Assembly: GCA_006503535.1 (NCBI GenBank)
Contig: QYRS01000002.1
Location: forward strand, 2,480,001-2,544,000
Length of the DNA stretch: 64,000 bases
Direction: 5' to 3'
Source of the DNA: Arthrinium phaeospermum
Taxonomy: Eukaryota > Ascomycota > Sordariomycetes > Amphisphaeriales > Apiosporaceae
Made by a program: the position numbers and the translations under genes. The notes beneath the pieces were generated by a model. It ran no database searches. It saw only the letters and a program-made list of their open reading frames with translations, and had not been told where the DNA came from. Positions 1-64,000 of the stretch are shown here, in pieces; position 1 is the stretch's first letter, and each line of letters opens with the position of its first letter.

Positions 1-1469
1 TCTCAACGGCCTTTAAACTTAAAGTAACCCCGTACTAGAGGTAACCATAACAAACCCGCCGTCCTGCCAACCCGGCTTGTAAGGTTCATCATGCCTGGAG
101 CAGCATCGACGTGGTAGGAGTATATTAGAATTTGTTGTCATAGTGCTGAGCCCGTCCCTCCTATATTGACAATATATGTAGATATCGAAGTCCAGACGGA
201 AAATCGTTAAGGTGGGAAAGGGAAAATGCAATGGTGATAGTGATGATGGTGGTGGTGGCAGGGACGTAGTTGCAGCAGCAGCTCTCCTTCTGCAAGAACT
301 GACGACGATGGCGCCACCCACCAGCGATCGAGCCGATGAAGGGTCAAGCTTCAAGCCATGCCGCATAGCCGGCAGACCGACAAACAGACACGCAGACAAA
401 TACAAATGCTTGTCAGCAATAGCAAGTGCCCGTCATGCATGGAATATTCAGAAAGAATCCCATTGTGCAACTGTGCAATGGCGCGCCAGTCAGAGATGCA
501 GCACCGAACCCCTTTCTTCCCTTCTCACAATTAGACTGGGTCAAGAGATCGGGAGATGCAGACTACCTTAGAATCTGCTCATATATATAAATAGACCTTG
601 CGCAGCTTGGCCCCCCGGCCGGCCCCTCCCCCATTTTCCTTCCCGCCTCTCCTGGAGACGGAAAATTTCTTCACCACTCAGGAGAGACAGAGAGAGGGTT
701 CGGGAGGGAAAACGTGGAGCGGCACGAAGCTTGTAGTGGAAGGAAGGCAGGCGGCGGCCAGTAGGCTGTCATGACGACATCAGGGGTAGATTCAGCCTGT
801 ATGCCGCCGAATCTGGGGAAGCCCTGCCCAAACGAATCGAAAATCGCACCGTCGCTTACTCTCCATGCGAGCTAGTCCCCCTCCTCCGCCCCGGGGCTGC
901 ATGAGGTGTGGCAGGATGGGGATGCATTTGTACTGACACTATTGGCATTTGGGAAAAGATGAATTGCACACCCGAGTCGATTCTACTCGACTCAGTAAAA
1001 CATATTATTCAGTAAACATAAATACATACTAATGGGTATTGTGGTTGCAGTAAGCAGCATAAACAATAACGTATGATGATGTCCGGAACTTCCAGCGCCC
1101 ATGGGCAGACAAAGCAGCAAGCACCGGTTTTTTCCACCAGAGGCGACCAAGAAATTGGCTCACAATGAACTCCATGTCCCTTTTCCCCATCCATCCATAT
1201 ACAGATGTTCCCCCTTTACCCGATGACTCCACTTTGTAAAGCCAGGCATTGCGCTGTTTGCCTGGCAGGCATGCTTGATGGGAGGATACGACGTCCTCCC
1301 AAATTAACACAAATGTTGCAAAAAAAGAAAGGCCTGGAAATGGATCCAGGCCCTGACCCGAACCAATACGCCATGCACCCAAGTCGCTATGCATCAGGAT
1401 CACCCAATCAGGTAATCGGAAAATCGATTTGCTCATCTCCCTCCTGCAGGACATTATATTGTGACTCGC
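1..1469. other. intergenic region, no gene recognised
   Basis: No reading frame here looks like a conserved protein. A TATA-like AT stretch near 578-595 precedes C-rich and purine-rich tracts (600-720), which resembles a promoter and long leader, but no gene on the plus strand follows it inside the window. The last few hundred bases are probably the 3' flank of the minus-strand cyclin gene. Confidence 0.5.
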
Positions 1470-2489
1470 TCAGGACCGGGGCTTTACGTCCGCCGGGAAA
1501 CGCAAGAAATCGTGAGGCACCGGGGGTGACTTGGCAAAGGCCTCGCGCGTCGCGAGATCTAGGCTTTCTGCTGTCTGGCTGCCCGGTGTGCGCACCTCGG
1601 ACTTTGGTGTATCGGCGGGCGTGAGCGAGAGACCCAGACCAACGACGGCCTGGCCTGAGATCATGGGCCTCGCGGGGTTGTAGAGCTCGTACTCTCTGGC
1701 CTCCATGGCCAGCTCGCTGGTCTCGTCGAGGAGCTCGCGACGGGCGAGCTCGATGTCGTGCCGCGCCTGCTTGATGTATTGGTCGTCCAGTAGCGGGATG
1801 ATGCGGTACTCGAGGGCCTCCATGATGCAGCGCTCCGTGACGTTGATTTGCTCGCAGGTCCACATGTCGCGGCCCCACTCGCTGGCATACCAGGAGGTGG
1901 GCTCATGCAAGTCCGCGATGAATTTGTTGGCTATAATTAGGGCGGCCAGCACGTTAACCTCGGGGAATACGGTATCGTTGTGGGCTGGCGGCAGAATTGG
2001 GCCCGAGGGCATTGTGTGCCGCTTCGATGCCGGGGTTGTCTGGCGCGACCGGGGGTACGACATCCGCCAGGTATTGCGGTACCGGCGAGGGAGTGCGTCC
2101 AGTATACATGTCGCCAATGCGATGGCGTCCATAGGCAGCATGGCGTGCGTGAGCATCATGTGTACGACTGCCACCGAGGGTGATTCCAGGGCAAGGCCTT
2201 GGGGGAGCATCCTGGTCAAATGAATTGCCGGCGCTAGACAGTTGGAAAGCTGGTCAGTCGTCCGTGTTTTCGAAAAGGCTGTGGCGAGGTTTGTTGAATT
2301 ACCTAGAAGATCTGAGTTGAGGGCCTCGGCGTCGCCAGGCACGATGCGAGGACTCTGTGTTGCGGATGAGTTCTGGGATGAGAGTGGCGGCGTAGGCAGG
2401 TTCGAGAGAGGCTTGTAGAATGTCCGGAAGTAGGCCTCGTCAAACTCGAAGTCGTCGTCGACGACGGAGAAGCTCTTGTTGTGGCCCAT
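1470..2489 (-). CDS. cyclin-box protein (Pcl/G1-type cyclin-like)
   Basis: Likely a cyclin that binds and activates a cyclin-dependent kinase. The central part (about residues 90-260) reads as a cyclin fold: a helix with LTHAMLPMDAIALATCILDAL, then NVLAALIIANKFIADLHE and a helix pair around WTCEQINVTERCIMEALEYRI. The N-terminus is acidic and Ser/Pro-rich, as in regulated cyclins, and the C-terminus has SP/TP sites. I chose the ATG at 2489 (MGHNKSF) over one 34 codons upstream because the upstream residues look like leader sequence. A 69-bp in-frame segment at 2234-2302 has a GTAATT donor, a CTGAC branch and a CTAG acceptor and is probably an intron, giving 316 rather than 339 residues. The CDK partner and subfamily cannot be fixed by eye. 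Confidence 0.75.
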   Translation of the reverse strand: MGHNKSFSVVDDDFEFDEAYFRTFYKPLSNLPTPPLSSQNSSATQSPRIVPGDAEALNSDLLGNSTNLATAFSKTRTTDQLSNCLAPAIHLTRMLPQGLALESPSVAVVHMMLTHAMLPMDAIALATCILDALPRRYRNTWRMSYPRSRQTTPASKRHTMPSGPILPPAHNDTVFPEVNVLAALIIANKFIADLHEPTSWYASEWGRDMWTCEQINVTERCIMEALEYRIIPLLDDQYIKQARHDIELARRELLDETSELAMEAREYELYNPARPMISGQAVVGLGLSLTPADTPKSEVRTPGSQTAESLDLATREAFAKSPPVPHDFLRFPADVKPRS

Positions 2490-5400
2490 GGTGAAACGGG
2501 TGGATGTGGTTGCTGCCAACGGACAGATGGATGGATGGAAAGATGGCTGACTGGCTGCTCGAAGACGCTCTTCGAACAAAATACACTCCAATGCTGCACT
2601 AGATATGGCAGTGGGTTCTCCTCATGCTCTAATGGAGGGCTTGGGCAGAGCAGAGGGGATTTCTAGGTCAGGTGGGCAGCTACTGGGGAGAGATTGCTAA
2701 CACCAGCGACGTTGTGCGAAATGGTAATGAGTTGAGATTGCGATGATGAAGGTCGAGAGAGCTCTACTTATATACAAAGGCTGAACCGAGACGAGAGGAA
2801 GCTGGGCGAAACCACAAACTCGCAGTCGAAGCACAACAAGCAATCTATTTTCGGGGACGAAGAGGGTAGATGGTAAGATGGGATGGGAAAGCACGGAAAG
2901 GCAGAGATGGGTGAATATATCAAGACTGGAAGATTATCAGGTCTGGATGGATGTAGGTAGTAGTAGGTAATTGTATGGCTGCATAGCCGCACCACGCACG
3001 GGTCATCAACGAGCAGGACTGCCCAAGATGCAATAGCTTGTTCAGGGTGCGCGCCAGGCTAAAGGATGGGGCCGACCCAGGGACAGGAAGGAAGTTGGTA
3101 CAAGCAGATACGTCAGGTACATGTACATCGATACATCGATCCAGCTCTCGCTCGAGTCTGGATGTCGTGCTCCTTGGCTCGTAACTCAGAATAGTAATTC
3201 GTCTTGCTGGGAACCCGCAAAATGTAATGAGCTTTTGCTGGTAAGGCTGATGGCTCGGTGGGCAGAAGTGGCACAGTGGGGGGGATTTGAAAAGGGCGAG
3301 ATGGCAGAGAAATGATGAAGTACAGCAGTCGGCGTCCAGGGCTTGGTTCGATGGAGGAGGGAGCAGCCAACTTTCCCCCAGCTTAGGTCTTCTACCAGTG
3401 CTCTACCATGGAGTCAAGGATCGAACGTGCACAAGCAGCCGGCGCTCCAACTCCTCTCCTAGGGTTCGGGGGTTACTTGTTTGTGCAATGTGGAATCACT
3501 TGTCACTATGAATGCTGTATGATCGCTTTCTGTTTACCTTGAACGCGGTTGTTCCTTGTTTTTCCTCCTCCTCCTCCTCCTGGGCATAACACAAAATCCA
3601 TAACACCATATGTACATGTAGGTAGAGTAGCAGTGGCCCCGATGCTACGTAAAGACGACTGGGAGACACACACATACCGACAGCGACGCATCGCGTTCGA
3701 TAGTAATACATAATGCTATTATGTGTTTATTCTGTGTGTACCTACTTACACAACACAGCAAAGGCAAATGTGGATGCTGAAAAAGCCGAAGGCTCTTCTT
3801 TCAAATGGCCGTTTTGAGCGTGCGGTGGCTCAGACTGGACACAACGGGATTGGTTGGGTCCTCTCGTCCTGCAGCCAACACCGAACGCTACCTAAACCCA
3901 AGCTAGTAGTATGGGCTATGGTCTTCCTCTCCGTACTGGTCTCCCCTTACCCCTGCCCTGCCCCCGTGTGTAAACTTTTTTTCTTCTGGGAGCATCCCGC
4001 ACTACGGCCCAATCAGTGAGTCGTAAGTCAGCCTCATCGTCGCCCTTTTCGCACCACACAACACATCACTTTCCCAAGCGCATCCCGTACAAACAAACAC
4101 GGGCAGCTTACGACTGTTTCAACTCGCGTCGGCAAGTAGTCGCTCGGTGGCTACACACGCAGGCAATAGCTGCCGAGAAAGCATACCTGCCTACGGCTTA
4201 GAGTGTCGACGGCTAAGCCGGCATCATCTTCTCCGTGGCTTGATGCTCAGGGTTCATCCGCCCCAAAGCCGCCTGAGGCCCCAGCACGCAATTGGGCCAC
4301 GGACAAGGAGACGAAGTCGACAGTCAAGCTGACACACTAGCACAAGGCTCGTAATGAACCATGGAAGAAGCCATCCAAGTCGGAATCCATCGCGCTTGAG
4401 AGCGAGAGAGAGGTGGAAAACGTATGCCCGCTTATTAACCTCTGATTGCTTGTGCATACGTATCATCCCACACGTACATAAAATTGCTGCACGAAGGGGG
4501 ATTCGGGGGGTTCTAGGTAGTTCTCTGGCATGTGGCCCCAGCCTGTGAATTGCCCTTGAGCACTGCTTTGCCATCTACCGATCCATCAATCCTCCATTTG
4601 CATACATACATCTTGGCCATGTCCCATCCATCTTCCTCATGAGGAAATTGGAAAAAGGGGTCTCGGGGGTCTCTCTCGTCTCTCTCTCACCGCTACGCAT
4701 TGCCCAATCAGCCAAGGTGAGGTGCGCCAAGGGGGGTGTGCATCCTTGTCGGATCACTCTCGCGTCCGTGTCTCTGCGATAGACCCGCAGATCAGCGATC
4801 GTATTTTCCACCCCTACACAAACACTGTTAGCGACTCGAGCAAAACGGGGGGTTTTCCCTCCTCGCCAAGCAGGCCGGAGATGCATCTAACTCCGTGAAC
4901 TCGTATGTTCTTTTCCGTCTATGTGACGGTAACAGTACATGGCGCCCAAGATAGCCTCGGTCGATTCTTCATTGTGCTCGTCTTATATTTAGGGTCGGAC
5001 CCCATTGGGTCCGGTTTACCAGTTCCACCCGAGGGTCAACATCATTCCGATTGCCCATCCGCATTTCACCACTTCGCGGCAAACGGCAAAGTCGTGAGAC
5101 CTGAACCACAATGTTTTGTCCCATCCTGGGCTGAGGCTCGTATAGCGGGATATTTGACGGCGCCAGCTGTGTAGCTGTGTGGAGTTGTTCGGGTTTTTCA
5201 GCGATGCGAGAGCGAAAGGGTTCTGCGAAGGATGAAGGGTGTTGGAGGGGTTTGGAGGTTCGGGGATCAAGCAAACTTGATGCTTGACTGCCTGCCTGCC
5301 AGAGGAGCCTGCTTGAACATGTTTATTGCTGCCCGAACCGCTCGGGATGCCGTGGTTTGTTTCTTCATGCAATGCACCAGGGACTCCTGTCCAGGATTTC

Positions 5401-7988
5401 CCCATGCCCATTGACGATGACGAGACAAGATGTAAATCTACGACGGTCTATTTGTTCTAGACGATGGCTCACGTGCCACCCTCCATCCCATGCCGGAGCG
5501 CATGAGGGCCAAGAGGATCCTCGGTAGATGCAAACCGGTTGGGAAAGAGATCGCCAGGCACATAGGAAAAAATCTTGGCCAAGGTCCGGTTCTCACGAAG
5601 TCCCTACATCAGCTAAAGATTCCCTATGCAGGGTTCACTTCTGGCTGAGCCGCACTGCCAGCTCCATCGTCCGGGGAAATCGCTGGAATCGGTCTTCCCG
5701 CATTCAGGAAACGGCCCCCCAACATTGTAACACGTCGGCGGTCGTCCCTACCGCTACCTGCCACTGCCCTCGTCGTGACCCGGCGTCAAGCGTCAAGAAC
5801 ACGACAAGCCGAGTCCTGGCTCGAAGCTGGGAAAAGAAAACCCACCTGGCGCTCCACAATACTTGGCTGTGTATCCAAGGCTACGGTTACACGGAATGAC
5901 GCAGGTCGCACCGGAGAATAGGGTGTGATTCAGGACGGGATACCCTCGGGCGTTGTTCCCTGGTCTTTTGGCCGAGTAAAAGGCGGCAGACCTAACGCTA
6001 CTCTGACTGGTCTGGCACTACCTGCCCGACGAGAGTCAGTAACCTGTTCCTTCGCGCGTGCGCTCTAGCCTAACAGCTGTAGTGGTATTTCTACACACAG
6101 AGACATTTTCGTCCAATGAATTGCACTAGTCCCGAGCCCTGCAACCAGGAAAACATGTCTTTTGCCCTATGTGTTTGATATCCGAATCTGGCGGCGGCGC
6201 CTACCCGGCCCTTCTTCTTTTTGGGGAGGCGGGGGTGGCCGGTGGTGTGGTACTTAGAGTCAACATTCCCAATCCAATATTACTGCTCAAATATAAGTGA
6301 CACATGTCACAATCATTTGTTGGGCTGCTACTCTTTCATGACGCAATAATCGTTCCTACTGCCATCGCCATGGGGGTTTCGGGCTCAGAGCAAGGCACGT
6401 CCGCAACTACCGTCCTCTCCCAAGAAGCTTTTTTTTTTTTTTTCGATTCGGGCAAAGCTACCCGGCGGCAAACCAGGCCCGAGTCGCGATCGTCTATAGT
6501 GGTTTCAACCGCGAGCCTGAGACGCCGTGAGCCTATTTAGTCTGCGTCTTCCGCCGTCAGCTCTAGCCTCTAGTCCTGGGCCGACGAGCAAACTAGCTGT
6601 GACCCCCCCAGGACAGTACCATGCCCACTTGAGCGTAGCTCTTTTGACAAATTTTCTGGTAGGTATCTCCAAGGGTCTCAGCTCACGGGCCCTGGCACTT
6701 GGCGTCAAGCTGGGAGGCTGTTGTTCATGATGTTTGCTTTTTCGACTGCGGCAATTGGCAAGAGGGTTGAGACATCGGGCGTTTAGCCTCAGGGCGGCCG
6801 GGTAGGTAGTAAGCAGGAACACCGCTTTAGGGCTGGCCGCTGGGTACGGACGGAGGCCCATCAATCAACCTGGGGGCGCGGACTAAGTCAGCTCCGGACG
6901 CGCCAGAAGGCTTCTTTCTCCTCCTTTCGGAGTTTCCCGTGTCGAGCCATTGAATCCGCGAGGTGTTGGGAGGAGGTTTGTATGGGAACGGTGAACCAGA
7001 AAGTGCCCGCGGGGTCAGCGCTGGCGCCTGCGACGGGCTTCTGGGCCGTATCGAGCTAGATGTCTTGTTGGACGCCGCGGCAGGGACTAACGAACTCCTT
7101 CTCGGTTCCCAGGCAGAGTGCCAAACGCCGTCGAATAAGACCGAGTGCGTCCCCGGCATCTCCATGGCCCGCCGCGGTCGTCTACGCGAGACCGTGTTTC
7201 TCATGGCGATGCTTACTCTGGCGGCGGTGTGCAAGACAGGCAGGCGTCGCAAAATTACCGACAACCACGTTCTTCCCCACCTTAGTAGACTTTGCGGCTG
7301 GACTTGTTTGTCTTTGGTGGAAGGTCTGGACCCCAGCCTCTGGCTGAAGCTGCGGGAAGAGGGTTCATGCAAGCAAACGTCGTCCGTCCAATGTTGTTGT
7401 CGGTTAGCTTGTATGCTCGTTGGGCGTAATGGGGAGAAGGCAGACGAGGTAAGAAAAGGGCATTCTCTTCCCAATCACTTGGTCTGCGAATCCAAGACGT
7501 CAGCATGGTATGTCTGTCATAGCTTGCGCAGCCCCGGCGCATCTCATTGCGAAGCTCTATTGGTGTTTTGATCCAAAGAGCCCGCCTGAGTGTCAACAAC
7601 TGAGTCACCCAGGACATGATGAATGTTCTCTCATTTCGCGTACAATCGTAAACAACCACGTTTGCCGGGCCTCTTCTTCCTATCAAATCACAATCATGAA
7701 CTATAGTCACCCACTTGCTAGCAACAAAACATAGACAACTGTCGTCATGAATTACCAAACAGGAAGGTGAGGGTAGGACATACACGTAGTTCGACCTTTG
7801 TTCATGATCTAATTGGCCGGCGACGCGCGTTGAGGCCTGCTTATCATAAATGGCCCCCAAATCCTCAAGAGCTTATATCAACGTCTACCATACCGCTGTG
7901 TTCAAGAATGATCTCTAGAATCATACCAGAGGAAATAAAACATTCGAAAACATCAAGTGCGCCGATTTCTCCCAGTGAGTTCGCAATC
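2490..7988. other. intergenic region, 5.5 kb, no gene recognised
   Basis: Many short frames on both strands, none longer than about 215 codons and none with a recognisable motif or credible exon chain. It contains a (TCC)n run at 3563-3581, a run of 15 T at 6429-6443 and TACATGTA-like palindromes near 3117-3126. The part nearest 2490 should include the promoter and leader of the minus-strand cyclin gene. Confidence 0.5.
3563..3581. repeat. (TCC)n microsatellite
   Basis: About six perfect TCC triplets in noncoding sequence. Confidence 0.8.
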
Positions 7989-8858
7989 ATGTCCGACCAG
8001 AACGGTAATCGCAACTGTGAGTGAACACTCTGGTCGCCCCCCTTACCCTCATGGGAAGAGGACTCACATGGTTGACAATGACAACAAATTACTTACTCAC
8101 TGATAGGCACCAACTGTGAGATGTGTCCCCTGCTGTAGGCTGGTTGCACATTGCAGTCATCGTGCCATCCGTTACACTTGCACTTGTGACTACTTCAACC
8201 TACTGCATGTCCTGACTATAGCTCCCTATCTAGGCAAAAACTGCACGAACTGTGAGAACTGCAGAGACTGTACGTCCCTTGGCGAGATATCCACTGCCGT
8301 TCGTGACATGCTGACGAGTCGCTTTCTAGGTACCGGTGAGTTCTGCCTTTGGGGATAAGGGGTACCTTCGTCTCCCGACATACAGCACTGGCATATCATC
8401 AGAGGCCGATCGTACTTGGTCCAGCTCTTCTGGTCAGCCGGTGTCTAGGAAGTGAAGTTGGCTGGCTGACATTGTACGTGTGGAGGATGCGACGACTGCT
8501 CGAACTGTAACAAGTGCAAAGGCTGCAAAGACGTAAGAGGGTGTATTCTCGTTTCCCTACTCTCCTCCCGGCCGTTTGCTGACTTGATATGACCACCGTC
8601 CGACAGTGCTCCAACTGCCATAGCTGCACCGATTGCAACAACTGTTCCAACTGCAGTGACTGCAAAGACTGCGACAACTGCTCGAACGTAAGTCGATGAC
8701 AAATCGGAACAGGTGTTTTCTGACTAGCACTCCCCTGAGTTTCGATCTTGGAAAGGGACTTACAGAATTCGCGATAGTGCACCGACTGCTCCGGGCTCAG
8801 CAACGCGAGCAACCAGCATGGTGTCCACATCGACAGAATTCCTGGCGAACTGAAGTAA
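7989..8858 (+). CDS. Cys-X-X tandem repeat protein, seven exons (novel)
   Basis: Exons by splice signals and phase: 7989-8016, 8107-8115, 8234-8269, 8330-8335, 8486-8532, 8607-8687, 8778-8858. The 288 nt encode 95 residues. Cysteine occupies every third residue from 10 to 73 (22 triplets), typically C-[S/T/K/N]-[N/D]; position three is N or D in 17 of 22. The N-terminus (MSDQNGNRN) has no signal peptide, and a 22-residue Cys-free tail ends in IPGELK. Donors are GTGAGT, GTGAGA, GTACGT, GTGAGT, GTAAGA and GTAAGT; all six acceptors end in AG. Introns 1-3 all split a Cys codon after its T, and the triplet register survives all six junctions, which chance would not give. Exons of 9 and 6 nt are unusual for fungi. 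The role is unknown; thiolate metal binding (metallothionein-like) or a structural ladder are guesses. A further GTAAGA at 8855 could extend the tail. Confidence 0.8.
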
Positions 8859-9352
8859 GAGCTGCGGCAGGTGGATATTTGGCGATAATTTCTGGGTGAC
8901 TGCAGCTCCAGCGGGCACTCGACCATCAGGTCACGGATAGATATACGGCCTGGTTCCCATTCAGAGGTCAACTGTCGTTTCCGGTGCAGAATTTTGAAAA
9001 TGGGGAAGAAGTGATCTTCTTGGTTCGATCATTACTGGTACGCTCATACGCGGGACATTACGTAGTTGATATGAGCACTCACTTACACACAACCTCATGT
9101 GGTCTATCTTGTTATCATGCTCTGACGCTACCTGAGAAACTGCTACATTAATTGTGTACTGAATGGAATGCCGTCTGCGTAGCAAAAGCACATAGCCCGG
9201 TAGTGTCCGGCCAATAGCCAGATATCATGTTGCTCGTAGCCTCCATGCGAAATTACTGGGAACCATATGAATAGAACTTGTCTGCCATGGCTACCGGAAC
9301 TCGCAATAGGGGGTATGCTGGACAGTTTCGCTAGGGAACGAAGGCCCGGCGA

Positions 9353-9371
9353 TCCTGATCAATGATCAGGA
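9353..9371. repeat. perfect inverted repeat
   Basis: Arms of 8 bp (TCCTGATC and GATCAGGA) flank a 3-bp AAT loop. No gene starts or ends nearby, so a terminator or operator role is unsupported. Confidence 0.5.
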
Positions 9372-9502
9372 AGAGCCATACTCCCCCTCTAGTGCATAAT
9401 GCAGACCTGTCAACCATACAGCAGCGCATGCATACACACACGCCAGACTCGTAGAATACTCTTCAGCCATTGGGCCCTGCAGCGCGAGGTTGCCATGACT
9501 TG

Positions 9503-9518
9503 GTGTGTGTGTGTGTGT
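9503..9518. repeat. (GT)8 microsatellite
   Basis: Perfect dinucleotide run in noncoding sequence. Confidence 0.8.
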
Positions 9519-10750
9519 CACCTATGCCACGGCTATTAGGGATGCGTCTAGTGCTGATCCGAAGAAGATATGGGAAGAGGTGACCTATTCCATGATGGGG
9601 ATGGCAACCGGTGTTCCTGCATCCAAATGACTACCCCATACATACCCCGGCTCTGAAAGACCATCTTGCGGGGGGAGGGGGTATAAGCGGACTATTATGT
9701 TAGCATGTATCTGGCCCCCGTCCTCCACTCAACCGATTCCCATCTTCAAGGCTAGCGGCGACTGCACTGCTTGAAGCATTTCTGTTCGAAAGACATACCA
9801 TACCATCAAACGAACACCTTCAGACCTCCCCTTCTCTCCATTTCCCTCCCGATCGCACAAGCGCAACCTGCGTCTCACGCACGAGCTGTGAACAGCCCCA
9901 GGACGGGCCACCATGTGCAAATCGAGGTCTGACAGGAGCATAGTTGGCCAGCTAGACTTTCGACTGTCTGCCTGATGCCCAAGCATTGCGTCCATGTTTG
10001 GAGGACTGGCGTGTGCCTCTGGGTACCACGACGCACATCGAGCATGCCACCAATCCGTCATGGATGGAGCCAAGAAGACTGGCGGAAGCTTGACCTGCTG
10101 CTGGAGGGGGTCTTCCTTACGAGCACTGGGTCGGCCATTATCCTGACGAGGATTGACCCACGGTGTCGCGACCTTGCGGCGGCGCCCTCCATAGGCTTGG
10201 CTGGACACACAAAGTCGTGATGCCCATAAGAGCTCCAGCTATAGGGAGGGAAGAGAAAAGTGAAGCTCGAATGAGAGCATACCTCGCTTACCCTATCCGG
10301 ACTATATGTATGCAAGCATGGCAAGCTGGCAGGACATCATGTAACAAGGCATAGGAAAAGGAAGGGTTGCTCTGGGGAAGATGGAAAAGAAAGCTAGTGC
10401 ATCTACTACCGGCACACACCTGAAAAGGGGTCGCAATTGCAACCCTACGACAGAACCCTACCGCGCCGCGTCGGTAACTGCGCCAGAAGAGCACAATCCT
10501 CCCTGCTGACTGTGATGAGGGAGAGAAAGATGAAGGGGGTGCAACGACGAAACCAAGAGACAGCGATAGCCGGGCCACCACTTGCCGGTCGGGTTGCAAC
10601 TTCGCACGGTGCCGGTTCGTTAGGTGTTCCATTCCGATGTGTATACATATATGTGTTGGGGATAGACGTGAGCAAACGGTGACTGCATACAGGCCTCCAG
10701 TTGATTCCCGTGCACTTACACACCGGTAGACAAGAGGCGGGATCGTGGGT

Positions 10751-10768
10751 CCACCACCACCACCACCA
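10751..10768. repeat. (CCA)6 microsatellite
   Basis: Perfect trinucleotide run in noncoding sequence. Confidence 0.75.
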
Positions 10769-13700
10769 ACTCTTCCTTGACAGGAAACCCCGGTGAACAC
10801 GTCACACCCTTATGGTTGGCGGTGTTTCTATGCAGCATCTCTCTACGCGTACGTACTTGTATCGTTTTCTCGCTGCCTCGCTGCCTCGCTTTCGCTCTCT
10901 GGCACATATTCACGCGCGACCAGGGAATATAATACGCACTGTAGTGGTAGCAACGCCGTTCGCGTAGAATCCGTCAAATGCCGGAGTGGCATACGTAAAT
11001 TTTACATGTGCATGTACAGGAGAACAATAGGAGGTAGCTAACCATTTACATAGCCCCCTGTGAACCGAACCGAACCCCTCATTACCTGTCAGCGTCCACG
11101 GGAACCCTCCGTCTACCCCAAGAAATCCGGGCGACGATCCTCCCCTCGATACTTTTCTCCACCCTCGACTCCGCACTCGTTTTCACGAGCGAGAGGGGTA
11201 ACGACAAAGACCAGAGCTGCATTTCTGTCGTTGTACCACCACCAGAACTACTAATACCGGAACTTCCTCCAAATCGATATGCAGTCCGTACACCACCACC
11301 TGAGCCAGAGCTCTTCTTTGAATGGCTCGATACCACGTTTTCAACACTCAGACCCCTCTCTCCCTCCTCTCTCTCATACTACGTAATTACATACACCTTA
11401 CCCATGCGCCATGTTATTTGACGCTGACGACTCCTGGATGTTCTGTCAATAGACTTGATGCAAGCAGTTGCTACTTGAAATACATCATGTGCTTTACATC
11501 TGCGCTCTCAGTACTCCGTAGAGCAGCCTCATTAGGGTGTCGTCTGTCTTGAATCTCTCCCGGTTAAAGTGAAGAACCCTGAGGGGATGGCTTGGCACTG
11601 GAGCTTATTTTCCCACGCGGCATTGACATTGATCTGGTAATACAGCTCCGGTGCCACGGCGCGTGCAGACTTGTTCAGTACCACTAGCATGGCCGGACTG
11701 GAAAGGAAAATAGCAGGGAAGGCGGTTTCCAGAATACCGGTAAGTGAAGGTACTTTCTCATTTACTGGGGGGAGGGGAGGAATTGCATTTGCATCGCGCG
11801 CGCGTTGGCACCCGTGTGTGTGTGTGGTCCCTTCATCCACAGCTCAAGCATCTCGAGACATCGACAAGCCGCCCTGCAATTTCTCTCGCGCTTCTCAAAA
11901 GTTGCCGGGAAATTATCATGGCGTAATATCTCGCCCTCGCTCGTACGATCTGATACCTGCCCTTCCCCAGTAGCCGCCGCACCCCCCCTTGTAATCAACC
12001 GGTATGGCGTGCCCTATAGTTGTTAGACTATACCTCCCAAACAATATCTTCCTAGTCTGAAACGAACTTAACCACGATTCGGCTTGGACAAAAAGAATAC
12101 GATTTCGTTCACAGGGCTGGTAAGAAATGAAGTCTCAACGCCCATATGCATTCTCATATATCACAGACAGCGGAAGGGGGGTTTGCCAGATAATGCATTA
12201 TCGGATGCCGACCTCGGGAGGTTCTTACCTTTTTCTTTGACTCTTCTTCCTCTTTCTTGGAGCCCACGTATCATGAGCAACTGCTACTACTACTTAGAGA
12301 GTGCCATCGTGACGACGGAGTATTTTTGCTGCGTTGGGATGTGCCAGTACCCCCAGAACCGCATTCTTTGGTTCGTCAAGCCCACTTGCATGCAGTGGCA
12401 ATGCAGGTATCGCGCGCGAGAGATGTAAAGAAAATATTGTCTTCTCCACACTCGAACTTTTGGTTCCAGAAACACATCGTTTCTGGAAGCGAAGCAGCTT
12501 AAGGTTATATATAGTATTGCTTATGTGGGTGAATCGAATGACTTACATGCAAAGATTGAGTCTGTGCCCAGTCCGGTTGCTACGTGCCACGTGCTGTAAC
12601 AGGTGACAGAGAAAGAGCTTTACATACATCTCAAATGCATGTGAAGGTATCACTGCAGGTGGTATCACAGAGAGGCCGTGCCAGACTCAGGGCCTGCGAG
12701 GACGTAGTTGATTTCCCAGCGTGGCTTCCACGAATGAAGCTGTTTCTTTGGCCAGGACTCCGGACTCTGAACGTCATTTCGACAGCAAGGCCGTCCAAGG
12801 GATAAGGCCAGCGTCGCCTGAACCTGCATGAATCGATAAAGTCAAACCGACGTATGGTCCTGTAGATCACTCGACAATCATTTAGATGCGGGAAGATTCA
12901 GCCGCATGACTCTCCTCTGGCAGCACGTTGAGAAAAAGGGGAAGTAGCCGGCCTGGTTCGCACACGGCATTGATTCAATACTGACACGCATACAGATTTG
13001 TATGCACTCCGCTCACGCAAAGGTGCGGAGAAATATCACCAGGATGCGCTTGCAGTTAAGAGCCTCATTGCCAGTCCAATAGTCGCCTCTTGAGCAGCCG
13101 CAAAACCTCCATCGGTCACTTGCCAAAGGAAAGGGCAGACACTACGGGGCTTTCCTTCAGCAGGGGGGCGGAATGCTCATCTAAATAGATTAGATCGCTG
13201 CTGCAAAGCAGGGCAGAACTGGATTGCCAGCTTGCCAGCTTGCCAGGTTGGCTTGGTCTAGAGAGAAGACCCTGGCGAATCGAACCAATGTGCATCGTGC
13301 AATATATTGAGCCCTCGTCATTGTGCCCCTAGTAGAACCAGAATAGTAACGACACGGGGGAGAGCATCGTGTTGGTGATCTGGCCTGCAGAAACATGCAT
13401 ATGGCGCTCAATGCCACGGTGTCGGTGCTTTAGGTGTTTGCTATTCAGCTTGTCTTGGATGGTAGTTTCTTGATCGTGGAAATTAGAGCAGACTTCCAAG
13501 ACAGCCAACAAGGACTAATGGTCGTTCATCTTAGGGAGTGCTGCCACTATCGAAGCAGGCAACCTCAAAGGCGATGCCCACCTTTTACAGATCGTACTAG
13601 ACCTCTGCGACAGAGATATGAACTATACAAACCGAATCAAGCTGCTGTATAACATCCGTCCGTACCAGGCATCTGGTATCAGGCATCATCAACAGTGGAA

Positions 13701-16700
13701 GAAAGGAACAGGCTCGAGACAGGTTGATGGTGTGTGACACCAAACAGATTCAATGACAACAATCTCGATCAACTGTGAATGCCTGCCGGCTGACGTTCTG
13801 TCTTCGGTGATTGGTAGCGTCACAGTGCTTCACACAATCTCTGCCAGCCTTTGACAGTGAACACGACGTTGGACACTATTTACTCTCTCAAGTCGCGTCG
13901 TCTTCGAGGCAGGATATTGATATGATTAGAGGCACAACTCCAGCCCGGCCACGAGGCGTTGGTGTTTCAGAAGTCAGCCTGGTCCCAGAACGACGTGGTA
14001 CAAGACTGCGAATAATTGCCAGTAAGCGTTGCCGACCCCGCAAGGATATTGCCGGTCTGCCACGAGGGAAGCCAGCCAGTCATGGCGAACGAGTGTGTAT
14101 TCGGGCCGTTCCAAGCCTCCTTTGCTGCAAGTGCTTAATATATCGCTGTGTTCCCTTCCTCCAGCCAGTCAAAGTCAACGGCTCCCCTGCTAATGGCTTA
14201 CATGTCCAAGATGCACGTAATCAACTTACAGTGTCCCGATAGTGTATGATCCGCCCTGATCAGATACGGTTCTTGCTGAGCAGGCAATCTCTTCCAAGTT
14301 GGCTGCACAAAGAACCAAGGCAAGAAGTTCCAAGTCGCCCACCTGCCTGTTGTTGCGGCATTGATTGGCAGCCCACAAATCCTCGCGGCAGCGACATATA
14401 CAACGAATTGGGGACCAACGCGATCGTCAAGATTGCGTAGTTGAGTCCAACCCGTCAGAGGGGGATTGGTACTTGCCGTCTCTTGGCTGCGGCGATATCC
14501 AGAAAGGAAGGTGCGCCGTTTAGCGAAAAGAGGCAGCAGAAAAGATATTGGTGGCAGTATGAGAGATGTTCGCCGCAGATCACGCCTTGTGACCCGAGTC
14601 GGCATCAGGTGGACATGTAGGGTCGGCTCGCTTAACGGACGAACCAGGAGCTTGGGTAAGACTCGACGTACGTAGGCAATGAGCAACGATACGGGCGAAG
14701 GCAACTGATCAGCTCTTACTGTCCGCAAGCGCTGTAGAAGAAAATGAATAGGTTCACCATTGGAACCGAAATTTGGGAGCTCAATGATACGCCCGCCCGC
14801 TGTGCCCGCTATTGTGCCCGCTGTGGGGGTGGAGTTCCGTAGTGCAACAGTGCAATGTTAGGCCTGTGCTGTGGCCCCAAAATAAAGTACTGAAGCAGTT
14901 GAGGTAAGCAACATCATTGAAGCAAATCTGCGGGGGGCAGAGCTTGAAGCATTGATATCACCCAAATTCGTTCGCCCGCTCCAAGGACCTACCCTCCAAC
15001 TTTAGGCGTGTCATGTAAGGCGTTAAGTCGTGTTTCTAGTGGCCATTGTGCTAATGTCTACAACGAATCTCATCCGACAGCAGTGGCCGAGCCTCTGCGA
15101 CGGTTTGAGCCTGAAATTAATGGTCGGATAGGACATTGCAAAACCGGGAACTCCTTTACCACCCACGGCACCCACAGCATCTCATAGGCTGATTGTCGGA
15201 TGCTCGAGGTTTTGAACCAGCCGACGTATTACTGACCATCTCATTCTTGGATCGCGAGTGTATGTGATGTCGTATACATGGTCATAGACTTATCTCCCCA
15301 TACTTGAATAATTCTTTTTATGTCTGCTTGCAGCAACAGAATGTAAGGGGGGTCACATACAAGTCTTAGTCAAGAACATGGATGCACCCTGAAATGTTCA
15401 TGTAACTGCTGTTAAGCGATACGGATGGGCGGTAGCGAACGATTCGGAGGTGGGACTTGTCCACTCCATTGCTTTCTGCAGCCAAGCTCGCCGCCCACTG
15501 GGCACCGAATTTGCAGTTGACATCTTCTTCGAGTATTCATGTCTGGCAATGGATCGAATGGCAGGCTCCAGGTTTATTGCTCTTCACTTTCGGGTTCGAC
15601 GAGTTCATACACCGCCGAAAGATGCTTTGTGGCTTGATTGTTCCGGTTGAAGTATACATACCTCATGCTCGATTCTGCATCTCACTCTCTTTCGCGAAAC
15701 GACCCCCCATGGCTATGTGCGTACTGCTCTAACCTGCTTAGGAAAGTGCGTGTTGTAGGTAGCTGACAGGCAGGCTATTCGAGCCCCCTGTTCGATCTCT
15801 GCCGGCTGCTCAATGTACATGCCCCCAAAACATGGGGTTAGCAATGCACCTCTCTCATTTCAGCTTGGGAGGTTGCACTGAGGTCTACCATTCTACCGCG
15901 GCAAATCAGTGCTGGTAGTCACCTCAATTTCGTTACCACCATCCTCAGGCAGCCTCACACGGATAATGCCGTCCACTCGCAAACGGGTATTGGTGCGAAG
16001 TAGTAAGTACCGCTCAACTGTGCTTTCCCTCAGATCAACGGATGGGACACCCTGCCAATCGCAGACAGTTCTGTACATCACTTTAGTTACAGGCCAGCCC
16101 AGCTAGTCATCAGAAACACGATGCCGCCAAGGACAGTTACTCTTCCTGTTCTAGAATCTCCTCCGTTGCATACGCCGCTCTCACTCCACCGACAGTCTGC
16201 ACAAAGATCCTTTTGCGCATGCTGGCAAGAGCTCGTGGATTGCGACTGATCTTTCGCTCATGCTCTTTGCCCAATCTTCACGGCTGGAAAGAATTATTCC
16301 GTGTCCACGAACTCACATACATGATCAGATATCCGCTCCGCCCCGTCCGTACATACATGTGCATGTTAACTATGTAGGTATGTACCGGACGTGGATCTTT
16401 CTCTCGGGCAGAACAGAAAAGAGAGCTGACGGGAGAGGATACACCCCTCTCTCCACCCTCCCCAGCCCGCAAATCCCAGTCCTTGGCCTACTTCTGTCTA
16501 AACCACGAGCGGCAATCATTCTGGGGTCGTGTACTCTTTTACGGGGCGCCGTCTCATAGCGGATTGGATTGGACGAGATGGGATGAAGGAGGGTGTGCAT
16601 GTGCCAGGGTCTAATGCATCGTGGTCTGCTCTCCCCCCCCTTCGCCCTGCAGCACATTTGGTACAGCACAGCACCGTCCGTACATAGAGCAACATTAGTA

Positions 16701-17094
16701 CACCCAGCACGGCCAGAAGCCATGGCAAGGATGGTAATGGGCAGCGCGGCATGGTCGATTCTCGAGGACGAGTCCTGTTGTCAGATCCTCCGGTTTTTCC
16801 ATTAATCCCGTCCCAAAACATAATAAGGCCTCTGCCGTTCCTTGCAGGCCACACCTTCGAAAGTCGAAAGGGTTCCCTCCTCCTCATCTCTCAAAAGTCT
16901 CTTCTTACGTTCGGCGTATTGGGTATGTAGTTGTGTTCTCGCCAGTCAGTTCAGTTGCAGCATACACCATTCCTGTTCGCTCCATCCCGCGTTACACAAT
17001 CTGGTTGATATACGCTACGCCATCTTTTCTCTATCACGCATGTGCTCGGCGGAGACAGACGTACGCGCCCACGCCACTATAGAATACAGCCCCG

Positions 17095-19378
17095 ATGGCC
17101 ACGGCTGCCCTGCAACCACCAAAGCTATCGCCGTCTTCGGCTGGCGACTCACCTCACTCGATTGGCGGCGCAAGCAGTACAGGTCGGCCCTACCCTCTTC
17201 CATCGAGGGACAGCTTTTCAATCGAGGTTCCCTCGCCCCAGATCAACCCAGTCAATGGTTCCGCTCTCAAATCGCCGAGTTCTGCCAAGGTTCAGAAGAC
17301 TACCGGCTTCAGTCGAGAAGGTATTCTTGGCTCAGCTCAAAAGGCACGAAACCTTTCACAGTCGTCCGAAGCACGGCCAGACCCGTATACAACCGTGAAT
17401 GGGATGTCCAAAGGCTCGAGTGACGAAGGCACCATCAACCCTCTTAAGAGGCGTAACACGGATGCCACCGTAGATTACCCACGGAGACGAGCTACGATAG
17501 CTGTAAGTTGCCTACATTGGGGCAGTTCAGGTCGAGTGGATCCTCGTAACTGACGTTTTCTGGCTTCTTCATAGTGCGAAGTCTGCCGGTCCCGCAAGTC
17601 GCGGTGCGATGGCACCAAACCCAAGTGCAAGCTTTGTACGGAACTTGGGGCCGAGTGCATTTATCGCGAGCCAGGCATCAAGCTTGACGCCGGCGACAAG
17701 CTGATCCTCGAAAGACTTACGCGCATCGAGAGCCTGTTGCAGATGAACTTGGTGGGTGGTGGGAACCCAATGCAAATATCCGGCGAATCTCCGCCCATTA
17801 GCAACGGCACGGTGGCCCTTACTGGCGACAACCTCCTGGCCCATGATGCCAACAGATTCGTTTCGGTCATCCCGAGTGGGGGCTTGGGCACGTGGACGAG
17901 CGGCACCAACATATCTACCATGCCAAAAGTGCATACCAACGCCGCGTTGCATCTGCTACAATGGCCGCTGATCCGAGACTTGGTCCAGAGGCCATACGAC
18001 CCTCAGATACTTCTTCAACTCGAGATGGCCCGCGAGCCGCTGCCGTCTCTAGCCAAAACTCCCTGTGTCGATCTGTCCAACACCAATGCGTACATTGAGG
18101 CATACTTCGACAGAGTCAATATCTGGTACTCATGCGTGAACCCCTATACCTGGAGGAGTCATTACCGCAGCGCCTTGTCAAACGGTTTTCGCGAAGGGCC
18201 CGAGAGTTGTATCGTCTTGTTGGTACTAGCTCTCGGTCAGGCCAGTCTGCGCGGCAGTATATCGAGAATCGTACCTCACGAGGACCCACCAGGGCTGCAA
18301 TACTTCACAGCCGCATGGTCTCTACTACCGGGCATGATGACGACCAACAATGTGCTGGCAGCTCAGTGTCACTTGCTAGCGGCTGCATATTTATTTTACC
18401 TCGTACGACCGCTCGAAGCATGGAATCTTCTGTGCACGACGAGCAACAAGCTTCAACTACTGCTCATGAGCCCGAACCGAGTGCCCGAGGACCAAAGGGA
18501 GCTATTGGAGCGGATATACTGGAACGCTCTGTTGTTCGAGAGCGACTTGTTAGCTGAACTTGACCTGCCTCACTCAGGGGTTGTCCAGCTTGAAGAGCAC
18601 GTTGGCCTCCCTGGAGGCTTCCAGGGCGATGAATCGGAGGCCGTAGGACGGGACGACCTTTGGTATTTCTTAGCCGAGATCGCCCTGCGAAGGCTGCTGA
18701 ACCGAGTCAGTCAGCTCATCTACTCCAAGGACTCGATGGCGTCTACGACAAGCTTAGAGCCAGTCGTGGCGGAGCTCGACTTCCAGCTGACCCAGTGGTA
18801 TGAGAGCCTGCCCGGCGCTCTCCAGTTTCCCTTTACGCGCGCGGCACTACCAGACCCGATTCAGACCGTACTCCGCCTGAGGTTCTTTGCCTGCCGCACC
18901 ATTATCTACAGGCCCTACATTCTAGCTGTACTGGACAACGAGCAGGCCATCATGGACCCTGCTGTCCGGGAAAGTTGCCACAAATGCCTCGAGGCATCGA
19001 TACGGCAATTGGAGCACATTGGCGCGCAGTAAGTAGACTTTTGCCCCTTTACTTTACCCAGTTAGATTACGTTTCTTTCTGGGCCTCTAAATTGGATCAA
19101 TCTGACACAGGCTTAGCCATGCTGGTCACATACCTTATCTGTGGCAAGGCGCGCTATCGATCGTCTCGCAGACCCTTCTCGTGATGGGCGCCACCATGTC
19201 GCCGTCGCTATTCAGCATTATTCTGACTCTAGTGCCACACCGGGAAGCGATCGACCAGATTATCAATGATGTCATCATGGACATTGAGAGAATGGCCGTG
19301 TTGGCACCGAGCTTGAGTCTTGCGGCGGAAATCATCAAGGAGGCCGAGGTCAGGCGCCGCACCTTCCTGAACGGTTGA
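17095..19378 (+). CDS. Zn2Cys6 fungal transcription factor
   Basis: A nuclear DNA-binding regulator of the Gal4 type. Exons 17095-17502, 17575-19028 and 19111-19378 encode 709 residues. The zinc cluster (residues 137-164) has spacing C-x2-C-x6-C-x6-C-x2-C-x6-C with a basic RSRKSR segment, followed by a short heptad-like linker (ERLTRIESLLQ) suited to dimerisation. The region from about residue 270 to 560 resembles the fungal-specific transcription factor middle domain, including the stretch with FDRVNIWYSCVNPYTWRSHY. The 136-residue Ser/Pro-rich N-terminus before the zinc cluster is long for the family, and intron 1 ends exactly at the first zinc Cys. The gene stands alone, about 13 kb from the nearest polyketide cluster gene, so control of that cluster is not implied. 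Targets are unknown. Confidence 0.88.
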
Positions 19379-22300
19379 GAGACCGGACGCGAGCCCGACA
19401 TTACGAAATCCAGAGAATACCGGGAGATCGACACTTGGATCGCAGATCGCTTCTCTAAGCCTGTATCAGCACACATCAACCGAGATTCAGGCAGACCGCC
19501 GTGACATATGACATATGTACGGCCTGGAAAGAAGCGAGATGGTTGGCTTCTTCCCGGTGGAGTGCAGAAAACGCGAGCCAATCCGTCGTGTTCAGACTCG
19601 GAAGGGGGGACAGGAGTGTGTCATAGTCGCCTAGGAATGGACTTGCTTTCCGCACGTCATACACGACGCTCTGTATTGAAATTCAGCCTCGTCGGATACA
19701 GGGTGGGAAATCCTTTGGAGGCTGATATTCGCACATGAACTGCGTGGCTAACCTCACGTAACCCCCTGGGAAACAGGATTCCACTGCTTGTTCTGGGGTT
19801 GCACCCAGTCGAGATTGAGGTGCTGTGGTTGGTTAGGGATAAGCCCGGGTTTAGGGGAAGCGGACCGCAGTCCCGCAGCAGCCTTGGCAATCAATCAACA
19901 GTGACAGAGCATCCAATGGAATCTACATTTGTTGTTGGCTTTTCTTCGAATAAATGGTAGATCCGAGGTTGCGCCAAACTACTCAAGAGTACCACGCACT
20001 AACACGATAAGTATCGTCGTTCGGACCTGGACGCCATTGACTGTCTGTCCAACTGTCGCTTTTCCCTAGCCTTGGCGAGCTCGGAGGCTGGTTCATTTTC
20101 GGGATTTCAAGAGTGTCTGACGGGCTGGCTCCCTCAGACCAAACTTGAGTCAAACAAGAATCGAGCACGTCTCGCTTTCGACCATCCTTGATGCTCTCGG
20201 AGACCAGCGAGAGGGGTGTATATGGTGAAAGAAAAGAAAACAAATATCGGCCTCATCGCAGCTAGGCACTGGCACTGACACACCGGTCTGGCGATGGTGG
20301 TGCAATTGGACCAAGTCAAACGAGCTCAGATTGTATCTAGTTGCAACTTCTAGGTTATGTCATTCTCAACTACCGTGGAAGGACGGGTCCAATCTATCGG
20401 GCCTTCAATCTGTCACTCAAGATATAGCACTCGGCGGGCTGCCGCTCTCCCATGTCGTTCGAGGCCATCTTGTATTCATTCTGCGTAGACGAGCCCTGCC
20501 ACTATCTATAACACAACATAAGCGAGACGCAAGCCAAGTCCTTGCCGAGTCGCCGCAACAGATTTCAGGACCAACATTGTCCGTATAGCGCTTCCATCTC
20601 TGCACAACTACCGGTGACGCAGAAGCCGTCGTTGCTGTAAGTGAAGCAGACATACTGGATTCGTGTCCAACATCCATCTGACCGACGGCCGCACATACAT
20701 ACAGCAGTCGGCCGGTTGATTTGAGTTCCCGCAGAGAGCCGGAATAAGCGGGCGCTGCGACCGGAGCGTGCACACACCCACACTCGGCAACTGGGAAACG
20801 AGGATTCGGCATGTAGGCCGCAGCGAGGAAGAGAGGGTGTGTAGTTGGTTGGTTGGTTGCTGATGCCGGACTTGTTTCTCCAAATTCGGATGTGGCAAAT
20901 CACCTAGCCATGGCATAAAATGTCCAGAGGTCGCAAGAATATAAATTCCGGGTCCTCTAATAAACCTCAATTATTTCAACTCTGGATTCCCAACAACGAA
21001 AATTGCAATTAAGCGACCTCCTGATGTGTGCATCTATGTTGAGTAACCTGAGAATGTACTGTTGTTGCTTTTTGATACACCTTGCACTCTACCTCGCCCT
21101 TTAAAGGGGGGCAGAGGTACATACCCCACGGGGGAATGGAATGGGGAAACGGGGGAACCGGGAAAGGGACCTGAAGGCATTGACGATCCTTACTCCCTCT
21201 CCAGCTCTTGCCCTTTGCCATGTCATCACAATGAACCTTTGTACCTGTCTCTGCTGCATAAGCTAATGCATAGTCGGGACTGATCTTCCTATATGAGACG
21301 GGTCATATTACAAGCTTCCCTTCTGGGCGGCTTCTTATGTAAACGTATTTACATGTGTCTGCGCAAAAATGGGTTTATCTCTGTTCTTTGCTTCCACTCA
21401 AATACAATACGTAGCTATGACGGCGAGAAAGAATTCCTGCCCCTCCGAAGCTGGTGTGGCAGAACAACGTCTCGCAACGGCCTTTGCGATTACCGAACCC
21501 ACGGAAATCGATCGTCCCGCGCTGAAATGACGTTGACCGGGGGGCCTGGCAAACCTTGTCGGCGGCCAGCGAAAATTGCTCCAACCAACGGCGCGAATAA
21601 CGCCTATGTATGTACTGCCAATGGGGGGCAGAGCAGGGACCGAGGTTTGGGGAGTGAGTGATTTACTTGTGTAACTTGACCATCTCTGGATTCCGGCAAC
21701 CTGCAACTTGATTGCCTGCCTAGCCGCGTGGCGTAGGCATTGGCGAGGAAAGTCGGCCCTGGATGATGACGGAAAGGATAGACCCGGCGTTCCCAACGGC
21801 ATGGTCCCAGCCCAGGGTCCGGTATCGATGATAGTTTGACAGATGCAGCCACACCAGGCGAGTGTGTGTGTGTGCATGACAACGAGCGTGCGGGGGGCTC
21901 GTCTTGTTTCGTTTCGTTTCGTTGGCGACTGCCCAGCAGCAGTGAGAAAGTCCATCCTCCTTGGCCATGTACTCGGGCCACGCACGGTTGCTGCAGTCAG
22001 TGATAGGCGGGATAAGGGTGCATCCGGAAGACAGTCGATCCTGTGTTATCGCCGCCTCCCCAGCAGCAGTGAGAAAGTCCATCCTCCTTGGCCATGTACT
22101 CGGGCCACGCACGGTTGCTGCAGTCAGTGATAGGCGGGATAAGGGTGCATCCGGAAGACAGTCGATCCTGTGTTATCGCCGCCTCCCCTGTCTGACAGCA
22201 CCGAGCAGCAGCGGCAGCAGAGGAGACACATTTTCGCGCAAAGCTATCCCGTTGGACCCTAACGCCGTTTGACGTAGCATGTATTCATCTATCGCATCTT

Positions 22301-25300
22301 AGATCTACGATGATCGTTTCTCATTCACGTATGGTGACGAGACGAGAGATAGGAGGCAAGATCCGAGTTGTTCTAGGAGGCCGGAAAGGGCCGCTCCAAA
22401 ATAGGAAGATTGTTCGCCCCGAGCTTCTATTTACGGCGCCCAGGCAACTGGGCTCGGCGAAGATCGCTTCTTGAGAGCTGATACGGGCGAAGCTCATCAC
22501 GGCGGAGGGAAGCCCTCAGCCACTCAGTTCCAGCACATGCTCGTAAACACATGTGCCACTCTCCGCAGCACCCGCAGAATCCGTTACGGTGAAAGACCAT
22601 CAGTTGAATCAAGCAAGAGCTGCGAGCCGCGATGCACATGTATCGTATGTGTACATATGTAGAGCAACACCCAGATCGGATCCACAAGATAGCCGAATTC
22701 GAACCAACGACCAAGTGGCAATGCACTGTTATCAGCGTTGAACTGGGGTGTCTCCACCGAGCCCATGGATATGCGTGCATGATGGCCTTCTAGATGTGCC
22801 TGAATAGGGTATGCAATTAGCATCTAGCATCCTTTTTCTAGAAAAGAGGAGGGGATACGGACCCCAATCCGGTCCTGGTGATTGGGCGGAGTATCCGGGA
22901 CCATGGATACGGAATCGATGGGCAGCAGTAACCCCCAATCCCACCTGGTTCCTCCTCCCTGGCAAGCGAGATTTGCTTGTGACATGGGAGGCAGATCAAT
23001 AAAGCATCGTGACAGAAGCCAAGATGCTCATCTTGTTTAATAATCGCCCGTCAAACCCATAGCTACTTAATTTGGCTAGGGGTTTAGGTTAAGCAGAACG
23101 TATAGAGCGACAGTCAGCCCTTAACTGAAGGGGTCACACTTCGTAGTGAGACGACAGTGCTTGGTTATTATGGCTTCAATTGTTGCTTGGCTATATCTCT
23201 CCCCCAGCGGCGAATTGCAGAAAGTACTTTCTTTGTGCCACCCAAACCCCAGAGCACTCAAGACATGCCACATTTAGGCACATATGAGGCACAGGAAGAC
23301 ATTGAATGTCTTTAACGATCCTCTTCGGCTCAAGAGGAGAACGGCCAAGCTTCCTTGTCTCCAGAGCGACTTCCGATCTCATCACGTCCTGTACATAGGT
23401 TTAAGAAGGGTTCCAGACATGAGAGAATAGTTACGCTCCAAGTAGATACGTAGAATCAACCCTGAAACCGAGACGGTTGTGTGAGCGAGGATAGATGTGA
23501 GGAGGCCATAGCCGCTGAGGACGAACGAGTGAATGCTATAAGAGAGGATGCTTTAAATTCATCTGGCGCTTGCCGATGACCAAGTCTGCTGCAGCTTCGG
23601 ATTCAGCAACTGCGGCAGTGTGCTGGGGATGATCAATTATATTTGTCACCGCAGCATCGTGCTATCCAGAGTTCTCCAACCTGCCGGGGAGTTGCAACTG
23701 GACTTGGAGTCTGACATCCTTGGCTGATTATTGAAGCGAATTTTCCAGTCTGGACGAGTCATTGCGCAGATCGCAAACACAGACAAGTGACCTTGGTGGA
23801 CGCGTTTTCCACATAGACCGTCGGCCACGAGGGTGATTCACGATTCCGAATGCAGACGGGGCCGCTTATAAGTCTTCATTCGGCGCGCAGGTTGTACCTC
23901 TTGAACTTCTACAGCCGCTTGTCCCAGCCGCCCGGCTTCGGCCCGGGATCGTGAGATAGTGGTGAGAGCCCAGACGGCAAGGGCATAACCCGAAAAGCCA
24001 AACCAAAGGTGTTACCGCAGCGGGAAGCCGTTTCGACCACAAACAGACTGACCAAACACTCATGTCGAGGGAGACAGACGGCGCTTCAATTCCACTGCCT
24101 CCATTGCTTGAGAGCCCCATCAGAGGAGTGAGCCTGCGGAAAATCTCGACGCTGCTTGTGCAGACTACTCCCCACCTCGGTCGAGATTACCGATCGAAGA
24201 GCGGGTGCGGGACCTGGTGAATCGGCCGGGTACGCAAGCAGAGAAGCCCACTAGATCCAACAGCCACGATCTTCACAAGGTGGTAGCTGCACTTCCATCG
24301 ACATGCCATGCTGCCCAAAACAATCAACAAGTCCGTAGTTCGGAGTCTGGACGGTTGGCAGAAGGTTCTCATGGAATCCACGATGGAGGGCGGAATCCAT
24401 TGCCCGCCTCATGAAAGAAAAAAATTATTGATTATACCCATCTGCGGCCATACACAGGCTCAATGGACGGGGCATCGCAAGAATGGGCGATTGGAGTCAA
24501 GCTGGTTGGCGCCTTCCGATGTCACTTCACACGGGCGACGCTAGAATAGCGCCAGAAACAAACAACTGCCTTTTCGCAAGCAAGTAATACAGTACTAGAA
24601 CAGCAAGCCCGTGCCAGCTCTCACATGCCATTGACTGCCATGTTAGGTATTCCACCCGTTCCACCGGGCTGGTCGGGGATGCCATTCAATTGCTTGATTT
24701 TCAATGCGTCCGGGGTCCCGTTACTTGATGCATCCTGGCAATACGGTGGTAGCGATTTTTAAGGTTTAGCCCACAGTGGACGCGATTCCGGCCCATTCGG
24801 TTCAGGGGTCGCCCTGGAAGCAAAAACCATAAGGACCAAGTAGCAGAGCTCTCTTCATGCCCTGGAATTGATGCATCCGGTAGCTGGCAGATTGGCCAAG
24901 TGGAATCTGGTAAGCAGCGGCAGCAATGCCATGGTTCTCGACGGATACCGAATGCAGATAAAAGATCTGTCCCTGGGGCTTCTGTCGTCCGATTTCCCAG
25001 TTTAGCTCAAGTGCTCTTATTTAGCCCACGGCATAATGTTTTCCATGTTGTCGTGGTAGTGGGGAGTCGGCTCCGAATTCCAACTTGCACTGCCTGACTG
25101 CTTCCAAGTTATCGCGAATCCTGTCGCTGGTTACTTCGCTCACATCTACTATTGACACCATATGTATAGCGGCTCTGGTTCCTCTCCCGGTTTTCTTTTC
25201 TTCCATGTTAAAAGCTGCAGGGATTCAAGGAACACATTCACCTCGACTGGAATGCAAGGCTTGAGGCGACAGAAGGTTTCGTGATGCTGAACAAGAAACG

Positions 25301-25598
25301 TCATAGAAACACATATTATTGCCTTGACCCCATTCGATTGTGCACTTGTAACAATGAACTCACACCGAAACCGAGGGCAGCAGATGTTTCGGGAAGACCT
25401 TTGTCGTGCTGGCATTCTACTCTTGACCTCGGAAGACCCTGAAAAGGACCCTGAATGCCATTGTTAAGAATCATCCCTGCCACCTATAAATCCGGTATCT
25501 TGTCATTTGTAGTCTCATGCAACGGTGGGGTTCAGGTTCGTGTGAGAAGACCTGTGCATATATATCTTGTATTATCAACTGACCGCCAAGAGTAGTGT
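19379..25598. other. intergenic region, 6.2 kb, no gene recognised
   Basis: Only short unrelated frames. The one distinct structure is the 127-bp tandem duplication at 21932-22188, preceded by three GTTTC units at 21906-21920. G-rich tracts lie near 21120-21170. Confidence 0.5.
21932..22188. repeat. perfect 127-bp tandem duplication
   Basis: Bases 21932-22061 recur without mismatch at 22059-22188, a period of 127 bp covering about two units. The unit begins CCCAGCAGCAGTGAG and includes GGTTGCTGCAGTCAG. No coding sense is evident. Lack of divergence points to a recent duplication, or to an assembly duplication. Confidence 0.95.
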
Positions 25599-26687
25599 AT
25601 GCTACCCAGTATGTCTCGCAGGCCCGAGATTCGGGAAGACCGTACTGATATTGACTCTACCTCGCAGAGGCCCAGGTTCCTGTTGAGAGGTAAGCATACC
25701 GAACCACCTGCGTTATATCACCAGGAGCCTCGACCTTTACCGACTAATGCATCCCACCAGTCGCTGCGATCCAGACGTTCTCAGTACGAGTTTAAGCCAT
25801 TCTCGCATTCTCCAGACTTCTCGCCTAGAAACCCATCATCATCACCTCGTCACTTGTCCCTCGGCCACATGCCACTGTCTGCTCCCGAGGCACAGAACGT
25901 ATCATTAGCCTCTAGATCGCTACCGCCTTCAAGCAAGCGGAAGGGAAACGTCCCATCCAATACTGGGCTTCCAAGACTGACCACCGGGTCAACAGCAGGC
26001 TCGCTTCAGGACACCATGAAGTCGCAACCTACTATCAGTCATACGGAGGTTGGCGGGTTTGAAGAGAGCTTCCATACTCCTGGGTCCAACACTGCCGCCG
26101 ATATCGCACCCAGAAACTGCTTCGTACGGTGTCCAAAGATCACATTTCTCATCGGCCCCGAGGGTGGCGATTATGATGCTTCCGCCGGCGAACACGCGCT
26201 GGAGTGCCAGATCTGCCTCATTTCCAAACTTGAAATCCGCCCCGCATCCTCCCCTAAGATCAAGTCCGACACACGGCCGGCCATCCTACCGTGCGGTCAC
26301 GTCTTCGGCCACCGCTGTCTCGCCAAGTGGCTACGTTCCCACAGTGCCTGCCCGTGCTGTCGGCTGCGGTTGCGGCACCGCGGCTGCGGCCACCGGGTGG
26401 AGCCCCGCGTCATCGACCCCAGCTCCATCCTACACCTGCCGCGGACGCTGTCTGACGGCGGCGTGATCGGGGACCTCTGCGGGACGTGCCGCGAGCAGCG
26501 GCACGAAGAGGCACTGGCCGCCCGCTTACTCCAACTGAAGAAGGCGTATTGCAAGGCCCGCGACGTCTGGCGCGCCTCGGGGGATGTTCGGGATCAGAGG
26601 GCCATGGAGGCGGCGCGCGACGACTTTGAGGAGCTTGGCTTCGCGAATAGCGTCGCGAGACTGAAGCTGAACCACGCGGAATGGTGA
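25599..26687 (+). CDS. RING-finger protein, putative E3 ubiquitin ligase
   Basis: A single-exon frame of 362 residues. A RING-type zinc finger lies at about residues 202-250: C-x2-C (CQIC), a loop of about 25 residues, then CGHVFGHRC, a leucine and tryptophan (LAKWL) and a final CPCC pair. In CGHVFGHRC the usual position-5 ligand is Gly with a His two places on, a variant often seen in fungal RINGs. The first 190 residues are Ser/Pro/Arg-rich and likely disordered. After the RING come a Cys/His-rich segment (RHRGCGHRVEP, CGTC) and a helical tail. By family it would pass ubiquitin from an E2 to a substrate, which is unknown. ATG 25599 is the first in frame; MSRRPEIR, four codons later, is equally possible. 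Confidence 0.75.
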   Translation: MLPSMSRRPEIREDRTDIDSTSQRPRFLLRGKHTEPPALYHQEPRPLPTNASHQSLRSRRSQYEFKPFSHSPDFSPRNPSSSPRHLSLGHMPLSAPEAQNVSLASRSLPPSSKRKGNVPSNTGLPRLTTGSTAGSLQDTMKSQPTISHTEVGGFEESFHTPGSNTAADIAPRNCFVRCPKITFLIGPEGGDYDASAGEHALECQICLISKLEIRPASSPKIKSDTRPAILPCGHVFGHRCLAKWLRSHSACPCCRLRLRHRGCGHRVEPRVIDPSSILHLPRTLSDGGVIGDLCGTCREQRHEEALAARLLQLKKAYCKARDVWRASGDVRDQRAMEAARDDFEELGFANSVARLKLNHAEW

Positions 26688-28590
26688 GGCGGGGACGCCT
26701 CCCGCTTAGGGCAGTGTTCTAATTTTATTAATATTTAATCCATCATTCAACATTCAAAACAAGGGTTTCTGGAACGTAGTGAACACATTTGGTAGACCCT
26801 ACCAGGCGAACACCATCAAAATCCAATGTCGGCCAGGACGGAGGGAAAAGAAGGACGGCAGAGGCCGACCTTGGCATCGAAAGACATGATCACACAAGGC
26901 TTGGCAGGCTCTGAGACACATTGTCCTGGATCAATGCTGGATAGTGGTGAAGTTGAACCCTGCCCCCGTATCAGATGAACGGTGGCTAGCGTAGCCGATA
27001 TCCAACGGTGTCGCTTGGAGCTGCCGAGGAATTGACATGTCTGCCCACCTCGCGAGATCATCTTCATCGATCAATCTGAGACACGATCGCCAATACCAAC
27101 AGATGGGTAACACTATCATGCCCTCGACAAACGTGCACTGTAATGCACCTTGTCTGGTTGGTGGGACCGGGACATAAATGTAGGTGGCGATGTTCGAGAA
27201 GCACAAGAAACCACTGCAAGCCAATAGCTTTGCTATTGAATTTGCAGGATGCGGGCCGATGAGGCTCCTTTAAGGTTTAGTGTTGCACTCCACTGACAGG
27301 AGCCACGAGCCTCGGCCGTTCAGTCAGTTAGCTGTACCTGCTGTCCATGTTACATATGGACTGTAGTAGATTTACTTACATTGATTGATCCGAACTTCTG
27401 TGAAGATGTTCAACTCGGGTCGATAGGTCGAACGCTGATCCGTTGTTTCCCCCGTTTCACTTGGTTAGTACCTGTCAAACTTGATTGATGAAGGGATTGT
27501 AACATCTTCCTGTTGTGCTACAGGACGTTGTGCAAAATGCCGAAGCAAGGGCCCCTAAACCTCCAGGTGCTGCAGGTGCCACCCGAGATAGACTGAAGTC
27601 ACATTCCGCGTTCCATCGTACTTTCCGCCGCACATGAATCAATCAATTAGGCAGCTGGGAAGGCCGTCTGTTGGGCAATTGATTATTTGCAATTGCATTT
27701 GATCAATCAATTAATGGAGCTGCAAACAATGTCAATGATTCAATGTCTGAGTAGGATCGTTGCAGCTGGGCTATCAATCTGTACTTACTTAGTCCGGTGC
27801 AGTACGGAGTACCTATTAGCTGTGAACTGCTCGAGCTCGGCCAATTGATGTAACGGCCGCTAAGATACCTACCTAAATCACCAATTCTGCAGCGCAGGGG
27901 AACTTGGTAGAAAAGCGCCTCTGGGACCATACCATGCGTCTAGCACATGTGCCAAGCGGCTTCGAAGCCGTTGTTTTAGGTCCATCAGGAATCTGCAACC
28001 AGCTGAAATGGTGTTCCAATTCACCATGGGCCACCGACGGTGCTCAGTGAAGCTGCGACGCCGTGTGTTTTACAACCTTGAAGCAGACCCTGGCCCGGAT
28101 CTGTCCGCCACGATCCGCGTTCGCTGGTAGTCTGGTACGCATGAGCTACTCAACTACTGTACCTACCTAGCCTTTAGCCACTTGACAAGAGAAGCAAGCG
28201 ACTTTGACACTCGGGTGTGGACTGTGAACATCTGCTAGGTTAACCTTGGGGTTGGTGTGCTTCAATGACTCAATGCCTTCTACCACATCATACAACTTAT
28301 GCTTTTCGACTTCGTTTCCCGGCCTTCAGCAGCCCCAAATAACAAGAACACACTGTCCAACAATTCCACCCGCCCACAATCCTTCTACGATGCGCCCACT
28401 CTTCATGTGCAACTTACGATAAATCCTTTCAGATGGCATCACTCAATTGCCAAAATAGTGTCATCAGCAGCACCCACAGCTAGCTGGCGGTGGCCCGTCT
28501 CCCTCATTCCAAGCCACCCGCGGAACCGCCTCTACCCCGCTAACCACCGTTATCCCGAGAGTCGCAGTGCCTGTACGGCCAATCGGCAAC
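26688..28590. other. intergenic region, no gene recognised
   Basis: Between the RING gene and the next plus-strand gene. AT-richer sequence at 27640-27720 has several ATCAATCAATTA-like motifs. No coding signal was recognised. Confidence 0.5.
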
Positions 28591-29840
28591 ATGCCGACAT
28601 ATCTATGCCACGGCTTTCGTTGGCATAGGAAGAGCATCCGCTACTTTGTCGTGATCCAGGATTTGGACGACGCCGCCCCGGAATGGATCGTGGCCCGCCA
28701 GAGCGCCGTCGCTCTTCTGTATCGTTTCTATGACCTCTTTGATTTCCTTCCGCCCAGCAATCCGCCCCGGAGCCAGGATAGCTCGAGCAGCAATAACTAC
28801 ACGTTATCGAACGGCTCCCATAAGCACTCCCACCCCCTAGCGCTCACCAAAACCACCACAGAAGATTCGAGACCAACGAACGCGACGATGCTCGCGTCGG
28901 CCGAACCCGGGATACATGGTCTAATCGCATTCGTGACAATGCGTCTCGTAGTCGTAGCCGGAGTCGCACCCGGATGTGCGGGCGCAACAATGGCGCGGCC
29001 TCACGAGCCTCGACGCCTGAGCCGGATGCTACCTTCAACGACTGGTCTGTCGTGAAACTATTGGAGGAGTATGATCCGAAGAATGAGAATCAACTCAATG
29101 GGCCATGGGCATATGTGGCAGATCACATCGTGCGCGTGGATACCTCGGCCTCCATAGCCGAAGAGATGATGAATTACGAAGAGAAATTGAAGTCTGAGAA
29201 AGCCAAAGCCATGACTGGCCCGAGTGACGAGACAGGGAGGAAACCGAACCCCTCCGGCAACAAAAAACATGGCTGGTTCGAGATGCTGCGGGACAATTTA
29301 CAGCGAAACGAGGAGATCCGATGGTATGTTGTGGTTTGCGGTGACGAGGAAAGAAGCCTTTCTGTCAAGGATGTCGACGAGAGCCGCGGAAATGTCGCAG
29401 CACGAGGAGGCTTCGGCCTGAGAAATCCGCCGCCGCCAATGGATTTCGACGAAGAAGAGTTTATCTGCCGTTTCCCCGAGCTGCTGGGGAAAGGGGGCGA
29501 TGTACCAAGGACCAAAGACTGGCGACGACCGAAGGCTACCAACCCAGCACCTCAGACCGCCGGCGAGCCCCCCGCCGACTTGTGCATGCCCGGGTTTCCA
29601 GACTTCGAGGTGCGTCCATTATCCTTACGGCCGCCGCCAGCACGCAAGACGCCGCCCGTGGTACCGACCAAAGATCACCCGCGACGTGCTCCTCCTATAC
29701 CTACCGCGCTGCAGATGCAGGAAATGCGCAAGGCATCCATAGAAGATATATCGAGGCCGAAGACGCCGCGAATCGGTAGTAGTGGCGGCCTACGGAAGTT
29801 CTTCTCGAAGCGGAATTTACATAGCCCTGGCCCCGATTGA
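28591..29840 (+). CDS. conserved fungal protein of unknown function
   Basis: The start MPTYLCHGFRWHRKSIRYFV at 28591 and the later block with GPWAYVADHIV and WYVVVCGDEER resemble a protein conserved in filamentous fungi and sometimes named a developmental regulator; its biochemical role is not established. The two parts lie in different frames: 28591 to about 28802, and about 28841 to 29840. A segment at 28803-28840 has a GT start and a CTAG end and restores the frame, but at 38 nt it is short for an intron, so a sequencing error or true frameshift is also possible. The second part begins Arg/Ser-rich (four SR pairs), then has the conserved block, a Pro-rich region and a basic C-terminus (FFSKRN). 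No membrane segment or catalytic motif is visible. Confidence 0.6.
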
Positions 29841-30585
29841 GTCGAGCTTTTTCCTTCTTTCTCGATGATCAACAATTTCAGCAACGGGCAGAGGCTGCCA
29901 CTATCATCGCCGCTGTCGCCAAACGGGAATGGTGAAACGGTGAAACCAGACCATATGCTACCTGAAGCTAAGTAGACTGGGAAGCACTGCAAGCGGATCA
30001 GTCAACCAATGACTCAGAATACGATCGGCTCGACCGCAATACTCCAGCAAAGCTTCAAGACAGTGACGAAGCATACGGCCCAACACCCTGGAGCAGAGGA
30101 AGCAGGCACGCCGCCCCCGAGAATGATGACCGTGTTAGATGCGATCCGAGCTCTTCCCGAGAAGGAAACTGTCTCGTGTGGACCATTGGTTTAATCCCAG
30201 CGGTATTAGCACCAACAGCAGACAGAGAGATTAGGTCTTGAGGACCATCAGCTGTAGTTGGTCAGCCTGTGACACTGGGTTTTGGGAATGCCGCTTGCCT
30301 GTGAGACGTATGTCCCTTGGATTCAAAACAGCGATTATGTCGACGAGTGAACCCTCCTTTTGGACGTGTTTGTGTTCACTTACCATGCACGCAGACTTGC
30401 TCCATAGATCGTATCTCGATTGGTTCGACTTACTTCACAGCGATGGAATTAGAGGCTTACGGTGCATGTTTCATTCGTTTGAATTGTCAGCATCTATATA
30501 GACCATCAGCCCAGAGTTTGGCGCACTGGTTTGGCGTCCCGTCATCAGATCGTTTGAAATAATATACAAGAAATAACCCCCACAC
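29841..30585. other. intergenic region between converging genes
   Basis: Shared 3' flanks of the plus-strand unknown gene and the minus-strand amidotransferase. No gene was recognised. Confidence 0.5.
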
Positions 30586-31852
30586 TCATTTCCTCTTCGC
30601 CTCCTCGACGGCTTTGCTGTCCTCTCCGTGGAAGAAGCGGAGGATCGCCGCCGCCGCCACGTCGCCGTCGTGCTCGAGGTGCGCCGTCTGCTTGGCGCGT
30701 TCGGCGTGCTCGAGGTCCTTGAGGCTGCCGCCGTCGACGCGGAGCTGAATCTCGCGGTGCACCATGTCCTCGTCGAAGGCCAGGTGCGCCTGCGTCGTGA
30801 AGACACGGTCCTCGATGAAGATGCCCTGCACCGACGTGTGTGGACTCGAGCCCCACACGTGCACCTTGGTGTCCTTGGACAGGAGCCCGCCCGAGGACTC
30901 GGGGGTCGGCGGCGCCGTCACGTGGTCCAGGTGCATCTGGTGCATGTAGACGTACGGCGTCTCGGGCACGTCGAAGAGCTGCTGGCCCACTGGCGTCAGG
31001 TCGATCTTGCTGTGGCCCAGCTCCCACTTCCCGGACTCCTCGGGGGCCACCACGGCACCGAAGAGACGGCAGAGGAGTTGGTGGCCGAAGCAGACACCGC
31101 TAAGCTTGGTTTCAGGGTTGTTTATCCATATCTCTAAAGAGGGGTTTCAGTCAGCCTCTTCTTGATACATTGGTTGAGTCTGGGGGGGTCAGTCTTACCT
31201 CGCAACAGGTTCATCAGCTCTATGATCCAGGGGTTATCTCCGTGGGCGTCGTAACAGCTCCCCGTCATGAGGATCGCGTGGCAGTCCTTGATCTCGTCAT
31301 AGGTTGGGACCTTGCCCCCCTTTTCGGTCACGACGAACCGGCGATCCGTCTCCACGCCGAGCGGCGGGTTGTGGTTCAGGCCGGCTTTGGAGAAGTGGTG
31401 ATGCAGGACCTGTCCGTAATTGCCCTTGTCCTTTTGAGTATCCGGGGGCGTCTCATCAGTTTCCAGGACTACCTGGTGAGTCTCGGTGTTATTATCGACC
31501 CTTTAGAATTTGAAATAAAGGAACCTCTGGAATGAACGGTGCATGTATCCCTCCCCCTTCCCCCGAGACACTAGTACCATGATGATCAAGTACTAGTACC
31601 AGGAGCAAGAACTGCTGGGATAGGAGAGGTTCTAAACCGAAAGTTGCTTACCATCCGGATCTTGGGCAGATCTTTTACTACCATTTTGTCGATGGGGACT
31701 GCTGCTGCTGCTACTGCGTATGATCTACCGCTACTGCCAAGGCACAGAGGACTCGTCGTGGGTCTGGTTATGGAGGGACGATAAAAAGCTGCTGGGATAT
31801 TGATACCTCGAAGCTTAAAGACGGCGTTGCAACTGGCGAAAGGACGGATCAT
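30586..31852 (-). CDS. class I glutamine amidotransferase-like protein, mitochondrial-type leader
   Basis: Exons 31652-31852, 31199-31472 and 30586-31133 encode 340 residues. The fold is that of class I GATases, which release ammonia from glutamine or act as related hydrolases. The nucleophile elbow SGVCFGHQLL carries the Cys, and HQMHLDHV follows where the family has its substrate-loop His. At the third triad position, usually HPE, the sequence reads QAHLAF: His is kept but Glu is replaced, so glutaminase activity is doubtful. The first 60 residues are Arg/Ser-rich, lack acids and contain RSYAVAA, like a mitochondrial targeting peptide. It lacks the synthase domain of GMP or CTP synthase. 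It lies just outside the P450 at 32.5 kb and may or may not belong to the polyketide cluster. Confidence 0.75.
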
Positions 31853-32463
31853 TACGTTTTGATGACATGAGAAATATCAATGTTCACCGAGTGGGCACCG
31901 GATGCCCTTTCTATACTCCCCGAACAAGACCCTTACCTAACCACTGAAATTTCGTCAATTAGCACAAGACGCATCATCTGAACTATGACGACATCAACGT
32001 CAAAAGCTTTCCGCGTGTAATCCGCCGCGTAGACCCGATCCACTTCCCCGGAAAGCGGCACCGGTGGGCTGGTTGGGATGAACCGGGTTACGCACCCTCG
32101 TCCGATGGCCCATCGTCGTCCCCGGCGGAGCACCTAAATTCGGCCGAATTCTTTTTGCGTATAATATTGTTATACCAATTTACTTTCTATTCTTAGCTGA
32201 ATTTGTTAAAAATGGTATCTAAATCGGCAAAGGATTCAATTCATTATCGCCCTTTTCAAAAGCGCTGTGAGACTTGTTGGTCCCTAGCTTCCACAAAACA
32301 GAGTTTCTGTTACCCAATGCCAAGTGCCGGCCGAACTTGGCTGGCGAAAAGGAAGCCTCATGCCCAGCAACACTGACGTTGGGAGGGAGAATTTCAAGTT
32401 TCACAAGTCCACACAGCACGGAAAGAGTTTGCCGTTTACATCCTCCATACTTTTGCTTTAATG
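31853..32463. promoter_or_regulatory. upstream region of the amidotransferase gene
   Basis: A 611-bp gap between two minus-strand genes. It should hold the amidotransferase promoter and the P450 3' end. The part around 32150-32215 is AT-rich. No specific site could be assigned. Confidence 0.4.
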
Positions 32464-34048
32464 CTACATGGTCCTGATTGATTTCACCTTGATCTGCAAG
32501 GGGATTTTGTGCCACACCAGCCACGTTTTCTGCCTCGCCATCCACTGATCGTCCAATAGTTCGATATCAAAATTCCATAGCAAGCGGGCCAAGACCAGCC
32601 GCATCTCAGCATAAGCCATACTGTGCGCGCCCGTTAGCAAAAACAAAAACAAAAATTGATCTGACCGTCTACGTTTGGTTGAAAACTTACTTAACCCCGA
32701 TGCAATTTCGAGGGCCGTACGAGAACGGCTGCATGGCGGCTCGATTGTCCTTTGCGAATTCCGCGCCTTGCGAGAGCGGCAGCCATCGCTCGGGGATGAA
32801 GGATCTGGCATCCTTGAAGTTATGCTCCATGCGACCGGCTGAGAATTGATGGACTCCTACGGCGACTCCGCCGGGGACCCATTGACCCTCAATCTCCTCG
32901 CCCTTTCCCGGCACGAACCGCGGAAAAGTACTGGGGCTTGGCGGGTACAGGCGCAAACCCTCTTCGATGACGGCTTTCAAGTAGCTCAACCGACTCGTGG
33001 ACTCGAGAGTGATATCCGCCTCGGATGTGAAAGCGGAACGGACCTCGTCGCATAGATTCTTGTACTTATCCGGGTTTCTGCCTAGGAAATACGTGATTCC
33101 TGCCAGAGCGGCCGAGGAGGTACCGCTACCGGCAACAATGAAAGAGGACGCCATCATGACCAGCTCTCTGTTCGTCAGGGTCTCCGTCTTGTTCTGCAAG
33201 AGGTAGCTGATGAAGTCCTTGCGGTCCTCCTTCTGCTGGAGCCTCTTCTGCACCTTGGCGGACGTCATGGCCACGTGTTTCTGCCGCGCCGCCATCAGCG
33301 ACGTCGGCGTGAAGTACTTCGCCCACCGGTCGAGGCCGTAGTAGATGAGAACCTGGTACCAGACGATCGACTTGGTGCGCGCGCCGAGGACCTGCAGCCA
33401 CGGCTGGTCCACGTTGTCCAGGCACCCCATAGCCTGCCCAAAGGCCAGATCGGACATGACGTCGAACGCAAACAGGCTGTACCACCGCTGCATATCCTGC
33501 GGCCCGCTGCCCGCATCCCGGCAGCACCGTCGCAGCTGCTCCATCAGCTTCCCCGTGTACAGCTGCAGGCAGTCCTCCTGCTCGCGCAGGGCGCGCTCGG
33601 AAAAGGCCGGGGCGACGGCGCGCCGGAGCCGCGCGTGCTTGTCGTGGGGCGCGCTGATGATGCCGTCGGCGGCGGTGGCGCGGATGTTGGGCCCCGCGAT
33701 GGCGCGGCCGTCGAGGCACTTGACGAACTCGTCGGCACCGCGCCGGCCGTAGATCTTCTTCCAGGCCTCGCCTCCGCCGCCCGTGTACGACAGCTCGTCG
33801 GGCGCGATGCGCACTACCGGCCCGTACCGCTCATGAAGGGCCAACAAGGACCACGCGAGCTCGCCGCGCAGGCTGGTGATGATCCAGGGGAGCCGCGAGG
33901 CCGCCCAGAGCTTGGGGCCCGGGTAGGCGCGCAAGGGGTGCAGGAAGATGTTGTAGAGGGCGCGGCAGAGGAGGTAGAGAGTCAGCAAGGCCAGAGACCC
34001 TACTATGAGCTGGGACGCCGATAAGGCGGACAAGTCGCTGAACAGCAT
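32464..34048 (-). CDS. cytochrome P450 (CYP60/CYP65-like microsomal monooxygenase), first paralogue
   Basis: Exons 32691-34048 and 32464-32620 encode 504 residues; the intron has a GTAAGT donor. The N-terminal membrane anchor LIVGSLALLTLYLL is followed by the Pro-rich hinge HPLRAYPGPKLW. Other P450 motifs are ExxR in EEGLR, PERW and the heme loop FSYGPRNCIG with its Cys ligand. Members of this broad group (averantin hydroxylase, isotrichodermin C-15 hydroxylase) oxidise fungal metabolites at the ER. In the I-helix the motif reads AGSGTS: the acidic residue usually before the conserved Thr is Gly, which may alter oxygen activation. The gene at 53.2-54.9 kb is a close paralogue with an intron at the same heme-loop codon and phase. 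I chose ATG 34048 because it immediately precedes the anchor; an in-frame ATG at 34126 would add 26 residues. Confidence 0.88.
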
Positions 34049-34126
34049 TGCGGTGTAGTAGTGTCCCGTGTGTACTCTGCCTTGAACGACCACACCACTC
34101 AACAAACTTGATGGGATAACCGACAC

Positions 34127-34974
34127 AGCAATGGGAGAACGATTGGGATAAACACTACGGAGACAGAAAAACCGCGCCTACATGGGGTGATGAACACCTA
34201 ACAGACACGTGCGGCCTCAGGCCTCTTGCAGCTATAAGTCGGTGAGCTCATTGAGGTAACTGGATCGGCATCACCCCTCATCTCACTGTAGCGAATGCCA
34301 CCAAATCGGCAACGGTACATCGCTGGTATCGCGACCACGCCGGTTCATTTTATAGTTTACTGGGTATCTGTGTTGGGACATATCAAGACCACAATGCTGG
34401 CACCAATCGACTTGAGCGCATCGACAATCTCAGGCGCAGTTTCATCGGAGCTGCCGCTTTGTTGTGATAGATGCAAATTCCAGCCATGGGCCGCTTCAGT
34501 ACGAACCGAAGCCCGTTGTTGCAAGTTGGATTCTCATGGCAGACGACTTCCAGGCCAAGTCGGGGTTACGCATTCCGGCCTTGGATTTCGGACCAGACGG
34601 CAAGAGCCGAGCACAGGGTCAGGGGGCTTACATACAGTACAGCGATACCGAAGCTATCTAGTTCCATTCCGGCTCAGCCACGTGCTCTATTGACAGGACA
34701 ATTGTAAAGCATGCTCATATCCCAGCGTAATGATCAACAGTCCCCTCCAGGCTTGTCCCCACCAACCCGTAACTCCAGCTTTCAGACGGGGAATTGCGCT
34801 CACCATAGTCAACAAAACAAGCTTTGGGTCGCATGGCCAAGACCGGGACCATCTCACTTTATTCTATCTCGTCTGCGTGGGAACTATTACTGGGTAAGTA
34901 CTCTATTGAATGTTGGGATCATCGCTGTCGCCATCAAGGGGATGTTTGATTAAACGTACTTGCTGTTTGCATCT
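34127..34974. promoter_or_regulatory. upstream region of the P450 gene
   Basis: An 850-bp gap between the P450 start and the 3' end of the BTB gene. A TATAAG-like element lies near 34232 on the plus strand. No gene was recognised. Confidence 0.4.
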
Positions 34975-36035
34975 TTATCCATGCTTGGACTCACACGACC
35001 TTGCCTTTCCACTGCCTATACCTCTCACACAATCGTAACAGATGGTAGCTCTGCTTGTCGCACTTTTCACTTGTGCATGAACCTCCTTGACATGCACTGA
35101 TGGCTCAATATGCACGTAAAAGCTTCGTGACCCGCGAAATTCAGTATGTTGGTTCTTCTCACCCACGAAGTTGGTCGCGAGCAGGTTTATGTGCTTGATG
35201 ACCTGTGAGACGGGGGCCTCGAGCATCTTCAGCGGGTGGTATTCTTCGAACGCTACTTGCGTGAACCTCTTGCTTCTCGCTGCACCCCAATTGCAGCCGG
35301 AACAAGGCTCTTTCGCCTCCTTGGCGATCAACCCCCCAAGTGACGCTCTTAGTCGGTTTCTTCTCTCTTCCAACATGTCTGGCAGAAAGTCAGCATGTTC
35401 CACTCGTCCTCAGTGGGTCTTTCAGCTCAGCATAACTCACGGGGAAGCCCATGCGGCAGCGTCTGACGCAGCGCTTCATCATCCATCAGCCCCATGTAGG
35501 AGCCTGTACAACGAAGTACGAGTGCTTGGCCATGGGCGATGAACATGGGCTGGTCGTCGAACAAGAAGGCAGCTGCCATGAGGCAGGCGAGCTCTGTCTG
35601 ATCCGCGATGTCTCCGTTCTGGAGCCACTGGGCTCGCGCGAAGGTGAGGGCGACGGAGAGGTCGTACTTGTCGGCGGTGATGGCGATTTGGAGCACCTGC
35701 CGAGGTGAAATCTCCGCGGGCACTAGGTCATTGCGATGGTGGATAACACAGCAAATCGCGAATGTCGCGTCGGGGTCGTCCTCGACGAGCGGGACTTCCT
35801 TGGGCGACTCCTTGCACAGGCCTTGACCTTCGCTCCAGTTGGGCCCGAACATGGCACGGAAGACTTTAGACGCGCAGCAGAGGTACTGCGAGTTAACCCT
35901 CAGTCGTGCATGCTTCTTCTCTCCAACGACAAGAATGATGTCGCCGTCCAAAGAGAAATCTTGTGAGATATCTTCTTCAGTGGTTGCTGTACTTTCGTCC
36001 TCAGCGGGAGCCGTATTTTCTTCAGTGGTAGCCAT
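34975..36035 (-). CDS. BTB/POZ domain protein
   Basis: Exons 35441-36035 and 34975-35378, joined across a 62-bp intron with a GTGAGT donor, encode 332 residues. After an acidic Thr/Glu-rich head (1-28) comes a BTB fold at about 29-130: DGDIILVVGEKK, then LRVNSQYLCCASKVFRAMF and ICCVIHHRNDLVP. Fungal proteins of this kind are protein-interaction adaptors, some for Cul3 ubiquitin ligases; no second domain is visible to define the role. The Cys-containing tail (SGCNWG, CYDCV) is not a recognised zinc motif. It lies inside the polyketide cluster region, divergent from the unknown gene at 36952, but nothing in it suggests a biosynthetic step. It could be a bystander. Confidence 0.8.
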
Positions 36036-36951
36036 TGTGGTGTTTGAAGATGAAGAGAGAAATTAAGGTGGTGGGATCTGGCAAACAGTCTCAGACTTCA
36101 ATGTGAAACGGAAATATGTTAATAACAATACGGCTCTGAGGCAACAATGCAGGTAGCCGTCGGGTGACAGGGGGGACTGCCTGAGACGATCCCACCAGAG
36201 GATGTTGTTATTGGATGTTGCTGAATCTAACAATATGTATAGAATACGATCAGGAAGTAATTCAGGAAGAAACTAAAAGTGGGCGAACCATTGTGGTTTC
36301 TTTTCTTTCCCATGATACCTGCGTCTCTGTTCAGAATACATCGTCTAGTTCTGTGTCTGACCTCTGCGGTATGGGGATTGCGATTTCGCAAATGTCATGA
36401 TTCTCTTGATCCAGTCTCTTTCATGATCGCTCGTGTCTTCAGGTTTTCTGGCTACTGTCAAGCCGCTTGTAGTTGGCATTGACGCCGAATCAGTGGCTGA
36501 GGTAGATATTATGGTCCCCAGGCACTTGTCATCATCAGCGGAACCGTACGAACGACGAAGGTCAGTTCAATTGTCATATTAGAGTCGAAATGATTGCGAC
36601 TAATCAGGTACCTTCAGAGCACTATTACAAGTAATGTCTACCTTGATCAGATCACTGTTCTGGTGGCTGCCCCCAATCAAGGCGGTGATCGTGGTGAGGT
36701 TGGAGGTTGCAAGGTAAAAGGAACAAACTGAGCTAATTTACTATGGGATATTATCCGCGATTATTGTAATGTGAACCTGAGGTGAATGGCAGAGCTCAGC
36801 AGTGCGTGTAGGAAGGCAGGTGCCGCTCTACTTTCTTAAGAAATATCAATGACCATTGACAGCAATGGTACGTTCATTCAACCCTCCTCCAAACTCATCA
36901 AAAGCAGCTACCGACGAGCAAAAACCACCATCAACACGATCACGAGAGACC
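36036..36951. promoter_or_regulatory. divergent promoter region
   Basis: A 916-bp gap between the minus-strand BTB gene and the plus-strand unknown gene, so both promoters must lie here. No operator or TATA could be assigned with confidence. The unknown gene may start at 36856, inside this stretch. Confidence 0.45.
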
Positions 36952-37952
36952 ATGGCAGACAACGAGGCCACCCGCCACATCGCGAGCACTGCTGGCATTC
37001 CGGCCGACAGCGAAGAGCACGCCACGATCGACAGCATCATCTTGTCTTGCGTCAAGGCATTCGACAACGATTACGTCGCCCTACGAGCTCGCGAGAAGAA
37101 TCATATCATGAAGAGTGTTTTCAAAGTAGGATGGAACAGCGACAGAAAGCCCATCGTGCCGAGAGACTTTACCCCCAAGAACCTCGGCATCACCCAGGTC
37201 GGAACCTGGAAACATGTAGGTTGATACCTCTTGTGTGCTCTTTTGGAGATACGAACGTGGCCAATGACTAACTACAACATAACACAGGACCTTCCCGTTG
37301 GATTACAGGCCCCGACAAACGTGAAAGGCCTGATCGACCGACCTCGCCAAGCCCGAACCCTGGCCAAGCCACAAAAGCCGAACAAGCCTCAGAAAGACCG
37401 GGCCCGAATGAAGGGCGCACCCGCCTGTGTCCGTCCCCGAGCGGTATGATCTCAGTAGCCCGGGAGGCGAGTAGTAGCATGCTAACATTTTTGGCGTTTC
37501 AGGACGAAGTCGTGGACATCGTCCACTACGACTGGGTGGACATCAGTGGCAAGTTTGCCTCCAGCGGCTATATCGAGTGGGATCAGCCTGGAAAGTTCAC
37601 CCCCGAGCTCAGATTAATCGCCCACGAGACCGCCGATGACGCAATGGCCGAATACATCGTCAAGTGGAACACAACCCTCGCCGTCTATCTGATTAGACGT
37701 GAAATATACAACATGTGGTAAGCCAGTAGGACTGCTATTCCTCCGATCAAGTCTAACCGCCAATCATTGGCCACTAGCCACCATAGCCCCTATCGACCCG
37801 CCGACGAAAACTTCACCGACTATGAAATGGCCGACTTCATTAAATACCGATCAATCGAGAGCGTTTTTAGAATTCAGACCGCTATTGGCATCGCCGTCGT
37901 GGAGGCAGCGGCTGCTAGAGGTGTCTTGTTTCCCGATATGCCGCTGTTGTAA
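36952..37952 (+). CDS. hypothetical protein, four exons
   Basis: Exons 36952-37215, 37288-37443, 37503-37717 and 37778-37952 give 269 residues. All introns are 59-72 bp with GT...AG ends, and all phases agree, so this is a real gene. An upstream in-frame ATG at 36856 would add 32 residues. I recognise no domain. The protein is soluble in character. Residues 1-90 are helical and charged, a basic Lys/Pro-rich segment (KPQKPNKPQKDRARMK) follows, and the second half has VHYDWVDISGKFASSGYIEWDQPGKF and a helical end with MADFIKYRSIESVFRIQ. It has no signal peptide and no nucleotide-binding motif. It sits between the BTB gene and the polyketide synthase; involvement in that pathway is possible but unsupported. 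Confidence 0.65.
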
Positions 37953-38499
37953 TCTGTTTTCTCGAGACATCTGACATCATCACATACCTAGTTTATACAG
38001 GCATGAAGAAGTTTTCACCTTTAGACAGTTAGTTGCAACTTGGTACCAACATTTTCCGGGGGTTAGGGAGGGGGCATCGAGTGGTAGACGGTTCTTTTAC
38101 GAAAGAAACGCCCGACATGAATATGATAAGTTCACGCGATGAACCTTTAAAGCATACAGTTGCTTCGATATGAACAGAATCAGCAACAGCCGTGATCGCC
38201 TTCCCATATGGAGGGCTTACAAAGTTGAAAATGGATTTGTTAGGGCCAGCCAGTGGTCCAGCCAGTGGCTCAGCCAATGGCCCAGCCAGTGGCCGAGCCA
38301 GTGGCCAATCCATGGATCGCTCTAGATATAAAGAATTTGCGTGGCTCCAATACGCGCTTTGGGAGACCACCAGCGAGACGACCTTGCCGAATCAATAACA
38401 TCAAGCTCTGCAGGCACCCAACCGGCTGGATTTTCCGCAAGTACATGGTCAACCACTGTGTCGACTTTGAGACTGTGAGTATTGATTATCTGTGTATAG
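37953..38499. other. intergenic or degenerate sequence with a minisatellite
   Basis: Short frames on both strands, the most distinct feature being the 12-bp repeat at 38244-38307. A small exon-like segment near 38409-38435, bounded by CTGCAG and GTACAT, could lead into the candidate exon at 38500, but no convincing start was found. Confidence 0.4.
38244..38307 (+). repeat. 12-bp minisatellite, about five units
   Basis: Imperfect tandem units of the form GGCCAGCCAGTG. If read in one plus frame they give repeating G-P-A-S motifs, but no gene start or splice chain supports translation. Confidence 0.75.
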
Positions 38500-38874
38500 G
38501 AAGACGGCAAATACCGCCTGACTTCTGGCTCTGCCCACGAAGGAGAGACCGATAATCGTCGTCCTTGGCTGCCTGTTAAGGGTGAGAGCGGCAAGTGTTG
38601 GACGATGAAGGTCATATCAGATGTTACTGACGACATGATCCTAAACTCCAAGAAAAAGTTGGCCGTATACCCGAAGGACACCGCCAAATACTTCGATATG
38701 GAGAAAGACCAGCGGCCTATCTCAGCCAAGAAGGTTGCCGTCGGTCTGGTCTGGGTCGAAAAATCACATGTCGGCCGTGACGGAATGGGCAAAGCCTTGC
38801 ATGTGCACCCGATAGAGACGTCAACATTCAGCTCCAGGGGCCCCGTGATGTGTCTATCGATAGGTAGAAGCTAG
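38500..38874 (+). pseudogene. candidate exon or gene remnant
   Basis: An acceptor (TGTGTATAG) at 38499 opens a 124-codon frame with ordinary protein-like composition: charged, with MKVISDVTDDMILNSKKKLA and VAVGLVWVEKSHVGRDG. The frame is closed immediately upstream by a stop at 38497, so it must be a spliced exon or start at the ATG at 38605. I could not build a confident upstream exon set. It may be the last exon of a small gene or a decayed one. No family was recognised; the opposite strand has a weaker competing frame. Confidence 0.35.
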
Positions 38875-39403
38875 GCTAGTAGATTCTTAAGAAAGACACT
38901 ATACTAGCAGGCAACTTATTGTTTGGTATAGCCAAGCGTCAGCCTATCGTTGTGGGTGACATGGACTCTCGCAAGTTGCTCGCCATACCAATTCGTCCAT
39001 CCCTAAAGCGCCCACGATGATTTTATCAACTTCATGAAGGATGGTTCCAAATTATCGCGTCAAATGACGAAACCCTCGCCAATACTGCGCATATTCCTAC
39101 CTATCTTGGGTGGCTTCAGGGATAGCAACACGCGCGACGAAGTTCACGGACATGATCGAAGCCAGCGAAGCTGCTGGTAGTTGGAACCTTTTCAAGGATG
39201 GTCCATCTCATCCATCGAAGATGACTTGAAAGCTGAAGCGTTTTCACGACCTTAACTGAAACCAAGTCAAAGAGTGTATTGAATTCCCTTAATTTATCGC
39301 TATTATATACAATTACAAGCAGAAACCAATTCAGTAATAGAAAAACACCGCGCAATCAATCAGTCAAAAGTATCGGGCCCCAGTGGTGTGTTCAACCTTA
39401 CAC
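38875..39403. other. intergenic region downstream of the polyketide synthase
   Basis: A 529-bp AT-richer gap that contains the 3' end of the minus-strand synthase transcript. No gene was recognised. Confidence 0.5.
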
Positions 39404-42400
39404 TCAATCCTCCTTGTTCAGCAAGGCGCTCTTCCGCGCCAAGTCCCCAGCCAACTGCCGCATCGGGATGTTGGCCATCAGGTCGAACACCGACACCTCG
39501 ACCGCCACCTCGCGCGCCACCCAGTTCCTGACCTCGACGGCGACCAGACTGTCGACACCGTAGGCGCTGAGCGGCCGGGCGGCGTCGATGTCGGTCTCGG
39601 GCATCATCATCAGCTTGGCCAGTCGCTGAACCATGGCCGCCGTAATCAGATCGATGGAGTCCTCATCGACACGTCCACAGCGCGAGAGCTCCTCGCGCAG
39701 CGAGATGGTCGCCGAACCGCCAGCCGAGGCGCCTGCCGCGAGATTGCGCAGGGCCGCGAACCGACCGTCCTCGATCCAGTACCAGGCGTCATCGTGCTCG
39801 TTGTAGGGGAGCCCACACATAACCTGGGCCGGGTGGGCGTCGGAGCCCTCGACGGCCGTCGACAAGAGGCCGTGCAAGTCCGAGTTGCGCATGACCTTGA
39901 GACCCATGGCCTTGACGTGGTCGACGTACTCATCGTGCTCGGCGACGAAACCGACACTGAGCAAGTAGCCGATATCGATGGTCATGGCACGCAGACCCTG
40001 GCTACGGCGGTAGCTTGCGAAGTAGTCCTGGAAGATGTTGCCAGCGCCGTAGTTGCCCTGTCCGCGATGACCCATGACTCCGGCCAACGAACTGAGCATC
40101 ACGAAGAAATCGAGATCGCGAGGGAGAAGCTCGTGAAGGTTCCAGGTCCCGTGGACCTTGGGGCCGACAGTGGTACGAACATGATCAGCCGTCATCTTGT
40201 CGAAAAGAGTGTCGTGCAAGACCATGGCACCTGTCACGCAGCCGCGAATAGGGGGAAGATGCTGGATCTGGTCAAGGACAGACTGAAGCGCGGCCTTGTC
40301 CCCAACATTGCAATCAAAGGCATACGTCTTGGTCTCGTACGTCTTCTCAAGGTCAGCGGCATAGGCTTTGTTATCCTCGCTGCTGGCTGCCGATCGAGAA
40401 AGAAGCACGATGTGCTTGGCGCCCTTCTCTGCCAACCAGCGAGCGATCTCGCGACAGATACCGCCCAGACCAGCAACCACGTAAGTAGCATCAGCCGTGA
40501 TTCCGACCTTGGGCATACGAGGCACGGCGAGGACCATGTCGGCGTCGTCGACGCTTATGACGACCTTACCCATATGCTTTCCAGTTTGCATGTAGCGGAA
40601 CGCCTTCTCAACTTCGGACATGGTGAATTTTTGTATCGGTTGGACGGGCTTGACCGCACCAGCATGGATCAACTTGGCTGTTTGTTGCCAGAGCTGTACT
40701 GCTCGTTTGGTCGGTTTGTCTTCAAATGATAAAAGATTGACGCCGATGTAGCTCTTGTTATCCAAGAAAGGCTTCATATCCAAGCCTGTGTTGGCGAAGA
40801 GGTCGGCTTTACCGATCTCCAGGAAGCGACCGAATTCGGCCAAGCAGTGCCACGAAAGACGCAGGGCCTCTCCGGCAAGAGAATTCAGCACGACATCAAC
40901 ACCTTCTCCACTTGTGGCGCGCATAACACCCTTATAAAAGCTGCTGATGTCTCTGCTGCTGAATATGTGGTCTTCGGGGATTCCATATTGGTCGATCAGG
41001 AGCTGCTTCTTCTCCTCGGGACCAACAGTGGCAAAGATCTCTGCTCCTATGCTCTGAGCGATCTGAATGGCCGCTTGGCCCACACCTCCAGCAGCTGCGT
41101 GAATGAGCACCTTCTCTTCCTTAGCCAGATGACCGGCCGTGACGAGAGCATAGTAAGCAGTGAGGAAGATGAGGGGCATGGAGGCAGCCTCTTCGAAGTC
41201 CATCCCCTCGGGGATGGCAATCGCGCCCTTGGCAGGAAAGCGCACGAAAGTAGCAAAAGCATCGCAGGAAGCCGTCATCACCTTGTCGCCAGGCTTTAGG
41301 TCCTTGACAGCGGATCCAACGCGGGTAACAACACCCGACACATCAACACCCAGTTTGTACTCTGCAAGGTTGCCCAGCGCGACGAGCACATCCTTGAAGT
41401 TGAGACCAACAGCCTTAACCTGGATCTCGATCCAATCCTCTGGCATAGGCTCGTAGTACAGCTCGTCCTCGATCCATCGGAAGGTGTCGAGCAAACCAGG
41501 GGTCTTGATGGTCAGCTTGAGAGGTCGGCCGCAACCGGTGAACGAGGTAGGCTCAGGGTCACCCTTGGCCTCGTACTTGCGGAGGGATGAGTCCACATTG
41601 GGCACCCGTTCAACACGCGGGACGTAGACGCAGCGGCCACGCGCAGCAAATTCGCCGTCAGGGGTTTCACCGCGGCTGTGCTCCAGCGCCACTCTGAGTA
41701 CGGCATCGGATGCCTGTTCCACATCGATGGAGCTTGCGGGCTCCAGATCGAGGGTGGCAAGAAGGACACCGGCGTCCTCGTTGCGGATGGCTCGGGAAAG
41801 ACCGACCATGAGGGACTTGAGGGGCTCGTTGGTATCCATGGCAGCTCCGCCCGTGATCCACAGAGTACCGGCTGATCCCAGTACGACGTCGCGCAGCTTG
41901 TCCCAGTTATCATCCGTAAGCTCAGCAAGCATTGGGGACTCCCACTCGGCCAGACAGATGCAGTATTTACCGCTCACGGCGTCTTTCGTGACCTGATTCC
42001 AGCTGATGGAGTCCACAGTCTTGTCCGCCTTCTTGATGGTCTCAGCGATAGCAGCCCCAAGCTTGTCAGACGCAGGAGTGTCGGCGCCAATGACCAGGAA
42101 CTGACTTGCAGTCTTGGAGGCTGTGTCGAGAGGCTTGGTGGATATGATCAGAGAAACGGGCTCCTTGGAGTTCTCACGGTCGCCACGAACATCCATATCG
42201 ACACCAGAGAATCCAGCCTTGACCAGGGCCGTGTGCCACTCCGGCACATCGAGCAAGGGACCGCCGAATCGACCGTCTGCCTCACCGAGCCACCAACCTG
42301 GCAGAGGTCCCATGATGAAACCACTGAAGATGCGCTTGATCGTCACCTCCGACAGAACGAGTCTGCCACCTGGCTTCAGCAACAACTTGCAGTGTTCCAG

Positions 42401-45400
42401 GGTCTCCTGGATGCTCTTTGTGGCGTGCAACACATTGGCGCATACAATGAGATCATAGCTTTCAGGGGCGAACCCCTGTTCTAAAGGCGAATTTTCCACA
42501 TTACATGTACCGAACTCCATGATTGATGAATCGGTGTTAAATCTCTCTGCAGCCTTGGCAAGGAAACCAGGGGAGATATCCGAGAAGAAATACTTGGCAG
42601 CTTTGGAGGACCCATCGGGGTTGCGGAGACGCTCAAGGACGTGGTAAGTGGTACCACCGGTTCCTGTTCTTGTAATTAGTTTATTTCTTTCCAATAATAA
42701 CCGGTCAATTTCAAGAGGGAACGCAGTTGTTCTCCGGAATAGGCGTTGTCTATCCCCCTCGAGGTCCTGTATTGGGGTGTGGGATAAACGCCGGGATAAG
42801 GATGGAATAAACACTGGATAAACTTACCAGCGCCGATTTCCAGAATCTTGACACCAGGAGACTTATCAGCAATGAGCCCGACATACTCCGCAACATTCGT
42901 ATTGAACGAAGTCCCGAACGCGCCCCTGTAGAAGGTATACAGCAGGTCCCCTTCCGTCATCACCTGAAGCGGCTCAACCTCGCGCATGAAGATCTTGGGC
43001 AGATTCTCTCCGATCCGGTCCACCATCTGCACGGTAATGTCGCCACTGGGCGAGTGCACGATGGCGTCGCGGCACCGCTCGAGCTCCGCCTGCACCTCGG
43101 CAGGGTCCTCGGCCAGCGGCGGGAAGTCCTTGATGGTGTCGTGCATCCACTCCACGTACGACTTCCAGAACCCATCTTGGGGGACAAAGTCCCTACCCTC
43201 GCCCTTGAACCAGTCGAGGCAGCGGTAGATGTGGTACAGGCAGACGTACTCCAGCTTGTCGAGCACGGTCTCGTCGTCTTTGCTCTTCAGCGTGCGGCTG
43301 TAGACAATCTCCTTGATCTGGTTGGGTTGCAGAAGATCGACGTCCTCGTGCCAGTTCTGGCCGAAGCAGGATGCCCGGGATTCCTGGGTGACTGCGGTGC
43401 TGTCACCTCCACCACCTATCGAGGCAAGGCCAACACCCTCCATGATAATGAGTGGTTCATCGTCGTTCTCGCATACATTGATCGCAGAAGTCCACGTCGT
43501 ATAACTGGTCTTCTTGGCGGTGCAGTGGCCTTGCAGCTTCGTGCTGGGGGTGGTTGGCAACTTGGATGAGATGAAGACGCGGTCGAAGAAGAAAGGTACC
43601 ACCGCTTCAGAGAGCGACTCTTCTTCACCGGTGATGCAGGGGAACAGGAGATGGAGTATCGAATCCAGAGTGGCCGGATGCACGACGAACGGGTACTCGA
43701 ACTGACAAGGCATGACGCTCTTGGTATCGGGAATGCTGATGATACCATAGCTCGATTCCGGTCCCGCGAACAGATCCGTCATATTTCGGAAGGTAGGGCC
43801 GTACACCATGCCGATAGTCTCGACTTGATCGTAGAGGAAGCTTCGGGCGGGCCTTTGGCACTTCTCCTTGGCGTCCAGGAGAGCCTGCTTCTTGGCCGCC
43901 GACTCCAGCTCCAGCTCCTTCTGCATGGCCGGGGAGAGGGACGACTTGTATGTCAGAGAGATCAGACCGCGGGCGTGCACAGTCCATTCCCTCGTCTCTT
44001 CGGACCAAGACGAGACGGAGAACTCGTTCAACGAGGACGAGGGCCCCGCCTTGGTGCCGGTGCGGCGGGGGTGGAGCTGAACCTGCACCTCAACACCCTT
44101 CTCCGTGTCGGGAACGCGGAGTGCGGTCGTGATCGCGACGTCGCGGAGCTCGTACCCGTAGATCTCCTCGTTGATGTCCGCGATCTCCTTGGCCGCCTCG
44201 ACGGCCATGATGACGATACCGACACCGGGGTAAATAATGTCGCCTTGAACCTTGTGCTCTCGGATCCACGGGTTTTCGTTGCAGCGGAGGAAGTTGCGCC
44301 ACGTCGGGTCAGGCACTCCTGGTATCCGGTATCCAAGAAGGTCGGTACGAGCCTTGGGGCGCTGTCGGTAGTCTCTGCTCAAGTAGGACTCATCCCAGAA
44401 GCTGCGGCTGGCACTGTGGTCCCAGCTATAGGGTGGTAGGTCCACCAACATCTTCACGTCCTCGGGCGCCTCGTTCACCAGGTTCAAGTCAATCTGGCAT
44501 CCCTTGGTCCAGAGCTCGCCGGCCGCCTGAAGAGCCGTGTCGACACCATTGACCTTTCGTCTCAGAACACTGGCGTACGCCAAGTCGACAAAGCGGTCCT
44601 CGGCCTTGAAAATGTCAAGTAGATAGCCCCTTAGGGCGGAGTGGGGTCCAAGCTCGACGAAGACGCTGGCGAAAGCGGTACGGTCATGGCTGCGGGTCTT
44701 GCCCTGCGTGTGGTGTAGCAGAGCCCGTGTGGCGGCGGTGAAGTTCACTGGCGAGACCAGGTTGTCAATCCAGTACGAAGGCTTCATGTCTTCCGCGGTG
44801 ATCAGTTTCCCGGTGACCGAAGAGAACATGGGCAATCCGGTCTCGGGGGCCTCGTGAGGAATGCCCGCCAAAGCCTTCTCATACTGGGTCCGTGCCGCCT
44901 CCATGTGGAAGGAGTGATAGGCAACGTCCATGGGTAGCTTGGTGCACAGTACTTCATCCTTCTTGAGCGCGTCATACAGTTCGTCTATGGCGGGCTTGTC
45001 GCCAGAGACTGTGCAAGATCTAGGGCTGTTCATGCAAGCGATGACTGCTCTGCCCTGTGTCAGGGCGCCGAGTCGCTGCTCCATGGTCTCGGCCGACGCG
45101 TTGATCGCGATCATGCCGCCGTTCTTGGAGACGGTTGAAGAAACTTGACCCCTAAGCCAAGCAATCTTGACGGCCGCCTCGTGGGAGATGAATCCGGCCG
45201 TATAAGCGGCGGCGATCTCGCCACTGGAATGTCCCACAACAGCGACGGGCTGAACACCCCATGATCGCAACAGCTGGACGAGAGCGACTTGCAGGGCGGT
45301 ACAGGCCGGCTGGCTATACTCGGTCAGGCGAAGTTTGCAGTCGGTTTCAGACCGGTTGAGCTCCTCGTCCAGATTCCAGGGGCAACCGAGAGATGCGAGC

Positions 45401-47456
45401 ACTTCCTGGGAGTATCTCATGCTTTCCCGGAATGCCTTGTACACAGAAAGTCCCTGCCCCATCGCCCACCACTGGGCGCCCTGTCCAGTAAAGGCAAAGG
45501 CAATCTTGGGTACGGCGGAGTTGGAGGATCGAACGACAGCAGGGACATTCTCCAGGGCCTTTCGGAGAGTCTCATTGCTGGATGCAATGGCGAAGCTCTT
45601 CCATGGAAGGACAGTACGCTTGGAGCTCAGAGTGTAAGCCAAGTTGTCGAGTAAATCTGCTGTGGACTTGGACTCGGGTTTGGCGGAAAGGTAAGATTGG
45701 AGGCTTTCGACTTGGCGAGCGACACCATCGGCGTCGTTCGAAGCAAGCGCAAAGACTCTAGATTTGGTGTCCTCTTTCGAAGTGCCATTGGTGCCGTTGG
45801 AGTGACCATTGGCTCCGTTGGTGACCAGTCTGGGAGTTGTGAAATGGCGTCCCCTCTGGCCTGTTCGCACCAAATATGAGGCGGCGTCCTCAAGAATGAC
45901 GTGGGCATTGGCACCTCCAAAGCCAAAAGAGTTGATACTGGCGCGGCGAGGACCTTGGTGAGGCCATGCCATGGTGTCAAGCGGGATCTTGACATTGTCT
46001 GGAAGGGAAATCTGCTCGTTTAACTTCTCAAACCAGAGATTTCGGGGGATTAAGCCTCGCTCAACAATGAGTGAAGCTTTGATGACTCCTGCAACTCCAG
46101 CAGCACCTTCGAGATGACCAATGTTGGTTTTGACTGAGCCAACATAGAGATCTGTGGTTCTATTCGCACCGATCGTGTTGAGAATAGCCTTTGCTTCAAG
46201 CGGATCGCCGGCTTGCGTTCCTGTGCCGTGGGCCTCCACATACGCCGTAGTCGAAGGATCGACACCCGCTTGCGCATATGCCGTCCGGATGAGCTCTTGC
46301 TGAGCCTCGCTGTTTGGTAACGAAATGCCAGGGGTCCAGCCGTCCTCATTCGCCGCCGTAGCAAGGACGACGGAGCGGATAGTGTCACCGTCTCGGAGAG
46401 CTGCCTTCAACGGCTTCAGGATCAGGACACCGATACCTTCGCCCCGTGCGAAGCCATCGGCGTTGGCGTCCCACATCTTGGACTTGCCCTCAGGGGAAAG
46501 AATCTTGGCGGCGCCAAGAAGAATGGACATGTCGGGACCAAACATCAGGTTGGCGCCAGCAATGACCGACATCTCGGCCTCTCCTGTCCGGATGCTTTGG
46601 CAGCCGAGATGGAAGGCTGTCAGGCTGGATGAACATGCTGTGTCAATGGTCATACTCGGCCCTTTCAGGTCGTAAAACCAGGACAGTCGGTTCGACGCCA
46701 GCGAAGCCGAGGTTCCGGTGGCGTGGTAGATAGATGGGCCCTCATTGTCGCGAGCTTGCAACGAGGGAAAATCGGCTGTGAAAGTGCCGATATAGCAGGA
46801 CGTTTTTGTTCCGGCAATATCCTGTAATCGCAAACCTGCATTCTCAAATCCTTCGTATGTTGTTTCCAGAAGCATTCGGTGCGTGGGGTCCTGTTTGAGT
46901 TGAGTTAGCGCTTTCCGTTCTTGCCAAGGTAGCTTCCAATTACGCCATTGGCCGAGCGTTTGATGAGTGCCATTATGACACCCCAGTAAATCTACTGGCA
47001 TAACCGCTCTTTGCTGCAATCGATATGATGACATTGCCAAGGTAATTGGTCATATTCATTTGAAACGTATTAACATTGAAAAGTTCAAGACATGTTACTC
47101 ACCATGGCCTTTGCCTCCTTGGGCGTCACCGAGAAAAAGGGGGCATCAAACACTTTGAAGTCTTGATTCAGAAAATGGGCGTGTCTTTGCTGGATGGACC
47201 CGAGCCGGTCACCGTTCGGGTGATAAAACCCATCTACATCATATCTCTCTTTGGGAATCTCGCCTCGGGCTGATCGGCCCTCGAGAAGCATATTCCAAAA
47301 CTTCTCCGGGTCAGAGCCATCGCCGGGCGCTCTGAGAGCAATACCAATGACGGCTATGGGCTCCGACTGAGGCAAGGCCTCGGCCTGGTCGTGTATTAAA
47401 GGCATGTTATGTTGTACAAATATCTGATAGGCCTGATGAAGAGTGAGAGAGGCCAA
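39404..47456 (-). CDS. highly reducing type I polyketide synthase (KS-AT-DH-cMT-ER-KR-ACP)
   Basis: Exons 47103-47456, 42828-46890 and 39404-42663 encode 2558 residues; the introns are 212 and 164 bp. Domains by motif: KS (about 31-455) with Cys204 in DTACSSS, His339 in EAHGTGT and His377 in NIGHLEG; AT (580-900) with GHSSG at Ser673; DH (965-1270) with His997 in [10 protein letters not shown] and Asp1194; C-methyltransferase with LEIGAGTGG at 1468; ER with the NADPH loop [10 protein letters not shown] near 1997; KR near 2200 with AGLGGICRE and a later NYGAGN; ACP with VDSL near 2510. It would load malonyl-CoA and extend, methylate and fully or variably reduce a chain. There is no thioesterase or reductase at the end, so release needs another enzyme. 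The KR glycine loop is slightly atypical (Cys for the last Gly). Met18 is an alternative start. The product cannot be predicted. Confidence 0.96.
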
Positions 47457-48379
47457 TAATGTGTCTAGAATGGGGTATCAAAGGGTAATAGGAGGTAGGA
47501 CTTTCATTCGAGATACAGGAACCGATCCCAAGGCTATGGCGAGAGAGAGCGCAGCTATATCATTAATACTGTCTACCTGAAAGCTGAGACGACATGCACG
47601 TGGCTGTCTAGCCAGTGAGTGACATCTGTCTTTAACCGCCGCTTGTTAGAGTATCGCGGTCCTTCATCAGCTTCCTTCACCCCAGCATCCTCGCCCGTAT
47701 TGTCGCCGTTACCTCATGACTCGCAGGGAGTTACTAAACTTGGGCTCCATACGCGATCATCTTGCTCTTTCGGATCCAGCGACTTGCAAGTGTAGATAGA
47801 GGTGGAAAGTCGGTCTGCGTGCGGCACACTATGGCGCGGCTGAAGCAGGGTGCAAGGCGGAAATTCCATCCGCACGTCGTGTGATCTTGGAGCTGAGTAC
47901 TATGGGTCTAGATGCCTCTGTAGAAGCCGACCAGTGCGGTCGTGAGTATCCAGCACGTTTTCTCTGCTGCGCGCAGTCTTGCGTGAAGATATTTTCGCGA
48001 TAACCGGATGGAAACAAACAACTGGGTAATGCTCTAGCCTGTGTGACCCCGGTTTCTGGGGATGGCTGGAGCCCTCCACAACAACCAAGGACCCTGTCGG
48101 CACTTGGGAACAGGAGCCCCATTTCGATACAGCAGTGGATCATATGGGGCTGGATGAGCGATATGTTACCTCGTGAAACCTGACCGGCTTATTGATGATC
48201 GTATGTTGAAGTATTGGGTACGCCTTCTACGGAACCTGAATAGCGTGAAGAGTATTCTAGGGGTTCGAATGGTTTGCCATACCATATGGCGCAGTGTTGG
48301 TATCCTGGCGATTACAGTTGTAGAACCCCATGAGAGAAGCAGTTTGTATAATCAATTGTGGATAGCGTCCTATCTCTAC
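47457..48379. promoter_or_regulatory. promoter region of the polyketide synthase
   Basis: A 923-bp gap between the synthase start and the 3' end of the upstream minus-strand oxidoreductase. The synthase promoter must lie here. I saw no clear TATA box or palindromic regulator site. Confidence 0.5.
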
Positions 48380-50053
48380 CTATTCTACCAGGGGTTGATA
48401 CCACCGGAATACATTATTGGGATCATATCGTTTCTTGAGCCCTCTCAGCTTCTCCAGCCTCCACGGCTCTCCGTAGAGGGCCTCCGGGGGGTCTCTCATC
48501 GTTGAAGTCGTGTTCCCGTAGTTTACGTATTGATGAAGCTCGCCGTAGCCAGAGGTTTCTATAAACCTCCTCTTCCAGCCGTCGAGGTGCTTCTCGAAAT
48601 CTTCCCGATATTCCAGCTTCATGGGTGTTGCCATCAACATTCTACGTGGGCCATGTCAGCTTCGAGCAAACGAATTCCCGACACGGATCGTAGACTTACA
48701 GGAAGTGATCGGATGAAGACCGCCACGGGAAGGCGGTGGCATCATCAGGAATCTCCCGGACCCGGTGGTGCGGGAGACATTCGAACATGGCGCCAAATGT
48801 CCCCTTGCCAGCGAACTCGATGTTATTGGCCTTCACGCTTTCGAAGAATTCCCTGGTGGTCTGGAGGTCAAACTTCTTGACGCACGCGGCGCTCATCATC
48901 TTGTAAGGCGCGACAGTCCAGACTTCGGGCATGCTCAGGAACTTGTTATATCCCTTGTAAGTCGTCCAGGGCAGCTCAGGCCACTCAACCGCTACCTTAC
49001 CCGAGTGGATGGCGGGCTTGATCGCCTCGAACCTGGCAATCCAAGGGTCTGCTTCGGCTTCGGTACCGGACCATACGAGGTTTACCAGGATCATATGCTT
49101 CATCCGTTCTAAATCAGTTGCGTTATTTTAGGGAGGACTGTGGACTGGTCTTACCTGTTTGCCCTCGGTGCTCTTTCTCATCCACAAGACGAATATAGCC
49201 AGTTCCTTGGGCATGGACTCCGTAGCCTCGTTCAAGGTACGAAACACGTCGTCACACTGCTCGATCTCGTACTCAAGATCCCATGTGTAGTGGATGCCGC
49301 GATTGGATTGCTTGTGCACCCGGAAAGTTGCCTCAATAGCAATGCCAAAGTTGTGGCCAGCCCCGCGCAGTGCCCAAAACAGATCCGCGTTCTCCTTTTC
49401 TGAGGCTGTGACGATAGATCCGTCCGCGAGAACCAGCTTGCAGGAAACCATATTGTCGTGCAAGAAGCCATACTTGCCTTGGAGGCGGCCAAGTCCAGCA
49501 CCCAAGGAGACTCCCATAACACCAGTCGTCGGGCATGATCCCACATCTTGACGCAGAATGATCAGATAGGTTTGGATTTCGCGAACCAACATTCTCACTT
49601 ACTGACTTCCATGCCCATCTTGTGTATAAACTTGACGAAGTCGTCCGTTATGACTCCGCCGCCCACAGTTACCGTCTGGTCCCCTTGATTGAAGCTCAGG
49701 CTATTCAGAGTCCTCATATCGATCAAGATGCCATTCTGCAGATGCCTCATGGTCGACGTCACGGCATGATGACCGGCACGCGGGGAAAACGGTATGTTTT
49801 TCCCTGTGGCATACTTGACGGTCTCCACAACGTCCTCGATACAGCCCGGCTGGACCACGGCAGTGTAAGTCTAGCACCGCCAGTGTTAGCGGATATCTTC
49901 ATGTCCAGCATGAGCCGGGAGTGAAAGGCAATTGTGTACCGGACGTTCATACTCGGTGAATCTCAGATTCGATGCACCGAAGCCCTCAGAGCCTGGATAG
50001 TGCAACTTCCCGCTTGGCGAAAGGTGAGACGCGAGCTCGTGGTGGTCATCCAT
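48380..50053 (-). CDS. FAD-linked oxidoreductase (berberine bridge enzyme-like)
   Basis: Five exons, 49940-50053, 49603-49870, 49155-49546, 48700-49097 and 48380-48641, encode 477 residues with consistent phases; introns are 56-69 bp. The FAD-binding half runs from TYTAVVQPGC through PRAGHHAV to GAGHNFGI. The His in RAGHH and the Cys in GSCPTTGVMG sit where related enzymes attach FAD by two covalent bonds. The C-terminal BBE segment has YVNYGN and YDPNNVF. No signal peptide is seen, so it is probably cytosolic. Such enzymes oxidise alcohols, close rings or desaturate in fungal pathways. It lies 0.9 kb upstream of the synthase on the same strand. The third intron could end at 49104, but only the acceptor at 49098 keeps the frame. 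Confidence 0.9.
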
Positions 50054-50906
50054 CCTCAGTAACAAGGTGTAAGCGACACTCTAGATCGGGTGGTGGTAGA
50101 GCACGGCGAAGTCTTGGTAAAGGAGGCGTCCAGGGAAGAGCGCATCGACAGTGACCAGCCAGTTCCATGCTGATCCCAAGTCCATCTCGGGACTTACACG
50201 CCTGTGCTCTCTTCGTGCCGGGGTACACTCTTGGGACGGGGGTCCCTGACCTTCACGATGTAGCGGGGCCCAGAGGGTGGATCGCCATGGGTGCAGAACC
50301 GATCGGCGAAAATACCGTGATTAACAACAGCCTGTCTCGACCGATAGCCGCCGTGCTGGACTCCCGTCGCTTCGAACGACAGCACACGCGAGCCCATGAT
50401 CTGAAGATGCCAAGCCCACGTGGTCTCAAGTCCCCACAAACCCAGTCCGCAGTTTGCGGACTTGCAACATCTCAAATTGTTCGCAAACGAGCGACAGGGA
50501 ATACGAGAAACGCGGCCTTCTAGGATCATGGAAGAGCAACTATCCAAAACCTTAATCTTCACCGTTTCGGAGCCTTTCTCGGCTGGGCCTTCTTGGCTAT
50601 CGCGACATGCGGTCAAGATGTCGTCGGCGCCAGGCCGACAAACAAGTGGCCTAACTCAGGAATAATCAGTGTTACACTGGCTGTGTGCGACTTGTGGTTT
50701 CCGAGAATTGGACGACCTGGTGGAGTAATCGAGTAGACCTATTTGATCGACTAAGTATTGTCTTTTCTATTCGCTACTTTGTTCGTATCAACGGGGAGGT
50801 TGACAATGGCCGGGCTACCCCCTTGACCTGAGTAAACCTACCACCTTACCGGTATCTCTGATATTGGAATAAACACGTGGTAGCGATGTCCGCACCATGC
50901 GGCATT
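50054..50906. promoter_or_regulatory. upstream region of the FAD-linked oxidoreductase
   Basis: An 853-bp gap between two minus-strand genes. It should hold the oxidoreductase promoter and the P450 3' end. Only motif-less short frames were found. Confidence 0.45.
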
Positions 50907-52564
50907 TCACTTGGAAAGTCTGAGACGACACAGGACGCCCTCATGCCTGTCGATCGAACTCCCCGGCGCGCACGTAATGCCGAAGTTGCTGTAATCTCTG
51001 GAGGTGTTGTCCAGGTCCAGGCCCTCGATGGCGTCAAACTCCTGGAGCATGCGGACGACCACGAACCCGGCCTCCGTCAGCGCAAACTGCTGCCCTATGC
51101 AGATGCGCGGCCCGCCGTTGAAGGGCACGTAGTGGAAGGTACCCGGCCTGCGCTTCTCCCACCGCTCTGGAATGAAGTGTTCCGCGTCAGGACCCCAAAG
51201 GTCGCATCTCTTATGCAAAACATGTGTCGAGAAGTTCACTTCCGTACCGGCGGGCACGAATACGGGCTGTGTCCCGTCTGGGCCGCCCCCGGTCGGAAGG
51301 GTCGTATCTCTCTTGGCACACCGACTGTTCAGGGGCACGACCGAGTGGCGTCGGAGCGTTTCGTTCAGCACATGTTGCAAATAAGTACAATTTTTCAGCT
51401 TCTCGAACGTGACGCTGTCAGCGGCTTCGTTGCCACCAGTAGCTTCACCGAAATGCTGGATAACAATCTGGCGCAGTTTAGCAAACACTCGCGGGTTTCG
51501 GATCAGCGAGTAAAAGACCCAGCCCGTCAATGCGGCGGTGGTGTCGGTTCCGGCAGCGAGAAGGCCCAGAACCTGCTCGCGGACCTCGTCGCGATCTGCA
51601 CACCGGGCGCGCAGGGTGTCGAGGAAATCGTATTTGGCCCGGTTCTCCCCTGAGCGGACAGTCGCGTCCGCTTTGTCCATGGCGTCGTTGGTGAATTGGT
51701 GCATAACGTCAGCGATGCGTCGTAGCTCTTTGTTTCCATAGATCCAGTAGAGCCCCTGAGAGTCAGACGCATGCGCAGCAGGGGGACCATCTGTTCCAAG
51801 GCCCAGTTCAGATCTTCTTTCTTCTCGCCGCGCAGCCTGGCCTCCAGCGAGTTTGCACTCTGGCCGAGGAAGACCTCGGTGGCGGAGTCGAGCGTGAAAC
51901 GTGGCAGGAGCGCCGCGAGACTGACGGGGGCTGTCCAAGTCCGCCCGTCACTGTCCTGTGAGGTCGACCCGACTCCTTCGGACGATTCCAGAAGGCACCG
52001 CATCATGCTCTGGAAGCGGCCTTCGAGCAGGCGCACGTTGGACACGTTTTCCCTGGTGAAAAGGGGCCGCATGACCTCGCGGGCGCTGTGCCACGCCGGA
52101 CCGTCGACCGCAAAGATGCTGCGGCCGAGGAACAGCTTGAGATTGGTCGTGCGAACATCGCCCAGCTTGAAGTCGTCAAACTGCGTGGCCAAGATGGCTT
52201 GGATGTTGCGTGGCTCGGCCGTGATGAAGTTGGAGCTGCCAAGGACGTTCATGCGCCACGTATAGCGGCCCATCGCCGCAAACCGGTCTGTAACATACTC
52301 GGGCATCCTTTGGTCTTTGTCGGCCATCAACCCATTTCGAACGATGTCGAGGCCCAATGGCCATTTCCTTGGTTCTGTTGGGACGCTGCCGCAGCCAAGT
52401 TGGCGAGCTTTTAACCAGTGACGCCAGGGACGAACAACATAACTGTTGATGAACCTCAAAAGGACCAAGGCTGCTCCTAGGCTGACGAGCAACCTGATGC
52501 GGCTGAAGTTTGAGCTCAGGTAGAGTATGGCTCCCTTTGCTTGGTCGGGGAGTTCATGCGCCAT
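50907..52564 (-). CDS. cytochrome P450, CYP52-like, with apparent frameshift
   Basis: Two overlapping frames carry one P450. The first (52564 to about 51757) has the membrane anchor LLVSLGAALVLLRFI, then VRPWRHWLKARQLGCG and WHSAREVMRPLFTRENV, typical of the CYP52 alkane and fatty-acid hydroxylase group. The second (about 51752 to 50907) has the I-helix AAGTDTTAAL, ExxR in ETLRR, IPERWE and the heme loop PFNGGPRICIG. The frame changes by one base around 51750-51770. A GT...AG pair there would give only a 32-bp intron, and no normal intron fits. A run of four C at 51753-51756 is the likely site of a one-base length change. The protein would be about 550 residues if intact. It could be a broken gene or a sequencing error; all catalytic motifs are preserved. 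A terminal hydroxylation or carboxylation role in the cluster is inference. Confidence 0.82.
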
Positions 52565-53206
52565 GATCCTTCGTGATGAATTGATGCCAGTGTTGTCGCG
52601 GCCGTGTTGGCGGACTTCAACTGCTGTTTGGACGCCATATCAAGTACCTTAACTCTGACTTCACTGAGCACGCCCTTCCATCTGTCGTCAACAGCGGACT
52701 TTGTTTGGGGCAGAAGGGTAGGTGGGGCATGAGGATGCCAACGTGCTCAATGTGAAGCTTGGGGTTGGCTAAAGACTCTCTTGCCCCTGTGTCGATTTCT
52801 GGCAGGCCTTCCCTGGGTTCTATTAGTAGACCGTATGTTAGGACCCGCAAAGAAGCATTATCAGGGTCCTGTCACCTCGCAGTAGCTAAAAGCTTGCAAA
52901 TCTATCTTTTTCCCACTCCAGAATGTACAGGGGTGCTGATTCGTTTGGCAAGGCAAATGGGGTTGGGCAGGGACCAGGGTGGAAAAGGGAAAAGGGATAT
53001 GGGGTACCCCTGATCATCCCCCGCCATGCAAATTCTCAGGGCGTATTCTCCCTTCATTCTGGGAGGCCATGGCTCCAGTGAGTCAAAGGGTGGTTATCGT
53101 ATGAATACTGGCAGCCGACGTCGTCCCAGTCCTGGCACTTGCCTGTGTTTGCGCGAGCATGACCACAGACCATTGATAGAGGGAGAATCTGGTGCGCTCC
53201 ATCAAC
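52565..53206. promoter_or_regulatory. divergent promoter between two P450 genes
   Basis: The 642 bp separating the start codons of the minus-strand CYP52-like gene and the plus-strand P450 must contain both promoters. This is a natural place for a shared cluster regulator site, but I could not assign a specific one. Confidence 0.5.
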
Positions 53207-54936
53207 ATGTCTGATATGATCAAATACCTCGAAAGAGAGGATGTGAAGGCAATTGTCAGTCACTTGCCTCCCATCACTTTCGGCAACGTCTTCAAGGGGC
53301 TTGGTATCGCTGTAAGTTATCTCTTCCCCTCGGATGAATATTGCTGGAGACTGAAAGTGTATGGTAGATTTTAGCGCACCTTGTCTTGGTCAGGGTTGTC
53401 TACAACTTGTATTTTCACCCGTTGCGCAATTTTCCCGGGCCTCGACTTTGGGCCATTTCGCGGGTACCGTGGCACTACACCAACCTCAAAGGCAGAATCA
53501 CCTGGCGCATCCGGGAACTCCATGACCAGTATGGACCAGTGGTGCGCATTGCCCCTGATGAGCTGTCGTACACCACGTCTACGGCTTGGAAGAAGATCTA
53601 TGGTCAACGTAGTCCGGAGTTCCCAAAGGCTCTCGACGGACGAGGCATCGCCCCTACGAGCATCGATGGGCGCCCCTCGTTGATGACGGAAACGCAAGAA
53701 AACCATCTGAGGCTGCGCAAGGCCATCAACCCGGCGTTCTCGGAGCGTGCCTTGAGAGAACAGGAACATTACCTCCAGGCCCATTCCACCAAACTGGTCA
53801 AAGTCCTGTCAGAGAAGTCTAAACAAGGACCCGTGGACATGACAACGTGGTACAATCTTGTTGCCTTTGACATCGTATCAGGTGGGTAGAATCTCACTGA
53901 GAAGCGGATTCCCTTTTATCGCAAGTGAAACTGATACCTGTCGCAGACCTCGCATTTGGTGAGCCAGCCGGTTTCCTTGATAATGCAGACCAACCATGGA
54001 TCCAAGTCATTCTCAACCGTGCCACTGCGATTAAGTTTTACCAGTTGGCAGTCTGGTATGGTGTTTTCCCTCTACTGAGTCTGTTTACCCCAAGGTATGT
54101 GACGGAAAGCCGAAAAGCGCACATAAAAAACACCACACAAAAGCTTGAACGTCGCATGAACGCGAAAAGTCCAGGTAAGGACTTCATGTCCTTCATTCTG
54201 GAGAACGACGACCCCGCGGTGGAGAAGCTGTCCAAGATCGAACTGGTTATGCTGTCGAGCAACTTCATCGTGGCCGGAAGCGGAACATCCGCGGGAGGCA
54301 TGTCCGGCCTCACATATCTCTTACTGCGCAACCCGGACAAGCTCGAGAAGTTGAAGAAGGAGATCCGCGACGCTTTCTCGACATTAGAGGATATAACCAT
54401 GGTCGGTACAGCAAAGTGCAAATACCTCAACGCCTGCCTGGAAGAAGGCATGCGCATGTACCCGCCCACCCCGGGCTCTTTGCCGCGCATAGTCCCCGGC
54501 AAAGGCCAGGAGATTGATGGTAAATGGGTGAAGGGTGGTATGGCCGTCGCCGTCAACCAGTTCAGCGCCGGGACGTCAGAGCTCAACTTCAAGCGCGCTC
54601 GCGAATTTCACCCAGAGCGGTATCTGGAACTACCTCCAGGGTCCGAGTTCGCCAACGACGACAAAGCTGCGGCTCAGCCTTTCTCTATGGGCCAGCGCGT
54701 GTGTATCGGAAGATCGTAAGTTCTTATCCGTTTGACATTTGTTTTGTGGCTTGAGTAACTGACTGTGGACGTTCAGGATGGCATACGCCGAAATGCGCCT
54801 CACAATGGCAAAGATCATGTTTTCATTTGACCTCGAGCTTGCGGAGCCTGATTTGGATTGGTGGAATCTGCAAGGGACTTATCTCGTCTGGGAGAAGATC
54901 CCGTTGATGATCCAGCTACATCCTAGGTTCAAGTAA
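53207..54936 (+). CDS. cytochrome P450 (CYP60/CYP65-like), second paralogue
   Basis: Exons 53207-53311, 53368-53881, 53947-54715 and 54777-54936 encode 515 residues. The anchor ILAHLVLVRVVY is followed by FHPLRNFPGPRLW. Motifs are ExxR in EEGMR, FHPERY and the heme loop FSMGQRVCIG. The I-helix reads AGSGTS, with Gly in place of the usual acid, as in the paralogue at 32.5 kb. The two share several near-identical segments (YGPVVRIAPDELSYT, NPAFSERALREQE, MAYAEMRL) and a phase-2 intron at the same heme-loop codon; this copy has two more introns. It is probably an ER monooxygenase that oxidises the polyketide product at a position different from its paralogue. A GTG 15 bp upstream is in frame, but the ATG at 53207 is preferred. 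Confidence 0.9.
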
Positions 54937-55739
54937 TGGTGAACATACTTGGATAGCATTGAGATAATAGCAGAAGCATGGAAAGGTTCAAGAATGACTG
55001 ACGATTCGTTATTATCCCACCAGCATAATCAGTTGGCGGCATAATCAATTGGATACGCCGGGCTGTTCCAACGAAAACCAAGATGAATATGATGTATAAT
55101 ACCCCTGGCTGTTTGGTGCTCTACGGAGCCACATGAAGTCTGACTCGCCCGTCCTGGAGCATGTTACTGAACTTCACACCCAAAACCACTCGGTTCTCAC
55201 CAACATGGGTTCACAGCCGATAAACTGCAGCTGTCAAGGTAATCTTGGGAAATATTGGGAAGGGATATTTGCAGCGAAAATAGGGCATCCATCCAGAACA
55301 TGGGGTCTGACTTAGATACAAAAAGGGGTAATTAAACAGTAGCTGGGGGTTGAACAATGCGGACGTTCCAGACGACCGCTTAGTCTAGAGCCTCTGGCTT
55401 GTAGAACGTCAAATATGACCCTTTCGTTGGCAAAGTTTATTTTGCGTTTGCCCACGTGGTAGCCGACTCACCGCCTCGGCCCGCTTGGCGGTTTGAAGAG
55501 AAAGTATCGTGGTATCATCGCATGTAGCCCCTAGACAACCGATTGCAGGGATGCCGCTGATCGTTGAGAAAGGAGAATGGCGACACCGAGATACTGCCAA
55601 TACCTCAAGAAGGTATAGCCCCGTGCTTGTATGTACACGATTGGATGCCATCAGCGAGAAAATATATGTAGTCACTTCAAATCATACAGACTCACTCTCG
55701 ACTTGCGTGGTCTCATTCAAATCAAATTCGCAATCGATC
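54937..55739. promoter_or_regulatory. intergenic region upstream of the sulfotransferase-like gene
   Basis: An 803-bp gap between two plus-strand genes. The second half should include the promoter of the downstream gene. No gene was recognised. Confidence 0.45.
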
Positions 55740-56700
55740 ATGGCCTGTACTATGGACACTTCGTTGGGGCAAGACGTCCGCAAGCCCATGCAGGTGATGT
55801 CCCTTGGAATGACGAGAACAGGTGATCAAACATCCGCATAATTTTAAGTGTAGCCACACACTGACATGTGTATAAGGGTCCGCCTCCATCACACAAGCGC
55901 TCACTATACTGGGCTATCGAAACGTGCACCATGGGATCCAGGCCATAAGCAACCCAAATGACTGGACCGTGTTCTCTAACGCAAGCGACGCCTTCTTTGA
56001 GACTCTCCCGTCCTATCAGGGGCAGCCTTTCGGGCGGTTCGACTGGGACAAGATATTTGGCCAGTGTGAAGCGGTCACTGATATGGGCTCCTTCTTCGCT
56101 CTCCCGCTCATCGAGTCATACCCGGACGCGAAGATCGTCCTGGTAGAGCGTGACGTTGACAGCTGGTATGAGAGTATGGAGGAGGCGATCTTCAGCACGA
56201 CCTGGGGCTGGCGGGCCAACTTGATTATCGACGTCTTTGGTCGTTTCATGAACTTGACGGGTGGATTGACAATCAGGAAGATCATGCTCGGCTACTACGA
56301 GGCGCGCAACGTCACCGAGATGAGAGCCAAGGCGAAAGAGCGGTACCGCAGGCACTACGCCGAGATCCGAGCTGCGGTTCCCGAGGAACGACTTCTGAAC
56401 TATGACCTCAAGCAAGGCTGGGAGCCTTTGTGCGAGTTTCTGGGCAAGCCCGTACCAGATATGCCGTTCCCACAGGTCAACAAAAGGAAAGAGCATGTGG
56501 CAAGAGTCAGAGCCAAGCAAGACATGTTCCTCAAGGCGATGTGTAAGAAGACACTTCGAGCTCTCGTGCCGTTGATCATGAGCTCTGGGGCACTAGGCCT
56601 CGCAGTCTGGAGCTGGAAAAACCAGGAAGCAGTTGCTGACAGCTTCAAGTGGGCGAGGTCATTGATCGAGTCAATCGCTACCACGCGTCATATTTCCTAG
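55740..56700 (+). CDS. fungal sulfotransferase-like P-loop protein with C-terminal membrane segment
   Basis: Exons 55740-55821 and 55877-56700 encode 301 residues; the intron is 55 bp. The N-terminal strand and loop MSLGMTRTGSAS correspond to the nucleotide-binding loop of the fungal Sulfotransfer_4 type family (usual form GxGRTGTxS). The segment FDWDKIFGQCEAVTDMGSFF and the IVLVERDVDSWYESM strand are also typical. By family it would bind PAPS and transfer sulfate, but activity is proven for few fungal members and many are misnamed epimerases. The end has a hydrophobic helix, LVPLIMSSGALGLAVW, suggesting membrane anchoring. It is the last gene before the housekeeping block and is co-directional with the P450 at 53.2 kb, so it may act late on the product. 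Confidence 0.8.
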
Positions 56701-57239
56701 CACATCCGTGCTCCTCAACGTTGGGCATTTTGTAAGGGAATCATCGCAGATCGAGGCTAATGAGGCCGACCAATACTGTAGCTTTATAAATTTTAATTTG
56801 ATGAGAGGAGCATCTATCAATGAATGCTGATGTTCTTTTTATGAGATCGCGGTGAATTGGGACGAAAGCCGCTGTAGGGTCATAGGAGGTTAATATGCTT
56901 GTAAGAAGATATACCTGACCGTGGGCGGTTACAGAGTATGCAACAAACCGCTTAACCCCACTGATTAGCTACAGCCAATCCCCGCACCCGACCTGTTCAA
57001 GGCTGCCTTAGGTGCCGGTAAACAGCTAACTCGCCGCATTTCATCACAGCTGTAGCGCATCTCGAAATTTTTGGGAGCTCTTCAGCCTTGCACGCGACAT
57101 TACGACAGAAGCGGTCGGCGAAGCCAGAACATTTCCAGTCACCTCCCCCTCCGACGACCTGTGACTGCGAACGCCCAAGAGGTAACACCATATCACTACT
57201 ACTCCCCTTCTTGACCGAAGCACCTCTTTTCCCGCCAAA
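56701..57239. promoter_or_regulatory. cluster boundary and upstream region of U2A' gene
   Basis: A 539-bp gap separating the last cluster-type gene from the housekeeping U2A' gene. No specific element was identified. Confidence 0.5.
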
Positions 57240-58247
57240 ATGAGGCTCACGGTCGAGCTCCTCCAGAACTCGCCGTCATGGCTCAACGCCTTGAAGGAGC
57301 GTGAGCTTGATCTTCGAGGTACGTTTGAAAAGAGCAGATACTACACTGGTTGATCTATCCCAATTAGCCATATCGCCAAATACCAAAGCCAAAAGACAGA
57401 GAGCAGAGTTGATAGCGATTTCTTCGCCCCGTGAACAGGACATCGCATCCCCGCCATCGAGAACCTGGGTGTCGCAGGTGTAAGTCGCTGCAGCACCTCC
57501 CGCTCCCTTCCCTATCACGCATGACCGAAGAGGTGTGCCTGTGCTGACTATAGCAACCTTCCACAGCCGCAAGATGCCATTGACCTCGTCGACAACGATA
57601 TTCAAGTGCTGGGCAACTTCCCGCTGTCGCCACGCATCCGTACCCTCTTGCTAGCCCGCAATCGCATCGCGTCGATCCAGCCCACGCTCGCCAACTCCAT
57701 CCCGAACCTCACGACCCTGCAGCTCGAGTCGAACAACCTGAACGAGCTGGCGGATCTGGATCCTCTGGGCACATTCGCGAACCTCACGCACCTGGTATTG
57801 CGGGACAACCCCGTCACTAAGAAGGAGGTGAGTTTGCCGCTCGCTGGTATTTGACGACTGCTTGCTAATAGGCCGGTCCAGCACTACCGATACTGGGTCC
57901 TCTGGCGATGCCCTCGCGTGCGGTTCTTGGACTACGAAAAGGTCAAGCTGGCCGAGCGCACCCAGGCGACAACCCTCTTTGGCACGGCCGAGGAGCCCAC
58001 GGAGCTGGCCTCGAAGCTCATGGGCATCAAATCTAAGACGTTCGACGCTGCTTCCGCATCCAACGGACCTTCGGGTGACCTCTCGACTAGGATGTCGAGG
58101 ATCAAGCTTACGGACCAAGAGAAGAAGCGGCTACAGGATCTGATCAAGAAGGCGACAAGCTTGGACGAGATCACACGGTTGGAGACCATGCTCCGCGAAG
58201 GACGGTTGCCCGCCGGCGTCCATGCTGGGGATGAGATGGAAGAGTAG
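57240..58247 (+). CDS. LEA1: U2 small nuclear ribonucleoprotein A'
   Basis: A core protein of the U2 snRNP that binds U2 snRNA stem-loop IV together with U2B'' in the nucleus and is needed for pre-mRNA splicing. Exons 57240-57318, 57439-57479, 57567-57827 and 57882-58247 encode 248 residues, the usual size. The N-terminus MRLTVELLQNSPSWLN and the line LKERELDLRG match the family start. Four to five leucine-rich repeats follow (for example RIRTLLLARNRIASI and LTTLQLESNNLNEL), then the cap HYRYWVLWRCPRVRFLDYEKV and a charged tail with LTDQEKKRLQDLIKKA. Phases are consistent at all three introns. Exon 2 of 41 nt is short but fixed by homology. Housekeeping; not part of the polyketide cluster. 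Confidence 0.95.
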
Positions 58248-58486
58248 AGAGGGCATGGATAGATGTGGACTTCATTCTTCTAAACATAGATGATTACGAC
58301 ACTGGTAACAGGCGTTGATTGCTTCGCTACAACATGAAAAGTTGATGGATTATACCCAGACTCAAGGCAATGCAAATATTTTCGTCCACTAATGCTACCT
58401 TCCAAAAAGAACACCGATCGCTAAAGCTTTTCTTGCGAGAGCCTCCCCCAATGAGTTCCTCGTCGCTGCCGTAATTTCAGTATCGC

Positions 58487-58903
58487 TTATGAACTGTATG
58501 GGTCAGGGAAGTCGAACAAATCCAGCAATTCTTTGCGTATGGACAACCCGCCCTTCGGAGGCCAGGTGAACTTGCGTCGAGGGGTCCCTGTCCCTGTGGC
58601 AGTGTTATCATCATTTGTGGTCTCCAAGGTAACATCGTCGTCTTCAGCTTTCATTGCAATGCCGCCGTTATCTTCGGCCCTCGGAGTAGTATTGTCATCG
58701 TCTTCAGCTTCCAAGATAGCATTATCATCATCTTCAGCCTTAAAAGCAATGTCGTTATAATCCTCGGCCTTGAAAGGAGCGTCGTTATCGTCTTCGGCCT
58801 TCACCTGCGGTAAGTCCATCTCCGGCTGATTGTCGAGGTGGGCAGTCTCAGAGTTAAACTTCAAGTCTTTTGGGTAGTTATGTATGTCCAGTCCGCCCCT
58901 CAT
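58487..58903 (-). CDS. small acidic repeat ORF, doubtful gene
   Basis: A 138-codon frame just downstream of the histone-fold gene, on the same strand. Its middle has about six imperfect 10-residue units centred on KAED (KAEDDNDAPF, KAEDYNDIAF, EAEDDDNTTP and so on). The C-terminus is FTWPPKGGLSIRKELLDLFDFPDP, which looks like real protein and could be a short interaction motif. No family was recognised. The frame begins only 27 bp beyond the stop of the neighbouring gene, so a separate promoter would be cramped. It may be translated, an alternative 3' exon of the neighbour, or a chance repeat-driven frame. Confidence 0.45.
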   Translation of the reverse strand: MRGGLDIHNYPKDLKFNSETAHLDNQPEMDLPQVKAEDDNDAPFKAEDYNDIAFKAEDDDNAILEAEDDDNTTPRAEDNGGIAMKAEDDDVTLETTNDDNTATGTGTPRRKFTWPPKGGLSIRKELLDLFDFPDPYSS

Positions 58904-58930
58904 GCTCCCAGTGGTGTTACGTTGAGGGTT

Positions 58931-59726
58931 CTAGCCCGTCATGGCGACGTCGTCATCGTCGGCATCGCCCCGTGCCTGCCGCGACTCCATCTCGAGCTGA
59001 TCGTTAGGGTCGGCAGCCTCGTCGTCGTGACTCTGCCGGGCCGAGCCTGCCGCGCCGCCGCCCAGCATGCCGGCGATATTGGCGCTGCCGTTCAGGCTGG
59101 ACCGGCTGCCGTTAGACTTGTGCTTCTTAGCACTGCTGCCGTTGGCCACGGGGAGCTCCTGCTGGACGCTGCCGTTGGCGTCATTCTTGGCCCGCTCACC
59201 GCGCAGCGTCGCGCGCGTGGCAGCAGCAGCGGCCTTAATGTCCCGGAACTTGACAGTCTTGGGGACGACATCCTCCAGGAACTCTAGGTTGTCCTGGTGA
59301 TGGACAGCGCTGGCTAATGAGGTGTCAGATGCCATTCACATACTTCTTTCTTCACGAAACGTGGAGCGGGAATCGCATACCAATGTCCTTGTATTGGATA
59401 TTGCGCCTAGGTTTGCGCTCTGTCTTGGCTTGCTTGAGAGCCTCTTCGGCAATGTGCTGAACAAACATCTCCTGCAAAGGATGTTAGGTCTCGCCTGGCG
59501 AAAATGACGGCACGAAGACTTACTGCAGCTAGGCATATCACGAATGCTGCATTGTTAGAGCAGATGTTGATATCTTGGTCTTGGGCAATGATCTTCTTCA
59601 CTCTTGAGACTGCGGAAAAGGTCAGTATAATTTGATCATGCCTGGGATATTGCTCGACTCACGTGGCAATTGCGTTTGCCCAGTCACCTCCTTTCTAGGG
59701 GGGATAGCCGTGGTGTTGTAAGGCAT
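58931..59726 (-). CDS. histone-fold protein, DNA polymerase epsilon subunit Dpb3/CHRAC-like
   Basis: Exons 59663-59726, 59524-59609, 59381-59471 and 58931-59313 encode 207 residues; the introns are 52-67 bp and all phases agree. Residues 19-110 form an H2A/NF-YC type histone fold: TGQTQLPLSRVKKIIAQD, then CSNNAAFVICLAAEMFVQHIAEEA and RKPRRNIQYKDIASAVHHQDNLEFLEDVVP. This matches the Dpb3 (Pol epsilon)/CHRAC group rather than HAP5, which has a different core. Such proteins pair with a Dpb4-type partner and act in DNA replication or chromatin remodelling. The tail is rich in Asn/Gly/Ser and Asp, as expected for a disordered end. I chose the start at 59726 (MPYNTTAIPP), because the longer upstream frame is leader-like. 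Confidence 0.88.
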
Positions 59727-60692
59727 GGTGAGAGAGGCTTCCGTGGAACAAAAATGCAGCGTCCCGATCAAATGGTATTGACACAAAACAGGCTGGTGCG
59801 AGACCAAGTAGTAGTAGGTATGTTGTATGAAATGAGTGTAGTGGAATTGAAGATGGATTGGCCGCCGCAAGTACCTGTTGAAGCGCGAGGGTTAGTGCTT
59901 TAAACTTCCGACTTTTTTAACTTTGGCTCAATTGCTTCAGGAACGCAACCCCCAATTTCTAAGGCTGGGAGCAGCGAGTGCAGTCAACCACAAATCTTCG
60001 TTGAGGTCACTGATTCTCTTTTTTTTTTCTACCGTGGGAAAGAGCGACCATCGACCTATATATTGCGTATTGCGGCGAAAAGGCCATGCTTTTCATTGAC
60101 AGGCGGCCCAGATGGAGGTCAAATAGGTCTTTTTGAACACAATCGAGCCTATATCATGGCCTGGTCTCATGCATTGGACTAGCATCAACTTACGGAAATA
60201 GGCGAGCTGAGGTTTTCGTGATGATATTACTCCTGAAAGCGTCGTCGTTCGGGGTAGTCTCGAGTGCGGTCTGGCATGAAATGGCATGGAATGAAGACGC
60301 GTGACGATTTAAGGAGACGCGATCCCCATTAAACTCTGGCACTGGAGGTGCTTGCTTGGCAGAAGAGACCGAATGTTTGGTCGCCAAGCAAGCCAAGCGT
60401 AAGACAGCGCCAAGCCTGGGAGGGGCACCCCTAGCCAAGCTCCGGGCGAGCTGGTCTAGGCTTCCATCAGAGGGTACCATCCATGGATTTCACTGCATTG
60501 CATCAAATGCCAACCCGGAACCCATCCACCAATCGATCGAATTACGTAGGAGAATGAGCAACTCCCGACTTTGATACGATACATACACCTCTTCCCAGAC
60601 CTCAAGTAGCGAACCCCCATTCGAAAATCGACCCGCCTCGACTTGCTGGGTCCTATTCTTCGTACAAGAACCATGGTGCAGGACCCTATGCG
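59727..60692. promoter_or_regulatory. divergent promoter region
   Basis: A 966-bp gap between the minus-strand histone-fold gene and the plus-strand ClC gene, holding both promoters. A T-rich run lies at about 60019-60030. No specific site could be assigned. Confidence 0.5.
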
Positions 60693-63354
60693 ATGAGTTC
60701 ACGAACAACCTCGTTTTCCGCAGCTCCACTCACCCGCCGGCCGTCCTCTCTCACCAGTCGCCTTTCCTTTGCTGTCTCAACCGCCGAGCGCGGCGAAGGC
60801 CACGATGCGCCCGCAGCGCAGCAGATAGACGAAGAGATCGCTGAAATCAAGCGGTACGAGGTATGTGTTGTCGCCCTTTGCGGGCCCACGCGCCGATCGT
60901 CCCAAGCTGCTCCGCAATCTTGCTAACGTGCATTTGCCTCCAGGACTTTACCACGATCGGTATGCGCCATGAAGCTCGCTCGCGAGGGGATACCACGATA
61001 CTGACAAGCCATCGACAGACTGGGTGCAAGATGCCGCACGCGAACAACTGCGACGGAAAGCGAAACGGCGCAAGAATGCCGGCCTCTTCGACAACGGCCA
61101 GGTGACCTGGCGACATCGAGTGGCCGAATCCTACGATGCGGCTCAGGGATGGATCGTCGTAACCCTCATTGGTGCCGCCATCGGTTTCAATGCGGCGTTC
61201 CTCAATATCATTACAGAGTGGCTATCCGATATCAAGACGGGCTACTGCACGACGGGCTTCTACCTAAACGAGAACTTTTGCTGCTGGGGCGAAGACAATG
61301 GTTGCGCCGACTGGCACCCTTGGACCGGCTTCGGGCCCGCCAACTATGTGATCTATATTCTCTTTGGCACGTTCTTCGCCTGCCTCTCGGCGACTCTCGT
61401 CAAGTCGTTTGCGCCCTACGCTGCCGGATCAGGTATATCCGAGATCAAATGCATCATCGCCGGATTCGTCATGAAGGGGTTTCTCGGCCTCTGGACGCTC
61501 ATTATCAAGTCGATTGCGCTTCCCCTCGCCATTGGATCGGGTCTTTCGGTTGGAAAGGAAGGTCCCAGCGTACACTATGCCGTTTGCACGGGCAATGTCA
61601 TCTCTAGGCTCTTCGAGAAGTATGCGCGCAATGCCTCCAAGACACGCGAGATCCTCAGCGCCTGCGCAGCTGCCGGTGTGGCTGTTGCTTTTGGAAGTCC
61701 GATTGGCGGCGTGCTCTTCTCTTTGGAAGAGATGTCAAACTACTTCCCGCTTAAAACGCTGTGGAGGAGTTACTTCTGTGCTCTAGTTGCCACCGCTGTT
61801 TTGGCCGCCATGAACCCTTTCCGAACCGGCCAACTTGTCATGTTTCAGGTCCACTATGATCGATCATGGCACTTTTTTGAGGTATTCTTCTACATCATAC
61901 TTGGCGTTTTTGGAGGCTTGTATGGCGCTTTTGTTATGAAGTGGAATCTGCGAGTCCAGGCGTTCCGGAAGAAGTACTTGACCAAATACGCCGTTCTGGA
62001 AGCGACATTGTTGGCGGCGGGTACCGCCATCATTTGCTATCCCAACGTATTCTTGCGCATCGACATGACGGAAAGCATGGAGATTCTGTTTTTGGAATGT
62101 GAGGGCGCAGAGGATTACCAGGGGCTCTGTGAAAACGACAGGCGCTGGAGTAATATCCTTTCTCTGCTACTTGCGACGGTCATCCGAATATTCCTGGTCA
62201 TCATATCCTATGGCTGTAAAGTCCCAGCGGGTATCTTCGTCCCATCTATGGCCATTGGTGCTTCCTTCGGGCGAACTATTGGAATAATAGTTCAGGCGCT
62301 TCACGACTCTTACCCGCAAAGCGTCTTCTTTGCCTCTTGCCTACCCGATCTACCTTGCATTACCCCTGGAACATATGCATTTCTAGGCGCCGCAGCTGCT
62401 CTCAGCGGCATCATGCACATCACCGTCTCTGTTGTCGTCATCATGTTCGAACTCACAGGGGCGCTTGATTATATTCTGCCCACCATGATTGTGGTTGGCG
62501 TTACCAAAGCCGTGTCTGAAATCTTCGGTAAAGGGGGTATCGCGGACCGTATGATCTGGTTTAGTGGATTTCCCTTCCTCGACAACAAAGAAGACCACAA
62601 CTTCGGGGTACCCGTCCAATCGGTCATGACCAATGACATTGTCACCATTCCAATCCAAGGCATGACGCTGCAATCAGTGGAAGATCTGCTCTCGCAGCCC
62701 AAGTACCAAGGTTTCCCTATAGTAGAGGATGTAAACACGAGGATACTTGTAGGCTACATCGGACGTACAGAACTCCGCTACGCCATCGACCGGCTCCGGC
62801 GCGAGCGCCAGATCACCATCAGCCCGCAGGCCAAGTGCTCCTTCTCGCCCTCCAACGTCGCGGGCGCCATCCCCGTGACGCCGACCGTGACGGTGTCCAA
62901 CACGGACTACAACATCTCCTCGTCGGCGTCGACCATCGACTTCAGCCGCTACGTGGACCCCACACCAGTCATGGTGCACCCGCGCCTGCCGCTCGAGACG
63001 GTCATGGACATGTTCCGCAAGATCGGTCCGCGCGTCATTCTGATCGAGTACCACGGCCGCCTGGCCGGCTTGGTCACGGTCAAGGACTGCCTGAAATACC
63101 AGTTCAAGGTCGAGGCGGCCGAGAACCCGCACGCGAGCCACGACGTCCAGAAGGGCAACGAGGTGCTCTGGGGCTGGATCCAGACCGCGGGGTTCTGGGT
63201 CTCGGGCAAGCTGACCAGCGCCAGCGGCGGCCGCATCCGGCTCGGTAGTACGGAGATCCAGGGCGCGGGTCGGCCGCATGCGGGCAGAGGGGGCATCATG
63301 GACGGAGATGAAGACCTGGGCGATGAGGGCGGCGTGGAGTTGGAGAATAGGTAA
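60693..63354 (+). CDS. ClC-type chloride/proton exchanger (Gef1-like)
   Basis: Exons 60693-60860, 60944-60959 and 61019-63354 encode 839 residues; exon 2 is only 16 nt but is fixed by phase. About ten membrane helices start near residue 105. Family signatures are GSGISE near 198 (usually GSGIPE), GKEGPSVH near 240 with the gating Glu, and GVLFSLEE, whose Glu matches the proton glutamate of exchangers. Two CBS domains follow the membrane part (about 593-655 and 706-760), with GYIGRTEL and GLVTVKDCL. By analogy with yeast Gef1 it would balance charge and chloride in Golgi or endosomal compartments. The N-terminal 100 residues are Ser/Arg-rich and cytosolic. The C-terminus is Gly-rich and acidic. 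Confidence 0.93.
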
Positions 63355-63582
63355 CATGTTCTTTTATAGAGATTTATAGATTTTATAGCATAGGTGTTAC
63401 CACTCGGATATCAAGACAATTTTATATACTTTTCTTTTCGTGTCGAACTTTACTATACGATCGCAGTCCAAGTTTCTTTCTGTAACGGAAATCAGTGTGC
63501 GTACTGCGAAAGTCAGGTGGATGGTAAAAAAAAGTCTAGGTATTGAGGCTTTCTAATCTAGGTCTGGAAAGTCTACCCAGTA
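63355..63582. other. intergenic region between converging genes
   Basis: A short AT-rich gap with the shared 3' ends of the ClC gene and the membrane protein gene. Nothing else was recognised. Confidence 0.5.
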
Positions 63583-64000
63583 CTACAACTCTTCGGACTC
63601 CAGATCTCCAATAATCGCCACGTCCTCTTCATCATCCTCATCCTTCTCAACCCTAGGCACGGTCTCATCGACCTGTGCCGCCGCGCCAACCGCCGCGACA
63701 CCGCCGGCCGCGATGCCAGCCGCGATCGCATTCTCCGCGCCGTCATCATAGCGAGGCTGCTGCTGTTGCTGGCCGAGCAGAGGCTGCTCTGACGAGGACT
63801 CCTCGCTGGCGGAAGCCGTGCCAGCATCGTCGCCGGTGCCCTCGTCCTTGCGGCCGATGATGACGTTGCCGGCGACGAGCATGGCGGCGCCGAGCCACCA
63901 GAGCGGGGGCAGGAACTCGGCGAAGATGGCGAAGCCCAGGACGGCTGTGATGACGAAGTTGGCCGACGTGTTCATGATGGACACCTGCGTCGTGGAGCTG
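63583..64000 (-). CDS. EamA/TMEM42-like membrane protein, C-terminal part
   Basis: The gene runs off the window at 64000, so only its last 135 or so residues are visible and its start is unknown. The frame stays open to the window edge. Two hydrophobic helices (NFVITAVLGFAIFAEF and LWWLGAAMLVAGNVII) end a drug/metabolite-transporter fold of the EamA or TMEM42 kind. A Ser/Glu/Gln-rich cytosolic tail with QPLLGQQQQQ and an acidic end (DEDDEEDVAIIGDLESEEL) follows. Substrate and localisation are unknown; the acidic dileucine-like signals would fit a Golgi or endosomal membrane. Confidence 0.65.
   Translation of the reverse strand, partial: SSTTQVSIMNTSANFVITAVLGFAIFAEFLPPLWWLGAAMLVAGNVIIGRKDEGTGDDAGTASASEESSSEQPLLGQQQQQPRYDDGAENAIAAGIAAGGVAAVGAAAQVDETVPRVEKDEDDEEDVAIIGDLESEEL

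What the first reader, a model, noticed from the sequence alone, without database searches (positions are those of the whole stretch)
7989..8858. Protein with cysteine at every third residue over 22 triplets
Splicing seven small exons yields a 95-residue product in which Cys recurs at positions 10 to 73 with period exactly three and no break; the third triplet position is Asn or Asp in 17 of 22. On a helix with three residues per turn all 22 thiols would lie on one face with carboxylate or amide groups on another, which suggests a metal-thiolate ladder, a redox store or a disulfide rod. It is denser and more regular than the metallothioneins I know. The exon model is read from the sequence; the function is inference.
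Basis: partly seen in the sequence, partly recalled or inferred. Interest (0 to 1): 0.92.

Follow-up and report, generated by a model that had tools for sequence, protein, structure and literature searches.

The report
Fungal all-cysteine-core beta-helix protein
A small fungal gene cut into seven exons appears to encode a protein rod coiled like a beetle antifreeze protein but with a cysteine at every inward-facing position, and it belongs to a widespread, unexplained group of proteins also seen in phages and an insect.

Summary
In detail: seven exons (7989-8858) join into 95 residues with 22 Cys at positions 10-73, exactly every third residue. Splice donors are good, four of six introns have a CTGAC branch-like site, and a predicted Diaporthe relative has the same Cys-Thr-Gly-Cys at the weakest junction. 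No transcript data.

The window protein is not extreme: 24 of 72 relatives have unbroken runs of 22 or more, up to 38. The cellular role, and whether the thiols are free, disulfide-bonded or metal-loaded, remain untested.

The parts
7989..8016 (+). exon 1: start codon, N-terminal cap (NGNRN) and first base of Cys10
   Evidence: similar DxNGNxNC start in D. citri P0002 and D. australafricana P0012
8107..8115 (+). exon 2 (9-base micro-exon): triplet 1
   Evidence: weakest evidence, its omission keeps the frame
8234..8269 (+). exon 3 (36 bases): triplets 2-5
8330..8335 (+). exon 4 (6-base micro-exon): Cys25-Thr and first base of the next codon
   Evidence: CTG-C at the same triplet in P0012
8486..8532 (+). 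exon 5: triplets 7-11, behind a GAG acceptor with GCTGAC 15 bases before the intron end
8607..8687 (+). exon 6: triplets 12-20, with a 36-base internal repeat
8778..8858 (+). exon 7: triplets 21-22, C-terminal cap CSGLSNASNQHGVH, tail and stop TAA
   Evidence: cap conserved in P0001, P0002, P0003 and P0010-P0012, P0015

Best explanation
The gene encodes a small, probably intracellular protein that folds as a short right-handed beta-helix with 12 residues per coil, about five and a half coils long, between an N-terminal NGNxNC cap and a C-terminal CSGLxNxSNxxGVH cap. Each coil is four C-x-[N/D/G] triplets: Cys points into the narrow core, Asn/Asp/Gly makes the bend before the next Cys, and the middle residue faces outward. 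It works like a rigid rod or scaffold with a core of stacked thiols. These serve mainly as small core-filling side chains and can probably cross-link across a coil (residues i and i+6, as in beetle antifreeze protein) when oxidised; the outward faces would do the binding. Shown by computation: consistent gene model, conservation, period three, period twelve in several relatives, fold match of a relative to 1EZG. Inferred: core role of Cys, turn role of Asn/Asp, location, redox locking, scaffold function.
Confidence: 0.6

Rival explanations
1. A new kind of metallothionein: the thiols bind Cu(I), Zn or Cd, on an extended chain or inside a beta-helix, and the protein buffers metals.
For: 22 Cys in 95 residues; few relatives show secretion-like N termini on a crude test, so a reducing compartment is plausible.
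Against: No Pfam family, metallothioneins included, matches at E <= 1. Register positions change to Ser, Leu, Met, Val in relatives. Models of relatives show a regular beta fold without metal.
Confidence: 0.2
2. An obligatorily disulfide-locked rod, possibly in an oxidising compartment such as the mitochondrial intermembrane space, with stability set by i/i+6 disulfides as in beetle antifreeze protein.
For: Beetle AFPs fold only after their Cys are oxidised (PMC8038014 section 2.4). Some relatives (P0001, P0003, P0010, P0011) have long N termini that look mitochondrial by eye.
Against: The window protein has no targeting sequence visible by eye. Phage relatives would act in a reducing cytosol (inference). 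Four Cys per coil are more than one cross-coil disulfide needs.
Confidence: 0.13
3. An ice-binding protein, as its structural neighbour is.
For: Same coil length and core register as Tenebrio AFP.
Against: 0 TCT and 0 TxT in the window product; nothing resembling a flat Thr face.
Confidence: 0.02
4. Not a gene, or a decayed one: a chance or repeat-derived reading stitched together from plausible splice sites.
For: Two micro-exons and a GAG acceptor; no transcript; other period-three Cys frames in the same genome are simple repeats.
Against: Caps and the CTG at triplet 6 are shared with Diaporthe predicted proteins, caps with Friedmanniomyces; donors and branch-like sites; no simple repeat across the exons.
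Confidence: 0.04

Closest known systems
Tenebrio molitor antifreeze protein (1EZG, 1L1I) and beetle relatives, repeat TCTxSxNCxxAx
   Same: Period-three inward residues, 12 residues per coil, Cys in the core, Asn before a Cys; best PDB match by sequence and by fold of a relative.
   Different: Cys at all four inward positions instead of C/S/C/A; no TxT ice face; no signal peptide seen; fungal, multi-exon, while the TmAFP gene is described as intronless (PMC8038014 passage).
phrog_15341 (phage proteins of unknown function)
   Same: Profile matches the window product (E 2e-12) and all 8 relatives tested with it; same C-x-[N/D] array.
   Different: Phage members have extra N- and C-terminal parts; common descent with the fungal arrays is unproven because the repeat itself carries the match.
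Metallothioneins
   Same: Small and very Cys-rich.
   Different: No Pfam match; Cys replaceable by aliphatic residues in relatives; regular beta fold predicted for relatives.
Other short-coil beta-helices (tubulin cofactor C, cyclase-associated protein, phage tailspikes)
   Different: Lower Z than 1EZG for the fungal model; not Cys-cored (recalled).

Membership tests
Beetle (Tenebrio-type) antifreeze protein | 12-residue beta-helical coil with inward residues at every third position | tested here: inconclusive
Beetle (Tenebrio-type) antifreeze protein | TxT (TCT) ice-binding face | tested here: not met
   0 TCT and 0 TxT in the window product.
Beetle (Tenebrio-type) antifreeze protein | C/S/C/A core with cross-coil disulfides | tested here: not met
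   All 22 array positions are Cys; disulfides themselves not testable here.
Beetle (Tenebrio-type) antifreeze protein | Thermal hysteresis activity | not testable with these tools
   Needs purified protein.
Metallothionein | Match to a described metallothionein profile | tested here: not met
   0 Pfam families at E <= 1.
Metallothionein | Cys positions conserved among orthologues as ligands | tested here: not met
   32 of 120 register positions in 8 ascomycete-type relatives are S, L, M or V.
Metallothionein | Binds metal through thiolates | not testable with these tools
   Needs purified protein and elemental analysis.
phrog_15341 | Match to the family profile | tested here: met
   E 2e-12, residues 9-82.
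phrog_15341 | Phage gene, common descent | tested here: not met
   The window gene is in a fungal chromosome with introns; common descent of the repeats could not be decided.
Three-residue-per-turn (polyproline II type) helix | No beta pairing between turns | tested here: inconclusive
   Models of two relatives show bridges at every third residue; the window product itself was not modelled.

The most novel reading that the evidence does not exclude
A protein nanotube with a thiol-lined bore: four stacked cysteines per coil that, in the reducing cytosol or in mitochondria, hold a linear chain of soft-metal ions such as Cu(I), or pass thiol/disulfide exchange along the core, used by phages, fungi and insects alike. 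The Leu/Ser replacements in Diaporthe would then mark lineages that kept the rod but lost the wire.
Probability: 0.12. Interest if true: 0.93.

Novelty: new variant of a known kind. Interest (0 to 1): 0.63.

Why it matters
A paper passage I read says the beetle 12-residue antifreeze sequence is not identified in fish-, plant-, fungi- or bacteria-derived antifreeze proteins (PMC8038014). Here what looks like the same coil, with Cys at every inward position, appears in fungi, phages, two proteins with a U-box domain and a moth. It makes a clear question testable: how a protein keeps four thiols per coil in its core inside a cell, as free thiols, disulfides or metal sites. It also suggests a nearly minimal C-x-N code for building beta-helical rods.

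Tried and rejected
Paralogues in the same genome: the five further places fetched from the hits (on C7, C16, C4, C13, C5) read as simple-repeat frames, such as repeats of QCR, HCL or SPC, or as the other strand of an EHxEH-rich frame. The gene therefore looks single-copy, but that search reads six frames and could miss split exons.

Parity rule (Leu/Met/Val only at even triplets, Ser only at odd): holds within each segment of P0012 and P0015, P0103, P0077 and P0026; in P0002 it holds in the first segment and in the second counted from its own start; it fails in Macrophomina P0075 and in P0091, whose two Ser are at even triplets. Not used as evidence.

Period twelve over all 51 proteins then held with a run of 14 or more: lag 12 is best in 15 of 51, more than any other of 8 lags, with mean z only 0.75.

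Bacterial genomes: two scans of genome contigs found no relative; tblastn of the phage-record collection with P0004 found none. IMG/VR gave 8 and 1 loci. Phage neighbours vary (portal, minor head, DNA methyltransferase, head protease, replication genes; 20 neighbouring ORFs scanned, 9 without a match) and gave no function. Foldseek gave nothing at E <= 0.001. Rfam on the window at gathering level: 0. NCBIfam: 0 for 5 proteins. The precomputed PF27784 label on P0078 was not reproduced.

Literature: ten searches. In the listings I saw no paper on a period-three all-Cys beta-helix; only open-access full text is held. Seen: passages and section 2.4 of PMC8038014, outline and abstract of PMC3851330, otherwise listings only. 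One search's tail-cut count (24) dropped two segments by a cutting rule; one search replaces it.

Full report
What was checked. The sequence at 7989-8858 was read on both strands and spliced. Third-position residues are Asn 10, Asp 7, Gly 3, Lys 1, Ser 1. All six introns start with good GT donors and end in AG. Introns 2 to 5 have a CTGAC branch-like site 14-23 bases before the acceptor, including intron 4, whose acceptor is the unusual GAG; introns 1 and 6 have only looser sites. The two micro-exons (9 and 6 bases) and the open 60-base intron 3 are the uncertain points. D. australafricana P0012, a predicted protein, carries CTG then Cys at the same sixth triplet, which supports joining exons 3, 4 and 5 as read. 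No transcript evidence was available.

Where it is. The window is G000:C2:2480001-2544000 of a 48.4-Mb, 19-contig genome. It encodes a fungal transcription factor domain, highly reducing polyketide synthase frames, P450s and a sulfotransferase domain, so it is a filamentous ascomycete (inference). The closest named relatives of the Cys protein are from Diaporthe. The gene lies some 24 kb from the nearest of these P450 and polyketide frames.

Relatives. Three protein searches gave 9 of 22 candidates, 67 of 737, and 222 of 2273 (120 listed) at E <= 0.01. I hold 168 distinct proteins, of which I read 61. Named ascomycetes span Sordariomycetes (Diaporthe) and Dothideomycetes (Friedmanniomyces, Lophiotrema, Macrophomina, Viridothelium). 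Others are a moth protein with two arrays (P0014), two proteins with the precomputed label PF04564 (U-box, name recalled; P0038, P0040) and many unnamed proteins that resemble phage ones. IMG/VR contigs carry such genes (8 loci, an array ORF printed for 7 of them; 1 locus). phrog_15341 matches all 9 proteins tested, the window product at E 2e-12. Unbroken runs of 22 or more occur in 24 of the 72 proteins held; the longest is 38. So the window protein belongs to a widespread class and is not its extreme. Whether fungal and phage arrays share an ancestor or converged is unresolved, because the repeat itself carries the similarity.

Independent sign of a 12-residue coil. The outward residues repeat every four triplets: z 1.85 (p 0.055) in the window, where this is the best of nine lags tried; z 3.9, 3.8, 4.8 and 3.3 in P0010, P0044, P0038 and P0014; z 2.0, 1.3, 2.6 and 1.4 in P0001, P0003, P0011 and P0026, where another lag is slightly higher; no such signal in P0019 and P0042; best lag in 15 of 51 proteins with runs of 14 or more. 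In the window, triplets 8, 12, 16 and 20 are all CSN. TRF sees a 36-base period in exon 6, though the whole-array DNA test is not significant (p 0.24).

Role of the cysteines. In 10 hand-cut array segments of 8 ascomycete-type proteins, 32 of 120 register positions are not Cys, and these are Ser 16, Leu 8, Met 5, Val 3. With P0074, P0153, P0044 and the main array of P0127 added, the tally is 42 of 197: S 19, L 9, M 5, V 4, G 2, E 1, N 1, T 1; a further upstream segment of P0127, out of register (7 of 8 triplet heads not Cys), was left out. Segments were chosen by eye to stay in register. The register runs on into the C-terminal cap, mostly as Leu, Ala, Gln or Glu, Val. Such exchanges fit a small buried core position better than a metal ligand (inference). 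Asn, Asp and Gly before each Cys fit tight turns (recalled residue preferences). The window protein has no TxT, so ice binding is unlikely.

Most likely working. A short intracellular beta-helical rod with capped ends and a thiol core. Shown by computation: gene model consistency, conservation, periodicities, fold match of a relative to 1EZG. Inferred: thiols as packing residues with optional i to i+6 cross-links under oxidation, and a scaffold role for the outer faces. Lineage-specific additions (N termini that look mitochondrial by eye in P0001, P0003, P0010, P0011; an MGC start in P0074; PPxY in 4 of 169 proteins; U-box in P0038 and P0040) suggest a module reused in different places, but none of them is in the window protein. 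Only 4 of 169 proteins have a strongly hydrophobic N terminus on a crude scale that ignores anything beyond 40 residues.

Verdict.

Noticed in passing
window 32687-56700: A likely biosynthetic gene cluster: highly reducing polyketide synthase frames (39404-47040, minus strand), at least three P450 genes (32687-34126; 50907-52564; 53386-54719), an FAD-binding frame (49128-49598) and a sulfotransferase-domain frame (55924-56700).
   Followed up: partly
window 61024-63354: A CLC-type chloride channel with a CBS domain, 776 aa in one open frame.
   Followed up: no
window 8270-8329: Intron 3 is 60 bases and open in frame; its retention would insert 20 residues between two Cys triplets, a possible second isoform.
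   Followed up: partly
L015-L023 (IMG/VR contigs): Phage-type relatives join a C-x-[N/D] array to an N-terminal NNNxWD-like part and, in several, a C-terminal part with a CGCF-like motif; neighbours vary and function is unknown.
   Followed up: partly
proteins P0026, P0074, P0091, P0103, P0038, P0040: Four fungal-type relatives carry a PPxY motif (a WW-domain ligand, recalled) and two unnamed ones a U-box label, a possible shared link to ubiquitin ligases.
   Followed up: no
protein P0014 (Loxostege sticticalis): A moth protein with two similar Cys arrays, each beginning DSNVNCHNCHNC and ending with a GHNRNCVT cap.
   Followed up: no
L010-L013 (G000 C7:102268, C16:384285, C4:3488436, C13:702089): Short tandem repeats in the same genome whose six-frame translations mimic period-three Cys; a warning for pattern-only searches.
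   Followed up: partly
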